This document shows, piece by piece, positions 1 through 42,300 of a DNA stretch of 42,300 nt. Both the position numbers and the translations under genes were made by a program. The notes under the pieces were generated by a model. The model saw nothing but the letters and a program-made list of their open reading frames with translations. It had not been told where the DNA came from and searched no databases. The stretch's first letter is position 1. Every line of letters starts with the position of its first letter. Source of the DNA: a virus; IMG/VR virus record IMGVR_UViG_3300029882_000053, positions 1 through 42,300 of that record; one strand, 5' to 3'.

Positions 1-4
1 GACC

Positions 5-25
5 GGAGCAATTCCGGCTCCTTTT
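5..25 (+). terminator. Intrinsic terminator-like hairpin at the left edge
   Basis: A 5-bp stem GGAGC/GCTCC with a 7-nt loop is followed by TTTT. It probably ends a + strand gene, perhaps a head gene, lying to the left of the window. The stem is short, so strength is uncertain. Confidence 0.45.
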
Positions 26-26
26 C

Positions 27-50
27 AAGCCCCTGTCCCCTCGGGGGCTT
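27..50 (+). repeat. GC-rich hairpin before the first gene
   Basis: AAGCCCC pairs with GGGGCTT across a short loop, 16 nt before the first ATG. It resembles other boundary hairpins in this late operon (2967, 5008, 13952, 21024) but has only two T residues after it. It may be a weak terminator or an mRNA-stability element. Confidence 0.4.
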
Positions 51-66
51 CATAAAGGAGATTCAC

Positions 67-261
67 ATGCCCAGACCAGCCAAGCAGGAAGTGCCGGAAA
101 CCATCGAACCCGCGGCGCCGCGATTCGTACTCAAGAAGAATCACGGACTGACGATTCTCGGTAAGTCACATCGCCACTTCACCGCAGGCACGGAGTTTGA
201 CCCGGCCACGGATGCAGATCTGATTCTTCGGCTCATTCAGTCCGGCGCAATTTTCGAGTAA
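67..261 (+). CDS. Small conserved phage protein of the head-tail region
   Basis: A 64-residue protein, hydrophilic at the N-terminus (PAKQEVPETIEP), followed by a compact basic/acidic segment (KKNHGLTILGKSHRHFTAG). AAAGGAG lies 6 nt upstream of the ATG, so the start is well supported. It is followed after 3 nt by the next gene and leads a run of connector-type genes. I see no recognisable catalytic or binding motif. Its position between the presumed head genes and the neck genes suggests a minor structural or assembly role, which is inference only. Confidence 0.7.
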   Translation: MPRPAKQEVPETIEPAAPRFVLKKNHGLTILGKSHRHFTAGTEFDPATDADLILRLIQSGAIFE

Positions 262-264
262 GCG

Positions 265-660
265 ATGGCTTTCACACCATTTACCCTCACCGATGCCCAG
301 TTGACCGATGTGCGCCGTTTTTGCGGATACCCATTGCTCGGCGATGGAAATGTGGTGTTTCCGTACCCGTGGATCATGCGGACGTACTTGGCGCTCGAAT
401 ACCGCCTTCAGCACATGAGTGCGAACGAGGGCGCAGTCGTCGTCAACACGTACCTCACGAACCTGTACACGCTGGAAAGCGCGATCCCGGGCACGAGCGC
501 GAATCTGGATACGGACGTTGCCGCAGTATGGACACACAACAAGAATGAGCAGGCTGACCGTGATCGCCTGTTCGATTCGTGGCGCAAACGGCTGTGCAAC
601 TTCCTCGGCGTCCCTCCTGGCCCGAACTTCGGCGGATGCTCTAACGCGCTGGTGGTTTGA
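265..660 (+). CDS. Probable head-tail connector or head completion protein
   Basis: A 131-residue soluble protein beginning AFTPFTLTDAQLTDVRRFCGY. Its mostly helical N-terminal half and its position (just after the head genes, before the neck and tail genes) are typical of phage adaptor or head-completion proteins. No enzymatic motif is seen. The stop at 658-660 directly abuts the ATG of the next gene at 661, so the two are translationally linked. Assignment rests on position and general character, not on a recognised family signature. Confidence 0.65.
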   Translation: MAFTPFTLTDAQLTDVRRFCGYPLLGDGNVVFPYPWIMRTYLALEYRLQHMSANEGAVVVNTYLTNLYTLESAIPGTSANLDTDVAAVWTHNKNEQADRDRLFDSWRKRLCNFLGVPPGPNFGGCSNALVV

Positions 661-1089
661 ATGACAGTCATCGCGTGGGACGGGAAAACACTAGCTGCCG
701 ATCGCATGATGGAGATGAACGGCGGCAAGTTCCCGATTACAAAGATTCGTCGCCTGCTTGATGGCGCGCTGATTGGATCGGCTGGCGACACTCCGCGCGC
801 AATGCAGTTGGCGGAATGGGTCGAAGGCGGCTGTGTTGCCGGCCAACTACCAGCCCCGCAAGGCGACATGTATGCCCGCTTGCTGCATATCCGGTTGGAT
901 GGAAAGGCAGTCCTGTACGCGAACAACGATCAACCGATTGTTGTCGAGCAGCCGTTCATGGCTATAGGCAGCGGTCAGGACTACGCAAACACAGCGATGT
1001 ATCTCGGCCACGGCGCGCGACAGGCGGTCGCAATCACGTCTGAACTGTGTTCGTCGGTAGGCATGGGAATTGACACTCTGGAGTTGTGA
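661..1089 (+). CDS. Phage proteasome/HslV-like Ntn-hydrolase
   Basis: A 142-residue protein with the opening MTVIAWDGKTLAADR and a following GGKFPITKI stretch. This matches the N-terminal layout of HslV/proteasome beta subunits: a Thr just after the initiator Met that becomes the N-terminal nucleophile, then a conserved Asp (in ADR) and Lys about 20 residues on. Single small Ntn-hydrolases of this kind occur in many tailed-phage structural clusters. Peptidase activity is predicted by family only; no HslU-type ATPase partner is visible. It overlaps the next start by ATGA (1086-1089) and sits among connector genes, so a role in head or tail maturation is possible. Confidence 0.7.
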   Translation: MTVIAWDGKTLAADRMMEMNGGKFPITKIRRLLDGALIGSAGDTPRAMQLAEWVEGGCVAGQLPAPQGDMYARLLHIRLDGKAVLYANNDQPIVVEQPFMAIGSGQDYANTAMYLGHGARQAVAITSELCSSVGMGIDTLEL

Positions 1090-1733
1090 TGGACGCAGGA
1101 CGACTTCAGCAGCTCATTTATAAGGGCTACGGCACCGCCGCAACGCACATCGGCCCCTGCTACAGCCTCTATCGCCCAACATCGGCCGCCAATCCCATCG
1201 CGCCAACAACGCTGCTCGGCACGCTAAACGCCAGCTTCAACGCGATGGACATGAAGTATGGCAAGCCGAATGTGTATGGTAAGCCGCTCTGGTACGCATT
1301 GCTGGATGGAACGGTTACGCAGGTAGGCGACTACCTCGTCAGCAATGACAAGACGTATTTCATCGCTGCCATGCAGACGACGCTGCCGATCCTCGCAGTG
1401 GATTGCAACCGCACACTGAACATTTTCCGCCCGCAGCAGCAGACTGCAGCCGGCGAGAATCCGTACGGTGGCACGATCGACTCGAACCAGACCGAACTGA
1501 TGACGGCTTGGCCTGCTTCTGTGCTTCAGGGCACGAAGGGCGAGAAGGATGGCGCAGTTCTACCTGGTGACGTCCGCTTGCCCTGGTGGGCGATCCTGTT
1601 CCCCGCTTATCCCGGCGTCACACTTCTGACTGCCGACATCATCACCGACGATATTGACCGTCGCTACATCATCTCGAGTGCTGAATTGACGGATCTCGGG
1701 TGGCGATGCACGGCCATACAGGCGCAGACGTGA
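1086..1733 (+). CDS. Conserved phage structural protein, unknown function
   Basis: A 215-residue protein that starts inside the stop of the Ntn-hydrolase gene (ATGA overlap). It is rich in aromatic and hydroxyl residues (YKGYGTAATHIGPCYSLYRP; DGTVTQVGDYLVSNDKTYF) and looks like an all-beta virion protein. No transmembrane segment or catalytic motif is visible. Position in the connector block suggests a neck or head-tail joining component. I cannot name the family. Confidence 0.65.
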   Translation: MMDAGRLQQLIYKGYGTAATHIGPCYSLYRPTSAANPIAPTTLLGTLNASFNAMDMKYGKPNVYGKPLWYALLDGTVTQVGDYLVSNDKTYFIAAMQTTLPILAVDCNRTLNIFRPQQQTAAGENPYGGTIDSNQTELMTAWPASVLQGTKGEKDGAVLPGDVRLPWWAILFPAYPGVTLLTADIITDDIDRRYIISSAELTDLGWRCTAIQAQT

Positions 1734-1924
1734 AAAATCATCAAATCCGCATTGTCAGTGACGGCACTCCTTTCGGCACCAAGGTATTCGACGCGGAGGG
1801 CAGCGAGATCAAAGGCTGCATCACGAAGGTCGAATGGTCCATTGAGGGCGGCAAGGTCGCCCAAGCCACGCTGACGTTTTCGGATGTGGAGGTCGATGTG
1901 TCGGGAGATGCGCCAAATGGCTGA
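1730..1924 (+). CDS. Small phage protein in the neck cluster
   Basis: A 64-residue product starting at a GTG that overlaps the upstream TGA (GTGA, 1730-1733), the same coupling used through this operon. An ATG 30 nt further upstream lies inside the preceding gene and is less likely. The sequence (IVSDGTPFGTKVFDAEGSEIKG, then a beta-rich C-terminus) contains no known motif but is a compact globular-looking protein. Its 3' end overlaps the next gene by 8 nt. Confidence 0.65.
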   Translation: MKNHQIRIVSDGTPFGTKVFDAEGSEIKGCITKVEWSIEGGKVAQATLTFSDVEVDVSGDAPNG

Positions 1925-2759
1925 CATTTCCGATGTCATGAACACCATGGCCGCCCAGATCACGGGTTACGTATACCCAAACGGTACCGGCCAAACCTCC
2001 GTCACCGGCAAGACGATCAAGGTCTATCCTGGCTGGCCGACTTCATCATCGCTCGATGCGGACCTTCAGAACGACCTGACCAACGTCAGCATTTTCCCCG
2101 CTGGCACTGAACGCAACGTGACGCGCTATCGCCCGAAGCAGAACGTCATGTCGATTCAGACGCCGACGCTCACGCTGACGGCGGCTGCAAACGTGGTGAC
2201 GGTCGGCGGCGCGATGCCGTCGCCTTTCACTGTGCACAACCTTGCGTTACTGGTCGACAAACAGCCGTTCATCTACTCGGTGCAGTCAACCGATACGCTG
2301 ACGTCGATCGCAACGGGACTCGCTGCGCTGGTTGCCGCGCAGTTTCCCGGGACGACATCGAGCGGTGCGGTTATCACGTTGCCGACGAACACGGTTCCGA
2401 TCGTGGCGCGTGTAGGGACGACTGGCCTTGTGACGACCGAATGGGAGCGTCAGCAGCAGCGTATCCAGATCACCGTCTGGGCGCCCGATCCGACATCCCG
2501 CAATCAGGTATCCACGGCAATCAAGAGTTCGCTGGCGCAGATTGCCTTCCTGACGATGCCCGATGGCTTCGGCGCACGCGTCCTGTCTGCCGCCGGGACG
2601 ATATCCGACCTGCTGGAGAAGGCCAAAACCTACCGGCGCGACCTGTTTTACGAGGTCGAATACGCCACTACGGTCAGCCAGACCCTCGCAACCGTGGTTG
2701 CCACGCAAATCACCTTCGAGACGCAAACAGGCGTCCCGATCATTACCCGAACTTACTAA
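1917..2759 (+). CDS. Neck/tail-terminator-like phage protein
   Basis: The start at 1917 is preceded by GGGAGA and gives 280 residues; the frame is open 33 nt further upstream but no better start is seen. The central region (residues ~60-150) is Thr/Ala/Val-rich and beta-like. The C-terminal third (TEWERQQQRIQITVWAPDP) is reminiscent of proteins that cap the tail tube, which often come just before the sheath. No enzymatic signature. Function is inferred from gene order: connector genes before, sheath after. Confidence 0.6.
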   Translation: MADISDVMNTMAAQITGYVYPNGTGQTSVTGKTIKVYPGWPTSSSLDADLQNDLTNVSIFPAGTERNVTRYRPKQNVMSIQTPTLTLTAAANVVTVGGAMPSPFTVHNLALLVDKQPFIYSVQSTDTLTSIATGLAALVAAQFPGTTSSGAVITLPTNTVPIVARVGTTGLVTTEWERQQQRIQITVWAPDPTSRNQVSTAIKSSLAQIAFLTMPDGFGARVLSAAGTISDLLEKAKTYRRDLFYEVEYATTVSQTLATVVATQITFETQTGVPIITRTY

Positions 2760-2770
2760 CTGGAGCCGAC

Positions 2771-2944
2771 ATGGCTGAAGAAACTGTTGTGACGGCCCCG
2801 AAAGCGAAGGCCGACTTTCATCTGGTCGTGATCCATGCATTCGATGGCCGCAAGAAGGGCGAAAAGATCACGGATGCTGATGTGATCGCTGAGATGCAAT
2901 CTCACCATCTCGATCATCACTGCCGCAAGATCGCCCCGCAGTAA
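2771..2944 (+). CDS. Small basic phage protein before the sheath gene
   Basis: A 57-residue protein (MAEETVVTAPKAKADFHLVV...) ending in a His-rich stretch SHHLDHHCRKIAPQ. ATG 2771 follows an upstream GGAG and lies 11 nt after the preceding stop. Its composition (acidic start, then His/Lys-rich end) resembles the protein at 67-261, suggesting a related small tail-associated family. A strong terminator-like hairpin follows it directly. Confidence 0.6.
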   Translation: MAEETVVTAPKAKADFHLVVIHAFDGRKKGEKITDADVIAEMQSHHLDHHCRKIAPQ

Positions 2945-2966
2945 TTCCCCCTTTTCGCATTCGCAG

Positions 2967-2988
2967 AGCCGCCTCTTGGCGGCTTTTT
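2967..2988 (+). terminator. Intrinsic terminator before the sheath gene
   Basis: A perfect 7-bp stem AGCCGCC/GGCGGCT with loop TCTT is followed by five T residues. It lies 21 nt before the sheath start inside the late operon, so it should partly separate connector from tail transcription unless read through by an antitermination mechanism. Confidence 0.8.
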
Positions 2989-3008
2989 GCATTTATGGAG
3001 CACGCTAA

Positions 3009-5000
3009 ATGCCGACTTACCAGGCTGGGCAGTTGAATCTCGCCGGGCAACTGCCGCCCGGGGCATATGTTCAGGTGGTCGCACCTCCGCCTGTCGTGCA
3101 GGGTATTGCGACCAATGGGCTAGGGAGTGTTGGCGTCGCTTCATGGGGTCCGGTGAACTCCGCCTACGGCGTAGGTTCGCCGCAGATCGCCAGCCTTTCG
3201 CTTGGCCCGGTGACCGTGCGTTCGCACGATCTCGCGACCGCCATGGCGATTTATTTCGGCATGGGGCAGACGAATAACGTCGCAGTGCGTGTGACGGATG
3301 GTACGGATACCGCTGCCACGTCCGCAATCAAGGATGGCGCGGCGACTACCGGCGCGACGCTCACCGGTTTCTATACCGGTGTCGTCGGCAACACGCTTCA
3401 GGCCACGATGTCGAACGGCACGAAGCCGGCCACGTTCAAGTGCACGGTCGCGCTGCCCGGCCAGTTGTCGGAGATCTACGACAACCTTGGCGTGGGTGTG
3501 ATTCCCGGCACCACGACGCCGGGCACTGGCTATACGTCCGTCCCCGCGCTGGCAATGAGTGCCCCGCAGACTGCAGGCGGTCTCCAGGCGATCGCGCAAG
3601 CGACTCTCAAAGCGCTGTCCGCCAACATCACGGGCAGCGGCGGTAGCGGTGGCACTGGTTATGTGACCGGCGACACCATCACGCTAGCGAATGGCGTGGT
3701 TCTGACGGTGACGGCCACAGCCGGTGTCATCACCGCGCTGACCGTCACGAATGCGGGTTCGCTCGGCGGCGGCGCGGCACCGGTATCCGGCAACACGCAG
3801 ATCCAGACGTCCGGAGTCGGTACTGGTGCAATCATCAACCTCGTATGGGGTCTGGGTGCGCCCAATATCCTCGTGCCGGGCACGGGCTACACGTCGGCTA
3901 CTGGCGCCCTCACGGGCGGCGGCGCGGGCACAGCGGGTTCGTACACCTTCGGCACGGGTTGCTGGACCAATCTCGTCGGGGCGATCAACAACGGCCAGTC
4001 CGGCGTTCGTGGTCCGTCGCAACTCGTCATTGCCACGATCGGCACCTCGGCGGCTGCGCCAGCACTCGCGACATACACCTTCTCGGGTGGCACGGACGGC
4101 GCGGCCGGCGTGACCGATGCCACGTTGGTGGGCACGAACTCCACGCCGCCCACCGGCATGTACGCGCTGCAAAACGCGAACGTGCTGACCATGAACCTGG
4201 TCGACCATTCGACGTCCACGCAGTGGAACACCGTCGGCGCTTTCGCTGAACTGTACGGCATCTTCGGCGCCGGGCAAGCACCAGCCGGCACCAACGTCGC
4301 GAACACTGCGTCCCTGCTCGCCTCGGCCGGGGTCGACAACTACAGCTTCAAGTGTCTGGTCGGCGACTGGGTGTACTGGCAGGACACGGTCAACAACGTG
4401 CAGCGCCTCGTTGGTCCCGCGACATTCTGGGCACCGATGCGCGCGAACATGGCGCCGAACCAGTCGACGCTCAACAAGCCTGTCAACGGGCTGATCGGCA
4501 CGCAGCGCTCGGCGCAGAACCTGCTGTACGCGGATTCGGAAGCGCTCGCTGCTGTACAGGGCCGCGTGGACTACCTCGCCAATCCGGCGCCGGGCGGAAA
4601 CTACTTCGCCTTCCAGACGGACATGAACTGCTCGACGTTCGCCGCGACGAATTCCGAGGGCTACACGGCGATGACGAACTTCCAGGCACTGTCGCTGGCG
4701 TCGAACTTCGGCTGGGTGGTGGGCAATCCGCAGACGACCGATCTGCGTCAATCCGTGAACGATGCCATCACTGGCTTCGAAATGAACCTCTGGCAAAACC
4801 TGGAGTACATCGGTGACGTCAACAACCCTGGCACCGTGCCGTTCTCGGTGCAGACCAACGCGGCGAATAACCCGACGTCACAGGTCGCCACTGGCCTGAT
4901 GCAGACACTGGTGAAGGTCATCTACGAGTCGATCGTCCGAGTGTTCGTGATCTCCCTGCAAGGCGGCGGCACTGTCCAAGTGACCGTCAATCCCGCGTAA
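3009..5000 (+). CDS. Contractile tail sheath protein
   Basis: A 663-residue protein. The N-terminus (LPPGAYVQVVAPPPVVQGIATNGLGSVG...) is the usual sheath start, in which a short domain contacts the tube and 'G.VG.A.WGP' leads into the sheath core. The C-terminus (MNLWQNLEYIGDV...VTVNPA) forms the usual end domain. Phage sheaths are commonly around 400-500 residues. The extra length here is mainly a Gly/Thr-rich insertion at residues ~165-315 with three GTGY motifs (172-175, 216-218, 291-294), probably a surface decoration domain. GGAG precedes the start. It is followed by a terminator hairpin and the tube gene, the standard sheath-tube order. Confidence 0.9.
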   Translation: MPTYQAGQLNLAGQLPPGAYVQVVAPPPVVQGIATNGLGSVGVASWGPVNSAYGVGSPQIASLSLGPVTVRSHDLATAMAIYFGMGQTNNVAVRVTDGTDTAATSAIKDGAATTGATLTGFYTGVVGNTLQATMSNGTKPATFKCTVALPGQLSEIYDNLGVGVIPGTTTPGTGYTSVPALAMSAPQTAGGLQAIAQATLKALSANITGSGGSGGTGYVTGDTITLANGVVLTVTATAGVITALTVTNAGSLGGGAAPVSGNTQIQTSGVGTGAIINLVWGLGAPNILVPGTGYTSATGALTGGGAGTAGSYTFGTGCWTNLVGAINNGQSGVRGPSQLVIATIGTSAAAPALATYTFSGGTDGAAGVTDATLVGTNSTPPTGMYALQNANVLTMNLVDHSTSTQWNTVGAFAELYGIFGAGQAPAGTNVANTASLLASAGVDNYSFKCLVGDWVYWQDTVNNVQRLVGPATFWAPMRANMAPNQSTLNKPVNGLIGTQRSAQNLLYADSEALAAVQGRVDYLANPAPGGNYFAFQTDMNCSTFAATNSEGYTAMTNFQALSLASNFGWVVGNPQTTDLRQSVNDAITGFEMNLWQNLEYIGDVNNPGTVPFSVQTNAANNPTSQVATGLMQTLVKVIYESIVRVFVISLQGGGTVQVTVNPA

Positions 5001-5007
5001 CCCGTCC

Positions 5008-5028
5008 AGCCCCGCAAGGGGCTTTTCT
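5008..5028 (+). terminator. Intrinsic terminator between sheath and tube
   Basis: AGCCCC/GGGGCT stem with a GCAA tetraloop and a following TTTTCTCTTT tract. It sits 8 nt after the sheath stop and 18 nt before the tube start. Partial termination here could set the sheath:tube ratio. Confidence 0.75.
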
Positions 5029-5045
5029 CTTTCCAGGAGCGCCAA

Positions 5046-5492
5046 ATGGGCGTCAATAGTTTCAATATTGGCCGCGACGGGTCGCAGATTACGATCTTCG
5101 ATTCGATTCTCGGCCAACTCACGTTTAACGGCATGATCTCGTTCGATTCGCGCGCACGCACGAAAAAGCTCGAGTCCGAGAACATCACCGGCACCACGGT
5201 TTTCCGCAATGTCCCGAACGGCCACGAAGGCACGTTTGAGTTCGACCGGCAGGATTCGAGCGTCGAAGCCGCGTTTGCCCAGTACGAAGCGAACTTCTAC
5301 GCCCAGTTGCCGCCTCCGGTTGCCGTCATCACGCAGACCATCAACGAACTCGATGGTTCGGTGACGCAGTTCCAGTACATCGGCGTGCAGCTCGACCTGA
5401 CGGATGCCGGTTCGTGGAAGGGTCTCGACAAGGTGAATCCGAAAGTGGGCTGGGTGGCGTCGAAGAAGATTCCGTTGAGCGTCGGGGTGTAA
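5046..5492 (+). CDS. Tail tube protein
   Basis: A 148-residue protein directly after the sheath gene, the standard place for the tail tube. The sequence (VNSFNIGRDGSQITIFDSILGQL, then FDRQDSSVEAAFAQYEANFYA) fits a beta-barrel tube subunit in which DGS.. is typical of the inner strand. CCAGGAG lies just upstream of the ATG. It is followed after 3 nt by the tail chaperone gene. No other function fits the position and size. Confidence 0.85.
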   Translation: MGVNSFNIGRDGSQITIFDSILGQLTFNGMISFDSRARTKKLESENITGTTVFRNVPNGHEGTFEFDRQDSSVEAAFAQYEANFYAQLPPPVAVITQTINELDGSVTQFQYIGVQLDLTDAGSWKGLDKVNPKVGWVASKKIPLSVGV

Positions 5493-5495
5493 TCG

Positions 5496-5876
5496 ATGAC
5501 CAAAGTCACCATCAAACCCCATACCGCAACGCCCAGCGAACAGATTGTACGGGCGGCGAACGAGGAATTCTCGGTCACTGATTCGCTGGGGCGCGTGATT
5601 GCCCTCAAGAAACCTGGGGTACTCGCCCAGTTCGACCTGATCGAGGCATTGGGCGATCTGGCAAAGAACGATGTCTACCGGATCATGTGCATCCCCGCGA
5701 TCTACGTGGTTTCGATCAATGGCGAAGTGGCGCCGCCGCCGAGCAATCGTGCCCAGATGCGCGCGCTGATTTCCCGTCTTGGCGAGGAAGGGTTTGTTGC
5801 CATCAAGCAGGGCATCAGGGAGCACTTTCCAAACCCTGAAGAAGATGACGAGGAAGACGAAGCCGTAAAAAAATAG
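5496..5876 (+). CDS. Tail assembly chaperone, short form
   Basis: A 126-residue protein between the tube and the tape-measure region, the canonical site of tail assembly chaperones (lambda G/GT, P2 E/E'). It is mainly alpha/beta, with a very acidic C-terminal tail (EEDDEEDEAVKK). The frame ends at TAG 5874-5876 immediately after a run of seven A residues, and a downstream open frame with no useful start continues the protein in the -1 frame. The short product is expected to be made in excess over the frameshifted form. Confidence 0.85.
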   Translation: MTKVTIKPHTATPSEQIVRAANEEFSVTDSLGRVIALKKPGVLAQFDLIEALGDLAKNDVYRIMCIPAIYVVSINGEVAPPPSNRAQMRALISRLGEEGFVAIKQGIREHFPNPEEDDEEDEAVKK

Positions 5877-6049
5877 TCGACGCCACACCGATCCGGCAAT
5901 GCCTGTGGCTAGTCAAGAACGGCGTTCCGTTTGATGTGGCGTTTGCGCTGGATGAGATAAAGCGCACGGCCTGGTCGATCATGTTTTCCGAACTGGAAAG
6001 CGGCAAGCAGTACAGCTTCATTTCGCGCACTTTCGAGGCCAAAAAATGA
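5496..6049 (+). CDS. Tail assembly chaperone, -1 frameshifted long form
   Basis: Frameshifting at 5867-5873 adds 58 residues to the 126-residue short form, giving about 184 residues. The added part runs from IVDATPIRQCLWLVKNGVPF to ISRTFEAKK and looks like a real protein domain, but it has no usable start of its own (only a late internal ATG). The frame ends at TGA 6047-6049, overlapping the ATG of the next gene at 6046, as most genes here do. In lambda-like and P2-like tails the long form bridges the tape measure and the tube subunits; the same role is inferred. Confidence 0.8.
5867..5873 (+). promoter_or_regulatory. Slippery heptamer A AAA AAA for -1 frameshifting
   Basis: Seven A residues are read as GTA AAA AAA TAG in the zero frame. 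Slippage by -1 re-pairs the two Lys codons perfectly and continues ATA GTC GAC. The -1 frame is open only from 5849 (after a TGA at 5846-5848) to the TGA at 6047-6049, so this heptamer is the only good junction. Confidence 0.85.
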
Positions 6050-6528
6050 CCGAGTTCAAGAGTTTCGCAGCGTTTGCGGCGCATCTTGAGCGACTTGCGG
6101 TCTCAGGCCCGGAAGTCACGCATCACATCGTCGACAAGTCGGCTGAAGAGATCCAGAAGACGGCGCAAGGGATCATCGGCGAGTACCAGCCCGAGATTGG
6201 TCCCTATCCGGCGTGGGAAGAACTCGCCGACCGGACGAAACAGGAGCGCGCGCGCCTTGGTTACTCGGAAAACGACCCAGGTTACCGCACGGGCGAGATG
6301 CAGAAGTCGGTCCAGCGGACGGTAGAGAAGAACGAGGCAGCGGTTGGTTCAGACGATCCGCATCTGGTGTGGTTCGACCTCGGTACGCCGAATCAACCGC
6401 CTCGCCCGATCATCGGCCCTGCAGCAATCCATAGCCGTGAGCGTGTCGGAATGATCATCGGCAAGACGATGTTTGCGTGGCTCGCCGGCATGGGATGGCG
6501 CAGACCACGGATTACCAGCGGCGATTGA
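6046..6528 (+). CDS. Tail completion protein, HK97 gp10-like
   Basis: A 160-residue protein. The N-terminal half (AAFAAHLERLAVSGPEVTHHIVDKSAEEIQKTAQGIIGEYQ) is the helical start usual in gp10/virion-morphogenesis proteins. The centre contains LADRTKQERARLGY and TGEMQKSVQ, and the C-terminal half has VWFDLGTPNQPPRPIIGPAA ('PPRPf..PA'), which is characteristic of this family. It starts within the frameshift-extension stop (ATGA) and ends overlapping the convergent antisense gene by 17 nt. Probably a tail-completion or minor tail component. Confidence 0.75.
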   Translation: MTEFKSFAAFAAHLERLAVSGPEVTHHIVDKSAEEIQKTAQGIIGEYQPEIGPYPAWEELADRTKQERARLGYSENDPGYRTGEMQKSVQRTVEKNEAAVGSDDPHLVWFDLGTPNQPPRPIIGPAAIHSRERVGMIIGKTMFAWLAGMGWRRPRITSGD

Positions 6529-6763
6529 AATAAGCAAACAGAAAAATCACGCTGAGAATTGCCAGATACACGCCGACATACGGCACGAACAGCATCATCG
6601 TAGGCAGAAACAGCGCAAACAGCCGGTTCATGGGCTTGCGCATCTGCCATCTAAGTTTCCAGCCAGTCGCATAGCCGTTGTGGTTCCTGACGCGCGGTTT
6701 CGGGTATTGCACCCAGGAAATCCGGTCAGCCAGCCATTCGTGCGTGCGGTAGATGAACCTCAT
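6512..6763 (-). CDS. Small inner-membrane protein in antisense pair
   Basis: An 83-residue protein read against the tail operon. The C-terminal half (NRLFALFLPTMMLFVPYVGV, YLAILSVIFLFAYF) forms one or two transmembrane segments; the N-terminus is basic (RFIYRTHEWLADRISW). Start 6763 overlaps the stop of the upstream - strand gene (ATGA), so the two are an operon; longer starts would lie within that gene. Small membrane proteins on the opposite strand of a structural operon are typical of lysogenic-conversion or superinfection-exclusion morons. Function unknown. Confidence 0.65.
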   Translation of the reverse strand: MRFIYRTHEWLADRISWVQYPKPRVRNHNGYATGWKLRWQMRKPMNRLFALFLPTMMLFVPYVGVYLAILSVIFLFAYFNRRW

Positions 6764-6975
6764 GCCAGTTCCAGGTTCGAGAGGGTGATCACATTGGCGC
6801 CGCCCTTTACTCGAAGAATGATTTGCTCCCCGATATATGCGCCGCTTTCCAACTCGCACTGCGGGAATGCCCGTTGCCAAAAATCGAGTTGATCTTCGGC
6901 CATTGATCGAGGCCAATCCCAAGGGGGATTGCGATATTGGCGCTCCATTTGATCAAAGAATTCGGCGATTTCCAT
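6760..6975 (-). CDS. Small hypothetical protein, first gene of antisense pair
   Basis: A 71-residue acidic, Trp-rich protein (FDQMERQYRNPPWDWPRSM...DFWQRAFPQCELESGAYIG). GGAGGA lies 5 nt upstream of the ATG on the - strand, a strong ribosome binding site. It is coupled to the membrane protein gene downstream. The pair sits in the 480-nt gap between the tail-completion gene and the tape measure, where most phages have nothing. I cannot identify the family. A promoter could lie between 6976 and the tape-measure start, but I see no strong boxes. Confidence 0.6.
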   Translation of the reverse strand: MEIAEFFDQMERQYRNPPWDWPRSMAEDQLDFWQRAFPQCELESGAYIGEQIILRVKGGANVITLSNLELA

Positions 6976-7012
6976 CGTTCCTCCGTGCTAAGTACTTGAG
7001 TGTAATCCAAAA

Positions 7013-8920
7013 ATGATTGACGTCTATGCGATCGGCGCCACGCTCAAGCTCAATGACCTGGTAACGCCGCAACTGCTCAAGTTGTCGGAACAGTTTGAAA
7101 GGGTTGACGTACTCGCTGCGGGCGTCACCCGTCAACTGAAGGCGATGGGCACCGAAGTCGCTGGCATCAAAGGCCTGATTGTGGCCTCTGCCAAGCTCGA
7201 TGCGGGCCTGAAGGGTGTCGGTGATCAGGCAATCGTCGCAGAAAAGCGGCTTCGTGGCATCAATGGTGCTATCCCGACCGCAGGCATTGGGCTTGAACGG
7301 GAACTGAACCGCGCCAATCTTGAAGCGGATCTGCTCGAAAAGAAATTGCTTGGAATGCGCGCACTCGGTCGCGTTCCGGGCGGTGGCGGGAATGGTGTTC
7401 CACCTCTCATTCCTGGTGCCGGCGGGAGCGGCGGTCGTCACGGCGGTGGACGAATCCACGGTGGCAACCTGCACATGGGCAACCATGGCGTAGGCATTGG
7501 CGGTATCGGTGTCGGCCTGATGGATGACGCACTTATCCCGCTGGGCGCCGCGATGGTGGCCGGGTATGTCGGGCATAAGTTCTACGAAGGCGCCAAGGAC
7601 TATCAGGACGCCACAATGCGCTTCAAGGCGCTGGGTCTTGGTGATGCGGTCAACGAAGAAGCCGATAAATTTGCCAGGGCGACCCAGGCATACGGCGTAT
7701 CGCAGACCGAACTGATGAGCGCAATGGCCGAATCGGCCGGCCTCTTCAATTCGTTTGACGAGGTGAAGCGTTTTACACCTCAGGTAGTGACGCTCGGCAA
7801 GGCAAATGCTGCGATTTACGGCAGCAAGGTCGGTGAACTGGATGACGAAGGCCTGAAAAGCCTGATGAAGTTCATCGACCGGCGCGGTGGGACGAAAGAC
7901 GATGCGTCATTTGCCCGCAATCTGGACCTCGCCGAAAAGCTCGTCACCGGTTCGGGCGGTTTCCTGAAGTTTCAGGACCTCGGCAACTTCTCGCAGCAGG
8001 GCGGTACAGCTTTCCGCAGTTTGTCTGATGAAGGCCTCCAGCACATGGAAGGCCTGATGATCGAGCAGGGGGGATCGAAAGCCGCCGTCGCCATGATGAG
8101 CATCTACCAGAACCTGGTCGCCGGCCGTACGCCGAAGAAGACCATGGGCCTGCTGCAAGACCTTGGCCTGGCGACCTTGCAGATGCAGACGCATGGCGAG
8201 ATCAATGGCAAGCCGATGAAGTCGCTGATTATGAGTGACATCAAGGATAGCGCCCTGCTCCAGTCCGACCCCGCACGGTGGATGAATGACGTCCTGCTGC
8301 CCGCGCTGGCGAAGAAAGGCATTACCTCGCAGGCTGCAATCCTGAAGGCCGTCAATGACGTGCTGTCGAACCGCAATGCGTCGAATCAGGCGTCGATCAT
8401 GACGACCCAGCAATTCCAGTTGGTGCGGGACTACAAGCTCGCCAAGGGAGCGATGGGCGCCGATCAGGTCACGAACATGTACAAAGGTTCTGCCGGTGGT
8501 GCAGAAGACGACTTTACCGCGGCGTGGACGGACTTCAAGAACCAGTTCGGCAAGACCATGTTGCCGGCGATCACGAACATGCTGAAGGAAGGCGCAGACA
8601 TCCTGCGCACGATCGCAGCAGCATCCAATACCGCTCCGGTTCAGACCGCATCGAATGCCACAAGCAGCGTGCTCCATGCGTTCGCTTGGCCGTACCGCGC
8701 GATCAGTTCGATGTTTGGTGGTGGTGACAAAGGGCATGCGAGCACGTCTGTCGCTGGCGGTTCGGGTGGCGCAAGTGGCCCAGTCCATACCACGATCAAT
8801 CTTGATGGCAGGAAGATCGCCACCGCCGTTTCGCCATACTTCGCCGGCCCGCTCGGCTCCGGTATGTACATCGGCGGCGTCGACAACAACGTTTCACTCC
8901 CCATGCCGGCCCTGAAATGA
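7013..8920 (+). CDS. Tail tape measure protein
   Basis: A 635-residue protein, the longest helical protein of the tail cluster. N-terminal ~110 residues are coiled-coil-like (LNDLVTPQLLKLSEQFERVDVL), followed by a Gly/His-rich linker (residues ~125-165). Then come a hydrophobic patch (LIPLGAAMVAGYVGHKFYEG, ~180-200) and a long helical body. It follows the chaperone and gp10 genes and precedes baseplate genes, as expected. By the usual rule of about 0.15 nm per residue the tail would be close to 95 nm, which is inference. It overlaps the next gene by ATGA. Confidence 0.85.
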   Translation: MIDVYAIGATLKLNDLVTPQLLKLSEQFERVDVLAAGVTRQLKAMGTEVAGIKGLIVASAKLDAGLKGVGDQAIVAEKRLRGINGAIPTAGIGLERELNRANLEADLLEKKLLGMRALGRVPGGGGNGVPPLIPGAGGSGGRHGGGRIHGGNLHMGNHGVGIGGIGVGLMDDALIPLGAAMVAGYVGHKFYEGAKDYQDATMRFKALGLGDAVNEEADKFARATQAYGVSQTELMSAMAESAGLFNSFDEVKRFTPQVVTLGKANAAIYGSKVGELDDEGLKSLMKFIDRRGGTKDDASFARNLDLAEKLVTGSGGFLKFQDLGNFSQQGGTAFRSLSDEGLQHMEGLMIEQGGSKAAVAMMSIYQNLVAGRTPKKTMGLLQDLGLATLQMQTHGEINGKPMKSLIMSDIKDSALLQSDPARWMNDVLLPALAKKGITSQAAILKAVNDVLSNRNASNQASIMTTQQFQLVRDYKLAKGAMGADQVTNMYKGSAGGAEDDFTAAWTDFKNQFGKTMLPAITNMLKEGADILRTIAAASNTAPVQTASNATSSVLHAFAWPYRAISSMFGGGDKGHASTSVAGGSGGASGPVHTTINLDGRKIATAVSPYFAGPLGSGMYIGGVDNNVSLPMPALK

Positions 8921-9885
8921 GCGACATCACCCTCGTCCTTGGAGACTTCACGTTTCAGGATATCGAGATACCGGAAGTCATCGGGTTTGGCGGGGATCAG
9001 CGACTTTCGATCAAGAAACTGGTTGGCGGTGTACGTGTCATCGATGCGATGGGCAGCGATCCGCGCCCGCTGGAGTGGTCCGGTTACTTTTTCCCAACGC
9101 AGGACGGTCAGTCGGCGCTCGACCGCGCGCTGACGCTCTCGCAAATGAAGGACGCGGCGCAACCGGTCGCGCTGTCGTGGGATGAACTGTATCTGATGGT
9201 CTACATCAGGTCGTTCGAGCCGGATTACCGCTTTGCCCGCATTCCGTACAAGATCGTCTGCGAGGTGCTTCAGGATCTGACGGCGCCGGTCTATGCCGAT
9301 GCCGGTCCTGACGCTGACGACCTGATCAATGGCGATCTGGACTCGGCCAATACCCTCACATCAGCAACCGGAGACAGTACGCTTTCCGGCCTGATGAGCA
9401 CGGTTTCATCGGCAGTCTCGATCGTGAAAACGTTCGTGGGTGCCTCGTTGAGTACGGTTGCCTCGGTATTGGGTCCGATCCATCAGGCGGTCTCGTACGT
9501 TGAGTCGCAGATTGGCTCTGTCGACAACATTCTGGCGAGCGTCGGTGTTCCGGCCGGCGTTCTCCCATCCGTGCCGGTCCTGCAAAACGTGGGCGTGTTC
9601 ACATCGATTCTTAACGCGACCACATTGCAGGTCCAGTACACGCAGATTGGCGCCCTCCTGGGCCGGATGCAGACGAACCTCGGTCAGATCAATTCGAGTG
9701 GCCGAGTAATCACGGTCGGCGGCGGAAACCTGTTCGATATCGCCTCGAAAGAGTATGGCGACCCTAGCGCGTGGACGCAGATTGCGCAGGCCAACAACCT
9801 CAGTGATCCGACGCTGACCGGCGTCAACACCCTGATCATCCCGCCGTATAACAACGGCACTTCTGGCGGCGTCCTTTCCTCATGA
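8917..9885 (+). CDS. LysM-domain baseplate/tail protein
   Basis: A 322-residue protein. The N-terminal ~120 residues (LVLGDFTFQDIEIPEVIGFGGDQRL...PLEWSGYFF) match the phage baseplate/'U-like' domain that joins tube and hub. A Ser/Val-rich linker (130-240) follows. The C-terminus (~262-311) is a LysM domain: VITVGGGNLFDIASKEYGD, WTQIAQANNLSDPT, LIIPPY. In phage baseplates a LysM domain often caps the tube-initiator protein and contacts peptidoglycan or neighbouring hub subunits. Both ends overlap neighbours by ATGA, so it is a core member of the tail operon. Confidence 0.75.
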   Translation: MSDITLVLGDFTFQDIEIPEVIGFGGDQRLSIKKLVGGVRVIDAMGSDPRPLEWSGYFFPTQDGQSALDRALTLSQMKDAAQPVALSWDELYLMVYIRSFEPDYRFARIPYKIVCEVLQDLTAPVYADAGPDADDLINGDLDSANTLTSATGDSTLSGLMSTVSSAVSIVKTFVGASLSTVASVLGPIHQAVSYVESQIGSVDNILASVGVPAGVLPSVPVLQNVGVFTSILNATTLQVQYTQIGALLGRMQTNLGQINSSGRVITVGGGNLFDIASKEYGDPSAWTQIAQANNLSDPTLTGVNTLIIPPYNNGTSGGVLSS

Positions 9886-11000
9886 CGGCTTTCCTCGCAC
9901 CGGTTGGCCGTCAGCCGCGGGGCGCAGTCAAATTGAATGGCGAACTGATTACTGGTTGGGTGGATTTCGATCTGACCAATACCTCCTTCTTCAGCGCCGA
10001 CACGTTCCGCTGCAAGTTTGCCGGCGCACTTCTGCCGACAGACCGCAATGCCATCTGGTTTTCGAACCAGCAGGACATGTTTATCGAGCTGTTCATTGGT
10101 TTCCCACAGAACCCGAATGCTTACTCAGCCTCGGACCTGCAAAGTTGGATATACGGCCAGGTCGACAACATCGATGTCAACCCAATTACAAACGTGATTG
10201 AGGTGGATGGACGGGATCTGACGCGTGTCTTCATCGATACGAAGACGACGCAGAAGTGGCCGAACCAGACATCGAGCCAGATTGCGACTCAACTAGCCCA
10301 GGCGCATGGCCTGACGCCGGTTGTCACAGCAACGACGATGAAGGTTGGGAAGTACTACGAAATCGATCACGTCAACATGAGTGATGAGCGGTCGGAATGG
10401 GACATCCTGAACTATCTGGCCGATCAGGAAGGGTTCAAGGTGTGGGTGAGGGGTCAATCGCTCTACTTCCAACCGCCTCCCGACCCGGCCACGACGACGC
10501 CTTACCCGATCGTCTATCAGGTGGCGACAACCAGCGCGGGGCCGAAAGCGAATTTCGAAAACCTGCAGATGAAGCGGGCCTTGACTGTTTCCCGCGGCAT
10601 TCAGGTCAAGATCCGGAGCTGGAACAAGAAGTACGCCAAGGGCTTTACGGTCTCCTACCCGTCGAATGTCAAGACGATCAAGGTCGGATCCTCATCAGTG
10701 GGTGCGGGTGGCCAGATTTACTCCAAGACGATCGCGAACCTGACGCAGGACCAGGCATTGCAATACGCGCAGAACTGGTATCAGCAACTCGTCGCCCATG
10801 AGATGAAGCTGGAAAATCTCGAGATGCCGGGTGACAACAACCTCGACATCACATCGATCATCCAGTTTTCCGGCACTGGTACAGCCTTCGATCAGCAGTA
10901 CTTCCCCGACAGCATCCATCGCACCATGAGTTTCGACGGCGGTTATGAGATGACTGTTGGTGCCAAGAATCACGCACCGGACTCGCAGGTAACGCTATGA
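9882..11000 (+). CDS. Baseplate hub protein, gpD/gp44-like
   Basis: A 372-residue protein matching the late-control D / Mu gp44 hub type. An N-terminal barrel (VKLNGELITGWVDFDLTNTS...DTFRCKFAGALL) is followed by a central helical/beta insert and a C-terminal part with SDERSEWDILNYLADQEGFKVWVRGQ, a hallmark of hub proteins ('l..LA...gf..wv.g..l.f'). It links the tail tube to the gpV spike encoded next. Overlaps of 4 nt on both sides support co-translation. Confidence 0.8.
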   Translation: MTAFLAPVGRQPRGAVKLNGELITGWVDFDLTNTSFFSADTFRCKFAGALLPTDRNAIWFSNQQDMFIELFIGFPQNPNAYSASDLQSWIYGQVDNIDVNPITNVIEVDGRDLTRVFIDTKTTQKWPNQTSSQIATQLAQAHGLTPVVTATTMKVGKYYEIDHVNMSDERSEWDILNYLADQEGFKVWVRGQSLYFQPPPDPATTTPYPIVYQVATTSAGPKANFENLQMKRALTVSRGIQVKIRSWNKKYAKGFTVSYPSNVKTIKVGSSSVGAGGQIYSKTIANLTQDQALQYAQNWYQQLVAHEMKLENLEMPGDNNLDITSIIQFSGTGTAFDQQYFPDSIHRTMSFDGGYEMTVGAKNHAPDSQVTL

Positions 11001-11713
11001 GCATGGCCAAACTGGCGAACGCGATCCGTCAGCAGGCGCGCACATCGCAGGCTGAATTCACGACGCCCAGGCTTGCGACGATCAGCAGTTACGACGCATC
11101 GAACCATGCGGTCAAGGTCATCGTCCAGCCGGTCGATCCGGAACTGGGCGAGCAGGAGTCTAACTGGATGCCGCTCGGTACAATCGGGATCGGTAACGGA
11201 TGGGGTGTTGCGGTCGGCCCGCAGATCAACGATCAGGTGCTTGTCGTCTACGAAAACGGGGACTTCAGCAGCGGAACCATCGTCGCACGCGTGTTTTCGG
11301 TGGCGCAGCAGGCTATTGCGGTACCTTCTGGCGAGATTTGGGCGGTGCATCAGCAGGGGCAGTTCCTGAAACTGACCAACGACGGGAAGGTCACGCTCAA
11401 CGACAAAGCTGGTTCCACAGTCGTCATGAATGGCGATGGTACGGGCACGGCGACATTTGCCAGCGGACTGACGATCGACGCCAACACGACCATCAACGGG
11501 ACGCTGACGGTGACGGAAACGATCACTGGTGAGGCTGGCATCACGATCACCGGTACGAATCCTAGCGGCAACGCCTCGAACATCACCGGCACTTTCAATA
11601 TCAACGGCAACATCGCTTCGACGGGATCGATCACAAACAACGGTCACCGCGTCGACAGCACTCACCAGCACGTCAACTCTGGCGGCTCTGGACTCGGCGG
11701 CGTACCGCAATGA
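10997..11713 (+). CDS. Baseplate spike protein gpV
   Basis: A 238-residue protein. The N-terminal OB-fold region (~20-110, with WMPLGTIGIGNGWGVAVGPQINDQVLVVYENGD) is the conserved gpV core. From about 120 it becomes a repetitive beta-helix (ASGLTIDANTTINGTLTVT..., TGTNPSGNASNITG) that forms the needle. The tip ends with STHQHVNSGG; its H-x-H at residues 223/225 fits the metal-binding apex known in P2-type spikes. It acts at the tip of the baseplate to pierce the outer membrane. It is coupled to the hub and wedge genes by overlaps. Confidence 0.85.
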   Translation: MSMAKLANAIRQQARTSQAEFTTPRLATISSYDASNHAVKVIVQPVDPELGEQESNWMPLGTIGIGNGWGVAVGPQINDQVLVVYENGDFSSGTIVARVFSVAQQAIAVPSGEIWAVHQQGQFLKLTNDGKVTLNDKAGSTVVMNGDGTGTATFASGLTIDANTTINGTLTVTETITGEAGITITGTNPSGNASNITGTFNINGNIASTGSITNNGHRVDSTHQHVNSGGSGLGGVPQ

Positions 11714-12120
11714 CCATCGATTGCTTTCACTATTTCGGAAACGATTTGTCCGTCTCTGCCTCGGGCGACCTATTGCTTGCCGATCAGCCAACAACCGGCA
11801 CGCAGCGCGTCTATCGGCGCCTGCTGACCAATCCTCAGCTCTCAGACGCGAGCGGCAATCCAGTCGCGTCAGCCGACTACACCTGGCATCCGACCTATGG
11901 GGCTGGCGTGCCGCGCAAGGTCGGCTCACCCGGGAACGTCCCAGCGACCCGCGCACTGATCAAAGGCCAGATGCTGCTTGAATCTGCGGTTGCTGCTCAA
12001 CCCGCTCCAGTCATCACCCTGACGCAAACGAATAACGCGGTCAGCGCAGTGATCCAGTACACGGACGCCAATACGGCGACGCCGCAGTTTGTGAGCTTCG
12101 ATACGAGTCAGGAACCATAA
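11710..12120 (+). CDS. Baseplate wedge protein, gp25/gpW-like
   Basis: A 136-residue protein located between gpV and the J-like wedge gene, the gpW/gp25 position in P2- and Mu-like phages. It contains FGNDLSVSASGDLLLADQPTTGTQRVYRRLLTNP and later NVPATRALIKGQMLLE, in line with the gp25-like fold though with an insertion (SADYTWHPTYGAGVPRKVG). It overlaps gpV by 4 nt and abuts the next GTG start directly. Role: part of the baseplate wedge. Confidence 0.75.
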   Translation: MTIDCFHYFGNDLSVSASGDLLLADQPTTGTQRVYRRLLTNPQLSDASGNPVASADYTWHPTYGAGVPRKVGSPGNVPATRALIKGQMLLESAVAAQPAPVITLTQTNNAVSAVIQYTDANTATPQFVSFDTSQEP

Positions 12121-13245
12121 GTGGCGAATCTCAATACACAATCGTTCGGCTCGATCATTTCGAACTGGGCGACGGCAGTGCAAGGTGCTGCGTCGTCATT
12201 GGTCGACTTCAGCGTAGGGTCGATACTGCTTGCTCTCGGCGAAGCCATGGGAGGCGTCGCGCTCTGGCTGCAAGGGCTGATTCTTCAGGTCGCAGCGCTC
12301 ACGCGTGCGGCGACGTCAAGCGAAACGGATCTCGATTCGTGGTTTGCGCAGTTCGGATTCTCGCGCCTACCCGCAGTTGCTGCCACAACGCAAGAGACGT
12401 TTGGACGGTTCACGCCGACGAATGCAGCATTGGTCCCGGTCGGTGCCAACGTTACATCGTCCGATGGCTCAGTGATATTCACGACCATCGTAGACACCAC
12501 GAATACCGCATACAGCGCGGCTCAAGGTGGCTATGTCATCCCCGCTGGTCAGGCGAGTGTCAATGCGACAGTCCAATGTACGGTCGCCGGCACTATCGGC
12601 AATGTCGTTGCCGGCGCACTGAACACACTAGGAACTGCGATCCCGGGCATCGATTTCGTATCGAACGGTTCGACGGTCCAGAACGGCGTCGCCGCCGAAA
12701 CTGATACTGCCGCGCGCGCGCGTTTCGTGCTGTTTATCGCAAGCCTCGAAGCCGCCACCCTTCTCGCGGTGATGAATGCCATCGAGAGCGTGCAGCAAGA
12801 CATGACCGGCATCATTGCTGAGAACCAGCAGTACAACGGTCAGGCACAAAACGGGTACTTCACGGTCGTTGCTAACGACGGCAGCGGTAATCTGAATTCG
12901 ACCGAACAGACCAACGTCGAGAATGTCGTCGAGGCAGTTCGCCCGCTGTGTTCGACGTACAGCGTACATGCGCCCGTGCCGGAAACAACCACCGTCTCTA
13001 TGAGCGTGACGCCCGCCTCGTTGGCGTCGGCAGTTCAGGCCGCACTAATCGCCTACATCAACGGCATAGAAACCACTGCGAGCGGCGCAACGCTGCCGTA
13101 CACGAGTCTTTCCGCCCAAGCCTATGGCGTGACAGGCGTGACGAACGTCGCGGCGGGGTTTCTGCTGAATGGCGGTACCGCTGACGTATCGATTCCCTAT
13201 ACGCAAGTCTTTAGTGCAACAACTGGCAGCGTGACGGTGACCTGA
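12121..13245 (+). CDS. Baseplate J-like protein (wedge)
   Basis: A 374-residue protein starting at GTG 12121, immediately after the previous stop. The N-terminal part contains FSVGSILLALGEAMGGVALWLQ and SETDLDSWFAQFGFSRLPAVAATT, the pattern of baseplate J proteins in which the second domain begins 'R..g..AtG.v.f'. The middle (AETDTAARARFVLFIASLEAATLLAVMNAIESV) and the C-terminal ATTSGATLPYTSLS complete the family layout. Function: wedge component between gp25-like and gpI-like proteins. Confidence 0.85.
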   Translation: MANLNTQSFGSIISNWATAVQGAASSLVDFSVGSILLALGEAMGGVALWLQGLILQVAALTRAATSSETDLDSWFAQFGFSRLPAVAATTQETFGRFTPTNAALVPVGANVTSSDGSVIFTTIVDTTNTAYSAAQGGYVIPAGQASVNATVQCTVAGTIGNVVAGALNTLGTAIPGIDFVSNGSTVQNGVAAETDTAARARFVLFIASLEAATLLAVMNAIESVQQDMTGIIAENQQYNGQAQNGYFTVVANDGSGNLNSTEQTNVENVVEAVRPLCSTYSVHAPVPETTTVSMSVTPASLASAVQAALIAYINGIETTASGATLPYTSLSAQAYGVTGVTNVAAGFLLNGGTADVSIPYTQVFSATTGSVTVT

Positions 13246-13246
13246 T

Positions 13247-13930
13247 ATGACGGGAGATCAAGGCGATATCGAATCACGCATCGAGACTTACCTCCCGCGG
13301 GGCTGGTTTGGCGATCTCACGCAGGCCCCGATCATTGGCGGCCTGATTGCCGGGATGGCCTCTGTTTTCGCGGTGATGTACCTGCTGATCATGTTTTTCT
13401 GGGCGCAGACGCGTCTGGATACATCAAGCGGTGGCTGGATCGATATCTGGGCGTATGACTTTCTCGGCAATAGTCTGCCGCGCAAGCCTAACGAGTCCGA
13501 CGCGAGTTATATCGCGCGCATCAAGATTGCGATCTTTCAGCCCAAGGCCACGCGTCCAGCGATGTTCCAGACGCTGACGCAGTTGACGGGTCGGGCGCCA
13601 ATCATTTTCGAGCCGGCGCGACCATTCGACACCGGATGCATGGGCGCAAATACCGGCGTCGCGAGTTTCTGCGGCGTATCTCGTATGGGCTCAATTGCCG
13701 CGCCGTTCACATGCCTGATTACTGCGTTCCGGCCTCTCGTTAGCGGAGGGTCTGCGGGCGCCGCGTACTGCAATGCGGCAGTCTGGTCTGCGTTGGCCAC
13801 GCCGCTTTCGCACGGATACACGGGCTCTCTTTCCCAGGAGACCACCGCTGCGTCTGACGCCGACATCTTTGCGGCAATCAACGCATGCCGCCCGATCGCG
13901 ACAAACATCGGCGTCGCAATCTCGAACTAA
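13247..13930 (+). CDS. Tail protein gpI-like (baseplate wedge, fibre-proximal)
   Basis: A 227-residue protein following gpJ-like, the gpI position. The segment RLDTSSGGWIDIWAYDFLGNSLPRKPNESDASYIARIKIAIF fits proteins of the gpI/DUF2313 kind. A hydrophobic segment (VFAVMYLLIMFFW, residues 41-53) is probably buried rather than membrane-spanning. The C-terminal half is Cys/Ala/Gly-rich. It starts 1 nt after the preceding stop and is followed by a strong terminator. Role: attaches the fibre network to the wedge. Confidence 0.7.
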   Translation: MTGDQGDIESRIETYLPRGWFGDLTQAPIIGGLIAGMASVFAVMYLLIMFFWAQTRLDTSSGGWIDIWAYDFLGNSLPRKPNESDASYIARIKIAIFQPKATRPAMFQTLTQLTGRAPIIFEPARPFDTGCMGANTGVASFCGVSRMGSIAAPFTCLITAFRPLVSGGSAGAAYCNAAVWSALATPLSHGYTGSLSQETTAASDADIFAAINACRPIATNIGVAISN

Positions 13931-13951
13931 TCGCAACACCAATCCATTGAA

Positions 13952-13975
13952 GGGCCGCCACTGCGCGGCCCTTTT
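13952..13975 (+). terminator. Intrinsic terminator before the tail fibre gene
   Basis: A 7-bp perfect stem GGGCCGC/GCGGCCC with a 6-nt loop followed by TTTTC. It separates the baseplate genes from the tail-fibre gene 18 nt downstream and resembles the other boundary hairpins. Confidence 0.8.
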
Positions 13976-13993
13976 CATTTGTCCGGAGCATTC

Positions 13994-15694
13994 ATGCGTC
14001 GAATCGAAACGTACGTGGGCCAACAGGTGTACGAGTGGGCGTTCTCCGCTCAGGCCCAGTACACCATGACGGGCATTGCCAAGGTATGCTCTGCACTCTT
14101 TGGCGTTGGCGGCACGGTGAACGGTCTTGCCTGTACGCCGACTGGCCCTGCTACGATGGCCGTTCAACTCGGTGCGGGTGAGGTGTACCAGATTGAGCCG
14201 CTCGAGGCGACCGCTTGCGGCACGCTCCCCCAAAACACCTCAAGCAGTATCCTCAAGCAGGGTATCCAGCTCGGCACGGTCACGACTGCAACATTCGCCG
14301 CCCCGACGACCAGCGGCCAGTCGATAGCATATTTGATCGAAACGCAGTACCAAGATTCGGACATCAGTCTGGATCCGACTACGGGCAATTCGCCGGTCGT
14401 GCTGCAGTTCTTCAATAGCACCAACCCGACTTCGCCCTGGTCCGGCCCGAACAACAGCGGATCGACGTCGAACACGTTCCGTGATGGCGTTGTTGCCTAT
14501 CAGATCAAGGCGGGCACTGCGGCCACGACCGGCAGCCAGGTCACTCCGTCACCCGACACCGGCTGGATCGGTATCTGGGTCGTCACGGTGCCGTTTGGCG
14601 CCACGTCGCTGACCTCCAGCAACATCGCCCAATACACGGGCTCGCCGATCCTGCCTAACGGCATCCTGCAATCTATCCTGACGAGCAACCTGACGTACGG
14701 GGTCGACAACGGCAGCGCGAACACGTATCAGGCCACCTTCCCCATCCCGGTCGCGACGCTGACCGATGGAATGGACGTCTGGGTCAAGATCAAGACAGCC
14801 AACACAGGTGCATCGACCTTCACGCCGAACCCCGGTGTCGTCACCGCATCGCCCGTCATCGGCGCGGCACATTCAGCACTGCAAGGCGGCGAACTGATTG
14901 CCGGCGGTCGCGCAAACCTGATCTGGCGTCAGGACGTCACTTCGTGGGTACTCGTTGAATGCACGGGCGCTGCAATTCAAATCGCCCCCGCCACCGCATC
15001 CCAGCATGCCATGCAGCTTGGGCAGGCAACGGGGCGGTTGCTCAATGTCCAGATCTTCAACACGCCGGGAGCATTCACCTATACGCCGACGCCAGGCGCT
15101 ACGACGGCCATTGCCGACATTCAGGGAGGCGGCGGACAAGGTGGTGGCAGTCCTGCAGCGACTTCGAGCACAGCCGGATTTGGAACCGCAGGACACTCGG
15201 GTAGCCGCGCAGTAATTCGATTTTCGCTGTCGGGTGTGACTTCGATTGCCGGGACTGTCGGTGCGGCCGGCAGTACTGCAGGAACCGGCGCCCCGGGCCA
15301 AACTGGCGGTACCAGTAGCCTGGGTACGCTAGCGTCATGCCCAGGCGGTCCCGGAGGCGGCCCACAGGGGCCGACCCCGGGACCGATCATAGCGGGCAAT
15401 TCGACTACATTGCCAAATCCTACGATTGGTGCAGTACTTGAAACTATTCTTACCCAGCCGGGAAATGCCGGCATGGGCATTATCTGTATTAATTCAGGCG
15501 TTGCAATATCCGGGACAGGAGGCATATCGCCGGGTTATAGCGGCGGCATTGTCGGGAGTTCTGGCACCGGGACTGGCGCTAGCGGTTCGCAGTTTGGTCA
15601 AGGCGGCTCAGGGTCATTCACCGCATCGAGTGGCGCCGCACAGGTGGGGGGTGCGGGCGTCAAAGGCCAGATAGTCATTTACGAATACGCATGA
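13994..15694 (+). CDS. Tail fibre protein with glycine-rich tip domain
   Basis: The ATG at 13994 has CCGGAG 5 nt upstream and yields 566 residues; a TTG 15 nt upstream is in frame but weaker. The N-terminal ~140 residues (MRRIETYVGQQVYEWAFSAQAQYTM) attach to the baseplate, and residues ~150-350 form beta-rich shaft modules. The last ~210 residues (FNTPGAFTYTPTPG onward) are very Gly-rich with a closing VGGAGVKGQIVIYEYA, a layout used by phage adhesin tips. Its job would be host recognition. The next small gene overlaps by ATGA. Confidence 0.8.
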   Translation: MRRIETYVGQQVYEWAFSAQAQYTMTGIAKVCSALFGVGGTVNGLACTPTGPATMAVQLGAGEVYQIEPLEATACGTLPQNTSSSILKQGIQLGTVTTATFAAPTTSGQSIAYLIETQYQDSDISLDPTTGNSPVVLQFFNSTNPTSPWSGPNNSGSTSNTFRDGVVAYQIKAGTAATTGSQVTPSPDTGWIGIWVVTVPFGATSLTSSNIAQYTGSPILPNGILQSILTSNLTYGVDNGSANTYQATFPIPVATLTDGMDVWVKIKTANTGASTFTPNPGVVTASPVIGAAHSALQGGELIAGGRANLIWRQDVTSWVLVECTGAAIQIAPATASQHAMQLGQATGRLLNVQIFNTPGAFTYTPTPGATTAIADIQGGGGQGGGSPAATSSTAGFGTAGHSGSRAVIRFSLSGVTSIAGTVGAAGSTAGTGAPGQTGGTSSLGTLASCPGGPGGGPQGPTPGPIIAGNSTTLPNPTIGAVLETILTQPGNAGMGIICINSGVAISGTGGISPGYSGGIVGSSGTGTGASGSQFGQGGSGSFTASSGAAQVGGAGVKGQIVIYEYA

Positions 15695-15939
15695 GGACCA
15701 TCGTGAAAACGTACGCGCGCATTGATTCGACATTCTCGCAACCTACGGTGATGGAAATCATCGGTCCCGCAACGGACGCAGAAGGCAACGAGGTTCCTAT
15801 TAACGATCGGTTCACTGCGGAGTTTGTCGCGGATCTCGTCGACATCACGGCTGCGACGCCTCAGCCGGCGTGTTGGTGGACGGCCGTAGAAGCGAATGGC
15901 GCATGGTCCTTCGCACCACCGCAAGGAACGGCAATTTGA
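15691..15939 (+). CDS. Small fibre-associated protein
   Basis: An 82-residue protein coupled to the fibre gene (ATGA overlap). It contains VMEIIGPATDAEGNEVPINDRFTAEFVADLVDITAATPQPACWW, a type found directly after Burkholderiales tail-fibre genes. It may act as a fibre assembly chaperone or minor fibre subunit. An alternative GTG start lies at 15703. No membrane or enzyme features. This gene ends the tail operon; a roughly 80-nt spacer with a possible promoter follows. Confidence 0.6.
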   Translation: MRTIVKTYARIDSTFSQPTVMEIIGPATDAEGNEVPINDRFTAEFVADLVDITAATPQPACWWTAVEANGAWSFAPPQGTAI

Positions 15940-15972
15940 GCTCGCGATGATGCCCGATTGAGGTAGCCATTC

Positions 15973-15981
15973 TGCTAGTAT
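15973..15981 (+). promoter_or_regulatory. Possible extended -10 promoter for the methyltransferase
   Basis: TGCTAGTAT (TGn plus TAGTAT) lies 40 nt before the methyltransferase start in a spacer free of genes. There is no good -35 at normal spacing (TTGAGG is only 12 nt upstream). A separate promoter would fit a moron. Confidence 0.3.
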
Positions 15982-16020
15982 GCGCTGACTAATTGGCCCT
16001 TCAATCGGACATCTCGCACC

Positions 16021-16989
16021 ATGGAACAACAACCCGAGCATCATCAAGTAACGGCGACCCGCCACACCCTGTCGGCTGAGTGGCAGGAGATGCGAAAGAA
16101 GCTGGACTGGATGCATGCACCGGGCATGCGAGCATATGTCAATGAACTGGTTTCTAGCCGCCCCATCGAAGACGGCGGACACTGGGCGGCGTACGCTAGA
16201 AGAGAGCATATTCAGCCTCTTGCCAACAGCGCGGCGGGCAGCCCCACTCTGAGCATGCTATCGCTGGGTTCCGGCAGTGGTCATATCGAGGCGACGCTAC
16301 TCGGCCAGCATGCGTGGCCTATATCCCGTTTAGTTGGGCTGGAATATGATTCGAGTCTGCGGACTCACGCGTCATCGCGATTTGGCCAGGACTTTCCACT
16401 GGTTTCGACAGAGTTCAAGGCGTTTGACTTTAATCACCCCGTGGAACTCGACGAGCAGTTCGATGTTGTGTTTTGTTGCCACGCAATTCACCACGCTACC
16501 GACCTCGAAGCATTCTTGCCAGCCGTCAATCGCTATTTGAAGGACGATGGGATTTTTGTCGGCATCGATTTCTTCGGGCCGACCAGATTCCAGATCGAGC
16601 ATGATGTGCTGCCGATCATCATCGAGTTGTTCGATCTGTTGCCCCCTAGTTTCCGGCGCGATCTCCGGGACAATGAGGGGGCGATCACAGAAAGGTTTGA
16701 AGTTGGCACCATTAAGGAGGTGCGTGACGCCGACGTATCGGAATCTGTTAGAAGCTCCGATCTCCGAACGCTTCTGTTTTCGAATTTCCCGGTCGTAGAC
16801 ATGAAGCCAATGGGCGGCACGCTGCTGCGCTGGCTTCTTCAATATCGCGCCGGCAATTTTTTTGCGGACAACCCAGACCATGTAGCGATAGTGCGGCTGC
16901 TCCAAATCATTGAGCGTGAAATGATCGCGTCCAAGAAAATCCGCTCAGATGACCTGTTCTTTGTTCTTCGAAAGAGCAACCGACTGTAG
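16021..16989 (+). CDS. Class I SAM-dependent methyltransferase (moron)
   Basis: A 322-residue protein. Motif I is MLSLGSGSGHIE at ~79-90, followed by the acidic strand-2 position in GLEYD (~106-110). Motif IV-like FDVVFCCHAIHHATDL (~145-160) and the later FVGIDFFGPTRF complete a Rossmann-type SAM methyltransferase. The 'AIHH' signature points to the small-molecule/lipid/glycan type rather than to a DNA methylase. The lower GC, own spacer and location just after the fibre genes suggest an accessory gene, perhaps modifying a host surface component; the substrate is unknown. It converges with the beta-barrel gene at 17002. Confidence 0.7.
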   Translation: MEQQPEHHQVTATRHTLSAEWQEMRKKLDWMHAPGMRAYVNELVSSRPIEDGGHWAAYARREHIQPLANSAAGSPTLSMLSLGSGSGHIEATLLGQHAWPISRLVGLEYDSSLRTHASSRFGQDFPLVSTEFKAFDFNHPVELDEQFDVVFCCHAIHHATDLEAFLPAVNRYLKDDGIFVGIDFFGPTRFQIEHDVLPIIIELFDLLPPSFRRDLRDNEGAITERFEVGTIKEVRDADVSESVRSSDLRTLLFSNFPVVDMKPMGGTLLRWLLQYRAGNFFADNPDHVAIVRLLQIIEREMIASKKIRSDDLFFVLRKSNRL

Positions 16990-17001
16990 ACGATTCTTCG
17001 G

Positions 17002-17742
17002 CTAGAACCGGTACTTCACCATCACCACATCCGCCCCTTTCCAGATCGCCGGAGAGTGCTGCGCGTCGAACCGGGTGGGCATGAAATAGTGTTGATAGGC
17101 GACAGAGAATGGCCCGCGGCTGACCGACACGCCAACAACCTCGCCGAGTTGCCACGCGTGCGGCGTATCGGCGTGCAGGGTTTGCGGAGCCACGCTCGTA
17201 TTGCCCTGCCAGCCGTAGATGGTCTCGTTCCAGTCGGGCCGGTAAGGGAACAGGCCGCCCTCGATGCCGAAGCGCCATTTTTGATACCGGAAGTACGGTT
17301 CGATCGTAAGCGCTACGCCTTGGGCGTTCCCGTTGCCGACGAAATTGGCGTTCGGTACAGCGTGCAGCACCGGATTTAGCTGATGGGTCTGGGTATTGTA
17401 ATTAGAGTCGTCGGGCGTGCATTCGCACTGGCTCGATACGTGCCCGAGCGAAACATAGTCGATATGCCAGTCGATGCCCCACGATTCTCGGGTGTACAGC
17501 GGCCCAGTCAGGCCAAGCATCAGCACTGGTGCGCTTAGACCGAGATCGTGCTGCATGCCCTCTTGCCACCACGTGCCATCCGCCTGGTGTTCGTATCTCG
17601 ACGCACCGGCACCGAGTTCTAGATGGACGTAGTCATCAATGCCATCGGCATGAGACACAGAAGCGCATCCCATAGTTGCGGCAACAGCTGCCGCACGCCA
17701 GCCACGGCCACGACTGACAGTGTTTCTCGCGGAGCGCTTCAT
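17002..17742 (-). CDS. Putative outer-membrane beta-barrel protein
   Basis: A 246-residue precursor. A basic N-terminus and hydrophobic stretch (MKRSARNTVSRGRGWRAAAV..., cleaved after ASVSHA, ~residue 32) form a signal peptide. The mature part alternates beta-strands rich in Tyr/Trp (YEHQADGTWWQEGM, WGIDWHIDYVSLGHVS). It ends in ...VVMVKYRF, the terminal Phe expected of outer-membrane barrels. GGAGGT precedes ATG 17742. It overlaps the upstream lipoprotein gene by ATGA, so the two are co-expressed, suggesting a surface-conversion pair. The exact family is not recognised. Confidence 0.65.
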   Translation of the reverse strand: MKRSARNTVSRGRGWRAAAVAATMGCASVSHADGIDDYVHLELGAGASRYEHQADGTWWQEGMQHDLGLSAPVLMLGLTGPLYTRESWGIDWHIDYVSLGHVSSQCECTPDDSNYNTQTHQLNPVLHAVPNANFVGNGNAQGVALTIEPYFRYQKWRFGIEGGLFPYRPDWNETIYGWQGNTSVAPQTLHADTPHAWQLGEVVGVSVSRGPFSVAYQHYFMPTRFDAQHSPAIWKGADVVMVKYRF

Positions 17743-18593
17743 GATTGACCTCCGATAATTGCTTTGACGAGCGGCGCGATGATCGCTTGTGCTTGTTCCG
17801 CCTCCAGTTGATCCAGGTACGCATCCGGAATCTCGCAACTCTGCATGTGCGCAGACCAGTCTGGCAGCGATTGCACGTAGTTGTATATCGGAATCACCGG
17901 CACATTGAGTTGCTGCCCGACGCTATCAATCGCAGCGACATATTCCGATTGGAGTGGGTTGCTCGCATCGCAAACCGGAGACGGTTCCTGCAAGACCGGC
18001 TGGATGCCGTTTGCCTGCGCATCCTCAACCCATGTGACGAGATCCGCCTGATATTCCTCGACTGTTTCGCCACCTAGGAAGTCATTGATTGAATGCGCCT
18101 GGACGGTGACCTTGGCGCCCGAGGCGATCATTCGCGCGGGTTCGCCTTGGCCCATCCCGTCCATGCCGGCGAGTTCGTTCTGCAGCGATGACGATGTTCC
18201 GCCTGATGACGAGTTCGCCACCGTCACGCCAGAGTCGTTGAGACTGGATTGCAGAAGGGATTGGAGCGCAGCCGGCTCGGTCGGCGAAGTCAGGGTCACC
18301 ATGCCGAACTGGTTGATGACATCGCCAAATACCTGATCGTCGCCATAGAAGACGATGCCAATGGCTGGAGTTGATGCCATGGCTGACGGTGCTGCTGGCG
18401 TGGATCCGGCCAAAGGTGCAGATGCCGCGGGACTTGACGCGGGGGCCGGCGAGGATGCCGCTACTGGCGAACTGGCTAGCGTAGATGCCGGAATGACGGG
18501 CTTGACTACGTCTGTCGGGTTTGCGCCTGAACCGCCGCCGCACGCAGCAAGACATGCCGACAGCGCGGCTACTGCTGCGAGTCGCCAGCGGAT
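17739..18593 (-). CDS. SGNH-like lipoprotein, start codon unclear, catalytic residues altered
   Basis: The body is clear: a lipoprotein signal RWRLAAVAALSACLAAC (lipobox LAAC), a Pro/Ser/Ala-rich linker, then an SGNH-like domain of ~200 residues. Block III is recognisable as AHSINDFL (~166-173). Block I reads FYGDDQVFG where GDS would carry the nucleophile. No clear C-terminal D-x-x-H is seen, so it may be catalytically dead. No ATG/GTG/TTG lies between the upstream part of the frame and the signal peptide. The best-fitting start is an ATC at 18591-18593, giving 284 residues. The frame is open back to ATG 18908, but that stretch is an antiframe of the HTH gene. Confidence 0.55.
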   Translation of the reverse strand: MRWRLAAVAALSACLAACGGGSGANPTDVVKPVIPASTLASSPVAASSPAPASSPAASAPLAGSTPAAPSAMASTPAIGIVFYGDDQVFGDVINQFGMVTLTSPTEPAALQSLLQSSLNDSGVTVANSSSGGTSSSLQNELAGMDGMGQGEPARMIASGAKVTVQAHSINDFLGGETVEEYQADLVTWVEDAQANGIQPVLQEPSPVCDASNPLQSEYVAAIDSVGQQLNVPVIPIYNYVQSLPDWSAHMQSCEIPDAYLDQLEAEQAQAIIAPLVKAIIGGQS

Positions 18594-18862
18594 GCCGACA
18601 GATCGATCGTAGCCCCTGCCTGCCGCATGCGAGCAAGGATTCGTTCGATAGCCTCGTCGCTCAATTCGAGCCTTGCCATGGCGAAGAAGAGCATGTACGC
18701 GCTGATCTGCCGCTTGTTTTCGTCCTTCCCATTTCTGGCTGTGTACCGGCGAAACGCGCGCCTGTCCGCAATTCCGAACAGATCGGCCATCTGGTTTCCG
18801 TCCATGCCGAGTGTTTTTTTCAGCGCCTCGATCTGTTCCGGTGTGGGTGGTTCGTAGTGCAT
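18569..18862 (-). CDS. Small helix-turn-helix regulator
   Basis: A 97-residue protein (MHYEPPTPEQIEALKKTLGM). The region around GNQMADLFGIADRRAFRRYTA (~22-42) has the layout of an XRE/Cro-type helix-turn-helix, and the following part (MLFFAMARLELSDEAIERIL) is helical. A GTG at 18892 is an alternative start. Its end overlaps the lipoprotein coding frame by ~25 nt. It is the first gene of the - strand cassette and lies downstream of palindromes at 18931-18949 and 18981-19000, so autoregulation is likely, which is inference. Confidence 0.65.
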   Translation of the reverse strand: MHYEPPTPEQIEALKKTLGMDGNQMADLFGIADRRAFRRYTARNGKDENKRQISAYMLFFAMARLELSDEAIERILARMRQAGATIDLSASAGDSQQ

Positions 18863-18930
18863 CGGGAATTCCAAGCGCGCGAAAAATCGCACGAAAGCTG
18901 AGTTTCATGATCGTCCTTTCGGGATATCGG

Positions 18931-18949
18931 ACCTCGCGGTGTGCGAGGT
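18931..18949 (-). repeat. Inverted repeat in the leader of the regulator cassette
   Basis: ACCTCGC-GGTGT-GCGAGGT is a perfect 7-bp inverted repeat. It lies downstream of the promoter and upstream of the HTH start, so it could be an operator or an mRNA hairpin. Confidence 0.5.
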
Positions 18950-18961
18950 ACCAGTACGGAT

Positions 18962-18990
18962 AAGGTAGGCCCATCGGACCTATTTGTCAA
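18962..18990 (-). promoter_or_regulatory. Promoter of the - strand HTH/SGNH/barrel cassette
   Basis: On the - strand a perfect -35 TTGACA (18985-18990) is separated by 17 nt from TACCTT (18962-18967). The spacer itself is a near-palindrome (TAGG...CCTA, 18966-18982), and a second palindrome overlaps the -35 box. The promoter points to the HTH gene at 18862. Confidence 0.65.
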
Positions 18991-19000
18991 GTAACAAATA
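18981..19000. promoter_or_regulatory. Candidate operator overlapping the -35 box
   Basis: TATTTGT-N6-ACAAATA is a perfect 7-bp inverted repeat covering the TTGACA box. It is a likely binding site for the small HTH protein encoded just downstream. Confidence 0.5.
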
Positions 19001-19004
19001 ACAT

Positions 19005-19027
19005 AAGCCTCCCTCTCGGAGGCTTTT
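19005..19027 (+). terminator. Intrinsic terminator ahead of the lysis genes
   Basis: AAGCCTCC/GGAGGCTT (8 bp, loop CTCTC) followed by TTTTC. It resembles the boundary hairpins at 2967, 5008 and 13952. This suggests it is the original end of the fibre operon and that the cassette at 16.0-19.0 kb was inserted before it. Confidence 0.7.
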
Positions 19028-19057
19028 CTATTTCCAGTAACCAACAGGGCAGTACAC

Positions 19058-19354
19058 ATGAGCATGGAACTCATTGCGCAGATCGTCGGTGTCATCCTGG
19101 CGGCGTTTCTCACTTTCTCGGGCGCTCTGTTCTGGTGGATCGTGAACCGGGTGGGCTCTCTCGAGAAGGATCTGGCGAAGTACAAGACCTATGCCGAAGG
19201 GCACTTCGTCACCGAGGCTGATCTGACGCGATCCGTCAATCAACTCTCTGCCGATATCACACGCCTCATTGATTCGATCCGCGACCTATCTACAGAGATG
19301 CGAACGAGCTTCAGTGGACTGCAACAGCAGATTAATGGGAAGGCTGACAAGTGA
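19058..19354 (+). CDS. Membrane-anchored coiled-coil protein of the lysis region
   Basis: A 98-residue protein. One N-terminal transmembrane helix (LIAQIVGVILAAFLTFSGAL, ~5-24, then FWWIV) is followed by a long coiled coil (VGSLEKDLAKYKTYAEGHFV..., SADITRLIDSIRDLSTEM). A type II membrane protein with a periplasmic coil beside a lysozyme recalls i-spanins, but the length and lack of Pro-rich features keep this open; it could also be a small holin-associated protein. It stops 7 nt before the lysozyme ATG, so the two are likely co-transcribed. Confidence 0.6.
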   Translation: MSMELIAQIVGVILAAFLTFSGALFWWIVNRVGSLEKDLAKYKTYAEGHFVTEADLTRSVNQLSADITRLIDSIRDLSTEMRTSFSGLQQQINGKADK

Positions 19355-19361
19355 GGTAGCC

Positions 19362-19799
19362 ATGCAGTACTCGAAAAGCGGTCTCGCCCTGACGGAATCC
19401 TTCGAAGGCTGTCGTCTTGTTGCGTACCAGGATTCGGCCGGCATCTGGACGATCGGCTACGGCCACACGCTAGGCGTTGTTGAGGGCATGACCTGCACTC
19501 AGGCACAAGCCGAACAATGGCTGCTCGCTGATGTAGCGAACGCAGTTGCCGCGGTAAATCGCCTCGTCCATATCGCCATGTCGCAAGACGAGTTCGATGC
19601 TCTCGTCGACTTCACGTTCAATCTCGGCATCGGCAATTTCGCCGGTTCGACGCTGCTGAAGTTGCTCAACGCGCGCGATATTGAAGGCGCCGCGAACGAA
19701 TTCGAAGAGTGGGATTTGGCTGGCGGTGTCGTGGTTGCTGGACTGCTGCGCCGCCGTCTCGCTGAACGCGCATTGTTCGTTACGCCAGACCCCGCCTGA
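19362..19799 (+). CDS. Endolysin, GH24 phage lysozyme
   Basis: A 145-residue protein from ATG 19362; earlier in-frame starts lie inside the previous gene. The T4-lysozyme-like triad is present with the right spacing: Glu15 (SFEGCRL), Asp24 (AYQDSAG) and Thr30 (IWTIGYGHT). The helical C-terminal domain contains FNLGIGNFAGSTLLKLLNA and AGLLRRRLAERALF. There is no signal peptide or anchor, so release should depend on a holin. It cleaves peptidoglycan glycan strands at lysis. Confidence 0.9.
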   Translation: MQYSKSGLALTESFEGCRLVAYQDSAGIWTIGYGHTLGVVEGMTCTQAQAEQWLLADVANAVAAVNRLVHIAMSQDEFDALVDFTFNLGIGNFAGSTLLKLLNARDIEGAANEFEEWDLAGGVVVAGLLRRRLAERALFVTPDPA

Positions 19800-19832
19800 C
19801 TCCCGCATCCCCTCACCATAGCCCAGGCATAC

Positions 19833-20261
19833 ATGGCACTCACAACGACATCCGGCGTTGGGCAGTTCAGCTTTACCCTGAAGGCTGGCGCGGACACGAC
19901 CATCGCCATGGCGTGGACCAATGACAACGGTGCGGCCATGAATCTGACTGGCTATAACTTTGTCTTGACGATCCGCGCTTTCGTCACGTCAACCGTAGCA
20001 GTTCTCACACTGAACAGTACGGCGCCGACAGCGGGCGGAAGTGAAATCCAGAATGGCGGAGCGGCGGGAACGATTGCCCTAGTCTTCGCTCATGCCGACA
20101 CCATAGGCCTGACGCCTAGCGGCTTCGCGTCGGGTAACTCCCTGGCTGGCCTGCCCGTCTCATCCCTCGGCGTCTACGATTTGCAATATACGGACCCGTC
20201 CGGCAACGTTGGCTATCTGCTGGAAGGCACTGTGTCTCTTGACCCTTGTGTGACGCCATGA
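19833..20261 (+). CDS. Phage structural/fibre-associated protein, beta-rich
   Basis: A 142-residue protein (FSFTLKAGADTTIAMAWTNDNG ... NLTGYNFVLTIRAF). This resembles the N-terminal beta-sandwich of baseplate/upper-fibre proteins of the BppU kind, where 'G.t..m..t..dG...dLtG..v.l.ir' is typical. The end (VYDLQYTDPSGNVGYLLEGTVSL) fits the same fold. It is coupled by ATGA to another beta-rich gene. The pair probably forms part of a second receptor-binding structure, although it sits after the lysozyme. Confidence 0.6.
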   Translation: MALTTTSGVGQFSFTLKAGADTTIAMAWTNDNGAAMNLTGYNFVLTIRAFVTSTVAVLTLNSTAPTAGGSEIQNGGAAGTIALVFAHADTIGLTPSGFASGNSLAGLPVSSLGVYDLQYTDPSGNVGYLLEGTVSLDPCVTP

Positions 20262-21004
20262 GTGCGCTAACCATCACCGTGAATGGATCCGCGCAAACGA
20301 TCCAGCTCGGCACACTCAGCCCTGCTGTCAACCAACAGATCACGCAGGCGGTCACGAACTCGGCGGCTAGTGCTATTGCGGCGGCCAATTCAGCTACAGC
20401 AGCAGAAGAAGCTGCAGCGTCGATCAATCCGTCCGCGTATCTCTCAGCGACGCCCGGTTCAGTCGCCGCAAGCAATCTGGCAAGCGGTGCCGCAGCATCG
20501 AATGTTGGCGCGCTATCCGGCGACCTGACCGGCTCATTGCCGAATCCGACCGTCTCGAAAGTCGGTGGCCATGGCGTTGCACAGGTCATTGCTCAATCGG
20601 GCGTTGCCGCTTCGGTCACCAGTACGACTACCGAGACGACGCTTGCCACGATTACGATTCCGGCAAATGCCATGGGCGCATCGGGCCGGATTCGCGTCAC
20701 GATGGGATGGTCCTCTGTCGCCACGGCAAGTCATACGCTGAGAGTGCGCCTGGCGGGTACCGCGATGATGATGATCGCGAGCGCCTCAGTCTCGTACGTC
20801 CTTCAGTGCGACATCGTTAGCCAGAACTCGCAGCAATCCCAGATAGCACTTCCGATCGGCGTCGTCAGCAGTGGAACATCTGCACCTGTCACATCTGCGG
20901 TCAATATGACTGCCGCACAGACTCTCACGATTACAGCCGCACCGGGAGCCACAACGGAGACGGTGACGCTTTACTGGTATTCGGTCGAAGTGCTGAATCC
21001 GTAG
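20258..21004 (+). CDS. Probable fibre/receptor-binding protein
   Basis: The ATG at 20258 overlaps the previous stop and gives 248 residues. The N-terminal third is Ala/Ser-rich and helical, probably a trimeric coil (VNQQITQAVTNSAASAIAAANSATAAEEAA). Next comes the motif LSGDLTGSLPNPTVSKVGGHGV, widely seen in phage fibres as a short repeat joining shaft and head. The C-terminal ~110 residues are beta-rich. Likely a small tail fibre or spike working with the preceding protein. A terminator follows. Confidence 0.65.
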   Translation: MSALTITVNGSAQTIQLGTLSPAVNQQITQAVTNSAASAIAAANSATAAEEAAASINPSAYLSATPGSVAASNLASGAAASNVGALSGDLTGSLPNPTVSKVGGHGVAQVIAQSGVAASVTSTTTETTLATITIPANAMGASGRIRVTMGWSSVATASHTLRVRLAGTAMMMIASASVSYVLQCDIVSQNSQQSQIALPIGVVSSGTSAPVTSAVNMTAAQTLTITAAPGATTETVTLYWYSVEVLNP

Positions 21005-21023
21005 AACTCCAACTCAATCACAC

Positions 21024-21049
21024 AAGCCGTCCTTCGGGGCGGCTTTTTT
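21024..21049 (+). terminator. Intrinsic terminator after the second fibre gene
   Basis: Stem AAGCCG(TCC)/(GGGG)CGGCTT with a short loop and a run of six T residues at 21044-21049. It is the strongest U-tract in the window and ends the fibre pair before the HNH gene. Confidence 0.8.
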
Positions 21050-21060
21050 CGTTTACGTCC

Positions 21061-21420
21061 ATGCAAATCGTAACGCATTTGATCGGGGTTGCTCAAGGCA
21101 AACACCCGCTAGGCACCGCTCGTTCTGGCCATTGGCCCACGGTCCGCAAGAATCACCTCGCGCTGCATCCGGTTTGCGAGGTTTGCGGCGGGTCGGAAAA
21201 GCTCGAGGTGCATCACATCCATCCTTTCCATCTGCATCCCGATCTCGAGCTTGATCCCAACAACCTCGCGACGTTGTGCGAAGCGAATAAGGATGGTGTC
21301 AATTGCCACCTTTTTGTGGGCCACCTGGGAAATTTCCGCAGTTTCAACACCGAAGTCCTGACCGATGCTGCGCACTGGTCGGACAAGATCAAGCGCCGGC
21401 CTTTGGCTGATACGGAGTAA
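21061..21420 (+). CDS. HNH endonuclease
   Basis: A 119-residue protein with the HNH layout: CEVCGGSEKLEVHHIHPF (~39-56), then DPNNLATLCEANKDGVNCHLFVGH (~71-94). The two Cys pairs bind zinc; the HH and the N of PNNLATLC are the catalytic/metal positions. It starts 10 nt after a terminator and lies 3 nt before the holin-like gene. An HNH next to lysis genes may be a packaging-type HNH or a free-standing homing nuclease; its position away from terminase favours the latter. Confidence 0.8.
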   Translation: MQIVTHLIGVAQGKHPLGTARSGHWPTVRKNHLALHPVCEVCGGSEKLEVHHIHPFHLHPDLELDPNNLATLCEANKDGVNCHLFVGHLGNFRSFNTEVLTDAAHWSDKIKRRPLADTE

Positions 21421-21423
21421 CTC

Positions 21424-21636
21424 ATGAACAACGCACTCGTTAGCGCCGGCATCGGCGTTACGTCCGCTTCAGTGGCAGCCCTGATTCAGTGGCTATTCAC
21501 CTCGTACGGCCATCCCGTTCCGGCTGAAGTCCTGCCGATCCTGACCGGCACGCTGATCTACCTCGGCCACACCGCGAAAGGATTGATCGACGCCAAGGCT
21601 CAGGCGGTAGAAGCACAGAAGTCTCCGGCAGCATGA
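21424..21636 (+). CDS. Holin-like small membrane protein
   Basis: A 70-residue protein with two hydrophobic segments (VSAGIGVTSASVAALIQWLF, ~6-25; VLPILTGTLIYLGHTAKGLI, ~36-55) and a polar end (DAKAQAVEAQKSPAA). This is the topology of small class II holins. Its position beside lipoproteins and upstream of the papain-fold enzyme supports a lysis role, but the lysozyme is 1.6 kb upstream rather than adjacent. Its last codons overlap the next start (ATGA). Confidence 0.6.
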   Translation: MNNALVSAGIGVTSASVAALIQWLFTSYGHPVPAEVLPILTGTLIYLGHTAKGLIDAKAQAVEAQKSPAA

Positions 21637-21830
21637 TCCGCATTGCGCTCCTCTGCCTGCTGCTCTCGGGTTGCGGAGTGATTGTGCTGCCAGTAGCAAA
21701 TCAGATGACCAATCAGTTGTCCTGCTGCGAAGCCTACTGGCGCCTCAGCAACTCGACCAGCGGCAGCATCGAATTCCAAAAGAGCGTGACCACCTGGTCG
21801 ATCGTCTCGAAATTCCACCACACGTTTTGA
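21633..21830 (+). CDS. Small lipoprotein of the lysis cluster
   Basis: A 65-residue lipoprotein precursor: signal MIRIALLCLLLSGC with Cys14 as lipidation site (LLSGC lipobox). The mature part is about 50 residues with additional Cys pair SCCEAYW. It is coupled to the holin-like gene by ATGA. It may be an o-spanin or other lysis accessory protein; it lacks the Pro-rich body common in Rz1. Confidence 0.6.
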   Translation: MIRIALLCLLLSGCGVIVLPVANQMTNQLSCCEAYWRLSNSTSGSIEFQKSVTTWSIVSKFHHTF

Positions 21831-21862
21831 CTGTAACAACCAATCCCATCAAGGAAACTGAA

Positions 21863-22204
21863 ATGACTACCCTCACCGCATCGCAAGTTTTCACTCAACT
21901 CGCCGAACTCGCCGGCCAGGACGTGTTCCAGAACGTCCTTCCCATCGTCACATCGACCCTGGCTGACATCGAAGCCAATCCGCAAACGTGGGTGAACCCC
22001 GCCTCGGCCATCCTGAAGGGCAATGCGTTCCTCGTGAACATCATGGCCACGCTACCGACGATGGAATCGACTGCCGTTACCGGCGCCGCTCAACTGGTCG
22101 GCGCGATCATCACCGCAGTCAACGCGAAGCTCGTCGCTGCTGCTGGCACCATCACGCCCGCCTCGGTTGGCGCTGAAGTCGGCTCGGCTGTCACTGCGAG
22201 CTAA
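21863..22204 (+). CDS. Conserved phage protein between the lipoproteins
   Basis: A 113-residue Ala/Thr-rich protein from ATG 21863 (AAGGAA 7 nt upstream). It reads TTLTASQVFTQLAELAGQDVFQNVLPIVTSTLADIEANPQTW..., with a hydrophobic helical middle (NAFLVNIMATLPTM) and C-terminus (AAQLVGAIITAVNAKLVAAAGTI). It looks globular and alpha-helical, and could associate with the membrane. The family is known from Burkholderiales phages only as hypothetical. It stops 3 nt before the next ATG. Confidence 0.55.
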   Translation: MTTLTASQVFTQLAELAGQDVFQNVLPIVTSTLADIEANPQTWVNPASAILKGNAFLVNIMATLPTMESTAVTGAAQLVGAIITAVNAKLVAAAGTITPASVGAEVGSAVTAS

Positions 22205-22207
22205 ATC

Positions 22208-22339
22208 ATGCGCACGGTCAAGATGCTGGCGGCCTTCTTGGCCGTTCTGACGTTCGCCGGTTGCGCGCAGCAACTGCTGCCGAAGAACCTGGATATGCAG
22301 GTCCACGACTGCCATGTGACGATTACGAGGGGAAATTGA
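22208..22339 (+). CDS. 43-residue Rz1-like lipoprotein
   Basis: A very short gene. The product has a signal MRTVKMLAAFLAVLTFAGC with lipobox FAGC (Cys19) and a 25-residue mature tail (AQQLLPKNLDMQVHDCHVTI...). It starts 3 nt after the preceding stop and ends 1 nt before the next ATG, so it is part of the same operon. Size and signal fit an o-spanin-type lipoprotein, but no partner i-spanin overlaps it. Confidence 0.6.
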   Translation: MRTVKMLAAFLAVLTFAGCAQQLLPKNLDMQVHDCHVTITRGN

Positions 22340-22340
22340 T

Positions 22341-22808
22341 ATGTCTGCAATCGTTCTCCAGTTCGTCGAGGGGACCGGCCTGGGTTCGGGCATGATCCGC
22401 TGGTTCGGGCACGGCTCGTATTCGCACGTCGACGCGGTGCTCCCTGATGGGTCGCTGCTCGGCGCGCGGAGCGATGTCATTGACGGCATTCCTGCGGGCG
22501 TCCAGATCAGACCAGCCGATTACGTGGCAAAAGAAAAGGTCACGCGCATCTCTCTGCCGGCCACTCACGAACAGGCTCGAGAGTTTTACCAGTTCATGCA
22601 CGATGAGATTGGCCGACCGTATAACAAGATCGGCATTCTCGCGTTTGTCGTCAATGCCAACTGGACTAGCATCGGCGCATGGTTCTGCTCGCAACTCGTG
22701 ACGGCGAAACTCATGTCCTGCAAATGGCTGCGGCATCTGAGCGAGCCGGCGAACAAGGTTGACCCGGACGATCTTTTTCTTATTCTCAGCGCACTGGTCG
22801 AAGTTTGA
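22341..22808 (+). CDS. YiiX-like permuted papain-fold (NlpC/P60-related) protein
   Basis: A 155-residue protein with the permuted NlpC/P60 layout. The catalytic His comes first in HGSYSHVDAVLPDGSLLGA (~26-44) and the Cys later in GAWFCSQLV (~112-120), with IGRPYNKIG between them. Such proteins cleave amide bonds in peptides or peptidoglycan, and phages often carry them near lysis genes. It is the last gene of the + strand late operon; AGGGGAAATTGAT precedes the ATG. Its target (cell-wall peptide versus other amide) cannot be told from sequence. Confidence 0.7.
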   Translation: MSAIVLQFVEGTGLGSGMIRWFGHGSYSHVDAVLPDGSLLGARSDVIDGIPAGVQIRPADYVAKEKVTRISLPATHEQAREFYQFMHDEIGRPYNKIGILAFVVNANWTSIGAWFCSQLVTAKLMSCKWLRHLSEPANKVDPDDLFLILSALVEV

Positions 22809-22826
22809 CAGGCTATCCGCTGTTTT

Positions 22827-22857
22827 GGGCGGTCACAGTCAATAAGCTGTACCGCCC
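22827..22857. terminator. Hairpin between convergent late and early operons
   Basis: GGGCGGT(C)ACAG pairs with CTGTACCGCCC (11 bp with a single bulge). It lies between the end of the + strand late genes (22808) and the end of the - strand early genes (22863). It lacks a clean T-run on either strand, though - strand transcripts would meet AAAAC after it. It may act as a shared transcript-end barrier. Confidence 0.5.
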
Positions 22858-22862
22858 ACCCC

Positions 22863-23063
22863 TCATTCCTCGGGACGCCCTTCTAGCGTCTCCGACGCGT
22901 CATACGGGACAGTGGCAACCAGCCTCTGCGCCCACTCACATTCCCATTTCCCCGTCATCCGATTGTACTCGGGCCACGCGCTCCACCAATGCCATTCATA
23001 GTCGTCGTCCATGGCTAGATACTTCGCCCAGTAGGGCGCTTGGTCCCATGTCGGTTTGGTCAT
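22863..23063 (-). CDS. Small Trp-rich phage protein
   Basis: A 66-residue protein rich in Trp, Tyr and acidic residues (TWDQAPYWAKYLAMDDDYEWHWW). Its start overlaps the stop of the HNH-AP2 gene (ATGA), making it the last gene of the leftward operon. Proteins of this look are common small accessory proteins in phage early operons. No function is known to me. Confidence 0.6.
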   Translation of the reverse strand: MTKPTWDQAPYWAKYLAMDDDYEWHWWSAWPEYNRMTGKWECEWAQRLVATVPYDASETLEGRPEE

Positions 23064-23761
23064 GCCGCTTCCTTGATATCGATTGATCCATCGCGCTCTT
23101 TTTTGGCCTTACGATATGCTTCATGTGCAGATTCTGGCGATGGGAAAGACCCAAGATACTTTTTCTTGCGATCTATCTTAATGTAGGCCTCCCATCTGGA
23201 ATCGGCGATACGCTTAACTCCTGTGTATCCAGTTTTGTTCTTTTGCTTGCATTCAATCGTCAGCGTGCCACACGACCCAGCAACGGGTGCAATTAATTCA
23301 TGGTTGACGAAATCTCCATGGAGAACCACGGCAGCGCGACAGTACGCATCGTACGCGAACTCCGCTGTCGGGAAGCACCCAAGATGCGTTCTTTTTCCAT
23401 GCACCCGGATCGACGCCATCCACAGCTTTTGATTCTTGTTCCAACAAACGCCCTTATACCCGCTCGTATTTCTACTGTTGAGCGCGGTATTTCGCCCGTT
23501 TTCGGCAACGGTGCAAATTCTTAGGTTGTTCCGCTGATTGTTCCGTGGATTCCTGTCAATGTGATCGATCACCATTTTGTCTCCCCGACAGAGACCCATG
23601 ATGCCTCTATGCATATATATCGTAATCTCTTTTCTGGGCACATCGGGATGCATTGCCCTTCTAGCCCCATAGCCATTCGAATCGGCATGCCATTTGTACC
23701 TGGAAAGCACTTCGTAGTCCTCATCGTCCACTAGTGCGAAGAGGCCTTTTGTCAAAGGCAT
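23060..23761 (-). CDS. HNH homing endonuclease with two AP2 domains
   Basis: From ATG 23761 the product has 233 residues. It has an N-terminal N-link region (KGLFALVDDEDYEVLSRYKW), an HNH core (MHRGIMGL, His51; DHIDRNPRNNQRNNLRIC, ~66-83), then AP2-type DNA-binding modules at ~100-145 (TSGYKGVCWNKNQKLW) and ~176-220 (KTGYTGVKRIADSRW). The frame is open to 23893, but that extension looks non-coding. AT-richer than its neighbours, a sign of recent arrival. The upstream promoter region carries a LexA-type palindrome. Confidence 0.8.
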   Translation of the reverse strand: MPLTKGLFALVDDEDYEVLSRYKWHADSNGYGARRAMHPDVPRKEITIYMHRGIMGLCRGDKMVIDHIDRNPRNNQRNNLRICTVAENGRNTALNSRNTSGYKGVCWNKNQKLWMASIRVHGKRTHLGCFPTAEFAYDAYCRAAVVLHGDFVNHELIAPVAGSCGTLTIECKQKNKTGYTGVKRIADSRWEAYIKIDRKKKYLGSFPSPESAHEAYRKAKKERDGSIDIKEAA

Positions 23762-23930
23762 TTGCTTCAATTTCTTGTCCCGAATGAAGGTTGGGGACTC
23801 AGGGGAATCTCGCGGGCGATAGCCGCGTAAGGTATGATGGCAGAAGCCATGTGGCCCGGATCTCCTGAGGATCGGTTGCGTGGTCAGGGGCATTTGAGCG
23901 TTGACGCGCTCTTATGCCCCGCCTTCATTC

Positions 23931-23950
23931 TACTGTATAAAAGTACAGTT
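23931..23950. promoter_or_regulatory. LexA-type SOS box
   Basis: TACTGTATAAAAGTACAGTT contains CTGT-N8-ACAG, an almost ideal E. coli-type LexA site (also used in betaproteobacteria). On the - strand it lies between TTGTGC and TAGAAT (18-nt spacer), so it could directly repress a leftward promoter for the HNH-AP2 gene. Confidence 0.65.
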
Positions 23951-23967
23951 GCACAAGATTTAGGCGG

Positions 23968-24237
23968 TTATTGATTCGCCCGCACAGCATCGCGGACGTG
24001 GTTGGGCTTGGGCTTGTCGGCTGGGGCAGTGTTGTTGGTGCACCAGAGATCAAGATATTCGCCCGTTGCCACGGCAGGCGTGAATCCCTCAAGCACAAAT
24101 CCCCATAGCCTGGTCATGAAGTCATCATGCAGAGCGTCAGCCTCCTCGGTTGATTTGATAACCGGGTAGTCTGGATTAAGCAGCGCGCGTTCAATTGCTG
24201 ACTTCATCTCGGCGGCGAATTCGTCTTCGTCCATCAA
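23968..24237 (-). CDS. Hypothetical phage protein
   Basis: An 89-residue acidic protein (MMDEDEFAAEMKSAIERALLNPDYPVI..., then LHDDFMTRLWGFVLEGF). Its start overlaps the stop of the upstream gene (24234-24237) and it is the third gene of a leftward trio driven from near 24840. Mainly helical; no motif recognised. Confidence 0.6.
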   Translation of the reverse strand: MMDEDEFAAEMKSAIERALLNPDYPVIKSTEEADALHDDFMTRLWGFVLEGFTPAVATGEYLDLWCTNNTAPADKPKPNHVRDAVRANQ

Positions 24238-24506
24238 TTCTCCCCTGCCCGCACTAGCGGCGCGTCCACCTTACCCATCCACCCAAGCGGTTCCTGAAAC
24301 AACCCTTCGCCATATGCATGAATGCAATCTGCATTGTCGCAAGCGCACCACCAGTCCCATTCACTCGCCTCTGGACGTTGATCGACCAGATCAGCGTTCG
24401 CGTTATAGGTGCTAACTGGGGAGCCGCAGGCGGCGCAAATGTCATGACCGCAGCATTCAGTATGTCGGTCTGATCGGGCCAGCGCGATCAATGGATTGGT
24501 ATTCAC
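24234..24506 (-). CDS. Small Cys-rich, probable zinc-binding protein
   Basis: A 90-residue protein with clustered cysteines: CCGHDICAACG (~18-28) and WWCACDNADC (~51-60), which could form a zinc ribbon. The remaining part is Trp/Gly-rich (EPLGWMGKV). Coupled on both sides by ATGA overlaps. The role is not known; small zinc proteins in phage early operons are often regulators or anti-host factors, which is inference. Confidence 0.6.
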   Translation of the reverse strand: MNTNPLIALARSDRHTECCGHDICAACGSPVSTYNANADLVDQRPEASEWDWWCACDNADCIHAYGEGLFQEPLGWMGKVDAPLVRAGEN

Positions 24507-24811
24507 ACTCCCTCCTTTTGCCCATCACTCGGTGCCCCGTCATCAACCCGCACCCTCGGAAGCCCCATTCTCGACCGCTCATCCAGCATTAGAACCCGAA
24601 AATTCTCAAGCGCTACCAGCCGGCCCAGACCCTCTGCGTTCCAGCATTTGTGGATAACCTCCCGGTAGTAGTCGGCCTCTGCCACCAATGCACGTAACCG
24701 GATGACTTCGAGCACTGTTCGCCGCGTTAGATCGTCATCCGATGTGCGGTAAAGCTCGCGCAGGTTTTCGGTGCTGGGACTGGCGAAGTCGGGGAGTTGG
24801 TGGCGGGGCAT
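24503..24811 (-). CDS. Hypothetical early protein under a LexA-type box
   Basis: A 102-residue, mostly helical protein (ENLRELYRTSDDDLTRRTVLEVIRLRALVAEADYY). Start 24811 is chosen because a palindromic site sits just upstream and the longer frame would run into the attP region; 24850 is an alternative ATG that would place the box inside the gene. It heads the three-gene leftward unit 24811-23968. No motif known. Confidence 0.55.
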   Translation of the reverse strand: MPRHQLPDFASPSTENLRELYRTSDDDLTRRTVLEVIRLRALVAEADYYREVIHKCWNAEGLGRLVALENFRVLMLDERSRMGLPRVRVDDGAPSDGQKEGV

Positions 24812-24824
24812 GGCATGTGCAAAT

Positions 24825-24844
24825 GACTGTATGTTTGTACAGTT
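24825..24844. promoter_or_regulatory. LexA-type SOS box upstream of a three-gene unit
   Basis: CTGT-ATGTTTGT-ACAG (24827-24842) with flanking A/T. It lies 14 nt upstream of the ATG at 24811, an operator-like position. It shares AACTGTAC...ATACAGT with the box at 23931 on the - strand. Confidence 0.6.
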
Positions 24845-24872
24845 TAGCATCGCCCGGCGCACCATCAAATCG

Positions 24873-24932
24873 TGGGAATGACGTTGTAAAAACACAATGA
24901 AATCAATGGTCAGTTTACGACTATCGTTCCCA
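24873..24932. other. Possible integrase arm sites, left of attP
   Basis: TGGGAAT (24873-24879) and GTTCCCA (24926-24932) are inverted copies of the TTCCCA element that also occurs three times on the int side of the core (25072-25100). Arm-type sites on both sides of the core are what a tyrosine integrase needs. No gene occupies 24845-24974. Confidence 0.4.
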
Positions 24933-24974
24933 TTTTCACAGATCGAACCCTTGCAGAATATGGCTTGATGCATA

Positions 24975-25022
24975 GGATTGTGATTCCTGTTGTCGTGGGT
25001 TCGAGCCCCATCAGCCACCCCA
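24975..25022 (+). other. attP core: 3' half of tRNA-His
   Basis: 48 nt from GGATTGTGATTCC (anticodon arm with GTG) through the T-arm GGTTCGAGCCC to AGCCACCCCA closely match the 3' part of bacterial tRNA-His. The 5' half (GGTGGCT... and D-arm) is missing, so this is not a functional tRNA gene. Phage-type genes lie on both sides and the integrase is 85 nt away, which identifies it as attP rather than attL/attR. Integration would rebuild the host tRNA-His gene. Confidence 0.85.
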
Positions 25023-25047
25023 ATCCCCATAAGCTTCTCAAGACATC

Positions 25048-25069
25048 CTACTGTGTAAACTCACAGTAG
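25048..25069. promoter_or_regulatory. Third CTGT-N8-ACAG palindrome, between attP core and int
   Basis: CTACTGTG-N6-CACAGTAG is a perfect 8-bp inverted repeat that also meets the CTGT-N8-ACAG rule. It lies between the core and the candidate arm sites. It may be a LexA or phage-repressor site affecting recombination, or an accessory-factor site. Confidence 0.5.
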
Positions 25070-25071
25070 AT

Positions 25072-25100
25072 AATTCCCAGAAAATTCCCAATTTGGGAAT
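25072..25100. repeat. Repeated AATTCCCA elements, candidate arm sites / int terminator
   Basis: AATTCCCA occurs at 25072-25079 and 25083-25090, and inverted as TTGGGAAT at 25093-25100. The inner pair forms ATTCCCAA-N-TTGGGAAT, which on the - strand is followed by TTTTC and could also terminate int transcription. Confidence 0.5.
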
Positions 25101-25106
25101 CCTCCG

Positions 25107-26126
25107 TTAAAGCCCCCGTCTCTTCACGATCTTGCTGCGGTCATAAACTCGCGCCGTTGTCGCTGGGTTCGCGTGCATATCCGGCAGTGCTCCGCGTTCC
25201 TGTTTATGCTGCGTCACGTAGTATGCGCGCAGGTCGTGAAATGTGAATCGACGGACTAGCTTCTTTAGCCTCAGCGCCTCGTTCATCAACTTCCCCCACA
25301 TCGCCTTGAAGCCTGACTGGGTGTAGTGCGTCCCTGAACGGTTCGGGAAAACATACAGACCGCCTTTCTCGATTCCCTTGAGTCGACCCAGCAATCCCCG
25401 AATCCTCGGCGTCATCTCGATATGCTCGATGACTTCGCCGCGCTTCTTGCCCCGCTGCTTCGCGCGCTTGACGCGGATCACGCCGATCGCCTCATCTACC
25501 TGTGGCCAAGACAGGTCCAGAAACTCCACCTTGCGGTTGCCGGCGAGCGCCGCATACTCTGCTGCCATCCCGATCACCGCCCGCTGGCCGCCCTGTTGAG
25601 AAAGCCAGGTAGCGAACGCCGCGAAGTCTTCCGGCTCCGGCGCTTCCGTTCGTGGCTGCTCCTCGTTTCGCTTCACTTCGCGGCAGGGGTTGTGCTTCGC
25701 CTCGCCCCGCTCGATGGCAAGCCCGATCAGATTGGACAGCAACGCCATCTCCCGGTTGGCACGCACCGGCGCGGACGCCCGCTCTTTGCGCAGGTAGGTC
25801 GCCACATCGGTAGCGTCAATGTCCGCCGCGCGCGAGTCGCCAAAAATCTCGAGCAATGGCCCGCTACACTGCACGTAGTCGGTTCGCGTATAGGCGGAGT
25901 ACCGTTTCCATCCGGGCGTTTCCTGAAACTGTTCCCACAGGCGCTTGACCGTTCCTATATCACCACCCGCACCAGTCAGGTCGAGAACCTTTTTGACCGC
26001 GGCAATCTTGTCCGAGCCAAGGTTGACTGGCTTCCCGTCCATCGGATGGTAGCGATAGGTGAAGCCCTTTTTCGTCTGACGGGCCTCCATGCGCGGAAGC
26101 AGTCCATCGCGCGGCGTGCGTTTCAT
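25107..26126 (-). CDS. int: Tyrosine recombinase, phage integrase
   Basis: A 339-residue protein from ATG 26126 (a start 15 nt upstream is possible). The N-terminal ~60 residues form an arm-binding-like domain (RMEARQTKKGFTYRYHPMDGK) and ~60-155 the core-binding domain. In the catalytic domain Arg198 (LAGNRKVEFLDL), His297-x-x-Arg300 (FTFHDLRAYYVTQH) and the nucleophile Tyr328 (ATTARVYDRSK) are present. It lies next to the tRNA-His attP and would recombine it with the host tRNA-His gene. Its start overlaps the DUF4224 gene by ATGA, giving an xis-int-like pair. Confidence 0.9.
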   Translation of the reverse strand: MKRTPRDGLLPRMEARQTKKGFTYRYHPMDGKPVNLGSDKIAAVKKVLDLTGAGGDIGTVKRLWEQFQETPGWKRYSAYTRTDYVQCSGPLLEIFGDSRAADIDATDVATYLRKERASAPVRANREMALLSNLIGLAIERGEAKHNPCREVKRNEEQPRTEAPEPEDFAAFATWLSQQGGQRAVIGMAAEYAALAGNRKVEFLDLSWPQVDEAIGVIRVKRAKQRGKKRGEVIEHIEMTPRIRGLLGRLKGIEKGGLYVFPNRSGTHYTQSGFKAMWGKLMNEALRLKKLVRRFTFHDLRAYYVTQHKQERGALPDMHANPATTARVYDRSKIVKRRGL

Positions 26127-26332
26127 GCTGCATTTTTCCACTTGGGTGTTGTTCTACGGGCATTCTCTTCTGGCCGACGGTTGACCTGCTCCCATGTAAG
26201 CATTGGATGTCCGTCGGCGCGGCGGGGGGCATCTATCCCTAATGCCCTCTTGATCCATCGGGATTGTGCTGCCCCTTGTTTTAGACCTCCTGTGAGCGCT
26301 ATCAGGTCTTCATTGGTTAGAATATGCATCAT
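26123..26332 (-). CDS. DUF4224 protein, excisionase-like
   Basis: A 69-residue protein (MMHILTNEDLIALTGGLKQGAAQSRWIKRALGIDAPRRADGHPM...). It matches the DUF4224 pattern 'lt.eel..lTg.k....Q.rWL...gi....r.dG.p.lt', a small winged-helix-like protein usually found just upstream of phage integrases. It probably acts as Xis/directionality factor or int regulator. The 5' end lies within the end of the NUMOD4-HNH gene (22-nt overlap), so the nuclease has inserted immediately upstream of its start. Confidence 0.7.
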   Translation of the reverse strand: MMHILTNEDLIALTGGLKQGAAQSRWIKRALGIDAPRRADGHPMLTWEQVNRRPEENARRTTPKWKNAA

Positions 26333-26894
26333 GATCACCGTTAGTATGGGCGCATACGTGACCCCACGATGCTCCTGTAGAGATCCAATAGATGTTGGTC
26401 CGCGAGACTTCAAACTGTTTCGCTATCTCGGCCTTGTCTATCCCCGAAGCCAATAGCGATTTAATGGCCCTCACGTCCGATTCTGACAGTTTTGCATTTG
26501 AATTTTTATTGCCGATCTGCGCCGTCCCATGAGTAATCTTGTCAGCTATATTGTCGACATGGAGGCTGTGCCGGAGATTAAGCAACGCGTTATTGGCCCG
26601 GTCTCCATCGTTATGCGCAACCTCATGATCGTCTGGAACCGGCCCTAGAAATGCCACCGCTACAACTCTGTGAAGCCTGAATACTTTCTTCACCCCATCT
26701 TTGCACAAATTGACCTGACGATATCCCTTGGCCGTTACTATTGGTTTCAGGATTTTTTCTGGTATGCGCCTAGTCGATCCATGGCATGATCCGATGGCTC
26801 TCGCCAGAGATCTTACCCGGCCGAAATCGCTTACTTCGTATATACCTTCATACCCGATTACAGGAAGCCACACTTCATTTGTCGTGGTAGACAT
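26310..26894 (-). CDS. HNH endonuclease with NUMOD4 and HTH (homing type)
   Basis: A 194-residue protein from ATG 26894 (GGAG 6 nt upstream). The N-terminal NUMOD4 motif is EVWLPVIGYEGIYEVSDFGRVRSL (~7-30). An HNH_3-like core follows: FRLHRVVAVAFLGPVPDDHEVAHNDGDRANNALLNLR. The C-terminal module (AKLSESDVRAIKSLLASGIDKAEIAKQFEVSRTNI) is a helix-turn-helix DNA-binding module. Typical free-standing homing endonuclease of phage early regions. Lower GC than its neighbours. It lies just upstream of the xis-int pair. Confidence 0.8.
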   Translation of the reverse strand: MSTTTNEVWLPVIGYEGIYEVSDFGRVRSLARAIGSCHGSTRRIPEKILKPIVTAKGYRQVNLCKDGVKKVFRLHRVVAVAFLGPVPDDHEVAHNDGDRANNALLNLRHSLHVDNIADKITHGTAQIGNKNSNAKLSESDVRAIKSLLASGIDKAEIAKQFEVSRTNIYWISTGASWGHVCAHTNGDHDAYSNQ

Positions 26895-26926
26895 CAAAAC
26901 TCCAAAATCACGTTTAGTAACCCGAA

Positions 26927-27022
26927 TTATATTCGCGCATAATGCTGTCCATTGCCCTTCGACTCGCTGATTTCGAGGATGACTGTTTCGCCGAAGAGGT
27001 CGATTACTTCGCGGCGTTCCAT
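26927..27022 (-). CDS. Tiny ORF, possibly a remnant next to the HNH gene
   Basis: 31 codons (MERREVIDLFGETVILEISE..., ending GQHYARI) starting 2 nt after the stop of the 27025 gene. It reads like the front of a phage protein and ends 32 nt before the HNH gene, so it may be a gene cut short by the HNH insertion, or a complete small protein. Not supported by any further evidence. Confidence 0.35.
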   Translation of the reverse strand: MERREVIDLFGETVILEISESKGNGQHYARI

Positions 27023-27024
27023 GG

Positions 27025-27558
27025 TTAGGCCTCCGCATGCGCGTCCAATGCATCAAGTGCTGCGTACATGTCCCATTTCTGCGACCAATCGGGCGGATCG
27101 TAGTCCTTAATCTCATCGTTCCAATCGCCATTGAACGGGTCTTCGCAGACAGACGTCCAACGGAATCCGATGGCGGGGCAGCCCAGAGGTGACTCGAATA
27201 TCTCCGCGATACGTGGCCAGTGATTGGCGCGCTCTGGGTCGACCGGAAAGGCGCGCAGGAATTCCCTGATATCCGCTGCCGCGCGCGCGTAGTTGGCCTG
27301 CGTCACGATCACATGGTCGTATGTCATGGCGAGGACCGCGCGCAATGGCTTGGGAATGTCCATGCGCTTCCAGAGCGGCCACAGTTCCTCGGTACGGAAC
27401 ATGTATTCAGTATCCGGATAGCGGCTGAACCCACTGCTAACATACCTGGTGAACATCTTTCCCCATACGACCGGCGCGCTGCCGTGTCCGTTGCGGAGTT
27501 CGGCGATTTCTTCGTGGCGCTCACCAGGCCAAACTGCATAAACGTCTGTCGCGCTCAT
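27025..27558 (-). CDS. Hypothetical early protein
   Basis: A 177-residue, Trp- and Arg-rich soluble protein (VYAVWPGERHEEIAELRNGHGSAPVVWGKMFTRYV...). No motif I recognise. Its start overlaps the upstream stop (27555-27558). It is likely a phage accessory protein of the long leftward operon; neighbouring genes give no clear functional hint. Confidence 0.65.
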   Translation of the reverse strand: MSATDVYAVWPGERHEEIAELRNGHGSAPVVWGKMFTRYVSSGFSRYPDTEYMFRTEELWPLWKRMDIPKPLRAVLAMTYDHVIVTQANYARAAADIREFLRAFPVDPERANHWPRIAEIFESPLGCPAIGFRWTSVCEDPFNGDWNDEIKDYDPPDWSQKWDMYAALDALDAHAEA

Positions 27559-27866
27559 CGCTGCTCCTCAGTTGTTTGTCCCATCTCTTCCAGCACCTCA
27601 ATCGCCCATCTCAACGTGGCTTCCGTTCGCGGGCCGGATGCGTTTTCGAGACACCAGCGGAGTTCAGCTTTCAGTGGTTGAAGATCGGACACGGGTTTCT
27701 CTACCGTTTCAAGCAGCTTGCGCGCGAACTGAACATAGCCCCACTGCTTGCAGAAGCCTTCGTGACCACCGGGCATTCTGTTCCAGATTGCTTCGATTTC
27801 GTCGCCCGTCATTGGGTATCCTTGTTGGCAAATAGCGTAGTCGGGAGTACGCAAAGTTGTGGTCAT
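27555..27866 (-). CDS. Hypothetical early protein
   Basis: A 103-residue protein from ATG 27866, chosen because it overlaps the stop of the upstream gene by 4 nt; ATG 27893 would give nine more residues. The sequence (DYAICQQGYPMTGDEIEAIWNRMPGGHEGFCKQWGYVQFARKLLE) is helical. The body resembles small proteins often found in phage early regions; function unknown. Confidence 0.6.
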   Translation of the reverse strand: MTTTLRTPDYAICQQGYPMTGDEIEAIWNRMPGGHEGFCKQWGYVQFARKLLETVEKPVSDLQPLKAELRWCLENASGPRTEATLRWAIEVLEEMGQTTEEQR

Positions 27867-28033
27867 TGCTTCGACCTCTCGTAATTCGCCCATGTCTGTA
27901 TTGCCTCATTGACTGTTTGCTCGGAGTGGCCGCGCTGCAACAACGCTGCGCGCAGTGCGCCGACTTTTCGGATGTACTGGGATCGGGCCAGATTGACGGC
28001 ATCGCGCAGGGCTTGGTAGGCGTCGTCGGTCAC
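27863..28033 (-). CDS. Small helical early protein (GTG start)
   Basis: A 56-residue protein starting at GTG 28033 that overlaps the upstream stop (GTGA) and ends overlapping the next ATG. It reads MTDDAYQALRDAVNLARSQY then RAALLQRGHSEQTVNEAIQT, a compact helical protein. It fills a stretch that would otherwise be empty and is coupled on both sides, supporting reality. Confidence 0.55.
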   Translation of the reverse strand: MTDDAYQALRDAVNLARSQYIRKVGALRAALLQRGHSEQTVNEAIQTWANYERSKQ

Positions 28034-28329
28034 GGTGTAGCCTCGAACATATCAATCGTCTTGTCGTCGCGCGCGGGCTCGGGTTCCTGACTGGCAAGGA
28101 TCTGCTTCAGGTTGCTTTCTCCGTCACCACCGTAGGGCAGGCAATAGCCGTCCCAACCATGGCGGAGCAGATCGGCGTCCGAACTGACGACACCATCGAC
28201 ATTGAAAGCCTTGGATGCATCGTCGCGCCATGCGTCATCGGCCCAGTCCTCCGCCACTTCATGCGCGTGACTTTCGTCCTCAGCCATCACGATCATCGTG
28301 AAGCTGACTTCTACGGCGTATGGTTTCAT
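28030..28329 (-). CDS. Acidic early phage protein
   Basis: A 99-residue protein, strongly acidic (EDESHAHEVAEDWADDAWRDD), with beta-like start MKPYAVEVSFTMIVMAE. The shape (short beta strand then acidic helices) is typical of small phage proteins that bind host nucleic-acid enzymes, but I have no specific assignment. Both ends overlap neighbours. Confidence 0.6.
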   Translation of the reverse strand: MKPYAVEVSFTMIVMAEDESHAHEVAEDWADDAWRDDASKAFNVDGVVSSDADLLRHGWDGYCLPYGGDGESNLKQILASQEPEPARDDKTIDMFEATP

Positions 28330-28751
28330 GGCTTCTCCTCACTCTGCGACCGGGCGGCGATAGCGGCATCTACTCGCTCATCGAAACTATCGGGCGTAAC
28401 CTCGGTACGGTTGTTCCCGCTATCATCTCTGACGGCTTTCGTTGTCTCGCGCAAATAGCGATACCGCTCAGCATCCATCTGCACCGCAAACAACTCCTGC
28501 GCATGCTTCTCGCAATCAGCGCGGAATTCGAGGCGGAGGCGCTGGTTTTCTTGCGTGAGCGCTTCTACCTCCCTCTCCGACTGCCGCAGACTCGCTGCAT
28601 ACAGCGTCGCCAGTTCGGTCTTTGCGGTGAACTGGCCGGAGAGGGATTCGAGAGCATCGGCTGCATCGTCCTCGTCCGCGTTCGGCAGCCTTCCGGTCGG
28701 CTTCTGGTGGCGCAACCGCTCTATCAGAGCCTTGATTTCGTCTGCTGTCAT
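28326..28751 (-). CDS. Coiled-coil early protein
   Basis: A 141-residue protein with a coiled coil at ~50-85 (LATLYAASLRQSEREVEALTQENQRLRL) and the motif DAERYRYLRETTK (~92-104), commonly found in small phage proteins of the Ea22-like kind. An N-terminal helix (ADEIKALIERLRHQK) starts it. The gene ends immediately before the next ORF's stop region and is in the same leftward operon. Function unknown. Confidence 0.65.
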   Translation of the reverse strand: MTADEIKALIERLRHQKPTGRLPNADEDDAADALESLSGQFTAKTELATLYAASLRQSEREVEALTQENQRLRLEFRADCEKHAQELFAVQMDAERYRYLRETTKAVRDDSGNNRTEVTPDSFDERVDAAIAARSQSEEKP

Positions 28752-29006
28752 TTACCAGTCCCTCGTCTTGAGAAGTTCCTTCACCGACAGCAGGCATTGT
28801 CTGTCAGGCAAATCGCCGCCGCGCCACACCCGGACGACAGAGCAGAAGTAGGCGCGACCAGTTTCGATTCCATCCTTGCGCTCACACATCTTCACGGTGT
28901 CATCTGTTTGATACCCGCGATCAGGAACAGCGAATCCACCATCTACCCGACCACTCCACACCATGTCGAACAGCTCGTGATCGCATTTGAGAATGTGGAC
29001 GGTCAT
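28752..29006 (-). CDS. ASCH/DUF3850-like small protein
   Basis: An 84-residue protein whose opening VHILKCDHELFDMVWSGRVDGGFAVPDRGYQTDDTV resembles the DUF3850/ASCH-type layout, where 'H.lk....f..v..G.K..e.r..dr.y..gD.v.l' is typical. ASCH/PUA-like domains bind RNA or modified bases. Family assignment is tentative. The start overlaps the upstream gene's stop. Confidence 0.5.
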   Translation of the reverse strand: MTVHILKCDHELFDMVWSGRVDGGFAVPDRGYQTDDTVKMCERKDGIETGRAYFCSVVRVWRGGDLPDRQCLLSVKELLKTRDW

Positions 29007-29509
29007 GGCTGCTCCGCATCTGGTTGTGCTGCATCCGGAAGAGTGCGCGCAATAATGTCGTCAACTGTGTATGACCATTGATGCTGCCACTGCTGGCGGG
29101 CAAGATGGACCACGCCGCGTATCTGCTCATCGGTCAGCACTTCCGCCCTTGATGGTTGCGCTGCTGCGGGATGGGTGGCCTCGTCTTTTAGGTGGTGAAC
29201 GACTTCTTGAAGGTCCGAAAGCAACACCATGCGCCAGACATCACCAACGGGTCGACCAGAATTTCCAACGCTTCTACTGGACGGCGGTTCCTTGGCGGCT
29301 TCTATCAGCCTACTCATCACGAACTCCTTTGTGCGCCATACATCAGGCACCGCCTCCTCTGCCGACGCTATTGGATCGCGATGGGTGTAGACGATTCGGC
29401 GTTCCACATATCCGAAGGTCTCGTACTTGTCGTAGACGTCTTTCGATACGTCGCCCCAAACGGTTTCGGGATGCGACCATCGTGTTTGGTAGACCGGCTC
29501 GCTCGTCAT
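29003..29509 (-). CDS. Hypothetical early protein
   Basis: A 168-residue protein. The N-terminal half (VYQTRWSHPETVWGDVSKDVYDKYETFGYVERRIVY) contains short beta strands. The C-terminal part has LTDEQIRGVVHLARQQWQHQWSYTVDDIIART, a short module I have seen attached to various small phage proteins. Function is not known. ATGA overlaps on both sides tie it to the Mom-like gene upstream. Confidence 0.6.
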   Translation of the reverse strand: MTSEPVYQTRWSHPETVWGDVSKDVYDKYETFGYVERRIVYTHRDPIASAEEAVPDVWRTKEFVMSRLIEAAKEPPSSRSVGNSGRPVGDVWRMVLLSDLQEVVHHLKDEATHPAAAQPSRAEVLTDEQIRGVVHLARQQWQHQWSYTVDDIIARTLPDAAQPDAEQP

Positions 29510-30033
29510 TCAGCATCTCCTGCGGCAGCTGCCGCCCTTCCGATTGGCATAAGAGGTTCAGCGCCTTTTGCTGACCACGCCCAAATCCATTTGTCGCGTC
29601 CTTTCCGGCCGCTCCGCGCATCGGTGCCACTATGGCTATAGGCGATGCGCTGCCAGCCATCAAAGCGGTACGTGTTGCCGTTGTGGAGGTCGGCATCCTG
29701 GTAACTGATAACGTGGTCGTACCCAAGCAACGGGAAAACGAATTCTCGCCACAGGCGAAGCGCGACGCGGCACAGATGGGGGCGCACCGCACACAGGCGC
29801 GAAAGCTCACAGGTATTTGCGCGGGTCGATGTCTTTTGGCCGCCACCGACACACTCGCGAATCAGTGTTGACTGCATGGTCAGGGCAACGGGGCGGCCGT
29901 TCTCGTACAAAGCGAAGTGCTTGCCGGCTTCGTTGCCGCGCTCAAGTGGACCCATCTTGTGGCCCCACTCGACGAGGCAACCATTGGCTGCCGCGAGGTC
30001 AATCTCGTCGAATGCAACGAGCGGGAGAATCAC
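29506..30033 (-). CDS. Mom-like GNAT-fold protein, candidate DNA modification enzyme
   Basis: A 175-residue protein from GTG 30033 (GAGGAGA 9 nt upstream, GTGA overlap with the previous gene); the longer frame is not coding-like. The middle reads CELSRLCAVRPHLCRVALRLW (~75-95), then YDHVISYQDADLHNGNTYRFDGW (~105-127) and SHSGTDARSGRKGRDKWIW (~133-151). This order recalls the Mu Mom family: a GNAT-like fold in which 'lSR.c....' is followed by 'vSya...hG.iY...gw'. Mom modifies adenines to protect phage DNA from restriction. The match is by pattern only. Confidence 0.55.
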   Translation of the reverse strand: MILPLVAFDEIDLAAANGCLVEWGHKMGPLERGNEAGKHFALYENGRPVALTMQSTLIRECVGGGQKTSTRANTCELSRLCAVRPHLCRVALRLWREFVFPLLGYDHVISYQDADLHNGNTYRFDGWQRIAYSHSGTDARSGRKGRDKWIWAWSAKGAEPLMPIGRAAAAAGDAE

Positions 30034-30635
30034 GTCTTGTTCTCCTCGGCTGACGCTATTGGAGCGGGAGGTTTGATTCCGGCGCTGGTGGCGATTTGCT
30101 CGATCTCGGCGAACTGGTCTTCGTCTAGAATACCTGCTAGGCGCGCCATAATCCGCTGTATGGCTTGCGGCGCTACTGGTACAGCCTTCTGTGCGAGAGC
30201 GGCGCGACGTTTCCATCCGTCCCACATGTCATCAATGGTTTCTGAAGCGTAACCTTCTCCATCACGTTTGGTTATGGCAATCCATTCGCGTTCTGATACA
30301 CCGGATCGACAGCTATCCTCAAACCGCGCCCGTTCGTCGCCACCTTGCGGCGCGGGGGCGGCTTGGGCAGCGATACGCCTTAGTCCGTCGCTGTCGTCAT
30401 CAACCAACACGCGAAACATGGCGCCTAAGTGAGCGTCCGATGCGCGACCTTCCTCAGCGTCAAGCATGAGAGCGAGCAATCCGCTGCGGGCTGTTTTCTC
30501 GCCCCCATCACCAGAATGGTCAGGTTGGGCGGCGAGGATTTCGCGAAGCGGGGCCGCCAACGGTTCATTGCCCATCGATACGGCCAAATCAATCGCGATA
30601 TTAAGCGCGCTTTCTTGCAGGACGGTCAGTTTCAT
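30030..30635 (-). CDS. Hypothetical early protein
   Basis: A 201-residue protein from ATG 30635 (overlapping the upstream stop). It begins KLTVLQESALNIAIDLAVSMGNEPLAAPLREILA, a helical module, followed by a Pro/Ala/Gly-rich linker. A later part (FEDSCRSGVSEREWIAITKRDGEGYASETIDDMWDGWKRRAA) resembles a repeat-like module often found in Burkholderiales phage proteins. No enzymatic motif. Confidence 0.6.
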   Translation of the reverse strand: MKLTVLQESALNIAIDLAVSMGNEPLAAPLREILAAQPDHSGDGGEKTARSGLLALMLDAEEGRASDAHLGAMFRVLVDDDSDGLRRIAAQAAPAPQGGDERARFEDSCRSGVSEREWIAITKRDGEGYASETIDDMWDGWKRRAALAQKAVPVAPQAIQRIMARLAGILDEDQFAEIEQIATSAGIKPPAPIASAEENKT

Positions 30636-30856
30636 TTCGACTCCGTAGGGGCGGCGGCGAGGCCGCGCCATATAATGTTGTTCTGCTCTTGCTCGCCAAT
30701 GAATCCAACGATCTCACCGCTGAAATTCGCGTTGTAAAACCGTGTTCCGGCCCACCAGATGGCCGAAACACAACAAAGGCATTCTTCCCTGCGTTCGTAA
30801 ATTCCGCATCGAACCGGCTTTTGATCGCTGGCGTACCAGCCTGTTTCTTCAGTCAT
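30632..30856 (-). CDS. Small hypothetical phage protein
   Basis: A 74-residue protein rich in Cys and Trp (WYASDQKPVRCGIYERREECLCCVSAIWWAGTRFYNANFSGE). Its layout (short N-terminal strand, 'W.G..FY' then strand) is seen in many small phage proteins that appear next to nucleases. It overlaps the next gene by 4 nt. Confidence 0.6.
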   Translation of the reverse strand: MTEETGWYASDQKPVRCGIYERREECLCCVSAIWWAGTRFYNANFSGEIVGFIGEQEQNNIIWRGLAAAPTESK

Positions 30857-30877
30857 GGTTACTCCAATGAGGCGGGG

Positions 30878-31465
30878 CTAGGCGGTCACTTCAACGCGAC
30901 AGCGCCGTGCTATTTCAACAAGGAACTTCGCCAGCTCGATAGGCGTATGCTCGCGTTCGGCCTTCGGGATTTCCGGCCGGCGCTTGTTGCGCGTACCGTC
31001 CCGACGCCTGCCGCTTGTGCTTACTACCGCTGGCGCCTCTCCAAGCACGAGGGGAATAGCCGGAATATCGGTAGCGGAACATCCGACGATGTACAGCAAT
31101 GTTTTCTTTTCAGCGTTGTGTCCGAACCAATGCTGATGAATCGGTAGCGTCCAACCGCCGAACTCGTCTGGCATCCCCACTGTACCGAGCCGCTGGTCTT
31201 CCCAAAGTCTCGAAGCAAACGGATGCTCAAGCACGCCCCCGTATTGCCGGATCTGCGCGATCGCCCAACGAGCCAAATCCTTTTCATCGAGCCGCGGCTT
31301 AGCCATATGGGAGAGCCTTCCCCACGCGCGGCAGGGCGGATGAGCAACGACAGGAGCGTCACCCGGCCAGTTGCGCGCATCCCGCTCGATGTCCCACACA
31401 TCACAGCCCGGCAGCGTCTGGTAGACGCTATCCTTGCGCGCAAACAGAACGGCCACTTGCTGCAT
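30878..31465 (-). CDS. PPC-motif protein, cytosine-methyltransferase-like but reduced
   Basis: A 195-residue protein. VVAHPPCRAWGRLSHM (~39-54) resembles the catalytic PPC loop of C5-cytosine methyltransferases, GGVLEHPFAS (~76-85) the E-N-V strand, and EREHTPIELAKFLVEIAR (~170-187) their C-terminal 'TPRE.A' helix. The canonical SAM motif FxGxG is missing; the start is QQVAVLFARKDSVYQTLPGCDVWDIERDAR. A catalytically altered or single-domain relative is possible. It is a conserved but unstudied phage family as far as I know. It stands two genes from the Mom-like gene and 116 nt from the 2OG-type gene. Confidence 0.55.
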   Translation of the reverse strand: MQQVAVLFARKDSVYQTLPGCDVWDIERDARNWPGDAPVVAHPPCRAWGRLSHMAKPRLDEKDLARWAIAQIRQYGGVLEHPFASRLWEDQRLGTVGMPDEFGGWTLPIHQHWFGHNAEKKTLLYIVGCSATDIPAIPLVLGEAPAVVSTSGRRRDGTRNKRRPEIPKAEREHTPIELAKFLVEIARRCRVEVTA

Positions 31466-31581
31466 CTCTCATCTCCAATAATCCAACATCGCCGATACCA
31501 CGAGCAGCATGGCGATACGGTTGTTTGATGCTCTCGAAATCGGGGCCGCGGCCCGTTGCTGCGCCGAGGCGCTGTTGGTCT

Positions 31582-32253
31582 TTACCAGCCCTGAAACGGA
31601 TTCGACAGGTACACTTGAACCTGCTTTCGCGTCTCGTTGGTCCGTTCGTTTCGCCGGTCGATGCGCTGACCCGTGGGCGATTTGTAGATGCTCGCGCGGA
31701 TGAAGAATCGCCAACCATTGCCGACAGCCGCCGTCCCTTGATGCCACGTTCGATCCGAGAACCAGACGAGACGATTCGATGGCGCGCTGACCGACTTGAG
31801 CACGCCGTTTTTCACCAGCAGATCGACCTGACGATGCCAGACGGAATAGATCGTCTCGCCGAGCCCCGGCTCTTCGAAGTCTGCAGTGCCAGTAGCGAAC
31901 TCGGTCGGGCAGATATCGCCGCCAACGAGCGCCACGATATGCTCCGATCGATCCTGGCCGGGTCCATAGTTCGGCTGACCATCGCTGCGTGTGCGCGGCA
32001 CGTCATCGTGATGCCAGCCGGGAATGCAGGGATACCATCCTGGCATGAGCATGTGTGCGCGTGAGTCAACAACCATCGGTCCATCTTTCCATGCTTCAGG
32101 TAGCTTGCTCAGGAACTCCCGGGTAATCTCGCTGCCCAGCCGATAGGCGCTATCGTGATTGCAGTTGAAAAGCATCGGTTCGCTCTTGATCTTGTTCTGT
32201 GTGCGATCTTCCAGCGTCTCGCCGACAGTTTCCATCTGACTGTTTATTCGCAT
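31582..32253 (-). CDS. Putative 2OG-Fe(II) oxygenase
   Basis: A 223-residue protein from ATG 32253 (GAGAGA just upstream). Candidate iron ligands are in GWHHDDVPR (H81/H82 and D83/D84, an H-x-D motif) and in RTWHQGTAAVGNGWRFFIRAS (H171), with Arg186 in the position that binds 2-oxoglutarate. Flanking strands (HIVALVGGDICPTEF, LVWFSD) fit a double-stranded beta-helix. The substrate is unknown; phage enzymes of this fold hydroxylate bases, nucleotides or proteins. It lies between the PPC-motif gene and the exonuclease/RecT pair. Confidence 0.6.
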   Translation of the reverse strand: MRINSQMETVGETLEDRTQNKIKSEPMLFNCNHDSAYRLGSEITREFLSKLPEAWKDGPMVVDSRAHMLMPGWYPCIPGWHHDDVPRTRSDGQPNYGPGQDRSEHIVALVGGDICPTEFATGTADFEEPGLGETIYSVWHRQVDLLVKNGVLKSVSAPSNRLVWFSDRTWHQGTAAVGNGWRFFIRASIYKSPTGQRIDRRNERTNETRKQVQVYLSNPFQGW

Positions 32254-32382
32254 AATCTCTCTCAATTAGGTGCCGCACACCGACTTACCGCGGAGCGCGT
32301 TAGCCAATGCGTGCAATGCTGTGGCGGGGTAAATCAAGCCGCTTGCCTCGCTTTTTCGGCGGAAGCGGATTCGATGTGGCGG

Positions 32383-33060
32383 TTAGGCTGCGCGCTTCTC
32401 AAGCTGGCGAATCATGGCTTCGACTTCAGCATTAAATTGCAGCAGGCCGGTCAAGAGCTTTTGAATGAACGCTTCGTCACGTTCGATGCGCTGCACGTAG
32501 AGTCGGAGGTTTTCCTTCTGGCGGGGATCGTAGGAAACGAAGTCCCACCATGCGCGGCCCGTGCAAAGCATTCCGCCTTGAACCTGCGGAAGGTGCTCTT
32601 TCGGCATCCCCTCCAGCATCGTCTTGATATGCACCTGTTCGTCGTGCGGGCACTTCATTTCGATGCCGCCAAGAGTGCCGACGAGTCCGTCCGGACTGCA
32701 TCCGATGAAATCGAACTGCGGGTGCACGATAAAGGTGCTTTGCGTGACGATGTTGCCCGTTTCGAGTTCGTACGCCTCGCGCGCGAAGGGCTCGACATCA
32801 ATGCCCCAGTTCAGGGACTTGGCGCCGATCTCATGTTTCGGAATGCCGGAGGTGCGCTCGAACGCGACGACGCGCATGTAGGTGTTGCGCGCCGCTGATG
32901 ACTCGGGAAGTTTGGGTTGACCCTTGCGCGGGCCGGACTTGTAGACCGCGCCGGGTTCGGCATCTGCTATGTCGATAGCGTCGCCGAAACATGAGGCAGT
33001 CAGTTTGCCCGCCCTGAGTTCGCGCCACGCCTCCGACCGCTGTTCAATCACATCACTCAT
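32383..33060 (-). CDS. YqaJ-type phage exonuclease (lambda Exo-like)
   Basis: A 225-residue protein with the YqaJ signature: QRSEAWRELRAGKLTASCFGD at the start, GIDVEPFAREAYE in the middle, and the metal-binding nuclease centre GCSPDGLVG...GGIEMKCP (Asp124, Glu134, Lys136). Processive 5'-3' double-strand exonucleases of this family feed ssDNA to a RecT/Bet annealing protein, encoded directly upstream with an 8-nt overlap. Together they form the phage recombination module. Confidence 0.85.
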   Translation of the reverse strand: MSDVIEQRSEAWRELRAGKLTASCFGDAIDIADAEPGAVYKSGPRKGQPKLPESSAARNTYMRVVAFERTSGIPKHEIGAKSLNWGIDVEPFAREAYELETGNIVTQSTFIVHPQFDFIGCSPDGLVGTLGGIEMKCPHDEQVHIKTMLEGMPKEHLPQVQGGMLCTGRAWWDFVSYDPRQKENLRLYVQRIERDEAFIQKLLTGLLQFNAEVEAMIRQLEKRAA

Positions 33061-33895
33061 CGTCTACTCCCGGTTGGCGTTGCGCGTCGTCGGCAGGCCC
33101 TTCAAGCGCTTGTTGTGGTTCGGGTATGGCACCTGCCAGCAACGCAATCCGGTCGCGCTCACCGAGTCCGATAGCCGCTCGGTCTTCACGCGGCAACTTC
33201 GACCATTCTTCCTTGAACGGCTCGAAACCCAGTTCCGTCGAAATCTTTTCCAGCTTGGCAATGATGTCGACGTGGTGTTGCGTACGCTCCGGACGAGCGG
33301 CGGCTGCGGCTTGCTGGGCGATCTGCGCCGGCGCCTGCTTGCCGGGCGTGATGTCCTTCTCGATGGTCGAGTAGTCCATCACCTCCTCTGTGATTGCGAT
33401 GCCCTTCAGGACGTCCGTGAACTGGTCGCGCAACGAGAACGCACGGGCGCGCATCTTCAGCATGCGGTCGCGGTACTGCGTCCACGGACCCTGCTTTCCG
33501 CTCAAGCCCGCAGCCTTCGCATCCTTGATGGAAAACTTGTTTGTCTTGTCGGTCTTGCCCTTTCGCTTGGCGATACACACGGCGCAATAGTCGTCTCCCG
33601 TGCCTTCGTAGAACTCGACCACATCATCACAAACGGGCGATGCGAGTACCAGAGCTAGCGCTGCGTCGCCCCAGATCGACGGACGCCCATTGATAACGGC
33701 GATGTTCTGCATGGCCTGCATCGGCTTCAGGCCGATCTCCATGCCCCACTGGATGGCAACAAGGATGTTTCCGGGTTTGCCCTGACAATCCTTGGGGACA
33801 AAGGTTGAGTTAGCCAAAACATCGGCTAGGCGCATCGCCTCATCTAGCGAGCGCGGCGACAGGTCCGAAGACTGGGGAAGGGTTAAATCGTTCAT
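33053..33895 (-). CDS. recT: RecT-family single-strand annealing protein
   Basis: A 280-residue protein from ATG 33895 (GGAGAA upstream). The central part GNILVAIQWGMEIGLKPMQAMQNIAVINGRPSIWGDAALALV (~42-83) is the recognisable RecT-like core, and GPWTQYRDRMLKMRARAFSLRDQF follows. The C-terminal ~90 residues are variable. It anneals ssDNA and works with the YqaJ nuclease, whose gene it overlaps. An HNH homing-type gene lies immediately upstream. Confidence 0.85.
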   Translation of the reverse strand: MNDLTLPQSSDLSPRSLDEAMRLADVLANSTFVPKDCQGKPGNILVAIQWGMEIGLKPMQAMQNIAVINGRPSIWGDAALALVLASPVCDDVVEFYEGTGDDYCAVCIAKRKGKTDKTNKFSIKDAKAAGLSGKQGPWTQYRDRMLKMRARAFSLRDQFTDVLKGIAITEEVMDYSTIEKDITPGKQAPAQIAQQAAAAARPERTQHHVDIIAKLEKISTELGFEPFKEEWSKLPREDRAAIGLGERDRIALLAGAIPEPQQALEGPADDAQRQPGVDDE

Positions 33896-33937
33896 GGTTT
33901 CTCCGCGTGCGAGACTCGGCCGCACTTTGAGGGTTGG

Positions 33938-34594
33938 TTATGCTGCTTCTTTGCGAATTGAATCGCGGCGCCCAAGTAATTCAAATTTGACGCCGTTTAT
34001 TTCAGTCGCGCCCCGCCTTATGCGATGACTGGTGCGCTTATAGTCAAACCCATGACGCCTCGCAAATTCCGCCATCGTCATCAAGTCATCGGCGACGGAA
34101 ATCATGACGTTGGATCGGGTGTTGTTTCGTTGCTCAATGGTTGTTGCCCAGCGGCAATTCCCCGGCTCGTAGTTCCCGTTCACATCATTGCGTTCAATCG
34201 AGTACCCCGGCGGCTGCTCGCCCATGTCGGCAAGGAAGGTGGAGAAATTTTCTCGCCATGCATCACACACCGTAATTCCCCTGCCACCATAGTGCGGGTA
34301 TGCCTCCTGTTGAGGGGAATGGCATCTGTTGACCATTCCCATCCAAACCTGGAAAGTTTTTGATTTCTTCCCCTTCCGCCCATGCCCATGTTTTGTGTTT
34401 GCGGCTATTCGCGCCTCCCTGCCATAACATCCGCAAGAAATAGTTTCGCCGCCTTTTAGGGCTTTTGGGTAAATGCGACTCTCCGATCCGCATATGCACC
34501 GACACAACCATCTTCGCCTTGGTTTAGACTTATCAAGCGATATGACTGTCCACCGACCGTAGACATCCCCAGGGAAAATTGGCAGAGGCCTCAC
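33938..34594 (-). CDS. HNH-like homing endonuclease (CGxxS...SCGC type)
   Basis: A 218-residue protein from GTG 34594 (GTGA overlap with the previous stop). It starts GDVYGRWTVISLDKSK, then a zinc-ribbon-like WLCRCICGSESRIYPKALKGGETISCGC. The C-terminal nuclease part has YGGRGITVCDAWRENFSTFLADMGEQPPGYSIERNDVNGNYEPGNCRWAT, the characteristic signature of this homing-nuclease family. A helix-turn-helix-like tail (MTMAEFARRHGFDYKRTSHRIR) follows. AT-richer than the neighbouring genes. It separates RecT from the coiled-coil gene. Confidence 0.75.
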   Translation of the reverse strand: MRPLPIFPGDVYGRWTVISLDKSKPRRRWLCRCICGSESRIYPKALKGGETISCGCYGREARIAANTKHGHGRKGKKSKTFQVWMGMVNRCHSPQQEAYPHYGGRGITVCDAWRENFSTFLADMGEQPPGYSIERNDVNGNYEPGNCRWATTIEQRNNTRSNVMISVADDLMTMAEFARRHGFDYKRTSHRIRRGATEINGVKFELLGRRDSIRKEAA

Positions 34595-35790
34595 GCTGCT
34601 TTCTCCATGTGGTTAATACGCTCGACGTCGAACGTCACGATCCAATTGAGCGCAACCTCGCGGTTCACCTCGAACTGTTCGGCCAGCACATCGAGAATCT
34701 TTTTCTCGCCCGGGCCGACGCGTTCAAACTCGACGCGCACACGGCGTTCGTGCTCTGCTTGGCGCGCGTCTTTCTCGGCCTGAATGCGTCGTGCCTCGGC
34801 GGCCTGTTCGTCGGCAACTCGCTGGGCCTCGGCGCGAGCAGCGGCTTCCTCTGCCTCGCGCTTGGCTCGGGCTTCCGCCTCCACTGCTTCACGGGCGCGG
34901 GTGATTTCATCCTGTTGACGCTGCAACTCAGCGCGTTCAGAGGCCATGCGCTGTTCATGCGCTTGCTGTTCTGCCCGCATTGCTGCTGCGGCGCGTTCGT
35001 TGGCTGCACGCTGTTCCGCTTCTACTGCCTCGCGCTTCTCACGCGCCTGCTTGTCTGCCAGCGCTTGCCGGTCACGCGCCAGTTGCGCCTCAACTTCCAT
35101 CGCAGCGGCAAGGTCTGCGAGTCGCTTGGCTTCCAGCCTGTTTGCTTCGGCTACTCGCTCGCGTTCGATGCGATCCAGTTCGGCTTGGCGGGCGGCTTCG
35201 GCTGCAGCCAGCTCGACCGCCGCTTGCGCCACCCACATTTCCCTGAGCTTGTCGAGCGTGGCAATCTTCGCCATCTCACCTTCGCCCGCGAACTCCTGGT
35301 GTGTGTCAAGCGTGATTTCAGTCGCTTCCAGACTCTCGATTGCTATCGCGATGGCCTCCGACGACTTACCGACCATCATGGTAGGAATCGCAGCCATATC
35401 CGCGATACGCGATCGGATGTCGCCAACGCGCTTTTGCTCCGCTTCGAGCTTGGCTTGACGTTCTGCCTCGCGCTCGGCATCCCAAACGTCCCGCAAAGCG
35501 ATCAATCGCGTTTCGTCCGGCTCGATGAGAGCAACCAGCCGATCCTCTTCAGCAATCACCGCTTTTGAGAACTTGGTGGCGTCGTCGCGCGCATCCTTGC
35601 CAGCCTTACGGATGCTGGTGCGGCGAGTCCGCAGGACCATCGCCGTGCTGTGGCACTGTTCGCGCGCGTCCTTGTTCTTGATTTCGGTGATCGATTTCGA
35701 TTGCTCGACCAGTTCTAGCAGTTCCTTTTCATGCTTTGCAGTGCCCAGCGCTACTGCGGCGCGTTCGGGCAATGTCAGTTCGGTTGTCAT
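34591..35790 (-). CDS. Long coiled-coil phage protein of the recombination operon
   Basis: A 399-residue protein. The first ~150 residues form a globular/helical head (LPERAAVALGTAKHEKELLELVEQSKSITEI... DEEDRLVALIEPDE). Residues ~190-350 are an almost continuous Ala/Glu/Arg-rich coiled coil. The end is a small domain VNREVALNWIVTFDVERINHMEKAA. Proteins of this kind stand upstream of Exo/RecT genes in many temperate phages and may organise recombination or replication complexes. Function unproven. Confidence 0.7.
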   Translation of the reverse strand: MTTELTLPERAAVALGTAKHEKELLELVEQSKSITEIKNKDAREQCHSTAMVLRTRRTSIRKAGKDARDDATKFSKAVIAEEDRLVALIEPDETRLIALRDVWDAEREAERQAKLEAEQKRVGDIRSRIADMAAIPTMMVGKSSEAIAIAIESLEATEITLDTHQEFAGEGEMAKIATLDKLREMWVAQAAVELAAAEAARQAELDRIERERVAEANRLEAKRLADLAAAMEVEAQLARDRQALADKQAREKREAVEAEQRAANERAAAAMRAEQQAHEQRMASERAELQRQQDEITRAREAVEAEARAKREAEEAAARAEAQRVADEQAAEARRIQAEKDARQAEHERRVRVEFERVGPGEKKILDVLAEQFEVNREVALNWIVTFDVERINHMEKAA

Positions 35791-36152
35791 GCAAACTCCT
35801 TTTTTCTAGGTGCACCCTTGTATTGGGGCGTAGGCGGATAGGAAGGCGGCTCGATCACATTCGCGAGCAGCAGTTTCCAGTTCGCCGCAGTGTTAAGAAA
35901 CGCAGGGCCGTCCGGACCATCAAACTGATCTCGCGGCGTCGTCATGACCGTGCGTGAGTCAATCACCTCGCACGGCACGGCGATGGAGCAACCGGAGTTG
36001 TAATAGCCAAGATGGGCGCGAACGCGATCCTCGGAATACCGGCCAGCCGACGAAGCGCGGAACGTGTAGCCTCGATCATCAGGACGCCAGAGCGTGACGT
36101 ACCGATGATCGCGGCGGGTGTGCTTCGAACTGACGATGTAGAACTCGTTCAT
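35787..36152 (-). CDS. Hypothetical early protein
   Basis: A 121-residue protein (MNEFYIVSSKHTRRDHRYVTLWRPDDRGYTFRASSAGRYSEDRVR). It resembles a family of phage proteins with 'YiVs.KHT.r...yiTlWrp...GY...l..AG.Y', found in early operons across Proteobacteria phages and still without a function. It overlaps both neighbours by ATGA. Confidence 0.7.
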   Translation of the reverse strand: MNEFYIVSSKHTRRDHRYVTLWRPDDRGYTFRASSAGRYSEDRVRAHLGYYNSGCSIAVPCEVIDSRTVMTTPRDQFDGPDGPAFLNTAANWKLLLANVIEPPSYPPTPQYKGAPRKKEFA

Positions 36153-36361
36153 ACTTCCTCCTCCTCACCCCTAGCCTCACCCACTTCCGATTCGCACTTT
36201 TGACAAACCTCTCGCCAATCTTCGTGACACGCGCAGATGCTGCCGAAACAGTAGCCATGCCCATAGTCAGCACGTACCGTCTGCACGTTACATTCGCAAT
36301 GGGCGCAATAGCCGTAGGTGGTCTCTTCTGTTGGGTCGGGCTCGGTATCGATCAGGGTCAT
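36149..36361 (-). CDS. Small zinc-ribbon-like protein
   Basis: A 70-residue protein from ATG 36361 (overlaps upstream stop). Cysteines are at CAHCEC, YCFGSICACHEDW and CQKCESE, indicating at least one zinc site. The tail is acidic (EARGEEEEV). Could be a small DNA- or protein-binding factor. No family named. Confidence 0.6.
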   Translation of the reverse strand: MTLIDTEPDPTEETTYGYCAHCECNVQTVRADYGHGYCFGSICACHEDWREVCQKCESEVGEARGEEEEV

Positions 36362-36903
36362 GCGGCCTCCCTGTACCGAGTCGCGCGAGACTTCAGCGCA
36401 GCCTTGTAACTCGCCTTGGCTTCCTTCTTCGTGGCGCACCATTCGCCAGTAACATCGAGCTCGTAGCACCATGCTTCTTTGCCCAACCGGTACATGCGGT
36501 ACTGATCGCCAAAACGGTCGCCTTTCTGGTCGCGCGGCGCTCGGCGACTCTCGAACAACGGAAATTGGCGGCCACACAGAAACTCGGTGAATGAGTCGCC
36601 AGCACATCCATCCGCATCGAGATAGTCCTCGTACCGGGTGCGCTTGGCTGGCGGCTTGGGTTCCGGCAGCGCTGCAATCGCAACCTCGCGCCCCGCTTCC
36701 GTCGCCGCAAACACAATGTCGCCAGGCTCAAGAAATTTCGGCGTGGCTCGGCGCTCCATCAAGCCTGCGCGCTCAAGGGCTGAGAGGTGGTACATATCGT
36801 GATGACCGTCGCCTGCAACAAAGTGATTGCGGTACGGCTCGCGGCGTTGCTCGCTCAGGCCCAACGTGTGGTGCAGTAGGCTGATTTGGTAGGGTGTGGT
36901 CAT
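36358..36903 (-). CDS. Hypothetical early protein
   Basis: A 181-residue protein. The N-terminal half (ISLLHHTLGLSEQRREPYRNHFVAGDGHHDMYHLSALERAGLMERR) resembles a small winged-helix/DNA-binding-like module known from phage proteins with 'lhhtLG......yRN.fv...gh.d...l..Lv..GLM...'. The C-terminal half is basic with Trp/Tyr (YRMYRLGKEAWCYELDVTGEW ... KKEAKASYKAALKSR). Coupled on both sides. Confidence 0.65.
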   Translation of the reverse strand: MTTPYQISLLHHTLGLSEQRREPYRNHFVAGDGHHDMYHLSALERAGLMERRATPKFLEPGDIVFAATEAGREVAIAALPEPKPPAKRTRYEDYLDADGCAGDSFTEFLCGRQFPLFESRRAPRDQKGDRFGDQYRMYRLGKEAWCYELDVTGEWCATKKEAKASYKAALKSRATRYREAA

Positions 36904-37169
36904 GGCGCGGCTCCCAGGGATTTAGCCAGTGCAGCGCGAGCATCCTCGATGTACCGACCATCCTTGTGGGGCCGGGTATCGCCAATGCGCTCAAGTTGGT
37001 CAGTGATGGCTTGCAGAGCTTCGGTCAGGTCGTCAATCAAATCCGCGTCACGCGCGATCCGGTCTGCCGCCTCGCGTGCCCGGTTGATAAACTGGACCAG
37101 AGAAAGCGTGCTACCGGTGATCATTTCCTCGGGCATGCGCAAGACACCCAACAACATTGCATCGCTCAT
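36900..37169 (-). CDS. Helical early protein
   Basis: An 89-residue helical protein (VQFINRAREAADRIARDADLIDDLTEALQAITDQLERIGD) with a probable coiled coil over ~28-65. ATGA overlaps on both sides. Proteins of this type are frequent in phage early operons (DUF-like, e.g. 'LIdDLleALq...'). Function unknown. Confidence 0.6.
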   Translation of the reverse strand: MSDAMLLGVLRMPEEMITGSTLSLVQFINRAREAADRIARDADLIDDLTEALQAITDQLERIGDTRPHKDGRYIEDARAALAKSLGAAP

Positions 37170-37408
37170 GGCTCCATCCTCAAATATTCACTCGGGTTCA
37201 GAACCTCGCTCACCATTTGCAGATATCGCTCTGCCTCTTGCCGGGTGCCGAAGTAACCCGAATCGCGCGAGCCCGGCTCAACAAAACCATCCTCGTCTGT
37301 GTGGAGCGTGCCGACATAGAAACCAGCCGCCGAGCGCAAGACCTGAAGCTCGGAATAGCTATCCTTGTCCGGTACGCAGTCCAGGTTGGTGACCATTGGG
37401 GATTTCAT
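37166..37408 (-). CDS. Small early phage protein with WGR-like strand pattern
   Basis: An 80-residue protein from ATG 37408 (overlaps upstream stop). Contains LQVLRSAAGFYVGTLHTDEDGFVEPGSRDSGYFGTRQEAERYLQ, a compact beta-alpha fold common among small phage proteins. No function known. Confidence 0.6.
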   Translation of the reverse strand: MKSPMVTNLDCVPDKDSYSELQVLRSAAGFYVGTLHTDEDGFVEPGSRDSGYFGTRQEAERYLQMVSEVLNPSEYLRMEP

Positions 37409-37605
37409 CGGATGCTCTCCGTTAATTTGTCGGCAGGCCACGTCTTGACGGTCATGCGCGCCTTTGACCAGCGCTCGTCGTCATAGCCTTGTTGATATGC
37501 GCGTTGCGCCCACTCAGGCCACTGGCTGACACGAACAAACGTGCAGGCATGAAGTGCGCGCTGGCCCATGCGATAGAAGGCGCGCTTTCCGGCGAGAGGT
37601 TTCAT
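37405..37605 (-). CDS. Small basic early protein
   Basis: A 66-residue basic protein (MKPLAGKRAFYRMGQRALHACTFVRVSQWPEWAQRAYQQGYDDERW). The Trp/Tyr/Arg pattern suggests a small globular protein. Coupled by ATGA at both ends. Function not known. Confidence 0.6.
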   Translation of the reverse strand: MKPLAGKRAFYRMGQRALHACTFVRVSQWPEWAQRAYQQGYDDERWSKARMTVKTWPADKLTESIR

Positions 37606-37784
37606 GCGATACCTCTAACATTCATATGCGTGTACGTCCGCGCAATGCTGGGCGAGACGTAGCCGGTTGAGATTGGCACACGTGGCGAGCGCTCCAGCCG
37701 CATTTGCATCCACCGCTTACGCTGGGCGCGGTTCAAGTGCGATGCATACATCCGGAGTGGCTTGCGCAATGAAAATATGCTCAT
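37602..37784 (-). CDS. Small basic early protein
   Basis: A 60-residue, strongly basic protein from ATG 37784 (LRKPLRMYASHLNRAQRKRWMQMRLERSPRVP). The start shares one base with the upstream TGA. It could bind nucleic acid on charge alone; nothing more specific can be said. Confidence 0.55.
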   Translation of the reverse strand: MSIFSLRKPLRMYASHLNRAQRKRWMQMRLERSPRVPISTGYVSPSIARTYTHMNVRGIA

Positions 37785-38008
37785 CACAGGCTCCTGAAAA
37801 TGGCCCACACAATCGCCACCACGATCAGGCCGCAAATCGTGCCCGCCAGGACTTCGTGCTTGCGCGCGGTCGTCGTGAGCAGTTGGTTATCGTTGGCGGC
37901 TCGGCGGAGACCTTCGTCTGAGAGGCGTTTTCTTGCCTCGGCGGAAATCGATACGGTGTAGTCTCGGTCGGAATCGTCAACCACATGCCACTCAGCAGTC
38001 TTCAACAT
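37784..38008 (-). CDS. Small tail-anchored membrane protein
   Basis: A 74-residue protein with a soluble N-terminal part (TAEWHVVDDSDRDYTVSISAEARKRLSDEGL) and one C-terminal transmembrane helix (VLAGTICGLIVVAIVWAIF, ~53-71). A C-terminal anchor places the N-terminus in the cytoplasm. Function unknown. Confidence 0.6.
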   Translation of the reverse strand: MLKTAEWHVVDDSDRDYTVSISAEARKRLSDEGLRRAANDNQLLTTTARKHEVLAGTICGLIVVAIVWAIFRSL

Positions 38009-38017
38009 GACGGTCCC

Positions 38018-38332
38018 CTAGTTGTATTGCGTGAACATCATCACGGGCAGCCCGTAACGCTCGCTTCCCTGCCATGCGTAGTGGTCATGCATCGAGCCGG
38101 TGAGCGTTCCGAGGTGCCGCTCGTCCTCGTCGCAATCGCGAACGGTCAGACGGTCGCTACCATCGATCTCGCCCCAGTCAATCGGATCACCCCAGTCGTC
38201 AACCGGTACGCCATCAATGAATTTCTCGAGACCGGTTCCCGACTCGCCTGCATCGGCAAGAATCTGTTCCCATGACTCGGCGGCGAATATTTCGGATGGC
38301 TCACCAATCCAGAAGAATCGAACGTTGCTCAT
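38018..38332 (-). CDS. Acidic phage protein
   Basis: A 104-residue, strongly acidic protein from ATG 38332 (overlaps upstream stop). It reads NVRFFWIGEPSEIFAAESWEQILADAGESGTGLEKFIDGVPVDDWGDPIDW, followed by a beta-rich end with RHLGTLTGSMHDHYAWQGSERYGLPVMMFTQYN. High acidity recalls phage anti-restriction (DNA-mimic) proteins, but there is no clear homology; this is only a suggestion. Confidence 0.55.
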   Translation of the reverse strand: MSNVRFFWIGEPSEIFAAESWEQILADAGESGTGLEKFIDGVPVDDWGDPIDWGEIDGSDRLTVRDCDEDERHLGTLTGSMHDHYAWQGSERYGLPVMMFTQYN

Positions 38333-38538
38333 CTCACACCCCAGCAAACCAGATTAAGAAGCGGCGCACCAAGCACCAGGATCAACGCAACTGAACCTAC
38401 GCCGACGCAGCAGAGAAGAATCAGCGCACCAGCAAATACGTCGCCGCGAGCGCCGCTTACCGGTGACCGTTCTTCGCCGCATATCTGGCGGGCGATGCGG
38501 GAGGAGAGGCGGCGGAAAAAGAAGGGTCGCGGACTCAT
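38329..38538 (-). CDS. Small membrane protein
   Basis: A 69-residue protein. The N-terminal half is basic (PRPFFFRRLSSRIARQICGEERSPV), then one or two hydrophobic segments (VFAGALILLCCVGVGSVALI, LVLGAPLLNLVCW). Positive-inside rule puts the N-terminus in the cytoplasm. Function unknown. Confidence 0.55.
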   Translation of the reverse strand: MSPRPFFFRRLSSRIARQICGEERSPVSGARGDVFAGALILLCCVGVGSVALILVLGAPLLNLVCWGVR

Positions 38539-38729
38539 GACCCGTTCGCCTCACGTTGCGTCTTGACCCGGCCAACCTCGTCGCAATCACGAATGCAGTG
38601 ACGTACCTGTTCGTCCATGCCGGCGCCGAAATCCGAGCCGTACCGGGACTGCAATTTCTTGAGCAGGAATCCAGCGCCAATCACGATATCTTCCAGATAC
38701 TCGACGCGCTTTGCGGGTGACTTGCTCAT
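38535..38729 (-). CDS. Small helical early protein
   Basis: A 64-residue soluble protein (KSPAKRVEYLEDIVIGAGFLLKKLQSRYGSDFG) with a helical first half and Cys-containing end (VRHCIRDCDEVGRVK). Coupled on both sides by ATGA. No motif recognised. Confidence 0.55.
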   Translation of the reverse strand: MSKSPAKRVEYLEDIVIGAGFLLKKLQSRYGSDFGAGMDEQVRHCIRDCDEVGRVKTQREANGS

Positions 38730-38980
38730 GTTGGTTCCTTCTCAATCTTCACGCCGCAGAACGGACAGAAGTTGAAGAACATGCTGATTTCCTTGCCCTT
38801 CGCGCTCTTGAATCCAGGCTTGTCGGCTTTGATCGCGTAGGGCAGGTAAGGACGTTCGCTAAGGCCGGCGCCGAATACAATCGCGACGTTCTTCGCCTCT
38901 GCCTTGGCTGGAACGCCAAGGTGTTCGGTGTAGTGGTCAGCAAGACGGCTCTCGTTGTCGCGTACACAGTTGCAGGTCAT
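38726..38980 (-). CDS. Small protein with C-terminal CxxC
   Basis: An 84-residue protein; ATG 38980 has GGAG 6 nt upstream and is preferred to GTG 38989. A first Cys pair (TCNCVRD) and a C-terminal FCPFCGVKIEKE may bind zinc together; 'CPfCG..i' tails are very common in small phage proteins. Start shares a base with the previous TAA. Confidence 0.6.
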   Translation of the reverse strand: MTCNCVRDNESRLADHYTEHLGVPAKAEAKNVAIVFGAGLSERPYLPYAIKADKPGFKSAKGKEISMFFNFCPFCGVKIEKEPT

Positions 38981-39162
38981 TAGTTCCACTCCCCTATCCC
39001 CACTCCAGCAGCCTCGGCTTGCAGACGTTTCTGATGGGCATCAGCCTCGCTCCGGTTTCCCCATGCGTCGTCGTCCCACAGTGCGACGCCGGAGTTCTCC
39101 TCGTCCTGCTCGGGTGCGGGCTGGAATTGCTCCCAGAGGCGCGCATTGTTTGCTTTACCCAT
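38980..39162 (-). CDS. Small early protein
   Basis: A 60-residue acidic, Trp- and Glu-containing protein (GKANNARLWEQFQPAPEQDEENSGVALWDDDAWGNRSEADAHQ). TGGAGA lies upstream of the ATG. It is the first gene of the block 39162-34591 and follows a 290-nt gap where a leftward promoter could lie. Confidence 0.55.
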   Translation of the reverse strand: MGKANNARLWEQFQPAPEQDEENSGVALWDDDAWGNRSEADAHQKRLQAEAAGVGIGEWN

Positions 39163-39453
39163 GACTTTTCTCCATAGGAGTGCTTAATTCGTTAAGGTTT
39201 GCCCTCAGTGATGGCGACTGGAAACCGTTCGCTACCAGCACTTTCGATATGGTCATTGCCGAGGTGTTGAACCCCGCAATCACCACCACTCAGGGCGCCC
39301 GTCTATTCCGGGCTGTCATCGGTAAGTTTTAAGCCCTAACCGATCCAGCTTGACACGCTACACGCCGTCACCCTGGCGGGGTGCGCTCTCTCACGGAAGT
39401 CGCACCACTCATTGCGCCCACTACAGGCCCGGTAGGTGTCACGTCGAGTTCGG
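39163..39453. other. 290-nt gap between early gene blocks
   Basis: No - strand gene continues through this stretch. It holds an imperfect hairpin (CACGCCGTCACCCTGGCGGGGTGC region, ~39359-39383) and a short + strand frame (39180-39332). TTGACA occurs at 39350 on the + strand but without a matching -10. A leftward promoter for the 39162 block may lie here, but I cannot point to clear boxes. Confidence 0.4.
39180..39332 (+). CDS. Possible small counter-strand ORF
   Basis: 50 codons from GTG 39180 (AGGA just upstream). The product (LNSLRFALSDGDWKPFATSTFDMVIAEVLNPAITTTQG...) looks protein-like in composition and codon use, in an otherwise empty gap and against the operon direction. No family recognised, so it is only a candidate. 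Confidence 0.3.
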   Translation: MLNSLRFALSDGDWKPFATSTFDMVIAEVLNPAITTTQGARLFRAVIGKF

Positions 39454-39684
39454 CTAATCCTCGTCTTCCTCGTCTTCCTCGTACCAGTCCGGATGCAGTT
39501 CAGCGAGCGCCGCGTCAAATGCCGGGTCTTCGCCTTCGCATTCATCCTGCGTATCCCAATCGTCATCCTCGAAAACGCCGATCAGAATCTTGTAGACTTC
39601 TTTGCGAGCGTTTTCATCCGGCATGTGCGGCTTGATAGCCACAATGATTTCCGACATAACGCGCGATCCGCCTGCCCATCCCAT
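39454..39684 (-). CDS. Acidic phage protein
   Basis: A 76-residue protein from ATG 39684 (AAAGGGG upstream; ATG 39657 is an alternative). It has a hydrophobic-helical start (MSEIIVAIKPHMPDENARKEVYKILIGVF) and a very acidic tail (EDDDWDTQDECEGEDPAFDAALAELHPDWYEEDEEDED). It lies 14 nt after the acyl-carrier-protein gene. The charge pattern would suit interaction with a basic partner; function unknown. Confidence 0.6.
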   Translation of the reverse strand: MGWAGGSRVMSEIIVAIKPHMPDENARKEVYKILIGVFEDDDWDTQDECEGEDPAFDAALAELHPDWYEEDEEDED

Positions 39685-39698
39685 ATCAACCCCTTTGG

Positions 39699-39935
39699 TT
39701 AAACCGTTGTCTCAACCGCCTCAATCAGCGCGGCAATCGTGTCGAAGCGAAACATCACGTCGTCATCCAGTTCGACCTTCAGGACATGCTCCACTGTCAG
39801 GCCGATCTCGACGCGATCCAGGCTGTCCATCCTGTGTTTCTGCGACAGGGAGTCGTGGTCGGCTATTTCGGCGGGAGGCATGCATAGTTGTTCGGCGACG
39901 ATGGAGCGGATCTGATCGGCAAGAGTGGTACTCAT
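39699..39935 (-). CDS. Acyl carrier protein-like
   Basis: A 78-residue protein from ATG 39935 (overlaps upstream stop). The four-helix ACP layout is clear: LADQIRSIVAEQLCMPPAEIADHDSL, then HRMDSLDRVEIGLTVEHVLKVELDD with the DSL motif (Ser38, the 4'-phosphopantetheine attachment site), then IAALIEAVE. Length and acidity match ACPs. No synthase, acyltransferase or phosphopantetheinyl transferase is visible nearby, so it presumably uses host enzymes. ACP genes are uncommon in phages. Confidence 0.8.
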   Translation of the reverse strand: MSTTLADQIRSIVAEQLCMPPAEIADHDSLSQKHRMDSLDRVEIGLTVEHVLKVELDDDVMFRFDTIAALIEAVETTV

Positions 39936-40126
39936 GCCCATAACCCAAACCAAACACCGATGCCGTGAAAGATGCCAACGGGGAACACAAATACCCCGAC
40001 CAGCAGCAGGACGTAAAGCTGATGCACAAGGCAGTCAACGATATGCGTGAGCCATGCGCCAAGACAGATCAGGAATACAATCCCGACAATCAATCCGGCT
40101 GCTACATCACCACGTTGCTTTTTCAT
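39932..40126 (-). CDS. Small membrane protein beside the ACP
   Basis: A 64-residue protein with two transmembrane helices (VAAGLIVGIVFLICLGAWL, ~8-26; LYVLLLVGVFVFPVGIFHGI, ~37-56). Coupled to the ACP gene by ATGA and preceded without gap by another tiny membrane protein gene. It is a reasonable partner for a membrane-linked ACP function, by inference only. Confidence 0.6.
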   Translation of the reverse strand: MKKQRGDVAAGLIVGIVFLICLGAWLTHIVDCLVHQLYVLLLVGVFVFPVGIFHGIGVWFGLWA

Positions 40127-40228
40127 TTACTCCCCCTCCACCTTTCGTTGACACGCACCGCGCACAAAGAGATAAGCCATGGCGGCACAGAAGGCCCAGA
40201 TGCTGGCGCCGATAAGTAGGTGGGTCAT
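40127..40228 (-). CDS. Tiny membrane protein
   Basis: 33 codons: MTHLLIGASIWAFCAAMAYLF, one transmembrane helix, then a basic end (VRGACQRKVEGE). Its stop directly abuts the ATG of the next gene (TAA-ATG) and GGTGGAGGGGGAG in its end serves as ribosome binding site for that gene. A likely short real gene. Confidence 0.5.
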   Translation of the reverse strand: MTHLLIGASIWAFCAAMAYLFVRGACQRKVEGE

Positions 40229-40234
40229 ATCGAT

Positions 40235-40705
40235 CTATCCGTAGTTAGCAAATTCACCATGAATTTCATCCGCAGCTTTTCGATATGCTGCGTGAGCCTC
40301 TTCGGCGGTATCAAACATTCCAAGATGCTTATTCTTTCCGTCCATCTGAATCTGAGCTTGCCATCTGCCCATATCTTCTCTCCAGCCAGCACCTTTTAGC
40401 CCGGATCGATTGCTCTTTGCCGGCCCCCGATTGCACATGTTTTGCCCTTGGGTGCAAACACGAAGATTTGATCGCTGGTTATTAAGCGGGTTGTGATCTA
40501 TATGATCGACTTTGCGAGTATCGCCATGTTCCAAGCCCATGATCTGGCGATGCATGCCCTGCGTTCTCTGCTTACCATTGACGCGCGGCGAGTAGCGAAA
40601 CGCATATCCAGGACCGTTCAGATACCATTTGAATTTAGACAATTCCTCGAAGTCTGAATCGTCTACCATCGCAAACGCGCCTTTGTTTAGCGGTATTAGC
40701 TTCAT
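40235..40705 (-). CDS. HNH homing endonuclease with AP2 domain
   Basis: A 156-residue protein of the same family as 23060-23761 but with a single AP2 module. It has the N-terminal KGAFAMVDDSDFEELSKFKW and HNH residues MHRQIMGL (His52), DHIDHNPLNNQRSNLRVC (~67-84, Asn80). The C-terminal AP2-like part is SGLKGAGWREDMGRWQAQI (~101-119) and AYRKAADEIHGEFANYG. GAGAGCAG lies upstream of the ATG. AT-richer than the neighbours, so probably a recent insertion. Confidence 0.8.
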   Translation of the reverse strand: MKLIPLNKGAFAMVDDSDFEELSKFKWYLNGPGYAFRYSPRVNGKQRTQGMHRQIMGLEHGDTRKVDHIDHNPLNNQRSNLRVCTQGQNMCNRGPAKSNRSGLKGAGWREDMGRWQAQIQMDGKNKHLGMFDTAEEAHAAYRKAADEIHGEFANYG

Positions 40706-40714
40706 GTTCTGCTC

Positions 40715-40933
40715 TCACATCGAATATTCAACCCTGGATTCCCGTATGGCCTTTTCTTTTGCGACTTCGAAGCAGGACAGGCAGCTTGTGATCTTCAGCG
40801 CGACGGTTGGCCAGTACTGCGCATGCTCCCGCTTCTGCACATCCGGCTTGAGCGTCTTGCAGTGCTCGCAATGTTCGGTGACTGTCACGGTCATTGGGCG
40901 TGTATTCCATTTCTCGCGCTCATCTCGATCCAT
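40715..40933 (-). CDS. Small zinc-ribbon-like early protein
   Basis: A 72-residue protein from ATG 40933, which follows the stop of the upstream 39-codon gene by 1 nt. Two CxxC pairs (EHCEHCKTLKPD and SCLSCFEVAKEK) likely bind one zinc ion. The N-terminus is charged (DRDEREKWNTRPM). An earlier in-frame ATG at 40957 would overlap the upstream gene. No function known. Confidence 0.6.
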   Translation of the reverse strand: MDRDEREKWNTRPMTVTVTEHCEHCKTLKPDVQKREHAQYWPTVALKITSCLSCFEVAKEKAIRESRVEYSM

Positions 40934-40934
40934 C

Positions 40935-41054
40935 TCAGCACCACACGACACAGTCATATCCAACTGTGCGCCGATACACCTGCTTGCCGCGGTACTCGGT
41001 GTACTCCATATAAGCGCAGGCCAATACAACAATCCAGTTGTGCAGGGTGTTCAT
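40935..41054 (-). CDS. 39-codon early gene
   Basis: MNTLHNWIVVLACAYMEYTE then YRGKQVYRRTVGYDCVVWC. A strong AGGAG is 7 nt upstream of ATG 41054 and the stop is 1 nt before the next ATG, which supports a real gene. Possible short hydrophobic N-terminus. Function unknown. Confidence 0.55.
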   Translation of the reverse strand: MNTLHNWIVVLACAYMEYTEYRGKQVYRRTVGYDCVVWC

Positions 41055-41064
41055 GGTGTTTCTC

Positions 41065-41421
41065 CTAAGCGGTTTCCGCCTCTTTGACGGTCGGGTTTGC
41101 CTTGTTCAGCGCCGACCAGGCTGCGTGCATTTCGGCATCAAAGTACTTCGGCCATGCGGCCCCTGCCTGGCTCGGCCCGAAGTAGCGATCCACCGCATCA
41201 CGGAGCGCCGTCAGGGCTCGGAACATGTCAGGCGAAGCAGAGAGCAGGTTCGCATTCGCCAAGGCCTCTTCTGGCGTCCTGCCACGAACCCCGGCGTCGT
41301 CATTCTCCGAATCTTTATCGCCCCAAATGACGATGGACTGGCCGGCGTTGGATTCGATTCCGGGATGATCATTTGCGTCTACATAGACGAACCAATTGCC
41401 GTCCGTGAATTTCGTTTCCAT
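41065..41421 (-). CDS. Early phage protein (ANA...SP...AL type)
   Basis: A 118-residue protein from ATG 41421 (AAGGAGA upstream). It has a beta-rich first half (KFTDGNWFVYVDANDHPGIESNAGQSIVIWGDK) and a helical second half with TPEEALANANLLSASPDMFRALTALRDAVDRYF. This matches a common phage family in which 'eA.ANA.LiaaaPellea...' is conserved. Function unknown. Encoded early in the leftward operon. Confidence 0.65.
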   Translation of the reverse strand: METKFTDGNWFVYVDANDHPGIESNAGQSIVIWGDKDSENDDAGVRGRTPEEALANANLLSASPDMFRALTALRDAVDRYFGPSQAGAAWPKYFDAEMHAAWSALNKANPTVKEAETA

Positions 41422-41480
41422 GTCTTTCTCCTTGCTCGATATCGCGAGCATTGAGGGGATAAGGGGTGATTTGACGAGCG

Positions 41481-41834
41481 TTAGAACACGCTTTCGTATT
41501 CCTGCTCGCGGGCCGCGAGATACGCTTCGTGCGCAGCTTTGCCGATCTGGCAGAGCGTCGGCGATGCGCGCATATGGCCGTCACGGGGATGGAACTGGGC
41601 GACCTGCTCGTTGAGGTAGAACGACATGTAGCAGCGCTTGGCTCGGGCTTGCTCTTTCGCGCCAATGTGCGGCATGTACTTGCTGCGATTGCCCGCGAAG
41701 TGCGTGGTGCGATCCATACGGCGAGGATTGTTGCCAGTGGGCCGGTCATCCGAAAGCGTCACGACATCCATACCAGCATTCATGAGCGCAGCGGCAACGC
41801 CCATACTGGCGCCGATAATTCCGATTCGTTTCAT
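41481..41834 (-). CDS. First protein of the leftward early operon
   Basis: A 117-residue protein. MKRIGIIGASMGVAAALMNAGMDVVTLSDD looks like a Rossmann-type nucleotide-binding start, but no full dehydrogenase domain follows; the rest is basic and helical (KEQARAKRCYMSFYLNEQVAQFHPRDGHMRASP). AAAGGAAAG is upstream of the ATG. It lies 64 nt downstream of the structured region 41898-42243, in the same direction, so it may carry that RNA as leader. No family known. Confidence 0.55.
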   Translation of the reverse strand: MKRIGIIGASMGVAAALMNAGMDVVTLSDDRPTGNNPRRMDRTTHFAGNRSKYMPHIGAKEQARAKRCYMSFYLNEQVAQFHPRDGHMRASPTLCQIGKAAHEAYLAAREQEYESVF

Positions 41835-41860
41835 TTCACTTTCCTTTCGTTATACTAAAT

Positions 41861-41883
41861 GCGTGCAGCAAAGCGCTACACGC
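41861..41883 (-). repeat. Hairpin between the structured RNA and the first early gene
   Basis: On the - strand GCGTGTAGC-GCTTT-GCTGCACGC forms a 9-bp stem with one U-G wobble. It follows the structured region by 14 nt and precedes the ribosome binding site of the 41834 gene. There is no T-run, so it is more likely part of the RNA architecture than a terminator. Confidence 0.5.
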
Positions 41884-41897
41884 GGGTATCTTTGGTA

Positions 41898-42243
41898 GTG
41901 CGCCGTATCGGGGCGCGGGAATTCAGCAGTGTTCTCAGCAGAGCATTGTTACTTTCGGATGACCTTCAGTTCCGTACCGGCCATGCTGGGGCTTGTTAGC
42001 TGCTTCAGACTTACAGGGCAGTTCACAGGAACGATACTCAGCCATCGAGGGAGCTCAATGCTCTGTTGGGAAAACTGCTACACGTGGGGCTCGGTCTGTA
42101 TTCCCGGCCCCACGCCTTCCGACCTAACCAGACAGATCCTGTCTCCCTGGCTAGATTGGGCGCTCCGCTTTCAACACCAGCGGCTGCTTTGTTCGGTGCC
42201 TCTTTCGAGGATGGCTGGCTAAACGAGCCCTTATACGGCGCAC
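41898..42243 (-). ncRNA. Candidate structured RNA, about 346 nt, family unknown
   Basis: The ends pair perfectly: GTGCGCCGTAT (42243-42233) with ATACGGCGCAC (41908-41898), then GGGC/GCCC inside. A nested long-range helix joins AGCAG-TTTTC and CAGAGCATTG (5' side, inner part 42065-42056) to CAATGCTCTG (41948-41939), GAGAA and CTGCT. Local hairpins are CCTC-GAAA-GAGG with a GNRA loop (42210-42199), CTAGCC/GGTTAG enclosing AGACAG/CTGTCT (42154-42124), and CGTGGGGC..CGG/CCG..GCCCCACG (42114-42083). Where pairing is imperfect, the - strand shows G-U wobbles while the + strand would show A-C mismatches. No good ORF covers it. It may be an independent RNA or an operon leader. Confidence 0.6.
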
Positions 42244-42300
42244 CATGCACCGTCAATACTCCGAATTTTTAAAGATCGATTCGCAAGCGGCTCTGCCGGG
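42244..42300. other. Right edge, upstream of the structured RNA
   Basis: An AT-rich patch (TTTAAAAATT, - strand) lies near 42266-42275. On the - strand TTGACG (42251-42256) and TATAAG (42230-42235) resemble promoter boxes with a short 15-nt spacer, but a start from them would lose the 5' end of the 11-bp helix. The real promoter may therefore lie further right, outside the window. Confidence 0.3.

Follow-up and report, generated by a model that had tools for sequence, protein, structure and literature searches.

Only a few large structured RNAs have been described from phages, and the function of most of them is unknown. tRNAs have been reported in the linkers of GOLLD RNAs (PMC12286853), and the put RNA of phage HK022 is about 70 nt long and consists of two stem-loops (PMC9378689). 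Complexes of boxA and Nus factors act at long untranslated RNAs (PMC5725501, PMC7862264); at rRNA the Nus complex chiefly helps folding (PMC5725501). The boxA of the Legionella Lens CRISPR locus was given as GTTCTTTAAAA (PMC7862264).

The DNA analysed here, referred to as the window, is a stretch of 42,300 nucleotides (positions 1 to 42,300 of IMG/VR record IMGVR_UViG_3300029882_000053). The minus strand of 41898-42243 carries an RNA that is real and new. Sequence comparison shows that its fold has been retained by evolution in a temperate phage and nine relatives while entire side-domains were swapped, and the RNA probably helps the phage to control transcription of its first genes. The comparative evidence for it is strong, its site in the early operon is fixed and its domains can be swapped; the link to boxA opens its role to direct tests.

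Homologues of the element

Searches of phage and plasmid collections with the window element using blastn returned nothing similar, and those with L033, L034 and L030 returned just isolated modules, coding matches and one tRNA-Lys. A protein encoded next to the element led to contig L004, which carries a 151-nt stretch 81% identical to the window, and patterns based on the blocks common to both were then searched in IMG/VR. The family members obtained were L004/L007, L009, L030 (= L031), L033, L034 (= L036), L035 (= L032) and L037, and L050 and L051 were added through a pattern in hairpin H5. The family comprises 10 distinct sequences on 13 contigs including the window (12 further viral contigs, 9 distinct).

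The surveys of genomes covered samples only: the covariance model gave no true homologue in 394 genomes from the family of a Massilia genome, and the pattern search gave no homologue in 369 genomes of the same class. Two weak model hits among the 394 genomes, L048 and L049, were rejected as coding or chance. Scanning of genome contigs with the patterns produced chance matches only, the pattern match L039 was also due to chance, and L002 and L003, reached via the neighbouring gene 41481-41834, were without the RNA.

Secondary structure and covariation

The natural limits of the element are wider than those of a preliminary description made from the sequence of the window, and run from approximately 42277 (the boxA-like sequence) to 41849 (a conserved UUAGUAYAAC). 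Its length across the family is ~350-600 nt, and the core of ~150 nt (42251-42084) holds, in this order, H1, H2, H3, an H-type pseudoknot, H4 and H5 (Table 1). None of the reading frames stays open across the core in every one of the ten sequences, in line with the earlier view that no convincing protein is encoded.

Table 1. Features of the RNA element and the gene that follows it in the window.
Feature	Position	Strand	Sequence and remarks
Small hairpin	42288..42299	-	CCGGC-AGA-GCCG; just 5' of the boxA-like site; from sequence and fold
boxA-like sequence	42264..42277	-	GATCTTTAAAAATT; 5' boundary; same position relative to the core as the exact TCTTTAACAA of relatives
H1	42237..42251	-	GGUGC-AUGGU-GCGCC; covaries in homologues
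H2	42217..42229	-	GGCU-CGUUU-AGCC; differing arms pair in homologues; poorly aligned, weaker evidence
H3	42199..42210	-	CCUC-GAAA-GAGG; 100% of cells paired, 2/4 pairs compensatory
H-type pseudoknot	42165..42198	-	100% of cells paired
Pseudoknot stem 1	42198-42195 with 42178-42175	-	CACC with GGUG
Pseudoknot stem 2	42183-42179 with 42169-42165	-	CCGCU with AGCGG
Pseudoknot loop 1	42194-42185	-	GAACAAAGCA; conserved
H4	42122..42156	-	10-bp stem, inner GACAGGAUCUGUC; 11/17 pairs compensatory, 91% of cells paired
H5	42084..42113	-	GUGGGGC...GCCCCAC; stem varies yet pairs in 8/10 sequences
H5 loop	42103-42095	-	GAAUACAGA; conserved, 9 nt
Exchangeable domain	41918..42079	-	Closed by AGCAGU/ACUGCU and by 42068-42056 with 41948-41936
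3' terminal hairpin	41900..41916	-	GCGCC-CCGAUAC-GGCGC; GCCCC-UGGAUAC-GGGGC in L004, L034 and L051
3' boundary	41849..41883	-	Hairpin 41883-41861, then UUUAGUAUAAC
First gene 3' of the RNA	41481..41834	-	117 aa; no Pfam or PHROG match

RNAalifold, run on a MAFFT alignment of eight sequences that was made free of structure, predicted 34 pairs, 18 of them with double changes. For scoring of the core, the pseudoknot stem was added and the weak pairs 97-100/147-150 were omitted. In these eight sequences the five-helix core including the pseudoknot was paired in 94.8% of 270 cells, and 20 of 34 core pairs carried changes on both sides; compensatory changes, which the preliminary description had named as the test to apply to homologues, are thus present. 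The covariation score was 0.571 against 0.243 +/- 0.027 after shuffling, and 0 of 500 shuffles reached 0.571, a count that is not a probability, the eight sequences being related; slid controls, which keep the relatedness, clearly failed, with covariation scores <= 0.112. The covariance model R1, built from the eight sequences, recognised L050 at E = 3e-31 and L051 at E = 9e-25, both of which lie outside the model set and were found by another route. R1 permits immediate surveys of prophages.

The arms of H1 occur in homologues as GUCC/GGAC, GUCG/CGAC, GCGC/GCGC, GUGC/GCAC and GGCUC/GAGCC. Stem 1 of the pseudoknot is found as CACC/GGUG, CUCG/CGAG and CGCG/CGCG, and stem 2 as CCGCU/AGCGG, CUCCU/AGGAG and a third version, UUCGCU/AGCGAA, contributed by L050 and L051. 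The loop of H3 is GAAA, UUCG or CGCAA in relatives, and H5 is replaced by a different stem in L034. Pseudoknot loop 1 and the 9-nt loop of H5 are nearly invariant and alike in sequence; the former is GAACAMAGCAR in the first eight sequences and GAACAAAGCU and GAACAUAGCU in L050 and L051, respectively, and the latter is GAANACAGA, or GAGACAGA in L033. The block CCCGGCAGAGCCG...TTGCGAAT...TCTTTAA of the small-hairpin region is also present in L009.

Comparison with the structural model of the preliminary description revealed that the helices it listed are present, namely hairpins including the GAAA tetraloop (CCUC-GAAA-GAGG), a composite long-range helix (42068-42056 with 41948-41936, 12 of 13 pairs) and an 11-bp complementarity of the two ends (42243-42233/41908-41898). 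The pseudoknot had been overlooked, the long nested helix takes a revised role as the closure of the exchangeable domain, and the end-to-end helix, proposed as joining both ends, is not conserved. The 5' arm of the latter overlaps the conserved local hairpin H1, across its 3' arm, and the 3' arm overlaps that of the conserved terminal hairpin; relatives form these two hairpins instead, and both covary locally. L050 has an identical 5' arm, GTGCGCCGTAT, yet the partner ATACGGCGCAC is absent from the stretch read, and L004 and L034 keep the 3' hairpin with no end-to-end complementarity of the 11-bp type. On these grounds the 11-bp helix was rejected as a family feature; it may be an alternative fold in the window copy.

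The strong fold claimed for 41898-42243 was borne out by folding of the minus strand (-147.3 kcal/mol, z = -5.72, with 0 of 100 dinucleotide shuffles as low). The plus strand folds on a par (z = -5.74) and, because both strands fold equally well, fold energy cannot assign the strand, so that the earlier reading of a selected minus-strand RNA gains support from comparison and none of its strand specificity from fold energy alone. The strand of the RNA is named solely by covariation and G-U bias: over the aligned sequences, the same core pairs on the minus strand include 22 G-U cells versus 5 A-C cells, which favours an RNA of the minus strand and upholds the asymmetry first seen in the window, with G-U on the minus and A-C on the plus strand. 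Equal folding of both strands would suit an array of palindromes acting at the DNA level, such as an origin, a recombination site or a packaging site, but the G-U/A-C asymmetry, the conserved loops and the pseudoknot would be unexpected there. Chance is excluded by covariation, and we regard this last pair of explanations as disfavoured and scarcely credible.

boxA sequences

The boxA-like sequence of the window is the best of the upstream stretch, with 1 of 400 shuffles as good; it is degenerate (3/13 mismatches) and differs by one mismatch from the Legionella Lens CRISPR boxA (PMC7862264). The exact boxA TCTTTAACAA was identified in four of the nine relatives, once each in L009, L033, L050 and L051, in each case upstream of the RNA and on the same strand. 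In the window, L030 and L037 the sequence is degenerate, and L004, L034 and L035 have a weak boxA or none. Exact copies were also identified in the Detreviruses IME307 and FBPa47, in the early region near repressors. In L033, boxA and the RNA core are separated by an ORF (~10590-11175, minus strand) that resembles annotated phage endonuclease genes at the DNA level and looks like an insertion.

Exchangeable domains and tRNA-like genes

H5 is followed by AGCAGUUUU and then by a domain that a 10-14 bp helix closes off; from group to group its sequence shows no relationship, and in most members it ends in CUGAA. At this site, helix-closed domains of unrelated sequence are found in L004, L009/L033, L034/L051, L030 and L050, and the window and L004 have the core in common and a different domain. 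The element is modular, with a fixed core followed by a domain, closed by a helix, that changes entirely from one relative to another. L004 carries two exchangeable domains, and its element is ~600 nt long (z = -4.27). One part of the L030 domain is common with L004 (97% over 38 nt) and one matches a gene gap at an unlinked site in the Pseudomonas Detrevirus FBPa47 (91% over 65 nt). In L033 a tRNA-like gene (10291-10388, minus strand; 4-nt anticodon call, tgag) lies inside the RNA at the AGCAGUUUUU site and is flanked by duplicated AGCAGTTTTT; ARAGORN identified no tRNA in the homologous loci of L004, L009, L030, L031, L034, L036 and L037.

Such domains raise the possibility of a large structured non-coding RNA acting in trans in the manner of GOLLD and ROOL, for which boxA would serve transcription and folding only. 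The RNA would be released and would act via its conserved loops and swappable domains, for example as a scaffold or as a decoy against host functions. We hold this to be quite possible and a close rival of the leader reading discussed below. A large multidomain RNA with a pseudoknot and conserved unpaired loops, the full replacement of domains around a constant core (L004 versus the window), a tRNA inside the RNA of L033 as in GOLLD linkers (PMC12286853), the occurrence of one module alone in the FBPa47 gene gap and the mainly folding role of boxA at rRNA (PMC5725501) are all consistent with it, while the constant location on the coding strand, heading the early operon, the lack of an identified processing site or terminator and the absence of any relation to GOLLD or ROOL by Rfam argue against it.

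Other structured modules and a further tRNA-like sequence were noted during these comparisons. The RNA of L034 is followed by a tRNA-Lys(CTT)-like sequence (~9960-10050, plus strand) that ARAGORN does not call and that is similar to a tRNA-Lys(CTT) annotated in Achromobacter phage 2-1; because of this resemblance, the reading as a suppressor tRNA was dropped. The window has another gap between genes that is structured (39163-39335, minus strand; local z = -3.2, closing helix of ~13 pairs). Its GATGACAGCC..GGAAWAGAC..GGC hairpin recurs, the stem being changed, in L033 7501-7790 (minus strand), as does the tail CTTAAYGAAT, and the two are possibly another module family. Several structured, helix-closed noncoding modules also lie between early genes of FBPa47 (L040, 2940-3090) and IME307 (L042, 2116-2580 and 3620-4020), and such early-operon modules of Detreviruses are swapped between relatives at fixed joints.

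Genomic context

The preliminary description placed the element upstream of the early operon, which holds in broad terms; where the surroundings are available in relatives, the RNA does not stand at an isolated start and instead follows a repressor and one or two small genes of the same strand. In L055 (the record of L009) the upstream genes on the same strand, the first after a strand switch, encode an HTH repressor, a fragment of an S24 peptidase and a KilA-N protein, and weaker repressor-like matches occupy the same place in L054 and L056. According to gene calls made by a simple script, the repressor-like genes of all three records are the first on the strand of the RNA, ~1-2 kb upstream of it. 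In the window, RecT-like, exonuclease and integrase genes lie on the same strand 3' of the RNA. A repressor upstream followed by RecT-like, exonuclease and integrase genes matches the arrangement of the lambda pL arm.

The genes 3' of the RNA vary between relatives, as does their distance; relatives of the 41481-41834 gene lie near the RNA in L030 and L034 and are absent at that place in L004. In 8 homologous loci the 3' boundary carries a conserved UUAGUAYAAC-like motif (41859-41849, minus strand, in the window), in most cases a short distance ahead of the first start codon; it is neither a terminator nor a clear promoter. An RNA lying 5' of an early gene, with this motif before the first start codon, could be a riboswitch-like leader regulating in cis the translation or stability of the next gene. 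We find this improbable, as the next gene differs between relatives, the distance varies and a conserved expression platform or start-site pairing was not seen.

The early operon of the window contains four HNH-type genes (40235-40705, 33938-34594, 26310-27131 and 23060-23893, minus strand). The frequency of HNH genes in the window and the endonuclease-like ORF between boxA and the RNA of L033 would fit a mobile or self-processing element (a group I or group II intron, an HEG-associated RNA or a retron ncRNA). This origin is very improbable, given that the Rfam models for group I and group II introns, HEARO and retron ncRNA gave no match, permissive E-value included, that the element lies between genes and not within one, and that no reverse transcriptase was found among the proteins scanned, a non-exhaustive set.

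Discussion

We tentatively read the element as the leader of a lambda-pL-like early operon, similar to those of rrn and put and loaded with Nus factors via boxA, and give this reading somewhat less than an even chance. After initiation at the early promoter, boxA in the growing transcript would load NusB/S10 and other Nus factors on RNA polymerase, and the core would fold behind the polymerase and, with loops GAACAAAGCA and GAAUACAGA, act in cis like nut or put RNA or the rrn leader. The polymerase would then cross the long untranslated stretch and the early genes (small, RecE/RecT-like and integrase genes) without terminating, and the swapped domains would be cargo on this platform, tolerated or selected.

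The constant location, the boxA link and the lack of any preference for a particular next gene suggest a leader acting on elongating polymerase, as nut, put and rrn do. An RNA working in trans is suggested just as much by the swapping of entire domains and by the tRNA cargo. A Nus complex that mainly aids folding, as at rRNA (PMC5725501), suits the leader and trans readings alike. Several observations weigh against the leader: boxA is imperfect in the window and weak or missing in three relatives (L004, L034 and L035); intrinsic terminators are not in excess downstream (22 observed versus 18.1 expected); no sigma-70 promoter is recognisable near the element, the contig ending 57 bases upstream of the first base of the RNA as named in the preliminary description; the put RNA of HK022 is far smaller (~70 nt; PMC9378689); and rapid domain exchange, the FBPa47 module and the L033 tRNA are no less compatible with an RNA that is processed or acts in trans.

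A cis platform and trans cargo can be combined. A new modular class of phage RNA, in which a boxA-led pseudoknotted platform heading lambda-pL-like operons carries interchangeable domains, and sometimes tRNAs, as trans-acting anti-host cargo, is conceivable, although we think it rather unlikely. Action in cis would make the element a large antitermination platform of temperate phages built from RNA; action in trans would make it a new phage RNA that swaps domains.

Comparison with known RNAs

The preliminary description could not match the element to GOLLD, ROOL, RNase P, tmRNA or an omega-type RNA and had proposed a search of Rfam. At the gathering thresholds of Rfam 15 the window gave no match, the 601-nt end region searched to E = 10 gave one chance snoRNA hit (13.7 bits), and the window and homologues together (E up to 1 to 10) matched no family, GOLLD and ROOL included. 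A search of the literature found no description of this RNA within the limits of the library searched. The Proteo-phage-1 RNA (RF03044), an Rfam sRNA named for proteobacterial phages, measures 82 nt and does not match this element; a sub-threshold match to it (27.9 bits, gathering 42) lies elsewhere in the early region of FBPa47 (L040, 4735-4816).

The element resembles GOLLD and ROOL in that all are large multi-helix phage RNAs with variable regions, and a tRNA can lie inside or near them. It differs from them in sequence and structure, which do not match, and in its smaller size (core ~150 nt, whole ~350-600 nt), many GOLLD RNAs exceeding 800 nt and a solved example of ROOL measuring 659 nt. 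With HK022 put it has in common a structured RNA heading the early operons of a lambda-like temperate phage; put is ~70 nt, whereas this RNA has 350-600 nt and a five-helix core with a pseudoknot, and R1 found nothing in HK022 24500-31500. Unlike the rrn leader, the element belongs to a phage early operon, its boxA is degenerate in several members including the window, and its Nus role is predicted; what it has in common with the rrn leader is a long structured untranslated RNA with, in part of the family, an exact or near boxA ahead of it and, in several members, a small hairpin before boxA.
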